Shown here: in pieces, positions 1-34,203 of the stretch
How positions within the stretch are numbered: position 1 is the first letter of the stretch
Layout: each line of letters starts with the position of its first letter
DNA from: a virus
Direction: 5' to 3' (one strand)
DNA length: 34,203 bases
IMG/VR virus record: IMGVR_UViG_3300009158_000124
Span: 1 to 34,203 of that record
Made by a program: the position numbers and the translations under genes
The notes under the pieces: model-generated
Database searches by the model: none
What the model was told of the DNA's origin: nothing
Seen by the model: only the letters and a program-made list of their open reading frames with translations

Positions 1-228
1 AATGTCTTCAAACATTATTTTAAGTTCTGGATCTGCTGATACCCACATGGTTGCATCTATCTTTGTAGCTGTCTTATCTATATTATCTGCCAATGATAAT
101 ACATTTCTTACAAATTCATCTTCTCTCTTAAGCATGTTTTCAAGTCTGATATTCTTATTGTATAAGTTCCAGATCACATATGCGATGATTGTAAGCGGCC
201 AAATTACTATTGAAATTGTTGTTATCAT
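1..228 (-). CDS. Membrane-anchored small protein, partial at left edge
   Basis: Reading the minus strand from the ATG at 228-226 gives 76 codons without a stop to the window edge, so the C-terminus is missing. Residues about 4-21 form one hydrophobic helix (ISIVIWPLTIIAYVIW), followed by a charged, coiled-coil-like stretch (NLYNKNIRLENMLKRE) and a segment ending DPELKIMFEDI. This looks like an N-terminally anchored inner-membrane protein with a cytoplasmic or periplasmic helical tail. It starts one base after the stop of the HD-domain gene, so the two are probably co-transcribed and translationally coupled. No enzymatic motif is visible and I do not assign a function. The opposite strand is also open here, but the minus-strand reading has sensible amino-acid composition and operon spacing. 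Confidence 0.6.
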   Translation of the reverse strand, partial: MITTISIVIWPLTIIAYVIWNLYNKNIRLENMLKREDEFVRNVLSLADNIDKTATKIDATMWVSADPELKIMFEDI

Positions 229-229
229 A

Positions 230-877
230 TTATGCTTTGTTTACGTCGTTTTCTATATTAGAAGCCATAAAGTCTGCCTGATGTAATATGTATGGAAGGT
301 GTCCTTTTATTTTTGATTCAGGACTATGAGTCATTAAATAAGATTCATTTCCTGGTTCATAAAGTCCATCATGTATCTTGATGGCAATATATTCATTCTC
401 AGTTACTTGTATCCCAGCCTGCTGAAGATAGAACAGACTCCGATCTGCAATCCTCATGTGTGTAATTGCAGGATTGTAAGTAAAATATTTTCCTTGATTC
501 TTCTGATGCCACTCTGAAGTCTGAGGTATATAGAATGGATGTTCATTTGTGCCGAGTTTCCCCAAGTCATGATTAATTGCGGAAAATACAAGTTCCTCTA
601 TAGTATGGATTTTAGTCTGACCAAATTTATCCCAAACTTTATCCATTACAAGAGCAGCTTCAGTTACTCTTATGACATGATCTACATATCCACCTATAAA
701 ACAATTATGATGATCTATCTTAGTTGATGCTGGAGAAGTTAAAAGAGTTACCTCTATTCCTTCATAGAATTTAATTAGCTTTTTAGTCCTTGCATTATCT
801 GGAAGATACTTCTTCATTAAATCATAGAACTTCGCTAAATTATCTATAAGCTGCTGCTCTGTTAATTGTTTCATCAT
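230..877 (-). CDS. HD-domain phosphohydrolase
   Basis: The 215-residue product carries the HD metal-binding signature in order: His56/His57 and His67 in the first helical segment, the defining His103-Asp104 pair (INHDLGKLG), then His169-Asp170 and His199...Asp202. HD proteins bind divalent metal and hydrolyse phosphate esters, often nucleotides or cyclic nucleotides. Phage members are usually thought to act in nucleotide metabolism or in removing signalling nucleotides; the substrate cannot be read here. The start at 877 overlaps the upstream gene's TGA in an ATGA arrangement, and a second in-frame ATG follows directly at 874, so the true start could be one codon later. It is the third gene of a four-gene minus-strand operon. 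Family assignment is firm, the substrate unknown. Confidence 0.85.
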   Translation of the reverse strand: MMKQLTEQQLIDNLAKFYDLMKKYLPDNARTKKLIKFYEGIEVTLLTSPASTKIDHHNCFIGGYVDHVIRVTEAALVMDKVWDKFGQTKIHTIEELVFSAINHDLGKLGTNEHPFYIPQTSEWHQKNQGKYFTYNPAITHMRIADRSLFYLQQAGIQVTENEYIAIKIHDGLYEPGNESYLMTHSPESKIKGHLPYILHQADFMASNIENDVNKA

Positions 878-1200
878 ATACTGTTTATTTTTCTTAAAAT
901 TTCTTGCTGGGTAAAGAATGGAACTGTTCTTACTTTTTCATCTACTATATTCTCTTTCCCTAATACATTATAATCATAACTCGTGAAATAAACATAGTCT
1001 AAGTTTTGAGTAAAATCTTTTATTATTACCATAGGATAAATACTAACTCCTGTTAATTTTTCAAGCTGATCACACATCCCAGGATCTTTATCACATGGAA
1101 CATCTACAAAGCTTATGTGATTCTCAGTTAAAAGTTCCCTTAGTCCTTGACAAGATTTACATCCAGCTAGTGTAGCTAATACAATTTTATATTTCATCAT
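874..1200 (-). CDS. Glutaredoxin/thioredoxin-like protein
   Basis: I place the start at 1200 (MMKYKIVLATLAGCKSCQGL). An upstream in-frame Met at 1248 would add 16 residues that lie before the natural beta strand of the fold. From 1200 the protein has 108 residues, the usual glutaredoxin size. The redox motif is Cys14-Lys-Ser-Cys17 after the first strand, and the cis-proline loop is seen in TGVSIYPMVII. Phage glutaredoxins such as T4 NrdC donate electrons to ribonucleotide reductase or reduce host disulfides; which applies here is unknown, because no reductase gene is in the window. The gene overlaps its upstream neighbour by 14 bases and its downstream HD gene by 4, so it is embedded in a compact operon. 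Confidence 0.8.
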   Translation of the reverse strand: MMKYKIVLATLAGCKSCQGLRELLTENHISFVDVPCDKDPGMCDQLEKLTGVSIYPMVIIKDFTQNLDYVYFTSYDYNVLGKENIVDEKVRTVPFFTQQEILRKINSI

Positions 1201-1351
1201 CTGGATCAATTTTATCGAGAATCTCAGCCCACATAGCTCTTTCTTCATCTTTCATACTATGATATTCCATATCTAAATAAAGATATAGTATATCCAGCTC
1301 AGATTCTGTAAGAATTATCATCTCCTTATAATCCTCTATATTAATAGTCAT
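1187..1351 (-). CDS. 54-residue acidic hypothetical protein, first gene of minus-strand operon
   Basis: A short frame starting ATG at 1351-1349 and ending TAA at 1189-1187 encodes 54 residues beginning MTINIEDYKEM and ending KIDPDDEI. It is rich in Glu and Asp and predicted helical (ESELDILYLYLDMEYHSMKDEERAMWAEIL). Its 3' end overlaps the glutaredoxin-like start by 14 bases, the tight packing typical of phage early operons, and it starts next to the divergent control region. That arrangement is the main support that it is real. No family is recognised; small acidic helical phage proteins of this type often bind host proteins, but nothing here shows a target. Confidence 0.55.
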   Translation of the reverse strand: MTINIEDYKEMIILTESELDILYLYLDMEYHSMKDEERAMWAEILDKIDPDDEI

Positions 1352-1364
1352 TCTTTATTACTCT

Positions 1365-1370
1365 ATTATA
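1365..1370 (-). promoter_or_regulatory. Possible -10 box for the minus-strand operon
   Basis: The minus strand reads TATAAT at 1370-1365, 13 bases before the ATG at 1351, inside a very AT-rich stretch. No convincing -35 box is visible. In such AT-rich DNA a TATAAT can occur by chance, so this is only a candidate. Confidence 0.25.
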
Positions 1371-1389
1371 CTTATATATATATTCTATA

Positions 1390-1423
1390 TTCTTTTCTTC
1401 CCTCCTCCTCTCCCCTTTCCCCT
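1390..1423. other. 34-base pure polypyrimidine/polypurine tract in divergent region
   Basis: From 1390 to 1423 the plus strand is only C and T, including CCCTCCTCCTC and TCCCCTTTCCCC. The minus strand is therefore purine-only with two GGGG runs, a GGG and two GG runs. It lies in the 168-base gap (1352-1519) between the divergently transcribed operons. The rest of the gap is A/T tracts. Such a tract could form a triplex or G-rich structure, or act as a control or origin element; the sequence does not decide. Confidence 0.5.
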
Positions 1424-1519
1424 AGAACTAATATAAACAAAATTCCGAAATAAAAAAACTTTTTATCACTTTTTTTTAAAATTTTTTTTTGATTAGTATT
1501 TTAAGTATATTGTTTTAAT

Positions 1520-2458
1520 ATGAATAATTCTAATTTAGTTCAAAGTTTATTGGAAGTTTACTTAGGAAAAGGCAAAAAATTAGCTAATGGTGATTATGCC
1601 TATTATTGTCCTATATGTAAACATAAGAATCCAAAACTTATGGTAAATGTGATATCTGGAGCTTATAATTGTTTTACGTGTCATCCTAAAACAACTGGTA
1701 AAACGCCCGTTTCATTATTCAAAAAGATAGCTGCGCCACTAGAAGCTATACTAGAAATGAAAAGTTATTTTGCTAATGATACCACAAAAATCGAAGTCGA
1801 AAAAGACATAAAGACAATAGTTATACCAAAGGAGTTTGTTAGTTTGAGCGACGTATCCGATAATAGTTTAGATAAAAGACAAGCTTTGGTTTATTTGAAA
1901 AAAAGAAGGGTAACACCATCTGATATACAAAAATACAATATAGGGTATTGCAAGACTGGAAGATATCGGAACAAGGTAGTATTACCTTCATATGATTCAA
2001 ATGGAAGAATCAATTACTTTATTGCAAGATCATTTGAAACAGATCCCAAGCAGAAGATAGATTCTCCATCCTGTAATAAATCTGAGATTATAGGTTTTGA
2101 ATATTACATCAATTGGAATATCCCAGTTATACTTTGTGAAGGAGTATTTGATGCAATAGCAATAAAAAGAAATGCAATACCTCTATTTGGAAAGACAATA
2201 CCTAAAGCCTTGATGATTAAATTATTACAACCACAAGTCAAGACAATATATTTGGCGCTTGATGATGACGCAATAATGGAATCGATAGATCATGCTCAGA
2301 GGCTCGTAGATCTAGGTAAAGAAGTCTATCTCATACAACTTAGTGGAAAAGACCCTTCTGAAATAGGATTTGAGGGGATGATACAATACTTACACAATGC
2401 ACAGCCGATAACTGCTTTGAATCTGCTGATGTTAAAAATGCAAATGTCATTATGCTAA
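1520..2458 (+). CDS. DNA primase, T4 gp61-like (zinc finger plus TOPRIM)
   Basis: The 312-residue product has an N-terminal zinc-binding module with Cys30-x2-Cys33 (YYCPIC) and Cys51-x2-Cys54 (CFTC). A linker and a primase core follow, including a TOPRIM domain with the catalytic Glu207 in LCEGVFDAIA and the Asp248-Asp250 triplet in LALDDDA. Primases of this class make short RNA primers for lagging-strand synthesis and bind template through the zinc finger; in T4 the protein works with the gp41 helicase. The length is close to that of T4 gp61. It is the first gene of the long plus-strand run and overlaps the next gene by 7 bases, linking priming to the recombination nuclease that follows. Confidence 0.85.
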   Translation: MNNSNLVQSLLEVYLGKGKKLANGDYAYYCPICKHKNPKLMVNVISGAYNCFTCHPKTTGKTPVSLFKKIAAPLEAILEMKSYFANDTTKIEVEKDIKTIVIPKEFVSLSDVSDNSLDKRQALVYLKKRRVTPSDIQKYNIGYCKTGRYRNKVVLPSYDSNGRINYFIARSFETDPKQKIDSPSCNKSEIIGFEYYINWNIPVILCEGVFDAIAIKRNAIPLFGKTIPKALMIKLLQPQVKTIYLALDDDAIMESIDHAQRLVDLGKEVYLIQLSGKDPSEIGFEGMIQYLHNAQPITALNLLMLKMQMSLC

Positions 2459-5400
2459 AAACAATAAAGATAGAATCAAGTATAAAGGAGATCAAGAAGA
2501 TTTATCACGTAAGTGACATACATCTAAGAAATTTCAAAAGACACGATGAGTATAAGCGAGTATTTGAAACTTTAGCTGAATATATAAGGTCAACAAAGAC
2601 AGAGGAGAGTATAATCTGCATTACTGGAGATATAGTGCACTCAAAAACAGATATCACCCCAGAGCTTGTACAAGAGACTCAAAACTTTTTGAAGTTAATG
2701 TCTTCTCTGCTTCCTACTATAGTGATCCCAGGAAACCATGACGCTAATCTGAATAATAACCATAGAATGGATAGTCTTACTCCTATCATAAATGCAATGG
2801 GAGATAAAAACATTACATATATAAAAGACACTGGCATTTTTAGAATGGCGAATGTTGATTTTGTTCATTGGTCTGTATTTGATGAACCTACGAAGTACAT
2901 AAAAGCTTCAAAAGTAAAGTCTGATTTTAAGATTTGTATGTATCACGGTCCTGTCAATAACTCACTTACAGATGCTGATTTTTCACTTAGCGGCAATTCA
3001 ATAAACGTTGCTGATTTTGATGGATATGATCTAGTACTTTTAGGAGATATTCACAAGACGCAATTTTTAAATGAAGTCAAGACAATAGCATATTGCGGCT
3101 CACTTATACAACAGAACCACGGCGAATCATTAGAACATGGCATAATGGTCTGGGATTTAGAATCTAAAAGCGCAGAATATGTTCCTATAGAAAATGATAC
3201 TGCCTTTTACACATTATATATTGAGAATGGAATACATCTAGATCTACCTGAGCACCTTCCTAAGAACTTATACCTTAGACTTAGATCAAAGAATACGTCT
3301 CCGACTATGATAAAAGAAATAGTTGCCGATATACGAAAGGACAGAGATATTATAGAGCTTTCGCATCAAACGATGAATGATTTCTCAGCTACATCTTTAC
3401 ATCAAAGTACTAGTGCGATAAATGTTAGGGACGTAAGTTATCAAAATACGCTCCTATCTCAGTATCTTAAAAATAAGTTTAATCTTACTGAAGAGGCAAT
3501 ATTAAAAATTTGTGAGCTAAATAAGATCATAAATGATAAGATACCAAAATCTGAAATTACAAGAAATATACAATGGAGCCCAAGAAGATTAGAGTTCTCA
3601 AATATGTTTAGCTATGGTAAGGATAATATTATAGATTTTTCTGGAATGGACGGGGTTTATGGAATATTCGCTCAAAACGCGTCTGGAAAAAGCTCAAGTA
3701 TAGAAGCATTAGTTTATTGTCTTTTTGATAAATGTTCTAAGACTTCTAAAGCGGGGCTAGTAATGAATAATAAATCACGAGAGTTTAGCTGTAAGTTTAA
3801 TTTTGAGCTTGATGGAAAGATCTATACAATAGAAAGAAAAGCTTCATATAGATCAAATTCAGAGAATGTAAAGCAAGATGTGAATTTCTATTATATAGAT
3901 GCGGATAATTCAAAAATATCTCTGAATGGAGATGATAGGTATGGTACAAACGCGAAGATAAGAGAGATTATAGGCTCATATGAGGACTTTGTGCTAACAA
4001 GTATGTCGATGCAGAATAATAATACAGGATTCATCGATATGAGTCAGACTGAAAGAAAAGACTTGCTCTCCAAATTCCTTGATATAAAAGTATTTGAAGA
4101 TCTAAATTACTCAGCGAGTGAAGATATCAAAGAATTCTCAGTGCTTATAAAAGAATATAAAAAGATAGACCATTTTACAAAGCTAAAAGAATTAGAAAAT
4201 TATATCAAAGTATATTCAAACGAGTATCGCCAATTACAAAAAAATAAAAAAGATTTAGAAAAATCAATAGAAAAAGAGAATGTGAAGTATATGAAACTGA
4301 GCTCTAAAATAGTCCAGATAGACTCAAAAATACTTGACATAGAAGGTTTAGAATCTAAAAAAGAAAATCTAGAAAGATCTAAATCTAAAATTGAATCAGA
4401 TAGGGTAATACTAGAAGAGAACTTAGAAGACCTAAAAATAGAGCTCATTCCTATAGAAAATGAGGCTCAAAAAGTAGATATAGTGATCCTCAATAGTAGC
4501 AAGATTGAGCTACAAAGACTTATAAATACAGAAAAGAATATTTCAATTCAAGTAGAAAAGCTAAAGACCGATCTCACAAATAAACTCGAAAAGATGAAAA
4601 ATCTTGAGAATTTAAAATATGATGAGAATTGTCAATTTTGCATGGATAATATTTTTGTAAAAGACGCAATATCAACAAGAGACTCTATAGAACAAGATAA
4701 AGAAGAAGCGCGGGGTGTAGTAAATAACTTAAAAACATTGAGAGACAATATAGAATTTCTTAAGAAGCTTGTTACTTTGTGGGATACTTTACAAATTAAT
4801 TTAGATAAAAAGATAAATGAGAAGCTGAGAATAGAATCAAACATAGATAAGCTTGCTTTAGAGCTACACCAGAAGGACTTATCAATAAAGGAGATAGATG
4901 ATAATGTAAAGCAACATAAGCAGAAAGAGGCAGCAATAAAACTAAACCAAGACATAACAGAGCAACTCAAAGATATACAAGCCACGATAGACTCTTTAAA
5001 GATTTCTTTAAAAGCAACCTCAGAAGATCTAATGAATTGCAATACAAATATCCAGATAACTCAAAAGGAAATAGAGAATGCAGAGCATAGTATTGGTAAT
5101 CTAAAATCACTTGAAGAGAAGTTTAAATACTATGAATATTATCTGTCAGCAACTGGAAGAGATGGTCTACCATATGATATAATAAGCTCAGTGATACCAA
5201 GAATACAGGAAGATATCAATAATGTTCTTTCTCAAGTAGTAGATTTTAAGATAGTAATGGAATCTGATGGTAAAAATATAAACGCATTTATTGAGTATGA
5301 TGAGGATAGAAAATGGCCTATAGAATTAAGTTCTGGTATGGAGAAATTTGTGTCTACTTTGGCAATAAGATCTTCACTAATTAATACAACATCACTACCA

Positions 5401-5607
5401 AGACCAAATTTCCTAACTATAGATGAAGGTTTTGGAGCATTAGATCAAAGCAATATGGGCAATATATCTATACTTTTAGATTACCTCAAGACTCAATTTA
5501 AATTCATAGTTATGATATCCCACATAGATGCTATAAGGGACATTGTTGATGCTCACATAGAAATCACAAAAGGAAAAGATGGTTTCTCAAAAGTACATCA
5601 CGAGTAA
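2452..5607 (+). CDS. Mre11-Rad50 (SbcD-SbcC, T4 gp47-gp46) single-chain fusion nuclease/ATPase
   Basis: This 1051-residue protein joins two partners that are normally separate. Residues 1 to about 340 are a calcineurin-like Mre11/gp47 nuclease: SDIH at 21-24, GD at 59-60, GNHD at 94-97, HG at 165-166 and GDIH at 198-201. From about residue 375 on it is a Rad50/gp46 ATPase: Walker A NASGKSS about 409-415, long coiled coils either side of a CxxC zinc hook (Cys727, Cys730), ABC signature LSSGME about 959-964, Walker B Asp991-Glu992, and the H-loop His1024. The complex resects DNA ends for recombination-dependent replication and host DNA breakdown. No frameshift or stop lies between the halves, and all key residues are present, so the fusion appears intact. 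It overlaps the primase gene by 7 bases. Confidence 0.92.
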   Translation: MLKTIKIESSIKEIKKIYHVSDIHLRNFKRHDEYKRVFETLAEYIRSTKTEESIICITGDIVHSKTDITPELVQETQNFLKLMSSLLPTIVIPGNHDANLNNNHRMDSLTPIINAMGDKNITYIKDTGIFRMANVDFVHWSVFDEPTKYIKASKVKSDFKICMYHGPVNNSLTDADFSLSGNSINVADFDGYDLVLLGDIHKTQFLNEVKTIAYCGSLIQQNHGESLEHGIMVWDLESKSAEYVPIENDTAFYTLYIENGIHLDLPEHLPKNLYLRLRSKNTSPTMIKEIVADIRKDRDIIELSHQTMNDFSATSLHQSTSAINVRDVSYQNTLLSQYLKNKFNLTEEAILKICELNKIINDKIPKSEITRNIQWSPRRLEFSNMFSYGKDNIIDFSGMDGVYGIFAQNASGKSSSIEALVYCLFDKCSKTSKAGLVMNNKSREFSCKFNFELDGKIYTIERKASYRSNSENVKQDVNFYYIDADNSKISLNGDDRYGTNAKIREIIGSYEDFVLTSMSMQNNNTGFIDMSQTERKDLLSKFLDIKVFEDLNYSASEDIKEFSVLIKEYKKIDHFTKLKELENYIKVYSNEYRQLQKNKKDLEKSIEKENVKYMKLSSKIVQIDSKILDIEGLESKKENLERSKSKIESDRVILEENLEDLKIELIPIENEAQKVDIVILNSSKIELQRLINTEKNISIQVEKLKTDLTNKLEKMKNLENLKYDENCQFCMDNIFVKDAISTRDSIEQDKEEARGVVNNLKTLRDNIEFLKKLVTLWDTLQINLDKKINEKLRIESNIDKLALELHQKDLSIKEIDDNVKQHKQKEAAIKLNQDITEQLKDIQATIDSLKISLKATSEDLMNCNTNIQITQKEIENAEHSIGNLKSLEEKFKYYEYYLSATGRDGLPYDIISSVIPRIQEDINNVLSQVVDFKIVMESDGKNINAFIEYDEDRKWPIELSSGMEKFVSTLAIRSSLINTTSLPRPNFLTIDEGFGALDQSNMGNISILLDYLKTQFKFIVMISHIDAIRDIVDAHIEITKGKDGFSKVHHE

Positions 5608-5617
5608 GATATTTATA
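5608..5617 (+). promoter_or_regulatory. Late-promoter-like motif GATATTTATA
   Basis: The element begins directly after the stop of the Mre11-Rad50 gene and ends 3 bases before the ATG at 5621. If it works as a -10 type promoter box, the transcript would start inside the coding sequence or be leaderless, or an in-frame later start is used. This copy is the exception in spacing. Confidence 0.4.
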
Positions 5618-5620
5618 AAC

Positions 5621-8068
5621 ATGATAAAAAATATTATTGCGATTTTCCCCGGGCGTTTTCAACCATTTTCGAAGCACCATTCTGAAGCTTTTAAGTGGCT
5701 AGAATCTAAATTTGGTAAAGACTGTTTCATCGCAACTACAGATAAAGTAGATCCAATCAAAAGTCCATTGAATTTCTCAGAAAAGAAAATGATTATTGAT
5801 AAATTTGGGTATGGGGCGAATCTAGTTCAAGTAAAGAATCCATATAAAGCAGAAGAGATCACAGCGAAGTATGATCCAAAAGATACTGCGCTAGTATTCA
5901 TGGTAGGAGAAAAGGATATGAAAGACGATCCAAGGTTTGCAATGAATCCGAAGAAAGATGGTTCTCCTGGATATTTTAAACCGTATGCTGGAAATGAAAA
6001 TAAACTTGAAGGCTTTGACAGACATGGATATTTGATTGTTGCACCTCATATGAGTTTTGATATACCTGGAATTGGAGAGATGAGCGGTACTAATGTAAGA
6101 AAAGCACTGTCAGCTGACGTATCTCCAGAAGACTATAAAAAGCTTTTTATAGGAGTTTTTGGTTGGTATGATCCAAAAATAGCCAAGATGTTAAAAGACA
6201 AGTTTTCAATAAAAGAATCAAGATATTCTTTTAATAGAATCATATTAGAGAACGCAATACGCACTTTGATAAATGAAGGCGGTAACGTATTCAAGGATAA
6301 AGAAGGACAGTCAGAAACCCAGAGGATAAACAGAGTAGATGTAGTTCCTACTATACAGTGGCTAGAAAAAATAACCGGGCTTAAATTACTCGATAATGCT
6401 TTAGGTACAACTGGAAAGAAAGACACGAGTGGAGATCTTGATTTAGCAGTAGACGTATCAAAGCTTAGTAAAGAAGATCTTATAGGCATACTTTCAAAAG
6501 CTGGATATGATAAGACTTACGTAAAAAAATCAGGAGATAGTGTTCACTTCAAAACTGCAATAGGAGGCAACCCAAAGAATGGTTTTGTACAGACTGACTT
6601 TATGTTTGGAGAACCTGAATGGATGAAATTCTCTATGGCAGGAGGTGCTGATAATTCTAAATTCAAAGGAATGCATAGACACCTTTTACTTTCAAGCATA
6701 GCAAAAGCACAGAATTTAAAATGGTCATATAAGCATGGACTGGTTGATAGAACCACAAATGAAGTGATAACTAAAGATCCTGATAAGATAGCTGAGATGC
6801 TTTTAGGTAAAGGTAAAACAAGAAAAGATATGGAGAATGTAGAATCCATTATCCATGCAATAAAAGACAGATCAGATTATGAAGATCTTATAAAGCAAGC
6901 AAAAGAAGACTTTGACAAAGAAGGATTAGATATTCCCACTTCACTAAAAGAATCTATGATTACTGAAGCAGCAGAAGCAAGAATACAACATCCAGAAGAT
7001 ATGATATTTTGGGATGGATCAAAAGGAGCATTAAATGCACTTAGCATATTAGCTGGTTTAGGAAAAGATTCCAAAGATATCACTATAAAATGGGATGGAT
7101 CTCCAGCTGTCATATTTGGAAGAAAAGATGATGGAACTTTTGTATTAACTGATAAAAGCGGATTTTCTGCAAAGGGGTATGATGGAAAAGCGACGAGCGG
7201 AAAAGACCTAGAGAAGATGTTTATGGACAGACTTAAAGGCAAAGAAGATACAACAGGATCATATACCAAATTTGCAAAAAGTATGGGTGGTGTATTTGAT
7301 ATATTTGAAAAATCAGTACCAAAAAGTATAAAGGGTTATTTCAAAGGAGATCTACTATATCAATCAACGCCTGAATTAAAAGGTGGCAATTATGTATTTA
7401 AGCCAAATATCACAACATACGCAGTAGCTCAAAATAGCGATCTTGGAAAGAAGATAGGAAATAGTAAAGTTGGAGTAGTTATTCATAGATTCTTAGATTA
7501 TGATGGAAATGAAACTGCAATAAAAGATATAAAACAATATGGATTTATAGAAGGAAAGGGGCTTTTAGTAGTGCCACCCATGTCAGTTACTACTCCACCA
7601 AATATAAATACTAGTGCAGTTAAATCAGCAATGTCAGATGTAAAATCAAAAGCTTCTGAGATAAACTCATTTCTTGACAGATCTACTTTATCATCTAAAA
7701 AGATATCAGATCTTCCAGACTTAATGTACAAGTATAATAATTCCAAAGTGGGAAATACAAATGAATTAGGAAAAGATTTTCTTTCTTTCATAGCAAAGGA
7801 ATCATTATCTGGTAATAAGAAGGCAAATATGGAAGCTTACATAAAAGAGCATGGAGAAGCAATAATAGATGTATTTAGCATAGTTTCAAAGATAATGGAG
7901 ATAAAGAATGATATAGTAAAACAACTAGATGCTCAAGATTCTGGAGTAAAAGCAAATATAGGTGATATAGCTGGCGGTGAAGGATATGTTGTTTCAAATC
8001 CAAAAGGCACAGTGAAATTAGTAAATAGAGCTGGATTCACAGCTGCAAATAGAGCCGTAAAAAGATAA
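5621..8068 (+). CDS. Three-module nucleotidyltransferase protein (NadM-like, Pol-beta-like, ligase-like KxDG)
   Basis: I choose ATG 5621, which gives MIKNIIAIFPGRFQPF. An earlier in-frame start at 5579 would overlap the previous gene and encode the promoter-like motif. The 815-residue product has three parts. Residues 1 to about 200 are a cytidylyltransferase/NMN-adenylyltransferase-like Rossmann domain (GRFQPFSKHH at 11-20, SGTNVRKAL near 155). Residues about 220-445 resemble a Pol-beta-type nucleotidyltransferase (SGDLDLAVDV near 270, then VQTDFMFGEP). Residues about 450-815 carry Lys490-x-Asp-Gly493 in IKWDGSPAVIFGR, the lysine motif of the covalent nucleotidyltransferase (ligase/capping) superfamily, as in the phage family I recall as DUF6267. 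Related phage proteins are often labelled cytidylyltransferase. Likely roles are NAD or RNA/DNA end chemistry; the substrates are unknown. Confidence 0.75.
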   Translation: MIKNIIAIFPGRFQPFSKHHSEAFKWLESKFGKDCFIATTDKVDPIKSPLNFSEKKMIIDKFGYGANLVQVKNPYKAEEITAKYDPKDTALVFMVGEKDMKDDPRFAMNPKKDGSPGYFKPYAGNENKLEGFDRHGYLIVAPHMSFDIPGIGEMSGTNVRKALSADVSPEDYKKLFIGVFGWYDPKIAKMLKDKFSIKESRYSFNRIILENAIRTLINEGGNVFKDKEGQSETQRINRVDVVPTIQWLEKITGLKLLDNALGTTGKKDTSGDLDLAVDVSKLSKEDLIGILSKAGYDKTYVKKSGDSVHFKTAIGGNPKNGFVQTDFMFGEPEWMKFSMAGGADNSKFKGMHRHLLLSSIAKAQNLKWSYKHGLVDRTTNEVITKDPDKIAEMLLGKGKTRKDMENVESIIHAIKDRSDYEDLIKQAKEDFDKEGLDIPTSLKESMITEAAEARIQHPEDMIFWDGSKGALNALSILAGLGKDSKDITIKWDGSPAVIFGRKDDGTFVLTDKSGFSAKGYDGKATSGKDLEKMFMDRLKGKEDTTGSYTKFAKSMGGVFDIFEKSVPKSIKGYFKGDLLYQSTPELKGGNYVFKPNITTYAVAQNSDLGKKIGNSKVGVVIHRFLDYDGNETAIKDIKQYGFIEGKGLLVVPPMSVTTPPNINTSAVKSAMSDVKSKASEINSFLDRSTLSSKKISDLPDLMYKYNNSKVGNTNELGKDFLSFIAKESLSGNKKANMEAYIKEHGEAIIDVFSIVSKIMEIKNDIVKQLDAQDSGVKANIGDIAGGEGYVVSNPKGTVKLVNRAGFTAANRAVKR

Positions 8069-8071
8069 AAT

Positions 8072-8920
8072 ATGGAACTACAGAAAAAAGCAGAGATACT
8101 TGCAGACTTTATAAAATTTTGCAAAGAAGCTCTAGAACTTGAAGCTCTTCCAAAGATAAAATTCATATCTGATAACTCTTGGGTAAAAGGAAAGCGTACA
8201 TTTGGAGAATATTCTAATGATACAAGTTCTCTAATTGTGTACATAAAGAATAGAAATCTTGCCGATTGCTGCCGTACTTTGTCCCATGAGATGACACATC
8301 ATAAGCAAAATGAGATGGGAACTCTGGGACCAAAATCTGGAGAAACGGGTAGTCCTATAGAAAATGAGGCGCATGCTATAGCTGGTGTGATAATGCGCGA
8401 ATACGGAAAAATACAACCACTGATATACGAATCAATAAATAAGGATCTTAAAATACAAGCAAAATCATTTATAAAAGATTGGACATATGATCCTGATCAT
8501 CAAATAGACAATTATGGAGAATATAAAAAAGAATTCAATGTGGCTTATCAATTATATCCATATAAACAATCTGAAGATTTATATAGAGGGTTAAATTTTA
8601 ATAACATAGAAGATTTCAATAATTTTAAATTAAATACAAAAAATTTTACAGTTTTAAAAACTAAATCATACTCTTCTTGGAGTCCAGATATTAATCAAGC
8701 TATAGAATATTCACTTGGGGACAATAATAGTATTGAAATTGTAATTAAAATAAAACCATTAGAAAACACTAATATAAAATTATTAGCTGCATATAAATGT
8801 AAAGATGCAGATCCAGAATATGAAGTTATTGCGGATAGAGGAAATTTTAAAATATCACTAGAAAGAAGTAAAGTTACGAAATATGGCAAAGGAATCAAAC
8901 CTAAAAAAAGAGTTCTCTAA
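8072..8920 (+). CDS. Zinc metallopeptidase fused to probable ADP-ribosyltransferase
   Basis: The N-terminal part (residues 1 to about 120) is a gluzincin-like metallopeptidase domain: His72-Glu-x-x-His76 in SHEMTHHKQ, then TGSPIENEAHA with Glu97/Glu99 as the likely third ligand. This short peptidase occurs alone in other T4-type phages. The C-terminal part (about 165-270) shows the ordered R-S-E signature of arginine-type ADP-ribosyltransferases: Arg172 in LYRGL, the Ser motif SYSSWS at 199-204, and Glu249-x-Glu251 in DPEYEVIADRG. T4 uses Alt, ModA and ModB of this broad type to modify host RNA polymerase. The DNA of the second domain is far more AT-rich than the first (about 22% GC over 8461-8820 by hand count). 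The gene ends 38 bases inside the next one. The peptidase call is firm; the transferase call rests on motif order. Confidence 0.72.
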   Translation: MELQKKAEILADFIKFCKEALELEALPKIKFISDNSWVKGKRTFGEYSNDTSSLIVYIKNRNLADCCRTLSHEMTHHKQNEMGTLGPKSGETGSPIENEAHAIAGVIMREYGKIQPLIYESINKDLKIQAKSFIKDWTYDPDHQIDNYGEYKKEFNVAYQLYPYKQSEDLYRGLNFNNIEDFNNFKLNTKNFTVLKTKSYSSWSPDINQAIEYSLGDNNSIEIVIKIKPLENTNIKLLAAYKCKDADPEYEVIADRGNFKISLERSKVTKYGKGIKPKKRVL

Positions 8921-9458
8921 AAAGGACGTCGCAAGACTGAGAAACCTCCTAACCGGAAAGACGGGAGACAAGACCCAAATACAGTCAGGATACGAAAAGA
9001 AGGCTGAAGATCATTTAGAGGGCGATATTTGGGAAGAAGATGGTAAGACTTGGACTATAAAACGTGGGATAAAACAGACGGTGACAAAGCTGGATTCCGT
9101 GAAAAAGCTATTGAGTCTACCTCTATGTTGTCCTAATTGCAAGAAACCTATGAAGTCCCATGATCTCAATAAGAAGATGTACAAGATACACCAGATATGT
9201 TTTGATTGCGTTATTGATATGGAAGCTAAGATAAAGCAAGAAGGACGATGGGAGGAATATGAAAAGGGAATCATGAATTCAAATAAGAATGCAACCTTAG
9301 AAGATATAGAAAAGGCGATAGATTCCTGGTTTGAGATGCAAGATGAGTCCTTTGTATCTGAGAATGGAGAGGTAGAAAGTTGGAAAGGTGGCAATAAGAC
9401 CCAAGTCTACAAAGAGATCAAGGAGAATATTAAGAAAATTAAAGCTATCAAAATCTAG
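8883..9458 (+). CDS. Conserved T4-type phage zinc-finger protein
   Basis: The 191-residue product is basic at the N-terminus (KKEFSKKDVARLRNLLTGK). It has a WEEDGKTWTIKRGIKQ segment and a four-cysteine zinc site made of CPNC (about residues 83-86) and CFDC further on, followed by acidic helices. I recognise the overall pattern as a hypothetical protein widespread in marine T4-like phages, but know no proven function. The paired CxxC motifs suggest a structural zinc site and possibly nucleic-acid binding. Its start lies 38 bases inside the end of the metallopeptidase-transferase gene. This overlap may be a scar of the AT-rich domain having been joined to the upstream gene. Confidence 0.7.
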   Translation: MAKESNLKKEFSKKDVARLRNLLTGKTGDKTQIQSGYEKKAEDHLEGDIWEEDGKTWTIKRGIKQTVTKLDSVKKLLSLPLCCPNCKKPMKSHDLNKKMYKIHQICFDCVIDMEAKIKQEGRWEEYEKGIMNSNKNATLEDIEKAIDSWFEMQDESFVSENGEVESWKGGNKTQVYKEIKENIKKIKAIKI

Positions 9459-9468
9459 TATATTTATA
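9458..9468 (+). promoter_or_regulatory. Late-promoter-like motif GTATATTTATA
   Basis: A variant of the recurring element, beginning at the last base of the previous stop codon and ending 14 bases before the ATG at 9483. It would start the transcription unit running through the accessory region. Confidence 0.5.
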
Positions 9469-9482
9469 GAAAATACAAATCA

Positions 9483-10337
9483 ATGCCAGCAAAATCAAAA
9501 TCTCAACAACGCCTAATGGGAATGGTTCATGCCGCTCAGACAGGTCAAATAAAAGCCCCATCAGAAAAAGTAGCTAAACTCGCAAAATCTATGACAAAGA
9601 AATCAGCAAAAGATTATGCTTCTACAAAGACAAAGAAGCTACCAATAAAGGTAAAAAAGACTAAGAAAGTCGTAAAAGAGAACTATGAAAATAAAGTAGG
9701 TCCTCTTCACGTCGTACTGAAACCACACCCAGGATGCGATGCCGCAGATCTTGTTCATGAGATAGATCCAGTAATGGGAGCTACTCATAAAGGTATCGAT
9801 GCTCAGACTATTCATGGAGTTTATGGGGACCAAGATGAGGCTATGAAATGCGCAGAAGGACTTCATAAAAATCACCTTGATGAAATGAAGAAGCTTGAAG
9901 AAAAAAAAGGTACGGTAGCAAAGAAGCTAACATCAATGATTGATAAGCTAGATTCAAAGCGTAAAGATCACATGAAGCTTGCAAAGGAGAATCCAGATCA
10001 TGCTAGTGAACACAAGCAACATATATCTCAAATTCAAGGTCAAATAGAAGACTTAATGGATAAACTTGAAAAAGTTGCAAAATCTAAAAAAGAAGAAGAA
10101 TCAGAAGAAGATGAGGATGGAAAGAAGAAAAAGAAATTGAAAGAGGGTGAAGGCGATAAATATAAAGTAGGAGATGTAGTTATTCCAAATAAAGGACCTC
10201 ATAAAGGACAAAAGCATACAGTCATACATGTATTTGGTGGCGGTAAATATAATATAAAACCAAAACCTCGTTTTCCTGGAGATAAAAATCAATATGGTCA
10301 AGGAGCTGCTGGAGCAAATGAAGAAGATTTAAACTAA
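9483..10337 (+). CDS. DUF3008-type protein with C-terminal KOW-like segment
   Basis: The first 55 residues (MPAKSKSQQRLMGM ... AKSMTKKSAKDYASTK) match the pattern of the small basic phage family known as DUF3008, usually found as a short protein on its own. Here it is extended to 284 residues. The middle is a Lys/Glu-rich helical region with likely coiled coil (KKLEEKKGTVAKKLTSMIDKL and following). The end is a beta-rich segment, YKVGDVVIPNKGPHKG...KYNIKP, that resembles a KOW/SH3-like fold. The extreme charge and helical middle would suit a nucleic-acid-associated or internal head protein, which is inference. A late-promoter-like motif lies just upstream. The next gene follows after 5 bases. 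Confidence 0.65.
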   Translation: MPAKSKSQQRLMGMVHAAQTGQIKAPSEKVAKLAKSMTKKSAKDYASTKTKKLPIKVKKTKKVVKENYENKVGPLHVVLKPHPGCDAADLVHEIDPVMGATHKGIDAQTIHGVYGDQDEAMKCAEGLHKNHLDEMKKLEEKKGTVAKKLTSMIDKLDSKRKDHMKLAKENPDHASEHKQHISQIQGQIEDLMDKLEKVAKSKKEEESEEDEDGKKKKKLKEGEGDKYKVGDVVIPNKGPHKGQKHTVIHVFGGGKYNIKPKPRFPGDKNQYGQGAAGANEEDLN

Positions 10338-10342
10338 CAAAT

Positions 10343-10717
10343 ATGAATCCAATAGTAGCAAAATTTGTATCGACTCTCCTGTCATCGAGAACGCAAGCTC
10401 ACATATTCCACTGGCAAGTAGAAGACGATTCTTCTTTCGCAGAACATAAAGCACTTAATGAATATTATGATGAGATTGTAGATCTTGTTGATGAATTTGT
10501 AGAAGCTTTCCAGGGTAAATATGGAATCATTAGAGGATATTCAAGTCCTGCAGTATTTAGAGAAGATGATAATTTAATCATATACTTTAAAGCTCTTTCC
10601 CAATACGTAGATAAGACAAGACATTCAGTGGCAGACGATACATATCTTCAGAATCTTATAGATGAGATATATCAACTTATAGAGACAACGCTTTATAAAC
10701 TCCAATACTTACATTGA
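10343..10717 (+). CDS. Dps/ferritin-like helical phage protein (DUF5856-like)
   Basis: The 124-residue, mostly helical protein has the pattern HIFHWQVEDDSSFAEHKALNEYYDEIVDLVDEF. This resembles the Dps helix pair in which a conserved HW is followed by an alternating His/Glu/Asp metal-site arrangement. T4-type phages commonly carry such a protein, which I recall as DUF5856. By analogy it may bind iron or DNA, but the number of candidate ferroxidase ligands visible does not prove activity. The stop TGA overlaps the next gene's ATG (TGATG), indicating translational coupling. Confidence 0.65.
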   Translation: MNPIVAKFVSTLLSSRTQAHIFHWQVEDDSSFAEHKALNEYYDEIVDLVDEFVEAFQGKYGIIRGYSSPAVFREDDNLIIYFKALSQYVDKTRHSVADDTYLQNLIDEIYQLIETTLYKLQYLH

Positions 10718-11316
10718 TGTGTTGCAATAGAGGCAAGATAACTTTAGACGAATCTGTAAACAAGCTCCTTATATCTGAGGGGCTTACATACCATTTGGAT
10801 AATTCACTAGACTTGAATGAAAATATTTATCGTCCGCAGTCAGCTAATTTTGTAGGTCTTTTCACAGAAGCGCGCCAGCTGCTAAATAGGGGACTTTTAT
10901 CATTAGGCGATGAAGATACATGGTACCTAACAGAAACTGACCTGGGGCTGACTGGAAACTACAAGGGTATCACAGTTCCTTTAGACTATCCAATGACAGT
11001 TGATTTCCTACTTGAGACTAAAGCAAAGTCTAAGCCTAAGAAGCATGCTGCGCTTAATAAACCTCATAGAGGGGGATCAAAGAAATTTTATGTATTTGTA
11101 AGGAATCCTAAGACTGGTGGTATAAAAAAGGTCAGCTTTGGAGATACTACAGGACTTAGCGCAAAGATTAATAACCCAGCAGCCAGAAAGAGCTTTGCGG
11201 CAAGACATAAGTGCTCTCAAAAGAAAGATAAAACTCAAGCGGGCTGGTGGGCGTGCAGATTGCCTCGATATGCTAAACTTCTTGGTCTAAAAAGTAATTT
11301 TTCAGGATTTTGGTAG
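10717..11316 (+). CDS. Conserved phage protein with basic C-terminal DUF5872-like domain
   Basis: I place the start at ATG 10717, overlapping the previous stop. A TTG three bases earlier would simply add one residue. The 199-residue product has an N-terminal region containing TEARQLLNRGLLSLGDEDTW and a C-terminal basic domain with KKFYVFVRNPKTGGIKKVSFGDTTG, LSAKINNPAARKSFAARHKC and LPRYAKLLGL. I recognise this second block as one shared by many T4-like phage proteins. It holds Cys and His residues and many Lys/Arg, suggesting nucleic-acid contact, but no function is established. It ends two bases before the cupin-like gene start. Confidence 0.65.
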   Translation: MCCNRGKITLDESVNKLLISEGLTYHLDNSLDLNENIYRPQSANFVGLFTEARQLLNRGLLSLGDEDTWYLTETDLGLTGNYKGITVPLDYPMTVDFLLETKAKSKPKKHAALNKPHRGGSKKFYVFVRNPKTGGIKKVSFGDTTGLSAKINNPAARKSFAARHKCSQKKDKTQAGWWACRLPRYAKLLGLKSNFSGFW

Positions 11317-11318
11317 AC

Positions 11319-11576
11319 ATGAGACCATATAAAGATGTTTTGATAGAGAACACATTGATCAGAGAGTTTGATGAGAATATTGACCCGATTGAATTAATGT
11401 GGCACAGAGATCAAGAGGACAGGGTAATAGAATCGATAGAAGATACTGACTGGAAGTTTCAAATCGATAATCAATTGCCTATAGAGATCAAAGGTGAGAT
11501 ATTTATTCCAAGAGGAGTGTGGCATAGAATTATAAAAGGTACAAAATCAGTCAAGATAAAAATAATAGAAAAATGA
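11319..11576 (+). CDS. Small cupin-like protein with a leader resembling a capsid targeting sequence
   Basis: I use ATG 11319; a TTG at 11310 would overlap the previous gene. The 85-residue product ends in a beta-rich block with two conserved His motifs, LMWHRDQEDR and FIPRGVWHRIIKG. These are spaced like the two metal-site halves of a single-domain cupin, as in phage cupins of this size. Enzymatic role unknown. Its first ten residues, MRPYKDVLIE, end in L-I-E and partly fit the leader pattern shared by genes downstream. The stop overlaps the next start as ATGA. Confidence 0.6.
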   Translation: MRPYKDVLIENTLIREFDENIDPIELMWHRDQEDRVIESIEDTDWKFQIDNQLPIEIKGEIFIPRGVWHRIIKGTKSVKIKIIEK

Positions 11577-12163
11577 TAAAATTAATTGATTTATTAAAAG
11601 AGGGACAAGACACCCCTGTTGCAAAAGACGTAACAGAAATTATTCGTCAAGAGAATCGTTCAGCTCTTAAGGAATCGAAAAATTCAGATTCCTTAAAATC
11701 AATTTTAAGAATTTTAAAAATAGGTAAATTTTTCGGTATTTTTAATGATAATTTTTTTAAGGAAATACAAGAAGCCGTAACAAAAAAAGTAGAAACTTCA
11801 CTAGACGCATATAAAGCAAAGATACCTTCAGATAAAATGGAAGATTATAACTCTCTTGTTAAAGATTTATTACTTCCTCTCAAAAACGCAAAAACTTTTG
11901 AAGAATTCATATTAGTAGCTAATAATATATCAAAATATACTAATAAAATTAAAATTGATGAATCTATAGATTTAAAATCTACAATAGCGACTTTAGAAAA
12001 AGATTTAAAAGCTATAGTAAAGGATGTTAAAGGTATGTGGAATAAAACAAAAGAAAATAGAATTTTTCTATCAATTGTTACTATATTAGCTCGAATATTA
12101 TTGATGACATTTTTTGGAGTCATTCATGAATTATTACGACTGAATCAGGGCACATCTTGGTAA
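11573..12163 (+). CDS. Predicted packaged protein with capsid-targeting-like leader and C-terminal membrane helix
   Basis: This 196-residue protein begins MIKLIDLLKE followed by Gly, fitting the shared leader with an [LI]-x-E end. The body is Lys/Glu-rich and helical. Residues about 164-185 (FLSIVTILARILLMTFFGVI) form one strong hydrophobic helix near the C-terminus. It is unusually AT-rich; 11701-11760 has only about 7 G or C in 60 by my count. The start codon ATGATAA supplies the TGA of the upstream cupin-like gene. No known family is recognised. A packaged protein that can insert in a membrane might act during DNA entry, which is inference. Confidence 0.6.
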   Translation: MIKLIDLLKEGQDTPVAKDVTEIIRQENRSALKESKNSDSLKSILRILKIGKFFGIFNDNFFKEIQEAVTKKVETSLDAYKAKIPSDKMEDYNSLVKDLLLPLKNAKTFEEFILVANNISKYTNKIKIDESIDLKSTIATLEKDLKAIVKDVKGMWNKTKENRIFLSIVTILARILLMTFFGVIHELLRLNQGTSW

Positions 12164-12213
12164 ATTTTAAAAATAAAAGGAACTGGCTCAATAAAAATAA
12201 AGATAGTAAAAAA

Positions 12214-12681
12214 ATGATAAAATTAATCAGCATACTACAAGAGGTAAAGAGAAAAGGCCTGTGGGCAAATATCCAAGCAAAACATAAGAGAGGAGAAAAA
12301 CCTGCTCGTAAATGTAGCGCTGCTTTCAAAAAGGCTGTCAAAGCCGCTAAGGATATAAACTCAATGAAAGAAACTCTAAGTCCTAAAATCTATCAAATAG
12401 AAGGCAGTCTTGTAGCTGATACTACTCAGAGATCGCTTGCAGATATCCTCTCTGACATTAGAGCAATCGTTGGTATAACTGTTGTGCGTGTTACAAATAA
12501 TCGTCAACCATCAGCAGAAAAGCTAAAGAAGTATGTTGTAGATATTAGTATTAAGATAGATCCTGCGCCATTTGATAATTTTGGACCTGAGACTGTAAAA
12601 TCAATAAAAGATAAAGTAAAAGCAGTTCCAGCAATCCGCAGAGTAGACTTTATAGATAAGACTAAACTCGTAAAATCATAA
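12214..12681 (+). CDS. Predicted packaged protein with basic block and ferredoxin-like domain
   Basis: I place the start at ATG 12214, giving MIKLISILQE then Val. A TTG 57 bases upstream would add an unlikely Asn/Lys-rich tail and hide the leader. The 155-residue product continues with KRKGLWANIQAKHKRGEKPARKC, a basic block shared by many T4-like phage proteins. The final about 85 residues (IEGSLVADTTQRSLADILSDIRAIVGITVV and following) form an alpha/beta unit resembling a ferredoxin-like fold also seen in phage hypotheticals. The leader suggests sorting into the head; the basic block suggests DNA contact. Function unknown. The endolysin gene follows after 3 bases. Confidence 0.65.
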   Translation: MIKLISILQEVKRKGLWANIQAKHKRGEKPARKCSAAFKKAVKAAKDINSMKETLSPKIYQIEGSLVADTTQRSLADILSDIRAIVGITVVRVTNNRQPSAEKLKKYVVDISIKIDPAPFDNFGPETVKSIKDKVKAVPAIRRVDFIDKTKLVKS

Positions 12682-12684
12682 AGC

Positions 12685-13284
12685 ATGAATCTTCAAAATA
12701 TAAAAGGGCATATTTCAGATAATATTATTGCACAATTGCCAGATACAATATCAAAGTTTGAATTGAATACTCCACTACGCTTAGCGCATTTCCTAGCTCA
12801 AGCAGGACATGAATCAGGTGGTTTCAAAGTACTAAAAGAGAATCTAAACTATGGAGCTAAAGGTCTTCGTACAATATTTAGTAAGTATTTCCCAACAGAC
12901 GCAAAAGCTTTAGAGTATGAAAGAAAACCTGAAAAGATAGCAAACCTAGTTTATGGAGGTCGTATGGGCAATGGTCCTGAGGCTTCTGGAGATGGGTATA
13001 AATTTTGTGGTCGTGGTTGTATTCAGCTTACTGGCAAGGATAATTATAATATGTTTGGTAAAGTAATTGGAGAAGACCTAGTAACAAATCCAGATTTAGT
13101 AGCAACAAAATATCCATTGATATCAGCTGCGTGGTTCTTCCACAAAAATGGATTACACAAGATAGCAGATGAAGGCGCTACAGTAGAAGTAATTACTAAG
13201 ATTACAAAGAGAGTCAATGGCGGGACTATTGGTTTAGAAAATAGAATACAACATTTCAATGAATATTATGCTTTATTGAAATAA
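12685..13284 (+). CDS. GH19 endolysin (chitinase-fold lysozyme)
   Basis: The 199-residue protein is a single glycoside hydrolase family 19 catalytic domain. The general acid Glu43 lies in AQAGHESGGF, and the substrate-cleft motif GRGCIQLTGKDNY follows at about 109-121. Phage members of this family cleave peptidoglycan glycan strands at the end of infection. It has no signal peptide or anchor helix, so it probably needs a holin to cross the inner membrane; the next gene encodes a small membrane protein that could serve. The length matches other stand-alone GH19 endolysins. It sits among genes with the capsid-targeting-like leader but lacks that leader itself. Confidence 0.88.
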   Translation: MNLQNIKGHISDNIIAQLPDTISKFELNTPLRLAHFLAQAGHESGGFKVLKENLNYGAKGLRTIFSKYFPTDAKALEYERKPEKIANLVYGGRMGNGPEASGDGYKFCGRGCIQLTGKDNYNMFGKVIGEDLVTNPDLVATKYPLISAAWFFHKNGLHKIADEGATVEVITKITKRVNGGTIGLENRIQHFNEYYALLK

Positions 13285-13285
13285 T

Positions 13286-13299
13286 TGTTAACGTTAACA
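13286..13299. repeat. Perfect 14-base palindrome TGTTAACGTTAACA
   Basis: A perfect inverted repeat (also a tandem GTTAAC) lies in the 41-base gap after the endolysin stop and 26 bases before the small membrane protein. It has no T-run and is too short for a terminator. It could be a protein-binding site. Confidence 0.4.
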
Positions 13300-13325
13300 C
13301 CAAAATATGGACCCTGATAGTAGAA

Positions 13326-13538
13326 ATGGATACTTGGAACAATACACTAAAACAGAATCTAGCGACTCTTTGTCTAATGACAGCAATGTTTTTAAATCCT
13401 TTTGGGTTCGATATTGTACAGTGGTGGCTGATTCAACAAACAGGAAATTTATGGAGAGCCAATGCCGCTTTGTATTTTATAGCGGGATTGTTCTTTGGTT
13501 TATATATAGTATTACGTCCTAAAAAAGAAAACAAATGA
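13326..13538 (+). CDS. Small two-helix membrane protein (holin candidate)
   Basis: The 70-residue product has two hydrophobic segments, residues about 12-35 (containing NPFGFDIVQWWLI) and about 45-63 (AALYFIAGLFFGLYIVL), and a basic tail RPKKENK. Size, two helices, positive C-terminus and position right after the endolysin fit a class II-like holin, but no conserved holin motif is recognised, so this is inference. A second, overlapping frame starting at 13307 is open too; its composition is not protein-like and its stop does not couple. The real frame ends in the ATGA of the next gene. Confidence 0.65.
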   Translation: MDTWNNTLKQNLATLCLMTAMFLNPFGFDIVQWWLIQQTGNLWRANAALYFIAGLFFGLYIVLRPKKENK

Positions 13539-14647
13539 TAAAATTAATTGACATACTATATGAGGCTTTTGAATTTTTTCCTACTTCTGAACAAGAAATA
13601 GAAAATGATTCTGTGAAAAAGCTTTTTTCCATTATAAAAAAATATCCTGGATTAGAAATGGAAGACCCAATAGTAATGTCAGATCCAAAATCTAAAAAAG
13701 TAAAAATATCAAGAAGTTTACAAAGAGATCCAAAATTTATACAATACTTATCAAATAAATTAAAAGTAAATGTAAGTGATACGTCTGGAGCTAATTGGGA
13801 TGGACTTTCTATACTTTGGGGAGAAGGATCTAGAGGAGGAAGAGGCACTAAATCAAAAGGACCTGGAACTGAAACTATCTTAGTCAAAGATTTAAATTTA
13901 TTAAAAGAAGAAGGTATTTCAAAAAAGAATGAATCAAAATTTTCATATCCAAGTTTAATGATAGAAATGTCAAAAGAATTAGGATTAGATAAAGGTAATT
14001 TTGAAATAAAACCTATGGGTCATGAAAATCAAAAAAGACCCTTAAAATTCTCTTCATCAGGCCCTATAATAGATTATTCAGGTGAAACTGTAGCATCTAC
14101 ATTGACTGATATAACAATAATAAAAGGTGGCAAGAATTACTATATATCTGTAAAATATGGTAATACTTTAACATTTTTTAATTCAGGAGTAACAAAAGCA
14201 TTACCAGCCTCAGAAATAAAATTTGGAAAAATCACAAATCCAAATGGAGTAGGACTATTAGAAACTTTTGGAATAAATAATAAATTATTTTGTAAAGTAT
14301 TCAATGATTATGGAGATATTGATTTTTCTAAATTTAATAAAAATCCTGCGTCTGCAGAATATGACATATATAAGATTAAAAAACTTATAGAATCAGGAAT
14401 AGGGTCAGGATATTATATGGCACATATAAAAAAAGCTGGCGCTGAATTTTATAAAGTTGATAGTAGTTATTCAAAAACTGCATCAGACATTTCTTCTCCA
14501 AAAGTATATTATGGTGGAATAGATGGATCTGGTAAAAGAGTTGATATAACAGTAGAATCATCACTATATTCATTTAAAATAAATATAAGAAATAAACAAG
14601 GAGGAATATATCCATCTCATATAATGTGTGATTACATAAAAAAATAA
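13535..14647 (+). CDS. Predicted packaged protein, possible PD-(D/E)XK-like nuclease
   Basis: The 370-residue protein begins MIKLIDILYE then Ala, the shared leader. After a Lys-rich linker it has a core in which Glu184 (YSGET), Asp192 (LTDITII) and Lys207 (YYISVKYG) are arranged like the acid-acid-Lys set of PD-(D/E)XK nucleases, with Ser in place of the usual Glu two residues before the Lys. The following TFFNSGVTK stretch recurs in marine phage hypotheticals as I recall. A packaged nuclease could attack host DNA at entry, which is inference. The gene is very AT-rich (14281-14340 has about 9 G or C in 60). The start ATGATAA provides the stop for the membrane protein upstream. Confidence 0.6.
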   Translation: MIKLIDILYEAFEFFPTSEQEIENDSVKKLFSIIKKYPGLEMEDPIVMSDPKSKKVKISRSLQRDPKFIQYLSNKLKVNVSDTSGANWDGLSILWGEGSRGGRGTKSKGPGTETILVKDLNLLKEEGISKKNESKFSYPSLMIEMSKELGLDKGNFEIKPMGHENQKRPLKFSSSGPIIDYSGETVASTLTDITIIKGGKNYYISVKYGNTLTFFNSGVTKALPASEIKFGKITNPNGVGLLETFGINNKLFCKVFNDYGDIDFSKFNKNPASAEYDIYKIKKLIESGIGSGYYMAHIKKAGAEFYKVDSSYSKTASDISSPKVYYGGIDGSGKRVDITVESSLYSFKINIRNKQGGIYPSHIMCDYIKK

Positions 14648-14648
14648 A

Positions 14649-14888
14649 ATGATAAGTCTCATAAATTTACTCCAAGAAGAGATCAAAGGTGACATAACAC
14701 TTCCTTCAAATCACGAACCTTTTATGTATAGTCCTAATGGTTTCAGCTGTGCAGTTTGCAAATACTATAGCTATGAGAATGATCAGCATATCTGCGGAAA
14801 CCAGTACTATGAAGCATGGAATGGAAATGGAGTAATGGACATAAAAGATCCAACTAAGTGGTGTAGTGATTGGTTCGAATCTAAATGA
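14649..14888 (+). CDS. Predicted packaged small four-cysteine protein
   Basis: The 79-residue product begins MISLINLLQE then Glu, fitting the leader pattern. The mature part has four cysteines: Cys34-x2-Cys37, Cys49 and Cys72 in KWCSDWF, with conserved aromatic residues between. The order CxxC...C...WCSxW recalls high-potential iron-sulfur proteins, although spacing (11 and 22 residues) differs from typical members; a zinc site is the alternative. Similar small Cys proteins occur in T4-like phages, in my recollection, with no known function. It starts one base after the previous stop and its own stop overlaps a late-promoter-like motif. Confidence 0.6.
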   Translation: MISLINLLQEEIKGDITLPSNHEPFMYSPNGFSCAVCKYYSYENDQHICGNQYYEAWNGNGVMDIKDPTKWCSDWFESK

Positions 14889-14896
14889 TATTTATA
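14887..14896 (+). promoter_or_regulatory. Late-promoter-like motif GATATTTATA
   Basis: This copy overlaps the TGA stop of the four-cysteine protein and ends 16 bases before the ATG at 14913, the standard spacing for the element in this window. Confidence 0.55.
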
Positions 14897-14912
14897 CAAA
14901 AGATAACAAGAC

Positions 14913-15608
14913 ATGATAAAATTAACAAGCTTATTGAATGAAGGTCCAGAAGACTTTGGAGCTTATCGCAGAATAGTGATAACTTCAGATAAGATCAAAC
15001 AGATAGAATCCGAGATCAAGAAATTTATAGAACGTCCTGAAACAAAAGAGAAATTTCCAGTGAAATCCTCCTTTAAACCAGGCGTGAAACCAGATATGAT
15101 AGTCGTAGACGTGGAAGGAAAAGGCGCTTCTGTAATAGCAATAAAAGCAACAGACATAGCAAAGAAATTAGATAAAGAGGCTACTATAAAAGTAAGGAAT
15201 GAAAGAAAACTAAAAGAATTCACACCAAACCCAGCAGAGACTCCAGAAATATACTATGGAAATGAAAAAAGAAAATATTTTAAGCAACCTTCTTTTGATA
15301 ATCAAGACATGAATGCAATAAATCCAACACACCCTATTCCAGAAAATGAATGTATGGAGTGTGGAGAAGACATGATAGATGGTCAGTGCTCACAATGTGG
15401 AGATAATAGTGGAGATGTTTGGGGAAAACCTTCTGAAGATCATGAGTCTACTATGGCAAAAGCTGAGCTTAAAGATCTTATATCCAATGCGTCAAAGCTA
15501 TATAGTATGATAGAACCTGGAACAGAACTTCCTGGTTGGGTTTCAGCTTATATTACCCTTGCGAGTGATTATATGCATAGTGTTGCAGAGTATGCTCAAG
15601 AGAAGTAA
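14913..15608 (+). CDS. Predicted packaged protein with zinc ribbon and conserved C-terminal helical module
   Basis: The 231-residue product begins MIKLTSLLNE then Gly, the shared leader with an ideal L-x-E end. Residues about 20-100 form an alpha/beta region. A compact zinc ribbon follows with Cys147-x2-Cys150 and Cys159-x2-Cys162. The last about 50 residues (AKAELKDLISNASKLYSMI...LPGWVSAYITLASDYMHSVAEYA) are a helical module that I recognise at the C-terminus of many different T4-like phage proteins. The modular build suggests a shared docking piece. Function unknown. A promoter-like motif precedes it. Confidence 0.62.
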   Translation: MIKLTSLLNEGPEDFGAYRRIVITSDKIKQIESEIKKFIERPETKEKFPVKSSFKPGVKPDMIVVDVEGKGASVIAIKATDIAKKLDKEATIKVRNERKLKEFTPNPAETPEIYYGNEKRKYFKQPSFDNQDMNAINPTHPIPENECMECGEDMIDGQCSQCGDNSGDVWGKPSEDHESTMAKAELKDLISNASKLYSMIEPGTELPGWVSAYITLASDYMHSVAEYAQEK

Positions 15609-15615
15609 TGATAAT

Positions 15616-15627
15616 GATATATTTATA
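15616..15627 (+). promoter_or_regulatory. Late-promoter-like motif GATATATTTATA
   Basis: The longer form of the element, ending 16 bases before the ATG of the secreted endonuclease at 15644. It gives that gene its own start of transcription. Confidence 0.55.
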
Positions 15628-15643
15628 AGATAAAAAGTAAAAA

Positions 15644-16291
15644 ATGAAAAATTTAATTATATCTGTTATAACAATATTACTTTGTACATTTACAAGTTTA
15701 GCGCAAGACACAATAACACTAGTACATACTGGTTATACTTCACTTTATAGTAAAAGTTTGCATTATCCATTAATGGTACAGTGGTGGGAGACTAGAGATA
15801 GAGTAGAGTGCAATTACCCACTTCCAAGAAAAGACGCATTTGGTCCCGATCCATTACTAAAAAATGAAACGGACTTGAATAAAGACTATAGAGGTTCCGG
15901 ATATGATAGAGGTCATATGTGTCCAGCAGCTGATAATGAATGTTCTGGACCAGTAGAATTAATGGAATGTTTTTACTTTTCTAATATTATACCACAACCC
16001 CATAGTGAAAATGCAGGACAATGGAAAGAATTAGAAACTTTTATAAGAGGGGTTGCATCTAGATTAGATAGTTGTTATATTTGGGCTGGAGGTATTGGCG
16101 TATATAAGTCTTTTGGTAAAGATAATGTAGCCGTACCTACTAAGTGTTGGAAAGTAATTTATATAAAATCTACAAAGAAATGGATAGCTTATGTATTTGA
16201 TAATACTGGAATAAAAGAAGATTTATCTAAATGTAAAACATCTGTACAAGTAGTAGAAGCATTAACAGGATTCAAGTTCATAGCGCAATGA
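15644..16291 (+). CDS. Secreted NucA/EndoG-type DNA/RNA non-specific endonuclease
   Basis: The 215-residue protein starts with a signal peptide: Lys3, a hydrophobic core (LIISVITILLCTF) and a probable cut after Ala20 (SLA-QDTI), in the style of Bacteroidota exported proteins. The mature part is a beta-beta-alpha-metal nuclease: the catalytic His91 in YDRGHMCPAAD, then NIIPQ and SENAGQWKELE with Asn123 and Glu131 as metal-site residues. It should cut DNA and RNA outside the cytoplasm. Possible roles are excluding or degrading other phage DNA, salvaging nucleotides, or thinning extracellular DNA at release. Its own promoter-like motif and its signal peptide mark it as an independent insert. Its stop overlaps the next start as ATGA. 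Confidence 0.88.
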   Translation: MKNLIISVITILLCTFTSLAQDTITLVHTGYTSLYSKSLHYPLMVQWWETRDRVECNYPLPRKDAFGPDPLLKNETDLNKDYRGSGYDRGHMCPAADNECSGPVELMECFYFSNIIPQPHSENAGQWKELETFIRGVASRLDSCYIWAGGIGVYKSFGKDNVAVPTKCWKVIYIKSTKKWIAYVFDNTGIKEDLSKCKTSVQVVEALTGFKFIAQ

Positions 16292-16740
16292 TAAAACTCA
16301 CAGACATACTTAAAAATATACTCAAAGAAGCTGATAAAGATCAACAAGTCAATCTAGGCTTTGAGGAGAATCCAATGAAGTATATACTTAAAAAGTACAA
16401 AAGACTCAATGAGCATCTTAAAAAACTTATGGGTGATAGTTTTGAGGAATATCTTGGCGGTGTATTTATCATGTCTGGCAAACCTACTACGTTTAAGATA
16501 CTACTTAAGAATGGCCAATACTTCTATATGACATTCATGGGAAAAGCATATGAAGCATCAGTACAAGGTAAGCGATATTACCTAATGAATATAGGAGAGA
16601 TTCAAAGATCAACTATGGCTATATCTAGACTTCAGAGATATGGAGCTAAGACATCAGCACAAGGACCAGAAAGTGAAGAAGGACCGAGGTCAGATGAATT
16701 ACCAACAGAAAAAGCAGAAAAACCTGAAGAATCAACATAA
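16288..16740 (+). CDS. Predicted packaged protein with extended targeting-like leader
   Basis: The 150-residue product begins MIKLTDILKNILKE then Ala, a slightly longer form of the shared leader still ending in L-x-E. The middle (about 40-120) is an alpha/beta domain with FEEYLGGVFIMSGKPTTFKILLKNGQYFYMTFMGKAYEASVQGKRYYL. The last about 30 residues are acidic and disordered-looking (SEEGPRSDELPTEKAEKPEEST). No family is recognised. Its ATGATAA start provides the stop for the endonuclease. The 103 bases after it (16741-16843) hold no gene, only promoter-like elements for terminase. Confidence 0.6.
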   Translation: MIKLTDILKNILKEADKDQQVNLGFEENPMKYILKKYKRLNEHLKKLMGDSFEEYLGGVFIMSGKPTTFKILLKNGQYFYMTFMGKAYEASVQGKRYYLMNIGEIQRSTMAISRLQRYGAKTSAQGPESEEGPRSDELPTEKAEKPEEST

Positions 16741-16796
16741 CTCAAAAGATCTATTTCATAGAGTCGATTTAAAAGGTTATAATGTTATCAAGGATC

Positions 16797-16804
16797 TATA
16801 AATA
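16797..16804 (+). promoter_or_regulatory. Exact T4-type late box TATAAATA
   Basis: The eight bases equal the T4 late promoter consensus and lie 39 bases before the terminase start, 15 bases upstream of the window's own recurring element at 16820. It is the only copy I noticed upstream of a gene, so chance cannot be excluded in this AT-rich sequence. Confidence 0.3.
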
Positions 16805-16819
16805 CAATCGTTCAAATAC

Positions 16820-16831
16820 GATATATTTATA
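16820..16831 (+). promoter_or_regulatory. Late-promoter-like motif GATATATTTATA
   Basis: Ends 12 bases before the terminase ATG at 16844, in a 103-base gap. It should drive the head assembly module. Confidence 0.55.
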
Positions 16832-16843
16832 AACAAAAGTTTT

Positions 16844-18448
16844 ATGTCTGAACCAATTACAAGGCAGGCCACAATCAAAGACAAGATACGTGAAGAATTC
16901 GTGAAGTGCGCTACCGATCCAGTGTATTTCATGAAGAAATTCTATATGATCCAACACCCACAAAGGGGAAGGATGCTATTTGATCTATACCCATTTCAAG
17001 AATCTGTACTAAAGGTATTTTCTGGAGACCAAAATGTATTAATAAATAAGTCAAGACAATTAGGGATATCAACATTAGTATCTGCATATGCGCTGTGGCT
17101 GATGTTATTTCATAAAGACAAGAACGTACTAGTCATTGCAACAAAGCAAGAGACAGCCAAGAATATGGTTACTAAAGTACGATTTGCTTATGACAATCTG
17201 CCAGTTTGGTTAAAGATAGGTGCAACAGAAGACAACAGGTTAAGCCTAAGACTTACAAATGGTTCTCAAATTAAAGCTGTATCTGGAGCAAGTGACTCTG
17301 CTCGATCTGAAGCCGTATCATTATTGGCGATGGATGAAGCTGCCTTTATCGATAATGCTGAAGACCTTTTTGGATCTGCTCAACAAACCTTGGCAACTGG
17401 TGGCAAATGTATAGCGCTATCGACTCCAAACGGTGTAGGTAATTGGTTCCACAAAACATATATAAAAGCACAAAAGAAAGAAAATAGCTTTGTACCCGTT
17501 TCACTTCCTTGGACAGTACACCCAGAAAGAGATCAATCGTGGAGAGACAAACAGGACCAGGATCTTGGAGTTAGGATGGCTGCACAAGAATGTGATGGTG
17601 ATTTTAGTTCATCAGGTAATACAGTAATCATTCCAGATATCTTAGCTTGGTATGAAGAAAATATGGTCTTAGATCCTCTTGAAAGACGGGGACTTGATAA
17701 AGCAATGTGGGTATGGGAGTATCCAAGTCCTCTAAAGACATATCTGCTATGCGCAGACGTAGCAAGAGGAGATGGAGCTGATTATTCCGCATTCCATATC
17801 ATCGATGTAGATACGCTGACCCAGGTAGCCGAATACCAAGCTCAGTGTGATACCAGAGAATTTGCAAAGACTATACTGGCGGCTGCTTTTGAGTATAATA
17901 ACGCTTTAGTGGCCGTAGAGAATGCAAATATAGGTTGGGACGTTTTACAGACTTTAATAGAAAGTGGATATCAAAATTTACACTATTCACATAGAACAGA
18001 TTTTAGTTTAGACCAAGAGAAGAAACTCGAAAGATATGGAGCAACCGATTCATTAGTACCAGGTTTTACAATGTCGTCTGCTTCAAGACCTCTTATAATA
18101 GAGAGGATGAGAGACTTCATAGAAACAAAACAAGTCAAAATAAGATCTGTCAGACTTCTAGAAGAGCTCAGGGTATTCATATGGAAGAACTCAAAACCTC
18201 AAGCAATGCAAGGATATAATGATGATCTTGTAATGTCTTTTGCAATAACAATGTATATGAGAGATTCTTCTATACGTTTTAGAAGAACAGCGGAAAGTTT
18301 AACGTATGCCGCTTTAGATGGAATGAAAAAGATGGGAGACTCCCCAGTTTATAATACAAATAATTTCACAACTCACAACCCGTATCATATGGAAATATCT
18401 ACAGCAAGTGGAAATTCTCTAGAAGATATATCATGGTTATTGGGATAA
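16844..18448 (+). CDS. terL: Terminase large subunit (T4 gp17-like)
   Basis: The 534-residue product has both terminase domains. The packaging ATPase has a Walker A-like SRQLGIST at 70-77 and Walker B with Asp164-Glu165 in LLAMDEAAF, followed by the coupling motif ALSTPNG near 191-197. The RNase H-like nuclease has Asp305 in LLCADVARGDGADYSAF, the acidic Glu in VAVENANIGWD, and the last Asp in YNDDLVMSFAI. It pumps DNA into the prohead and cuts the concatemer at headful. Length is slightly below T4 gp17 (610 residues), lacking some N-terminal extension. No small subunit is visible nearby. The portal gene follows after 9 bases, as in other T4-type phages. Confidence 0.95.
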   Translation: MSEPITRQATIKDKIREEFVKCATDPVYFMKKFYMIQHPQRGRMLFDLYPFQESVLKVFSGDQNVLINKSRQLGISTLVSAYALWLMLFHKDKNVLVIATKQETAKNMVTKVRFAYDNLPVWLKIGATEDNRLSLRLTNGSQIKAVSGASDSARSEAVSLLAMDEAAFIDNAEDLFGSAQQTLATGGKCIALSTPNGVGNWFHKTYIKAQKKENSFVPVSLPWTVHPERDQSWRDKQDQDLGVRMAAQECDGDFSSSGNTVIIPDILAWYEENMVLDPLERRGLDKAMWVWEYPSPLKTYLLCADVARGDGADYSAFHIIDVDTLTQVAEYQAQCDTREFAKTILAAAFEYNNALVAVENANIGWDVLQTLIESGYQNLHYSHRTDFSLDQEKKLERYGATDSLVPGFTMSSASRPLIIERMRDFIETKQVKIRSVRLLEELRVFIWKNSKPQAMQGYNDDLVMSFAITMYMRDSSIRFRRTAESLTYAALDGMKKMGDSPVYNTNNFTTHNPYHMEISTASGNSLEDISWLLG

Positions 18449-18457
18449 AAATAAAAT

Positions 18458-20377
18458 ATGGCAGAAATACAACAGAATTTATTTTCAACACTCCGTAGAT
18501 TATTTAGTACGGATGTTATAATACGCAATGACGGAGGCAATATGCTATCAGTCATGGATACAGATAATATTCAATCTAATGGAGTTATTCAGACTAACTC
18601 TCTTATTGATAGATTCCATAAAGTTTATACAACATCTACTGCATATGGTGTCAATCTGAACTTAGCAATGAATTATCAATCTGCTAGGGTACAGATCTAT
18701 GCTGATTATGATGCTATGGATACAGATGCAATTATAGCTTCTGCATTAGATATTATAGCTGATGAATCAACACTAAAAAATGATCAAGGTCAAGTTTTAA
18801 CAATAAGGTCTTCAGATGAGAATATACAAAAAATTCTGGAAAATCTTTTCTATTCAGTTCTTAATATTGAATTTAATCTATGGTCTTGGATACGTAATAT
18901 GTGTAAGTATGGGGACTTTTACTTAAAAATGGAGATCTCTGATAAATTTGGCGTGTATAACGTAATCCCATTTTCAGCATATAATATAGTACGTCAAGAG
19001 GGATACAATCCGAATAATCCAAATGAAGTAAGATTCAAATTCGATCCTAATGCAGCATTAGCTGCTACATCGGGATATACTTCTGCTTTCAATAATCAAG
19101 ATCCAGGAGTGTGGTTTGATAACTATGAGATGGCGCATTTTAGGCTCATTGGAGACGTTAATTATCTCCCCTATGGTAGATCATACCTAGAGCCAGCAAG
19201 AAAGCTATTTAAGCAATATACGCTCATAGAAGATGCCATGTTGATTCATAGAATTACACGTGCCCCAGAAAGAAGAATATTTTACACAAATGTTGGAGCA
19301 ATACCACCAAATGAAGTTGAGAATTACGTTCAGAGGATGATCAATAAGATGAAGAAAACTCCTCTAATAGATCCAACTACTGGGCAATATAATTTAAAAT
19401 ATAATCAGCAAAACCTTCTTGAAGATTTTATAGTCCCAGTAAGAGGCAATGATACATCTACAAGGATAGATACAGCAAAAGGATTGGAGTATAATGCAAT
19501 AGAAGATGTCGTATACTTTAGAGAAAAGCTTTTTGCTGCGTTGAAGATACCAAAAGCATTTATGGGATATGAAAAGGATCTTACTGGTAAAGCTACATTG
19601 GCCGCAGAAGATATTAGATTTGCTCGCACTGTGGAAAGATTACAAAGAATCATAGTATCTGAATTAAAGAAGATAGCACTGGTTCACTTGTATGCAAATG
19701 GATATACAGATGAAGGTATGGCAAATTTCACATTGAGCTTGACTAATCCATCTATTATATATGATCAAGAGAGGATAGCAATGTTCAAAGAGAAGATTGA
19801 TCTTACTGTACAAGCAATGGAAGGGAATGTACTTCCTAAAGAGTATATCTGGGAGAATATATTTCATCTTTCTCCTGATTCATTTGGTGAACTTGAAGAT
19901 ATGATTATTGAAGATCAAAAGAAGAAGTTTAGATATGATCAAATAGAAACCGAAGGAAATGATCCTCTGGAATCAGGCACAGCATTTGGAACACCTCACC
20001 AGATAGCCGGATTATATGGTGGCAAGCCTACATTAGACGTACCACCGGGATATAATGAAAATGATCCAAATGGACCAGTAAAGATGCCAGGAAGACCAGA
20101 AAAATATAAATCAATAATTGGAACTGATAAAAGTGCATTTGGAAGAGATCCTATAGGTAGAAAAGGAATGGGATCTAGTATGGAACGTGGAGAAGATAAA
20201 GTTGAATATAAGGGTGGATCATTAAGTTTTGAGGGTACTAGAGCTGTATATCTTCAGAATAGAGATAGCATGGCTAAAATGTTTGCTGGTAAGAAAGTAT
20301 CCCTATTTGAGAACCAAAGTCAATCTGGAGGACTCTTAGACGAAAGAAACATAAAAGAAGATACTACCGAAGCATAA
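18458..20377 (+). CDS. gp20: Portal protein (T4 gp20-like)
   Basis: The 639-residue protein has the layout of T4-family portals: an N-terminal arm, a central region with ASALDIIADEST and NLWSWIRNMCKYGDFYLKM, the segment YLPYGRSYLEPARKLFKQ leading to EDAMLIHRITRAPERRIFY, and the helical crown region with FMGYEKDLTGKATLAAEDIRFARTVERLQ. The C-terminal about 120 residues are Gly/Pro-rich and probably flexible. Twelve copies form the vertex through which terminase packages DNA. It sits between terminase and the core genes, in the standard order. It is longer than T4 gp20 (524 residues), mainly through the tail region. Confidence 0.93.
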   Translation: MAEIQQNLFSTLRRLFSTDVIIRNDGGNMLSVMDTDNIQSNGVIQTNSLIDRFHKVYTTSTAYGVNLNLAMNYQSARVQIYADYDAMDTDAIIASALDIIADESTLKNDQGQVLTIRSSDENIQKILENLFYSVLNIEFNLWSWIRNMCKYGDFYLKMEISDKFGVYNVIPFSAYNIVRQEGYNPNNPNEVRFKFDPNAALAATSGYTSAFNNQDPGVWFDNYEMAHFRLIGDVNYLPYGRSYLEPARKLFKQYTLIEDAMLIHRITRAPERRIFYTNVGAIPPNEVENYVQRMINKMKKTPLIDPTTGQYNLKYNQQNLLEDFIVPVRGNDTSTRIDTAKGLEYNAIEDVVYFREKLFAALKIPKAFMGYEKDLTGKATLAAEDIRFARTVERLQRIIVSELKKIALVHLYANGYTDEGMANFTLSLTNPSIIYDQERIAMFKEKIDLTVQAMEGNVLPKEYIWENIFHLSPDSFGELEDMIIEDQKKKFRYDQIETEGNDPLESGTAFGTPHQIAGLYGGKPTLDVPPGYNENDPNGPVKMPGRPEKYKSIIGTDKSAFGRDPIGRKGMGSSMERGEDKVEYKGGSLSFEGTRAVYLQNRDSMAKMFAGKKVSLFENQSQSGGLLDERNIKEDTTEA

Positions 20378-20380
20378 TTA

Positions 20381-20392
20381 GATATATTTATA
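20381..20392 (+). promoter_or_regulatory. Late-promoter-like motif GATATATTTATA
   Basis: Lies just after the portal stop and ends 19 bases before the ATG at 20412, the longest of the standard spacings. Confidence 0.5.
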
Positions 20393-20411
20393 AGCAGAAC
20401 TGATTCAATTC

Positions 20412-21266
20412 ATGAAATTACAACATTCGAAATACAGAAATTCGGGCATACTTTTTGAATTACTTGTTAGACAGACTACAGCAGACTTTATTGCTAATAG
20501 GGAATCAAAAGCAGTAAAGATACTCAAGAAGTATTTTACCAATACTGAATTAGGAAAAGAGTATGCTCTTTATAATGGAGTAATAACTAGTCCTAAACTC
20601 TCAGAATCAAAAGCAGAAATGCTGATTTCTACAATTCTAGAGCAGTATAAGAAGCTTGACAAAGAGGTAATACAAAAACTAAAGTATAATCTTATAAGAG
20701 AAATTAAGGCTGGGTATGATATTGACGATTTCTTTAAAGCTAAAGTGGATAATTACAAAACACTTGCGGCTATATATAATACTTTAGAATCACAAAATAT
20801 AAAAGATGTAGATATTAAACAAGTCTTCCTAAATAAAGTTGTAGTACTAGAGCATGTTACAAAATCCAAACTCGAAAATATGCCGGCTTCCAAAAATATC
20901 ATGGAAGAATTGATGAAAGAAGACAAAGAAATAAGATTACTTACATATAAGATACTAGTAGAAAAATTCAATGACAAGTATGATAATATGTCAATAAGAC
21001 AAAAAGATGTTCTTAATAATTATATCACTAGCATATCTAATACAACAAAACTCAATTCCTACGTAAATTTACAACTTACTGAGATAAAAGCAGATATACT
21101 AAAGCTTTCTAAAAAGGTGACAGATCCAGTAATAAAGATAAAGCTAGATGAAGTCATAAAGCTAGTTCAGCCAATTAAGGAAGGAAAAAGAGTAAAAGAT
21201 GAAACAATATCGGGATTATTACAATACATCGATCTTATAGACGAGCTTAAAAAGATACATAAATGA
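20412..21266 (+). CDS. Conserved head-module protein of T4-like marine phages
   Basis: The 284-residue product is almost entirely helical. It starts MKLQHSKYRNSGILFELLVRQ, a pattern I recognise from uncharacterised proteins placed between portal and prohead protease in marine T4-like phages. No enzymatic motif is visible. Position in the gp67/gp68 region suggests a prohead core or head assembly factor, but sequence similarity to those T4 proteins is not evident to me. Its stop overlaps the next start (ATGA at 21263), so the two should be made in a fixed ratio. Confidence 0.65.
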   Translation: MKLQHSKYRNSGILFELLVRQTTADFIANRESKAVKILKKYFTNTELGKEYALYNGVITSPKLSESKAEMLISTILEQYKKLDKEVIQKLKYNLIREIKAGYDIDDFFKAKVDNYKTLAAIYNTLESQNIKDVDIKQVFLNKVVVLEHVTKSKLENMPASKNIMEELMKEDKEIRLLTYKILVEKFNDKYDNMSIRQKDVLNNYITSISNTTKLNSYVNLQLTEIKADILKLSKKVTDPVIKIKLDEVIKLVQPIKEGKRVKDETISGLLQYIDLIDELKKIHK

Positions 21267-21955
21267 GCGATATGCAATCGATGGTAGACAGGATGCACAG
21301 CGATGCTAATCAACCATCACCCGAAGAACAAGAGATGGCTGAGCGGCTTATAGATATGTTACTTGCGGCTGTAGAATCTGGAAAAATAACCGCCGAAGAG
21401 GCAAAAGAGATTATAAGGAATGCTCCAGATACAATGGATGAGATGTCAGCTACTGGAGGCGGAGTTAGTTCTGAAGGTGCTACATTTACTCCAGGTTCAG
21501 GTATACAATATGCCCAGGCGCTTGATAAGCCAAAAAGTAAACAAAAAACAGAACCAAAAGATAAAGAGCCGAAATTAGCTGCTGGTAAAATCAAAAAGAA
21601 TTATGCAGTTGATAAATTTGGATTCACGCCAGCCCCTTCAATACCCAATCGACCTTCCACAGGAGGATTCCAATACAAAGCACTATGGGACGAATCAGAA
21701 GACTTACAAGAAAACTATTCTAGATTTAAAAAAGCCACTCGCGAAAGAGACAGCTCTGGACAATATCATACGGGAGTTAGTATAGTAAGAAAGAAACTTG
21801 CCGAAGTTAATAAGATGATGGAATATCTTGCAACTCTAAAAAGTGATTTGACTACTGCTGGAATGGTAAATGAAACATCTCATACAAAGAAGTCTCTGGA
21901 AAAGATGACTGAAATGATAAAGAGCATTTATATAAAACATAAAAAATTGAAATAA
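21263..21955 (+). CDS. Head-module protein sharing an ATFT motif with the major capsid protein
   Basis: The 230-residue protein has a helical, acidic N-terminal region with EEAKEIIRNAPDTMDEM. Residues 62-84 read as a Gly/Ser/Thr-rich segment, SATGGGVSS then GATFTPGSGIQYA, which closely matches residues 63-84 of the major capsid protein in this window. A Lys/Pro-rich linker follows, with NRPSTGGFQYKALWDE and a helical C-terminus (TRERDSSGQYHTGVSIVRKKLAEVNKMMEYL). The ATGG...ATFT segment is known to me from other marine T4-like head proteins. A role in prohead assembly, perhaps through the same binding partner as the capsid protein, is inference. Confidence 0.65.
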   Translation: MSDMQSMVDRMHSDANQPSPEEQEMAERLIDMLLAAVESGKITAEEAKEIIRNAPDTMDEMSATGGGVSSEGATFTPGSGIQYAQALDKPKSKQKTEPKDKEPKLAAGKIKKNYAVDKFGFTPAPSIPNRPSTGGFQYKALWDESEDLQENYSRFKKATRERDSSGQYHTGVSIVRKKLAEVNKMMEYLATLKSDLTTAGMVNETSHTKKSLEKMTEMIKSIYIKHKKLK

Positions 21956-21956
21956 T

Positions 21957-22061
21957 ATGGAAAAAGTTATATTTGGAATTAAGAAAAAAGGAAAAGCAAA
22001 GAAATCCTATAATAAAAATGCCAAAAGACCAAAGGCTTATAGAGGTCAAGGAAGAGTATAG
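21957..22061 (+). CDS. 34-residue strongly basic protein in the gp67/gp68 position
   Basis: A short frame starting one base after the previous stop encodes MEKVIFGIKKKGKAKKSY and ends AYRGQGRV. Fourteen of 34 residues are Lys or Arg and none is Asp. Small, highly charged prohead core proteins (T4 gp67, gp68) lie between portal and protease genes, and short basic proteins ending in a YRGQGR-like tail occur here in related marine phages, as I recall. Its fit into the tight gene spacing, stopping three bases before a promoter-like motif, supports it as real. It may bind DNA or the acidic scaffold. Confidence 0.65.
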   Translation: MEKVIFGIKKKGKAKKSYNKNAKRPKAYRGQGRV

Positions 22062-22063
22062 TC

Positions 22064-22073
22064 GATATTTATT
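22064..22073 (+). promoter_or_regulatory. Late-promoter-like motif GATATTTATT
   Basis: Lies two bases after the stop of the small basic protein and ends 17 bases before the ATG at 22091. Confidence 0.5.
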
Positions 22074-22090
22074 ACTAAAAATACAAAAAC

Positions 22091-23779
22091 ATGACAGTAG
22101 CAAACTTATTTGCAAAACATAGAGCAGGGGGCATTTCAAAAGAAAAGTTTCTATATGAAGTTCGTAAGGATGCTCAACTTCCTTTTATATCAAATTTGAC
22201 TTCTTATGATGATGCTATTAAGATGCTTAAGCAGAAGAGCGTAATCAAAGAAGCCGCTATGTATGGAAATTCAGATGGGGATTATGATCAAAAGCAAAAT
22301 GATATAGAACAAATAGAGACGATATATGATGCTGGATTAGTTGCATTTAAGTCTGGAGATATAGAGAAGGCTCAAAAGCTATATAAAAAAGCAATACTTT
22401 TAGGCGCCTCTTTATCTTGGGATGAAAAAGAATTACCTCCTTACGATCAAGCATTAAAGAAAGCTGGAGGATTGAGTGAATCAGAAAATTCAGAAGTCAA
22501 TACTCAAGACAAATTTGACGTAGTCCTAGTAAATGGAGAAAAATACCATAATGTTATTTTTAAATCAATTGACTCTTTTGAAACCGAGGATGGGAAATCT
22601 ATGATGCATCAGCAGATTAAATCATCAAAGAAAGCTGGAGGATTGAGTGAATCAGAAAATTCAGAAGTCAAGGTTGGAAATACCTACGAATACGCCATGG
22701 CTCCTGGAGATACTGTTACTATTGATTCTATAAGTGGAGATGATATGAAAGTAACAACTCTGCAAAAAGGGAAGAAATATAACGGGGAAGAGACAAAATC
22801 GTGGATAGAACAGGCAATTCGTATGGGTTTACTAAATCTAAAAGAAAGTAAATCTCCAAAGAAAGTCATAAAAGAGCAAGAAGACCTACACCTTACTATA
22901 GACAGATTGAATCCTATACTAGTGAATAAAGCTATAAATGTAGAACTTGCAAAACTTCCAGAGATAAATGCAGCAATATACCAAAAGACTCTTGAAAAGG
23001 TAGTAAACAAACTCAAGAAAGATCCAAGATGTTATGATGACGTATTTGTATCAAATGCAAAAGAAATCAATAAATCAGATGAGAAGCTTAAGATGGTGCC
23101 AGTAAAAAAAGAAATGAAAGATCCACACCACCAGATGAAGACTCCAAAAGGTCTTGAAAAGCATAAGACAAATACAAAAGCTTCTACAAAAGAGAATAAG
23201 AAGGGAAAGCCAAAAGGCGTAAAGGAAATGTCAAGCGTTGCTAAGGGTCATAAAGGCCTGAAGCAAATGAAGCAACCTGAGAAAAAGCACAAGGTAATGG
23301 AAGCTATAGAGAAGTTTTTAAAAAAAAAATTAACTGAAGATAGCCATCATAGATACGGAATAGGCATGGGAGTAGAAACGCCAGATGGACCAGGAACTGT
23401 AAAAGCAATAGTAGGATCAACGCTTACTGTAGAATTTGGAGAAGGCAAACATAAGGACTATCAGATGAATATTATCAACCACTACTCTGGACATCATGAT
23501 AGCGTTCCAAATGAGCTTGATAGTGCAAAGATAAAGAAATTTGACGCAAAAGCAAAACCTGGAGTTAAGACTGTGGATGAGAAAAAGGACGACGTGATCA
23601 AAAAAGTAATGGAGTTCCTTAAGAAGAAAAAGAAAAAAGAGGTGGATGAAGTTGCGACAGCTAAAACAACTGATGCCGCTCATAATCAATCAGTGCTAAA
23701 TAAACTAAATAAAGTCCAAGGACCAGCAAGAGCAGAAATGCAAAAAGCTTTTAATTCAGGACAAGCAATAGATATATAA
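22091..23779 (+). CDS. Modular head-assembly protein with an internal exact repeat
   Basis: The 562-residue protein has a helical N-terminal module (NLFAKHRAGGISKEKFLYEVRKDAQLPFI) seen in other marine T4-like phages, and a TPR-like helix pair at about 75-115 (AGLVAFKSGDIEKAQKLYKKAI). Two copies of KKAGGLSESENSEV are each followed by a different small beta-rich segment. Then come a conserved helical block (DLHLTIDRLNPILVNKAI), a long Lys-rich stretch, and a beta domain near 420-465 (MGVETPDGPGTVKAIVGSTLTVEF). The C-terminus is charged. Its place immediately before the protease gene and its very basic middle suggest a prohead core or internal head protein; no enzymatic motif is visible. The repeat copies are identical in DNA. 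Confidence 0.65.
   Translation: MTVANLFAKHRAGGISKEKFLYEVRKDAQLPFISNLTSYDDAIKMLKQKSVIKEAAMYGNSDGDYDQKQNDIEQIETIYDAGLVAFKSGDIEKAQKLYKKAILLGASLSWDEKELPPYDQALKKAGGLSESENSEVNTQDKFDVVLVNGEKYHNVIFKSIDSFETEDGKSMMHQQIKSSKKAGGLSESENSEVKVGNTYEYAMAPGDTVTIDSISGDDMKVTTLQKGKKYNGEETKSWIEQAIRMGLLNLKESKSPKKVIKEQEDLHLTIDRLNPILVNKAINVELAKLPEINAAIYQKTLEKVVNKLKKDPRCYDDVFVSNAKEINKSDEKLKMVPVKKEMKDPHHQMKTPKGLEKHKTNTKASTKENKKGKPKGVKEMSSVAKGHKGLKQMKQPEKKHKVMEAIEKFLKKKLTEDSHHRYGIGMGVETPDGPGTVKAIVGSTLTVEFGEGKHKDYQMNIINHYSGHHDSVPNELDSAKIKKFDAKAKPGVKTVDEKKDDVIKKVMEFLKKKKKKEVDEVATAKTTDAAHNQSVLNKLNKVQGPARAEMQKAFNSGQAIDI
22456..22500 (+). repeat. 45-base exact direct repeat, copy 1
   Basis: Identical to 22627-22671 and in the same reading frame, 171 bases (57 codons) apart. 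It encodes KKAGGLSESENSEV within the modular head protein. Confidence 0.95.
22627..22671 (+). repeat. 45-base exact direct repeat, copy 2
   Basis: Second identical copy. Bases on either side differ (T versus C before; TA versus GG after), so the unit is sharply bounded and the two following segments are unrelated. Confidence 0.95.
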
Positions 23780-23780
23780 T

Positions 23781-24410
23781 ATGAAACCACAACTTCTCAT
23801 AGAGTATTCGGTATTTAAACCGCTTAGTCACCTTAAAGAAGGACTTCGTGGAAATGGCAATATGATAGTAGTCGGTAAGCTATCTTCTGCGGATATTCCA
23901 AATGCAAATTCCCGTATCTATCCACATGATATACTTATGTCCCAAGCACGGAAATATGCTGAAGGACCTATAAAGGAAAGAAGAGCATTCGGAGAATTAG
24001 ATCATCCAGAGACAAGTATAATCAATTTAAAGAATGTAAGCCATAACATCATGGAAATATGGTGGGAGGGTAAAGATCTATATGGCAGAGTTGAAATACT
24101 CCCTACACCGTCTGGAAACATCCTAAAGACGTTATTTGAGAATAATCTCTCAGTGGGTATATCATCAAGAGCTATGGGATCAGTTACACAAATAGGAGAA
24201 GGATTGGTGCAGGTAGAAGACGATTTAGATCTTATTGGGTGGGATTTTGTCTCGCAACCCTCAAATTTCGGTTCCTATATGCACCAAGAAGGCAAAAAAG
24301 GGCTTAAAGAATCGATAGATCATTCTGTATCAGTAGATAAATATTCTAGAATTCATAAGTTAATTTCAGAGATCATCTGTTTACAATCAGGGATTTGCTG
24401 TCTCCAATAA
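23781..24410 (+). CDS. gp21: Prohead core protease (T4 gp21-like)
   Basis: The 209-residue protein has the herpesvirus-assemblin/gp21 fold signatures: His75 in FGELDHPE and the nucleophile region Ser128-Ser129 in LSVGISSRAMGSV, with the following GWDFVSQPSN segment. In T4 this serine protease sits in the prohead core and, after assembly, cuts the scaffold, capsid protein and internal proteins after [LI]-x-E sequences. It is essential to the packaging-leader idea for this window, because it would be the enzyme that removes the shared N-terminal decapeptides. It starts one base after the previous stop. A terminator follows 24 bases after its stop. Confidence 0.92.
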   Translation: MKPQLLIEYSVFKPLSHLKEGLRGNGNMIVVGKLSSADIPNANSRIYPHDILMSQARKYAEGPIKERRAFGELDHPETSIINLKNVSHNIMEIWWEGKDLYGRVEILPTPSGNILKTLFENNLSVGISSRAMGSVTQIGEGLVQVEDDLDLIGWDFVSQPSNFGSYMHQEGKKGLKESIDHSVSVDKYSRIHKLISEIICLQSGICCLQ

Positions 24411-24434
24411 ATAATATACAAATAAAAATGATAG

Positions 24435-24461
24435 AATACGTCTTTTTGACGTATTTTTTTT
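24435..24461 (+). terminator. Rho-independent terminator after the protease gene
   Basis: An 8-base perfect stem, AATACGTC with GACGTATT, closes a TTTTT loop and is followed by a run of T to 24461. It separates the protease unit from the strongly expressed scaffold and capsid genes. Confidence 0.85.
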
Positions 24462-24488
24462 GTCAAAATTCGATTCTCGTCAAAAGTT

Positions 24489-24498
24489 GTATATTTAT
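24489..24498 (+). promoter_or_regulatory. Late-promoter-like motif GTATATTTAT with a 102-base leader
   Basis: The recurring element in variant form lies 27 bases after the terminator T-run. Unlike other copies it is followed by about 100 bases before the scaffold start. That leader holds an ATCGTTC/GAACGAT stem (24546-24571) and a GCGTC/GACGC pair (24507-24526). No gene lies in 24411-24600. Confidence 0.5.
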
Positions 24499-24600
24499 CA
24501 ACAGATGCGTCTTCCCAATATGACGCTATTATACTAATTTCCCATATCGTTCCATATCCTCAATGAACGATTAAGACAATCCAAAAAACTATAAAAAAGT

Positions 24601-25920
24601 ATGGAAAGTATTTACACTCAGGCTGTTGCTGATGCAAAAGCAGTTCGTGAAAGTGCCATGGCTAACGCTAAAGCTGCAATTCAGGAAGCATTCGAGCCAA
24701 AAATTAAGGCGATGTTAAAGAAGCACATCGTAGAATCTGAAGAAGATGAAATGGATGAACAAGAGATTTCAGGTATTGAAAAACCAGCTCATCGTTTATC
24801 TACAATTAAAAAAGCTACTGGATTTGCAAAAATGAAAGCTCCACAGGGCGCTATTGAAGATCTAGAAGAGTACGATGAAATGGACGAATCTAAAGAAGAA
24901 ATGAATGAAGGATCTTTTACATTTGATTATAATGATCCTGAATATGTTCAGACATTGTTAAATAAAGCTGGAATTAAAGCTATAGCAAGAACTGGAACTT
25001 TTGATGATGAAGTGGAAGTATCTGGTGATGCTAAAGCAATAAAACAAGCTAAAAAAATACTAGCTGATGATTTTGATTTAGGCATGGACGAAAATCTTGG
25101 TGCTGAATATGGTTCAGGACCTGCAGAAGAAGAAGATCCAGGTAATCTTGATGAAAAGTATCTTGATGAAATTCTAGATGAACTTTCAAATATGGATGAA
25201 GCAGAAGATCAAGATGAATCTGACGAAGAAGACGAAATTGATGAGGCTTACCAAATGGACGAAGCTGAAGAAGAAGCTGAAGAATCAGAAGAAGAAGATG
25301 AAGATGGTGAAGAAACATCAGAAGAAGACACTAAAGTTGTTGACGTTACACTCGGAGACCTTGTAAACGCAATCAAAGCTGCAATGGCTGGCAACGATAG
25401 TGGAGAAGACGCAGAAGCTGGTGATGATGAAGTTTCTCTTGATGAAATCCTCGCTGAATTGGAATATGAAGGTGAAGAGGATAAAATGGAAGAAGCTAAG
25501 AAGAAAGACAAAGAGCGTATTGTAAAAACAGGCGGAGCAGCTCTAAAAGCAGCAGAAAAAGAAACTGCGTATAAAAAAGAACTAGCTGAAGCTAAGAAAG
25601 CAATCGATTCAATGAGAGCAGAGCTAAATGAGATAAATCTCCTAAACGCTAAATTGCTTTATGTTAATAAGATCTTCAAATCTAAGTCTCTTACTGAATC
25701 TCAGAAGGTTAAAGTTCTCAATGCATTTGACAGAGCTACAACAGTAAAAGAAGTAAAAAACACATTTAAGGTTATTACTGAATCAATTACAGCTGAACCA
25801 AAAAGACAACTTAAAGAGTCTTATGGATTTGCATCTAAGCCAACAGGCGGAGCTCCAAAAGGAAACACACTGGAGTCTGATCCTTTCATAGCAAGAATGC
25901 AGAAACTAGCTGGACTTTAA
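24601..25920 (+). CDS. gp22: Prohead scaffold (core) protein, T4 gp22-like
   Basis: The 439-residue protein is extremely acidic and helical, the hallmark of T4-type scaffold. It has an N-terminal helix rich in Ala and Lys, a central Glu/Asp-rich region (for example AEEEAEESEEEDEDGEE), a coiled-coil C-terminal half with LAEAKKAIDSMRAELNEINLLNAKLLYVNKIF, and the conserved end FIARMQKLAGL. It builds the inner core on which the capsid forms and is then digested by gp21. Several [LI]-x-E sites are present (such as IVE near 43-45). Residues about 104-158 look like a small folded domain set into the acidic chain. It lies directly before the capsid gene, as in T4. Confidence 0.9.
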   Translation: MESIYTQAVADAKAVRESAMANAKAAIQEAFEPKIKAMLKKHIVESEEDEMDEQEISGIEKPAHRLSTIKKATGFAKMKAPQGAIEDLEEYDEMDESKEEMNEGSFTFDYNDPEYVQTLLNKAGIKAIARTGTFDDEVEVSGDAKAIKQAKKILADDFDLGMDENLGAEYGSGPAEEEDPGNLDEKYLDEILDELSNMDEAEDQDESDEEDEIDEAYQMDEAEEEAEESEEEDEDGEETSEEDTKVVDVTLGDLVNAIKAAMAGNDSGEDAEAGDDEVSLDEILAELEYEGEEDKMEEAKKKDKERIVKTGGAALKAAEKETAYKKELAEAKKAIDSMRAELNEINLLNAKLLYVNKIFKSKSLTESQKVKVLNAFDRATTVKEVKNTFKVITESITAEPKRQLKESYGFASKPTGGAPKGNTLESDPFIARMQKLAGL

Positions 25921-25962
25921 TCACAAACAAATTAAATAATTAAATTTAAAATCACAAACAAT

Positions 25963-27684
25963 ATGAATCTAGTAAATTCCCTTTTACAAGAATCTGCACA
26001 GAATGCCTACGGGACTACACTGTCAGTTTCTCAAAGACTCGTTAAGAAGTGGGGCAAATCAGGCCTGCTTAAAAACTTGAACGAGCATGACTCTAGGACG
26101 ATGGCGATGATCCTTGAGAATCAGTCTAAACAGCTCGTAACTGAGACTTCTGCTGCAACAGGTGGAGTATCTAACGGCGCTACATTCACAGCTGGTGCTG
26201 GTGAACAGTGGGCTGGTGTAGCTCTTCCGTTGGTTCGTAAGATCTTTGGTCAGCTTGCATCTAAGGAATTCGTATCAGTACAGCCAATGAATCTTCCCGC
26301 TGGTCTGGTATTCTACCTTGACTTCCAATATGGTACAACAGATCCTAGAGGTCAGTTCCCACTTGGATCATCATTGTATGGTACAAAGAATACAGCTGAC
26401 TTTGGTAATGCTGCATCAGGTGGTCTTTATGGCGCTGGTACTTTTGGATACTCACTAAACGTATTCTCACAGTCAGCTATTCCTGCGGCTAGCTGGTCAT
26501 TTGCATCTGGATCTGGTGTAACTTTTGCAAATCTAGATTTTGATTCAAACTACTCAGCGTCATTTGCTCTGCAGACAGATTTAGCTACTACACAGGTTTA
26601 TAAATTGACTTTGAATAGCGCAAGCGTAGTTCTACCTAATTTAAATACTTTGGGTGTTCGCGCATTTGAACTTACTTCAGGTTCAACATTAAGCTGTTTA
26701 AATCAATTTACTACTTATAACTCTGCTGGTCTTGGTACAGTTACATTCTATGTATCGGCATCTAATTTTGCTAATACAGCAGCATGGACGGCTACTACAG
26801 GAAGTGATAACAAGTATACTGTATTCTACAACAAAGCAACCGACTTTAATAAGATGGGTGACTTTGAAGATCGTACAGCTACACAAGGTGTTTCTGTTCC
26901 TAACGCCTACTCTCCTACCTCAATCTCTATACCAGAGGTTAACGTACAGATGGTAAGCCAGACAATCTCTGCTAAGACACGTAAGTTGAAAGCACAGTGG
27001 ACTCCAGAATTTGCACAAGATCTTAATGCGTACCACTCACTTGATGCTGAGGCTGAACTGACTGGTATTCTTTCTGAGTATATTACTCTTGAAATAGATC
27101 TTGAAGTTCTTGATATGTTGATCCAGTCTGCTCCAACAGCCGATTACTGGTCTGCTAAGGTTGGTAACCAGATCAACGCAACAAACTCAGGATTCAACTC
27201 AAATACTGCAGGTGTATTCTACAATCAAATGACATGGTTCCAGACTATCGGTATCAAGCTTCAGAAGTTGTCTAATATTATCCACCAGAAAACAATGCGT
27301 GGCGGAGCAAACTTTATGGTTGTTTCTCCAGCAGTAGCTACTATCCTTGAATCAATACCTGGATTTGCAGCTGATACTGATGGCGCAGCAGACACAATGA
27401 AGTACGCTTTTGGTGTACAAAAGATTGGTTCTCTTAACAGCCGTTATAAAGTGTATAAGAATCCTTATATGCTGGAGAACGTTATCCTGTTAGGTTTCCG
27501 CGGTAATCAATTCTTAGAGTGCGGTGCGGTTTACGCTCCATATGTGCCATTGATCATGACTCCGCTGGTGTACGATCCTACCACGTTTACTCCACGTAAG
27601 GGGATAATGACACGTTACGCGATGACGATGGTCCGTCCGGAATTTTATGCGAATTTGTTCGTAGCTGATTTGAATATAGTCTAA
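25963..27684 (+). CDS. gp23: Major capsid protein (T4 gp23-like)
   Basis: The 573-residue protein is a T4-family HK97-fold capsid subunit. Recognisable parts are the N-terminal propeptide, LPLVRKIFGQLASKEFVSVQPMNLPAGLVFYLDFQYG, the P-domain/helix region TRKLKAQWTPEFAQDLNAYHSLDAEAEL, and the C-terminal VYDPTTFTPRKGIMTRYAM...MVRPEFYANL. The insert at about 165-310 is beta-rich and Ser/Thr/Ala-rich, like an outward-facing domain. The start MNLVNSLLQE fits the leader shared by the predicted packaged proteins. A likely gp21 cut is after Glu61 (QLVTE), just before SAATGG. The gene has more C-ending and preferred codons than its neighbours, as expected for the most abundant protein. A strong terminator follows. 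Confidence 0.95.
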   Translation: MNLVNSLLQESAQNAYGTTLSVSQRLVKKWGKSGLLKNLNEHDSRTMAMILENQSKQLVTETSAATGGVSNGATFTAGAGEQWAGVALPLVRKIFGQLASKEFVSVQPMNLPAGLVFYLDFQYGTTDPRGQFPLGSSLYGTKNTADFGNAASGGLYGAGTFGYSLNVFSQSAIPAASWSFASGSGVTFANLDFDSNYSASFALQTDLATTQVYKLTLNSASVVLPNLNTLGVRAFELTSGSTLSCLNQFTTYNSAGLGTVTFYVSASNFANTAAWTATTGSDNKYTVFYNKATDFNKMGDFEDRTATQGVSVPNAYSPTSISIPEVNVQMVSQTISAKTRKLKAQWTPEFAQDLNAYHSLDAEAELTGILSEYITLEIDLEVLDMLIQSAPTADYWSAKVGNQINATNSGFNSNTAGVFYNQMTWFQTIGIKLQKLSNIIHQKTMRGGANFMVVSPAVATILESIPGFAADTDGAADTMKYAFGVQKIGSLNSRYKVYKNPYMLENVILLGFRGNQFLECGAVYAPYVPLIMTPLVYDPTTFTPRKGIMTRYAMTMVRPEFYANLFVADLNIV

Positions 27685-27711
27685 GTTTAAATTAACAATA
27701 GATATAAAGAT

Positions 27712-27736
27712 AGCCCCGTTTCTACGGGGCTTTTTT
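27712..27736 (+). terminator. Strong Rho-independent terminator after the capsid gene
   Basis: The perfect GC-rich stem AGCCCCGT with ACGGGGCT closes a four-base loop (TTCT) and runs into TTTTTT. It is the strongest terminator in the window and lies 28 bases after the capsid stop. Confidence 0.95.
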
Positions 27737-27779
27737 ATGTAAAATACTTTTAGATTTCAGTGATTTACCATAAAAGTCT

Positions 27780-27789
27780 GATATTTATT
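27780..27789 (+). promoter_or_regulatory. Late-promoter-like motif GATATTTATT
   Basis: Lies between the capsid terminator and the homing endonuclease and ends 14 bases before its ATG at 27804. It is preceded by CT, as are the copies at 28372 and 29377. Confidence 0.55.
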
Positions 27790-27803
27790 ATAAAAAGAAT
27801 TCT

Positions 27804-28367
27804 ATGGCACATGTTATTTATTTATTTACATTTCCAAATGGGAAACATTATGTAGGAAGAACTAAGAATTTTAAAAACAGATTAGAAAGTCATAAATCAA
27901 AAGCTAATAAAAAGAAAAATTTTGTTATTCATAAAGCGCTTAATAAATATGGTTGGGATAATGTTGAAAAATTAATAATAGATACAGCAGATACTTTAGA
28001 AGAGGCCATAGCAAAAGAATATGAATATATTGTTAAATATGATTGTATAAGAAATGGATATAATTTAACTATAGAAACTAAGCATGGGGGAGATATATGG
28101 ACTGATAGGAGAGATACCCAAGAATTTAAAGATTTTCAAGAAAGGATGAGAACATCTACTTTAGGAGAAAAAAATGGAATGTATGGAAAAACTCAAAAAG
28201 AAGAATCAAAAAATAAGATGAAAGACAAAGCAAAAGGTAGATTTAGTCTTCCTTGGTTTATTGAAAGACATGGAGAAATTAACGGTAATCAAAAATATGA
28301 AGATAGAAGAGCGTTTCTAAAATCCAGAAAATTAAAACATTCTCCCGATGGTAAATTTACGAAATAA
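27804..28367 (+). CDS. GIY-YIG homing endonuclease (free-standing)
   Basis: The 187-residue protein has an N-terminal GIY-YIG nuclease domain in variant form: VIYLFTFPNGKHYVGRT for the two motif halves, Arg26-type contacts in the following helix (NRLESHK), and the metal-site Glu in EEAIAKEYEYI. A NUMOD3-like DNA-binding element follows (GEKNGMYGKTQKEESKNKM), and a basic tail. Such enzymes nick a specific site in a related phage lacking the gene and spread by repair. It is AT-rich compared with neighbours (27901-27960 about 14 G or C in 60) and is set between the capsid terminator and the next gene with its own promoter-like motif. Its target may be in or near the capsid gene of relatives. Confidence 0.88.
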   Translation: MAHVIYLFTFPNGKHYVGRTKNFKNRLESHKSKANKKKNFVIHKALNKYGWDNVEKLIIDTADTLEEAIAKEYEYIVKYDCIRNGYNLTIETKHGGDIWTDRRDTQEFKDFQERMRTSTLGEKNGMYGKTQKEESKNKMKDKAKGRFSLPWFIERHGEINGNQKYEDRRAFLKSRKLKHSPDGKFTK

Positions 28368-28371
28368 TCCT

Positions 28372-28381
28372 GATATTTATA
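28372..28381 (+). promoter_or_regulatory. Late-promoter-like motif GATATTTATA
   Basis: Begins five bases after the homing endonuclease stop and ends 12 bases before the ATG at 28394. Confidence 0.55.
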
Positions 28382-28393
28382 TAAAACAATAAT

Positions 28394-28660
28394 ATGCCAC
28401 AAATAGTAGACGGATTAAAAGATCCATACGGTTTAAATGGCGGAGCAATAATAAGCGGCTCTGTGAATAAAGCTTGTGATGCATTCTGGTATTATGCAGT
28501 TACTGGAACTACTGCAATCATTAAATTTTCAAATCTTAGTGGAAGTTCTATAAGCGCATCATTCAACCAAGGTCAAAGTATATACGGAGCAATAACATCC
28601 GTAACACAATCATCTGGAGTGGCAATAGTCTATAGCGGATCTTATTTCCCAGGGTATTAA
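28394..28660 (+). CDS. Small beta-rich protein, possible head decoration or structural protein
   Basis: The 88-residue product is rich in Gly, Ser, Ala and aromatic residues with alternating hydrophobic pattern (for example GAIISGSVNKACDAFWYYAVTGTTAIIKF and SGVAIVYSGSYFPGY), typical of a small beta sandwich. It has one cysteine, few charges, no signal peptide and no enzymatic motif. I do not recognise a family. Its place between the capsid and neck genes, with its own promoter-like motif, suggests a virion component made in many copies, such as a decoration protein; this is inference from position and composition. Confidence 0.6.
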   Translation: MPQIVDGLKDPYGLNGGAIISGSVNKACDAFWYYAVTGTTAIIKFSNLSGSSISASFNQGQSIYGAITSVTQSSGVAIVYSGSYFPGY

Positions 28661-28684
28661 TAGTTTTAAAACCAAACAAATATT

Positions 28685-29362
28685 ATGGTCGAAGAAAAAG
28701 AAGAATCTATCGGGAGAAAACCCAAAGGTCCTATAAAGTTTCAAATACAGCTCAATGAAGAACAACGTTTAGCTAAACAAGTAATCTTTGATAATACAGT
28801 AACAATACTAAAAGGACAGGCTGGCTCTGGTAAGTCACTACTAGCTGCTCAGGTCGCTTTAGACATGTTATTTAAAAAGGATATAGGCAAGGTTATCATA
28901 ACACGACCTACAGTAGAAGCCGCAGCTAGTATAGGATTCCTTCCTGGATCTAAAGAAGATAAACTTGCTCCATTTACTGCTCCAATCTTTGATAATATGT
29001 ATAGACTCTATAATAAAGAGAAGATTGATAAGCTTATAGAGGAAGGTAAGATAGAGATATGTCCACTAGGTTTTATGAGAGGTAGAAACTTTTCAGACTG
29101 TTTAGTATTAGTAGATGAATCTCAGAATATAACGCATGATCAAATGAGATTGGTATTGGGCAGAATATGTAAAGGTTCAAAGATGATACTTTGCGGAGAC
29201 TCTTCTCAGATTGATCTAAAAGAAAAGAAGACTTCTGGTTTTGATTTCATATGTAAAAACTTTATCGATGTTCCAAAGTTTGCAGTAGTTATACTTAAAC
29301 AAAATCACAGAGATCCAATAGTAGAAGCCATACTAGAAGTATATAAGCGATACGAGGATTAG
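28685..29362 (+). CDS. phoH: PhoH-like ATPase
   Basis: The 225-residue protein has Walker A GQAGSGKS at 44-51, Walker B with Asp144-Glu145 in LVLVDESQN, the arginine-finger-type segment CGDSSQIDL, and the helicase-like QNHRDPIVEAI near the end, all in PhoH order. PhoH proteins are P-loop ATPases often found in marine phages. They have been linked to phosphate stress, but a link to RNA metabolism or helicase activity is as likely; the role in phage is unsettled. It matches the size of other phage PhoH core proteins. It has no obvious promoter-like motif of its own and follows the small beta protein by 24 bases. Confidence 0.93.
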   Translation: MVEEKEESIGRKPKGPIKFQIQLNEEQRLAKQVIFDNTVTILKGQAGSGKSLLAAQVALDMLFKKDIGKVIITRPTVEAAASIGFLPGSKEDKLAPFTAPIFDNMYRLYNKEKIDKLIEEGKIEICPLGFMRGRNFSDCLVLVDESQNITHDQMRLVLGRICKGSKMILCGDSSQIDLKEKKTSGFDFICKNFIDVPKFAVVILKQNHRDPIVEAILEVYKRYED

Positions 29363-29376
29363 TTATAGACTTTCCT

Positions 29377-29386
29377 GATATTTATT
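29377..29386 (+). promoter_or_regulatory. Late-promoter-like motif GATATTTATT
   Basis: Lies after phoH, preceded by CCT, and ends 18 bases before the neck protein ATG at 29405. Confidence 0.55.
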
Positions 29387-29404
29387 ATAAATAGAAATTC
29401 TATT

Positions 29405-30571
29405 ATGAATAATTCTCCTCAGCCATGGCCTGGTAGTGCTTCATTCACAGTGGGTAGCACGCCATTTGGACTTTATGATACAGATGCAACATTTGCAAGT
29501 GAATCTGTGCGAGTAGCTGATTATTGCGCTAAGAAATTAGGCTATCCTATGATGGAAGTCGAACTTCAAGATACTCAATTTTTTGCTTGTTTTGAGGAGG
29601 CAGTTTCTACATATGCATTAGAGATATATCAATCAAAGATAAAAGATAACTATCTTACATTAGAGGGATCATCTACGGGATCTCTTCTTAATAATACTGT
29701 GGTAGTATCAAATCTGCAAAGCGTTATTACAATAGCAGATTCGTACGGTGCTCCAGCTGGTGTAGGCGGTAATGTGGATTGGCGCACAGGATCTATATCT
29801 TTATCATCAACGCAGCAGATCTATGATTTACAGTTAATAGCAAGTCAAAGTGGATGGATGAAACCCGGCGATAGAATTGTAGTACAGCAGGTATATTATC
29901 AAGGCAATCCAGCTATAAATCAATACTATGATCCATATATTGGAGGATCTATAAACTATCAAGGTGCTACAGAGAATTTTGGATGGGCTTCATATTCTCC
30001 TGGTCTTAATTTTACGCTATTCCCCGTTTATTGGGATATCCAAAGGATTCAAGAGATAGAGATGTCAAATACAGTACGCAGAAGCGCATATACATTTGAG
30101 ATAGTAAATAATAAACTTAAAATATTCCCAATACCGTCTAATGGCACTACTCTATGGATACAGTATTCTCTACTGAGTGATCTCAATAATCCGCAGATAA
30201 ATAGTCCATATTCAGGAAGTACACACCTTGTATCAAATCCATCTCAAGCTCCATACGGTACAATAACATATTCGCAGATCAATAGACCAGGAAAACAATG
30301 GATATATGAATATACTCTAGCGCTTACTTCTGAATTACTAGGCTTAGTGAGAAATAAATATTCACAAGTACCGGTTCCAGGCTCTGAAGTAACTTTAAAC
30401 GGAGATGCTCTTATAAGTAAAGGTCAAAATTCACAAGCTGCTTTAAAAGAAAGATTGAGAGAAGAATTAGAGAGTATGACAAGACAGAGTCAATTAGAAA
30501 GAAAATCAGCAGAGGCTCAATCAGAGAGTGATACATTAACAAAGATACCGTTACTAGTGTATATAGGATAA
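29405..30571 (+). CDS. gp13: Neck protein, T4 gp13-like
   Basis: The 388-residue protein has the layout of T4-family gp13 head-completion proteins: an N-terminal helical region (SVRVADYCAKKLGYPMMEVELQDTQFFACFEEAVSTY), a beta-rich middle with WDIQRIQEIEMSN, and a helical C-terminus (WIYEYTLALTSELLGLVRNKYSQV) with a final charged helix. Such proteins form the collar that joins the filled head to the tail. It is somewhat longer than T4 gp13 (309 residues) through a Gly/Tyr-rich insert around 165-200. The gp14-like gene follows 16 bases later, the usual order. Confidence 0.82.
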   Translation: MNNSPQPWPGSASFTVGSTPFGLYDTDATFASESVRVADYCAKKLGYPMMEVELQDTQFFACFEEAVSTYALEIYQSKIKDNYLTLEGSSTGSLLNNTVVVSNLQSVITIADSYGAPAGVGGNVDWRTGSISLSSTQQIYDLQLIASQSGWMKPGDRIVVQQVYYQGNPAINQYYDPYIGGSINYQGATENFGWASYSPGLNFTLFPVYWDIQRIQEIEMSNTVRRSAYTFEIVNNKLKIFPIPSNGTTLWIQYSLLSDLNNPQINSPYSGSTHLVSNPSQAPYGTITYSQINRPGKQWIYEYTLALTSELLGLVRNKYSQVPVPGSEVTLNGDALISKGQNSQAALKERLREELESMTRQSQLERKSAEAQSESDTLTKIPLLVYIG

Positions 30572-30587
30572 ATTAAAATTATATAAT

Positions 30588-31082
30588 ATGTGCGCACTAT
30601 TTGGATCATCAAGAGATATAACAACATTTAAGTTTATCACAAGAGAGGTAGTAGAAAATATCATCTCTCAAGCTATTGGGTATTATAAAATAATATTAAA
30701 AGATACTCCAGTTAATACATATGGAGAAGCTCTTAGTAAAACTTATATAGGACCAGTACTTATAAATTGCTTAATACAGAGGGGGGACTTTGAATTTACA
30801 CAAACAGAGTTTGGACCAGATAATACAAGGTCAGTGGAATTTAGATTCTTTAAAGATCATCTGATACAGGCAAATGTATTTCCAGAGGTAGGAGATGTAA
30901 TATTATACAATGAAAATTTCTTTGCTGTAGATTCTGTAAATGAAAATCAATTAATATTAGGAAAGGATAACCAATATGCATATCAAGAAGGTTTAGAGAA
31001 CTTTGGATCATCTTATTCAATTATACTGAAGACTCATTACACTTCTCCAGATTCATTAGGCATAAAGCAAGAAAGATTATAG
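30588..31082 (+). CDS. gp14: Neck protein, T4 gp14-like
   Basis: The 164-residue protein starts with an N-terminal segment FITREVVENIISQAIGYYKI and NTYGEALSKTYIGPVLINC, which match the conserved front of T4-type gp14. Then come FTQTEFGPDNTRSVEFRF and PEVGDVILYNENFFAVDSV, a beta-rich core. It is shorter than T4 gp14 (256 residues) and appears to keep only the core. It would join gp13 in the head-to-tail connector. The next gene starts one base after its stop. Confidence 0.75.
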   Translation: MCALFGSSRDITTFKFITREVVENIISQAIGYYKIILKDTPVNTYGEALSKTYIGPVLINCLIQRGDFEFTQTEFGPDNTRSVEFRFFKDHLIQANVFPEVGDVILYNENFFAVDSVNENQLILGKDNQYAYQEGLENFGSSYSIILKTHYTSPDSLGIKQERL

Positions 31083-31083
31083 T

Positions 31084-32340
31084 ATGTCAGGAGGAATTCA
31101 ACAAACAAGGCCGCAATCAAGAAGAGAATTTATGCAGTCTCTTGAGACCCCCTATGTTCAGCCAATCCCAGATCCAGTATTTACAGATCCACAGAAGCTT
31201 GGACAACCAGAGATCAATAGAGCTTTAGAATATTCTTTTAAGGGGGACAAAGATAAGATTTTTTCTGTAGGTATAAAGGATATAGATGATGCAGTAATGT
31301 ATTACTTTACACAAGTTCTAAAGCCTTCAGTAATACAAAATAATACAAAGACAAATGTTCCTGTACTATATGGTACACCTGAGAATTGGAAGAGCGTACA
31401 AGCTGATGGATATTATAGAGATCAGAAGGGGAAGCTATTAGCGCCGCTGATTATGTTTAAACGTAACACAGTAACACAAAATAGAACTTTGGGGAATAAG
31501 ATAGACGGTAATCAGGCTCATAATCTACAATTCTTTCAAAAGAAATATACTGATAGGAATATATACAGTAATTTTGCTGCTTTGACAAATAGACAACCTG
31601 AGACGGAATATTTAGTGTCAATAACCCCAGACTACGTTACTGTGGAATATACATGCATGGTGTGGACTTACTTTGTAGAACAGATGGATAATTTGATAGA
31701 ATCTTTTAATTTTGCATCTAGAAGCTACTGGGGTGACCCTACTCGCTTTCTTTTCTACAGCAATATAGATTCATTCACTGATACAATATCATATGATCTT
31801 GGAGACGATAGGCTAGTAAGAAATAGTTTTAATCTAACTCTGAATGGGTATCTTGTTCCTGATACAGAAATGAGTAAGATAGCTGGAGCAAGTAAAGCAT
31901 ATGGACTTGCAAAATTAATATTTGGACTTGAAACCACGAGTGGAACAGAAACATCAAGTACGGCGGCTAAGAAAGCCGGAAGTCCGGCTAAATCTGCATT
32001 GATACACGATTCCGTGAATAATGTCTATAATATATCCGCAGGATCAGTGAGCCCAGTACTATTAACATATTTAAATACAAACAAACAATTGCAGGGGACT
32101 TATGTAAATAATACTAAAATTACATTTAGTGGCATATGGTTAACAGCTCCATCTGGACTTCCTGCAACAGGCGCAGATAATTTTAATTTCTTTGTTAATG
32201 GCGCTTTTATAGAAAAATCGGCAATAATAAGTTTCATCACAGACGGAGTAAGTATATCAACATTGACAATAGACCCAGCAATTTTAGGATATGGTTTTGA
32301 TTCAACAGACATAATATTAGGAATAGGTAAATTTGCATAA
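31084..32340 (+). CDS. Virion structural protein, probable tail-completion component
   Basis: The 418-residue protein has a conserved middle: NVPVLYGTPENWKSVQADG, LIMFKRNTVTQNRTLGNKI, and VEYTCMVWTYFVEQMDNLIESFNFASRSYWGDP, ending NSFNLTLNGYLVPD at about 260. Similar proteins are found just after the neck genes in large marine phages, in my recollection, and are listed as structural. After a Ser/Thr/Ala-rich linker a separate beta-rich C-terminal domain (about 325-418) follows. The place held by gp15 in T4 suggests a tail terminator role, but I cannot confirm homology. The fibre-like gene starts 3 bases later. Confidence 0.65.
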   Translation: MSGGIQQTRPQSRREFMQSLETPYVQPIPDPVFTDPQKLGQPEINRALEYSFKGDKDKIFSVGIKDIDDAVMYYFTQVLKPSVIQNNTKTNVPVLYGTPENWKSVQADGYYRDQKGKLLAPLIMFKRNTVTQNRTLGNKIDGNQAHNLQFFQKKYTDRNIYSNFAALTNRQPETEYLVSITPDYVTVEYTCMVWTYFVEQMDNLIESFNFASRSYWGDPTRFLFYSNIDSFTDTISYDLGDDRLVRNSFNLTLNGYLVPDTEMSKIAGASKAYGLAKLIFGLETTSGTETSSTAAKKAGSPAKSALIHDSVNNVYNISAGSVSPVLLTYLNTNKQLQGTYVNNTKITFSGIWLTAPSGLPATGADNFNFFVNGAFIEKSAIISFITDGVSISTLTIDPAILGYGFDSTDIILGIGKFA

Positions 32341-32343
32341 AGA

Positions 32344-34203
32344 ATGGCTCAAATAAATAGCAAACAGCTTTTAAAACCAATATCTGGATCTTTCATAGGA
32401 ACTTTTACAGGATCTTTGCAAGGTACTGCTTCTTGGTCAAATAATGCCATATCTGCTTCATATTCATCACAGACGCTATCTTCATCATATTCTCTGACAT
32501 CTTTGAGTTCAAGTTATAGTATGACATCATCATACTCTATAATGTCTCTAACAGCGTCCTATTCATCAACAGCGTCATATGCTATAAGTTCATCTCAAGC
32601 GCAGACTGCATCATATTCAAGCAATGCAATATCAAGTTCATATGCGAGCACTGCTTCATATGCGCTAACTGCAAGCTATTATGGAGGGTCTGTGACAAGC
32701 GCATCATTTGCATCTAGTTCTATAAGCTCTTCATATGCTCAAACAGCTAGCTATGCTCCTAATTATACCCCCACTACAACGTTCAATACCTTTACAGGGT
32801 CTTACAATACTGGATCATTTACAGGTTCCTTTACGGGGAGCTTATTAGGGACGGCTTCATATTCATTGCAAGGTTTAAGTAGTTCATATGCCATAACAGC
32901 GTCCTATGTACAGACAGCTCAAACTGCTTCATATGTTTTAAATGCAATATCTTCATCTTATTCTTCAACTTCAATTAGTGCTTCATATGCTATAACGGCT
33001 TCATATGCTCTTAATGGCGGTACTGGCGGTTCTACAAATACAGGATCTCTACTAACAACGGCTTCTGTAAATTTAAATACAATAACATTCACAAAAGGCG
33101 ATGGTAGTACATTCCCGATTACAGTAAATACAGGTTCCAGTGGTGGCGGAGGGTCTACATTTCCTTATACTGGATCTGCAATTATAACAGGATCACTAAT
33201 AATTACAGGATCTACTACATCAACAGGAGGATTCACAGGATCACTGTTCGGAACAGCTTCATATGCATCTCAGGCTTTAAGTAGTTCATATGCGAGTACT
33301 GCTTCTTATATTACTTTAGCACAAACAGCTAGTTACTATGGAGGTTCAGTAGTGAGCTCTTCTTACGCATTAACTTCAAGCTATTCAAGTACTGCTAGTT
33401 ATGCTCCAGAGTATACCTCAACTACAGCTTTTAATAGCTTCACTGGGTCCTATAATACTGGTTCATTCACAGGATCATTTATAGGAGTACATACTGGGAG
33501 TTTATTAGGCACGGCTTCATATGCAACACAGGCATTAAGCTCTTCATATTCAAATAATAGTACAAGTGCTTCATACGCATCTCAAGCCTTAAGTAGTTCG
33601 TATACAACAACTGCTTCATATGTTACTTTAGCACAAACAGCTAGCTACGTACTCAATGCAGTATCAAGTTCTTATGCTACTACTGCGAGTTATTATGGAG
33701 GATCTGTAATATCAGCCTCATATGCCTCCAATAGTACTTCTGCTTCATATGCCCTAACTGCTTCATATTACGAAGGTACAGTTATATCGGCATCTTACGC
33801 ATCATCTAGTACTAGTGCATCATATTCTTTAAATAGTACTTCTGCTTCTTATGCTTTAAGTAGTTCATACGCAGTAACAGCGTCCTACGTAACTGGATCT
33901 ATATTCACAAACTCAAATTCAGCGGCAAGTGCTTCTTATGCGTTATATGCCGCTACAGCGGGGAATGGAGGCGTAACACAGATATTAGCAGGATCTGGAG
34001 TATCAATATCACCGGCAGGAGGTCAAGGTAATGTTACAGTGACAGCTTTAGGAGGATCTACGTACAATACAATGACTGGTTCATATGGTAGTTTTTATGA
34101 TACTGGTTCATATCCTGTAGTAAATACAACAATTGCATATTCAGCCTCACTAGGACAAACTGATATTACAAATGGAGTATTTACAAGCGGTTCAAATAAA
34201 ACC
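32344..34203 (+). CDS. Repetitive fibre-like protein (TASYA repeats), partial at right edge
   Basis: The frame from ATG 32344 stays open for 620 codons to the window edge. After a short head (MAQINSKQLLKPISGSF) it is built almost wholly from short Ser/Ala/Tyr/Thr repeats such as TASYA, SSSYA and GTASYA, with longer blocks in between. Two long blocks about 648 bases apart match (about 32746-32890 and 33394-33549, both holding FTGSYNTGSFTGSF and GSLLGTASY). YYGGSV appears three times and a related YYEGTV once. From about 33970 the repeats give way to a non-repetitive segment with GVSISPAGGQGNVTV. It is very low in charge. This composition is typical of tail fibre or baseplate-attached proteins of large aquatic phages. 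The C-terminal receptor-binding or chaperone part is not visible. Confidence 0.8.
   Translation, partial: MAQINSKQLLKPISGSFIGTFTGSLQGTASWSNNAISASYSSQTLSSSYSLTSLSSSYSMTSSYSIMSLTASYSSTASYAISSSQAQTASYSSNAISSSYASTASYALTASYYGGSVTSASFASSSISSSYAQTASYAPNYTPTTTFNTFTGSYNTGSFTGSFTGSLLGTASYSLQGLSSSYAITASYVQTAQTASYVLNAISSSYSSTSISASYAITASYALNGGTGGSTNTGSLLTTASVNLNTITFTKGDGSTFPITVNTGSSGGGGSTFPYTGSAIITGSLIITGSTTSTGGFTGSLFGTASYASQALSSSYASTASYITLAQTASYYGGSVVSSSYALTSSYSSTASYAPEYTSTTAFNSFTGSYNTGSFTGSFIGVHTGSLLGTASYATQALSSSYSNNSTSASYASQALSSSYTTTASYVTLAQTASYVLNAVSSSYATTASYYGGSVISASYASNSTSASYALTASYYEGTVISASYASSSTSASYSLNSTSASYALSSSYAVTASYVTGSIFTNSNSAASASYALYAATAGNGGVTQILAGSGVSISPAGGQGNVTVTALGGSTYNTMTGSYGSFYDTGSYPVVNTTIAYSASLGQTDITNGVFTSGSNKT
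32400..33960 (+). repeat. Degenerate short repeats encoding TASYA/SSSYA units
   Basis: Coding repeats recur about every 7-20 codons, with variable spacers and synonymous codon changes between copies (for example TCATATGC and TCTTATGC). The codon differences show old duplication rather than a recent tandem expansion. Confidence 0.85.

What the first reader, a model, noticed from the sequence alone, without database searches (positions are those of the whole stretch)
11573..16740. Six unrelated proteins share one N-terminal decapeptide: a likely capsid targeting sequence and a cassette of packaged proteins
Proteins starting at 11573, 12214, 13535, 14649, 14913 and 16288 begin MIKLIDLLKE, MIKLISILQE, MIKLIDILYE, MISLINLLQE, MIKLTSLLNE and MIKLTDILKNILKE. 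After these leaders the sequences are unrelated (membrane helix, ferredoxin-like, nuclease-like, four-Cys, zinc ribbon, alpha/beta). In T4, internal proteins IPI-IPIII and Alt carry a ten-residue capsid targeting sequence ending in [LI]-x-E that is removed by gp21. A gp21-like protease is encoded at 23781. I infer these proteins are drawn into the prohead, cleaved after the Glu and delivered with the DNA, making this region a possible bank of injected effectors.
Basis: partly seen in the sequence, partly recalled or inferred. Interest (0 to 1): 0.88.

Follow-up and report, generated by a model that had tools for sequence, protein, structure and literature searches.

The report
Cleavable head-targeting leaders on phage cargo
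Many unrelated proteins of this T4-like phage and its relatives start with the same ten-residue tag, which most likely directs them into the forming virus head and is then cut off by the phage's own protease, so the set of proteins the virus carries with its DNA can be predicted from sequence.

Summary
Six neighbouring, mutually unrelated proteins begin MIKLxxLLxE or a close variant (one is 14 residues long). The same leader sits at protein starts on 69 body families across related phages, against none of 213 genes in three gp21-less Bacteroidota phages. All 27 leader-bearing contigs examined are T4-like; those without gp21 are fragments of the same group.

The best reading is a cleavable head-targeting propeptide of the T4 kind. 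Positions 4, 7, 8 and 10 match the T4 targeting and cutting positions. T4 gp24's removed propeptide is MAKINELLRE. The window's protease has the S77 catalytic residues. In the 13535 family, 21 of 21 extended homologs have hydrophobic-x-Glu exactly at the body start, and five start bare there. Leadered bodies avoid [LI]xE (0.84 of expected against 1.29), but not [LI]xD, [LI]xK or [LI]xQ. In cyanophage S-CREM2, five of six leadered genes were detected in virions by published mass spectrometry.

The same sites also separate cargo domains inside fused proteins, which suggests polyproteins.

Cutting and packaging in this phage are inferred, not shown. Injection and effector function are plausible but untested.

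The parts
11573..11602 (+). leader MIKLIDLLKE of a 196-aa protein (body 11603-12160, hydrophobic C-terminal segment)
   Evidence: no significant family match to the body
12214..12243 (+). leader MIKLISILQE (body 12244-12678: GLWANI motif plus C-terminal domain)
   Evidence: homologs MIKLIDILKE in L099 and L150
13535..13564 (+). leader MIKLIDILYE (body 13565-14644, phrog_8438, PD-(D/E)XK-like fold)
14649..14678 (+). leader MISLINLLQE (body 14679-14885, four conserved Cys)
   Evidence: homolog MIKLTDLLKE in L161 and L193
14913..14942 (+). leader MIKLTSLLNE (body 14943-15605, composite with Cys4 zinc-ribbon-like part)
16288..16329 (+). 14-residue leader MIKLTDILKNILKE (body 16330-16737, domain conserved next to the terminase gene)
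25963..27684 (+). major capsid protein (Gp23, PF07068); leader-like N-terminus MNLVNSLLQE; predicted maturation cut at LVTE61 (codon 26143-26145), aligned with T4 gp23 FLTE|A
23781..24410 (+). gp21-family prohead protease (Peptidase_S77); H75, S128/S129 and D155 invariant; LLIE8 near its own N-terminus, as in T4 gp21
   Evidence: T4 LIE-9 in PMC9026906
5579..8068 (+). fused three-domain protein (NMNAT-like, second nucleotidyltransferase-like, DUF6267) with predicted protease sites LINE|GGNVF (6277/6278) and MITE|AAEAR (6967/6968); likely start codon 5621
   Evidence: the GGNVF domain is standalone behind a leader in L165 and bare in phage immuto
24601..25920 (+). probable scaffold/core protein between protease and capsid genes
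   Evidence: position as in T4-like head modules; no family hit
14889..14896 (+). TATTTATA late-promoter-like element 24 nt upstream of leadered gene 14913
   Evidence: 8-mer enriched x35 upstream of genes in relatives

Best explanation
The decapeptide is a cleavable head-targeting propeptide of the T4 type. During late infection the leader, a short amphipathic helix, binds the scaffold core of the prohead and draws its protein inside (inferred). The gp21-family protease then cuts after the Glu, freeing the mature body in the head (inferred from strong comparative evidence). Cargo identity is set by whatever domain is joined behind the leader, so phages exchange bodies and leaders freely. The same hydrophobic-x-Glu sites occur between domains of fused proteins, so one translation product can probably be cut into several packaged proteins (inferred). 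Some products are head structure. Others (nuclease-like, ADP-ribosyltransferase, 2H-phosphoesterase/Acb1-like, kinase-like, nucleotidyltransferase) are probably delivered with the DNA (inferred, weaker).
For: (1) Leader at ORF starts in IMG/VR: 128 hits, 127 open for at least 40 codons, 114 with no upstream in-frame ATG. In contigs chosen by terminase only, 38 hits against 6.0 expected, logo M-I-K-L-x-D-[IL]-L-x-E; 69 body families. (2) T4 targeting sequence: residues 4 and 7 target, 8 and 10 are processed (PMC9026906). T4 gp24 starts MAKINELLRE and loses ten residues to the protease (PMC9958956). (3) 13535 family: Glu at P1 in 21 of 21 and hydrophobic P3 in 21 of 21 extended homologs, five bare starts at the same residue. 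(4) All families: a site at the body start in 75% of 107 homologs with another N-terminus, against 5-14% at control positions. (5) Bodies depleted in [LI]xE, 0.84 against 1.29, P below 1/4000, while [LI]xD/K/Q are unchanged. (6) 23 of 26 strict leader genes lie within 30 kb of gp21, P 1e-10. (7) gp21 or T4-like tail genes in 27 of 27 leader contigs; 0 of 213 genes in gp21-less Bacteroidota phages. (8) S-CREM2: 5 of 6 leadered genes in the published virion proteome, P 0.003. (9) Leader disordered in the 13535 model, body folded.
Against: No virion data were found for this phage or its near relatives. Genes near more distant gp21 genes (L008-L080) show no leader enrichment (8 of 749), so gp21 alone does not predict a cassette. 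[LI]xxE is also mildly depleted (0.80 against 0.99), so part of the motif depletion may reflect helix content. The 13535 body also exists without a leader. Distant homologs of 16288 lack a clear site. The S-CREM2 test rests on six genes.
Confidence: 0.88

Rival explanations
1. The leader is an uncleaved docking helix that tethers proteins to the scaffold, shell, portal or another partner; the Glu is part of the binding surface, not a cut site.
For: A short helix with fixed hydrophobic positions looks like a docking peptide; the capsid protein starts with a similar peptide.
Against: Avoidance of [LI]xE in bodies, Glu exactly at body starts even where all other leader residues differ, and use of the same motif between domains all point to a cut.
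Confidence: 0.06
2. The shared start is a DNA- or RNA-level element (translation start enhancer in a host without Shine-Dalgarno sites, or a recombination seam used to swap genes), and the peptide has no function of its own.
For: Leader DNA is more alike (72%) than the flanks (upstream 45%, downstream 28%); almost no genes have Shine-Dalgarno sites; gene swapping behind the leader is evident.
Against: Leu and Glu codons vary synonymously about as in the background; leaders differ in length by whole turns (10, 12, 14 residues) and in letters between groups (MIKLxDLLxE, MKxFxxFLxE, MRLLELLRE) while the hydrophobic-x-Glu end stays. A seam may help spread the leader but does not explain these features.
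Confidence: 0.04
3. The leader is a cleavable propeptide, but most leadered proteins are structural or assembly components of the head rather than injected effectors.
For: T4 gp24, the best match by sequence, is a shell protein; the window capsid protein has a leader-like start; the 16288 family is conserved next to the terminase gene.
Against: The number and turnover of body families (69) and enzyme-like cargo such as ART, Zeta_toxin/AAA, Acb1/2H and nucleotidyltransferases do not look structural; T4 IPs and Alt with such leaders are injected (PMC12373910).
Confidence: 0.3

Closest known systems
T4 internal proteins IPI-IPIII and Alt with their capsid targeting sequence (MKTYQEFIAE in IPII and IPIII)
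   Same: About ten N-terminal residues on unrelated bodies; hydrophobic 4, 7, 8 and Glu10; gp21-family protease in the same genome; several cargo genes near each other.
   Different: Different letters (MIKLxDLLxE); 69 body families in the related phages sampled rather than a handful; the cassette sits beside the head genes; sites also between domains of fused proteins.
T4 vertex protein gp24 propeptide (MAKINELLRE)
   Same: Closest T4 sequence to this leader; ten residues removed by gp21 during maturation (PMC9958956).
   Different: gp24 is a shell protein, not cargo; in this group the leader is on many unrelated proteins.
Leadered virion proteins of T4-like cyanophage S-CREM2
   Same: MKxFxxFLxE leaders on a SAM hydrolase, a kinase-like protein and a cytidylyltransferase detected in virions (PMC10665884).
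   Different: The leader letters and most bodies differ; that paper does not describe the leaders.
Polyvalent proteins of phages and conjugative elements (PMC5512222)
   Same: Multidomain proteins predicted to be packaged and delivered; ART and metallopeptidase domains recur.
   Different: Here most cargo is single-domain behind a leader; interdomain sites for the head protease are the new element.
phiKZ-like phages such as SPN3US
   Same: gp21-type protease and many processed head and ejection proteins (PMC5694885).
   Different: Long propeptides, mostly over 100 residues, with an A-x-E cut motif.

Membership tests
T4-type capsid targeting sequence / internal proteins | Short N-terminal sequence shared by otherwise unrelated proteins | tested here: met
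   Six in the window, 69 body families in relatives
T4-type capsid targeting sequence / internal proteins | Hydrophobic residues at 4 and 7 (targeting), 8 (processing) and Glu at 10 | tested here: met
   Logo from terminase-selected contigs, 38 hits against 6.0 expected; T4 roles from PMC9026906
T4-type capsid targeting sequence / internal proteins | gp21-family protease in the same phage | tested here: met
   Window 23781, PF03420 E 1e-23; 13 of 27 leader contigs have it and the other 14 are fragments of the same phage group
T4-type capsid targeting sequence / internal proteins | Leader cut after the Glu | tested here: inconclusive
   Indirect only: site conserved at body starts, motif avoided in bodies
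T4-type capsid targeting sequence / internal proteins | Protein present in virions | tested here: inconclusive
   Not testable for this phage; 5 of 6 leadered genes of S-CREM2 detected in virions
T4-type capsid targeting sequence / internal proteins | Protein injected with the DNA | not testable with these tools
   Needs infection experiments
Peptidase S77 (gp21) for 23781 | Family profile above the curated cut-off and conserved His, Ser and Asp | tested here: met
   84.3 bits against cut-off 27; H75, S128/S129, D155 invariant with T4 gp21
PD-(D/E)XK nucleases (13535 body) | Nuclease fold and catalytic Asp...xK residues | tested here: inconclusive
   Foldseek HinP1I prob 0.97 but E 3.6e-3 and TM about 0.3-0.4; E113, D192, S205 and K207 invariant
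Polyvalent proteins (5579 fusion) | Several effector-type domains in one delivered polypeptide | tested here: inconclusive
   Three domains with predicted protease sites between them; delivery not tested

The most novel reading that the evidence does not exclude
The phages build cargo polyproteins: several packaged enzymes are made as one chain joined by leader-like linkers, drawn into the head together and cut apart there by the gp21-family protease, so head assembly doubles as a polyprotein-processing factory for an exchangeable set of delivered proteins.
Probability: 0.5. Interest if true: 0.85.

Novelty: new variant of a known kind. Interest (0 to 1): 0.78.

Why it matters
The packaged protein set is known for few model phages, and mainly through proteomics. 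A sequence rule that marks packaged proteins, with the cut site, lets it be read directly from genomes of an abundant group of T4-like phages, including environmental contigs never grown in the laboratory. It points to many uncharacterised proteins as candidates for immediate counter-defence or host takeover, and gives a candidate head-loading tag for phages outside the enteric T-evens. The interdomain sites make a polyprotein mode of cargo production directly testable.

Tried and rejected
Swapped-codon control pattern (E and K exchanged): meant as a neutral control, it gave 17 stretches against at least 120, but those 17 are themselves leaders with Glu at 9 or 14, so it is not a clean background. 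ORF 11319 as a seventh leader: rejected, homologs lack it. LIYE between the two halves of 8072 as a clean interdomain site: not usable, because standalone homologs also end in IYE or IYQ. phrog_77 (gp46) as a T4 marker for fragments: uninformative; baseplate and sheath queries were used instead. 16288 family as a junction test: distant homologs lack a site. S-CREM2 gp154 as a homolog of the window NMNAT domain: only a weak superfamily-level match, so not claimed. Literature search for a proteome of phage immuto: none found. The first run of the logo script stopped on a format error and was repeated.
Full report
What the window is. The contig (an IMG/VR virus record of 34,203 bases) carries the head module of a T4-like myovirus: terminase 16844, portal 18458, gp21-family protease 23781, probable scaffold 24601, Gp23-family capsid protein 25963, PhoH-like 28685. 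The nearest named phages are Flavobacterium phage immuto (capsid protein 57% identical, same order of head genes) and Microcystis phage Mel-JY01 (protease about 47-50%). Almost no gene has a Shine-Dalgarno site, as would be expected for a Bacteroidota host; the host is not proven.

The observation. The six leaders are real, and their bodies share no detectable similarity (best pairwise E = 1.0). Seven of 35 window ORFs fit M..[hyd]..[hyd][hyd].E with an expectation of 0.4% per gene (P about 2e-10). One of those seven, 11319, is a chance match. One is the capsid protein. The sixth quoted leader, at 16288, has its Glu at position 14 and is not among the seven.

It is a protein-level signal, and it is widespread. 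Of 128 hits, 127 open a reading frame of at least 40 codons and 114 have no earlier in-frame ATG. To avoid selection bias the logo was rebuilt from contigs fetched only by terminase similarity: I2 24/29, K3 25/29, L4 27/29, [IL]7 26/29, L8 25/29, with position 11 onward free; 38 hits were observed against 6.0 expected from independent columns. The regex itself fixes Glu10 and the hydrophobic classes at 4, 7 and 8, so the excess over expectation and the I2/K3/L4/L8 preferences are the independent information. Across all fetched loci there are 248 distinct proteins in 69 body families. Leu codons at positions 4 and 8 and Glu codons at 10 follow roughly background usage.

Comparison with T4. In T4 the first ten residues suffice for packaging; residues 4 and 7 matter for targeting, 8 and 10 for processing (PMC9026906). 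The same positions carry the pattern here. The same regex applied to 50 kb of T4 returns three genes: IPII and IPIII (MKTYQEFIAE) and gp24 (MAKINELLRE). gp24 is known to lose its first ten residues to the prohead protease (PMC9958956). T4 Ip1-3 share only this kind of leader, and inhibit different type IV restriction enzymes after injection (PMC12373910).

The cut site, seen by comparison. In 26 homologs of the 13535 protein the N-termini are unalignable, yet all 21 that have an extension end it with hydrophobic-x-Glu exactly before the conserved body, and five start bare at the same residue as M|AYD. The bare starts are not artefacts of missed upstream starts. Over all families, 75% of 107 non-redundant homologs with a different N-terminus have a hydrophobic-x-Glu within two residues of the body start, against 5-14% at control offsets. 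In the predicted model of 13535 residues 1-10 have pLDDT 40 while the body is well folded.

The bodies avoid the cut motif. Leadered bodies contain 0.80-0.86 of the expected [LI]xE or [LIV]xE, other genes of the same contigs 1.23-1.29; the difference survives size matching and counting one value per family (P below 1/4000). [LI]xD, [LI]xK, [LI]xQ and Ex[LI] do not differ. [LI]xxE is mildly depleted too (0.80 against 0.99), which is a caveat. This is what exposure to a protease cutting after [LI]xE would produce.

Sites between domains. The nucleotidyltransferase-like domain beginning GGNVF lies inside the 5579 fusion after ...IRTLINE|, inside the L212 fusion after ...SKNLLNE| (as GGHVF), is a separate protein behind the leader MIKLIDIAKLIVE| in L165, and is a bare gene M|GGNVF in phage immuto. 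The 13535 nuclease-like body is fused behind a 16288 homolog with junctions such as LLLRE| or IILKE| in L365 and L371. Internal junctions in other families carry the site in 65% of 26 cases against 4-19% at controls. Polyprotein cutting is the natural inference but is not shown.

Genome context. In six near-complete T4-like genomes 23 of 26 strict leader genes lie within 30 kb of gp21, against 357 of 1,347 other genes (P 1e-10). Of 27 leader-selected contigs of at least 30 kb, 13 carry gp21, including all four of at least 100 kb. The other 14 are fragments of the same phage group: 13 have an immuto-type baseplate wedge gene and the last has an immuto-type tail sheath. Three gp21-less A/T-rich Bacteroidota phages have 0 of 213 genes with the strict leader. 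A T4-like late promoter element TATTTATA is enriched 35-fold 15-40 nt upstream of genes, and leadered genes have it more often (25 of 87 against 72 of 590, P 2e-4).

A link to measured virions. For cyanophage S-CREM2 (T4-like, with prohead protease gp143) a published virion proteome lists 52 proteins (PMC10665884 Table 3). Scoring all 219 S-CREM2 protein genes with the same regex gives six leadered genes: gp6 SAM hydrolase MKDFDSFLEE, gp13 MKDLHSFLTE, gp14 kinase-like MKRFDAFLTE, gp136 MQTFSMFFSE, gp154 cytidylyltransferase MKNFSSFLTE, and gp175 (55 aa). The first five were detected in virions (Fisher P 0.003). The authors note that non-structural proteins could also be contaminants of the preparation; the shared leader argues against that.

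Cargo. Pfam hits among leadered families include ART-PolyVal, Zeta_toxin, AAA domains, Acb1/2H phosphoesterase, KptA, ParB_N and cytidylyltransferase. In the window only the 13535 body gives a functional lead: a PD-(D/E)XK-like fold, with weak statistics.

What is shown and what is inferred. Shown: the leader, its modularity, its protein-level constraint, its restriction in this sample to T4-like phages, site conservation at body starts, motif avoidance, and virion presence of leadered proteins in one other T4-like phage. Inferred: scaffold binding, cutting by the 23781 protease, polyprotein processing, injection and effector roles. Open problem: more distant gp21-bearing contigs show no leader enrichment close to gp21, so how far the system extends needs genome-wide work.

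Noticed in passing
window 9461, 14889, 15620, 16824, 20385, 28374: TATTTATA lies about 20-29 nt upstream of start codons; in relatives it is 35-fold enriched there, peaking at 22-27 nt. It looks like the late promoter of this group (T4: TATAAATA).
   Followed up: partly
window 15644-16291: DNA/RNA non-specific endonuclease (PF01223) with what looks like a Sec-type signal peptide and no leader, inside the cassette.
   Followed up: no
window 8072-8920: Metalloprotease-like half (HEMTHHKQ) fused to a half with ADP-ribosyltransferase-like motifs by eye (YRGL, SYSSWS, EYEV); no Pfam hit. The first half also occurs alone or fused to a nucleotidase-like domain in relatives.
   Followed up: partly
L002 2405-5605; L007 1860-4607; window 27804-28367: Relatives have an enlarged portal gene (1066 against 639 aa) and a terminase gene interrupted by another ORF; the window has a GIY-YIG-like ORF after the capsid gene, where L002 and L003 have a leadered ORF (MKLIDLLIE).
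   Followed up: no
L082-L201, L298-L360: Other leader classes occur: MxNFDLKKFLxEN and Mx(3-4)LRxLIxExIxxxLxE; the second has two successive sites.
   Followed up: partly
window 32344-34203: Open-ended protein made of SSSYA/TASYA-type repeats, probably a tail or fibre protein.
   Followed up: no
window 9483-9650, 10714-11316, 12244-12350: Short motifs that appear to recur in proteins of these phages (MPAKSKSQQRLMGM; RGGSKKFYVFVRNPKTG; GLWANIQAKHKRGEKPA), function unknown.
   Followed up: no
L445 7704-10313 (S-CREM2 gp12): A protein annotated as Cas9-like endonuclease and detected in virions has a candidate site later in its N-terminus (LRFASFMAE25).
   Followed up: no
window 12685-13284: GH19-type endolysin gene without leader inside the cassette.
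   Followed up: no
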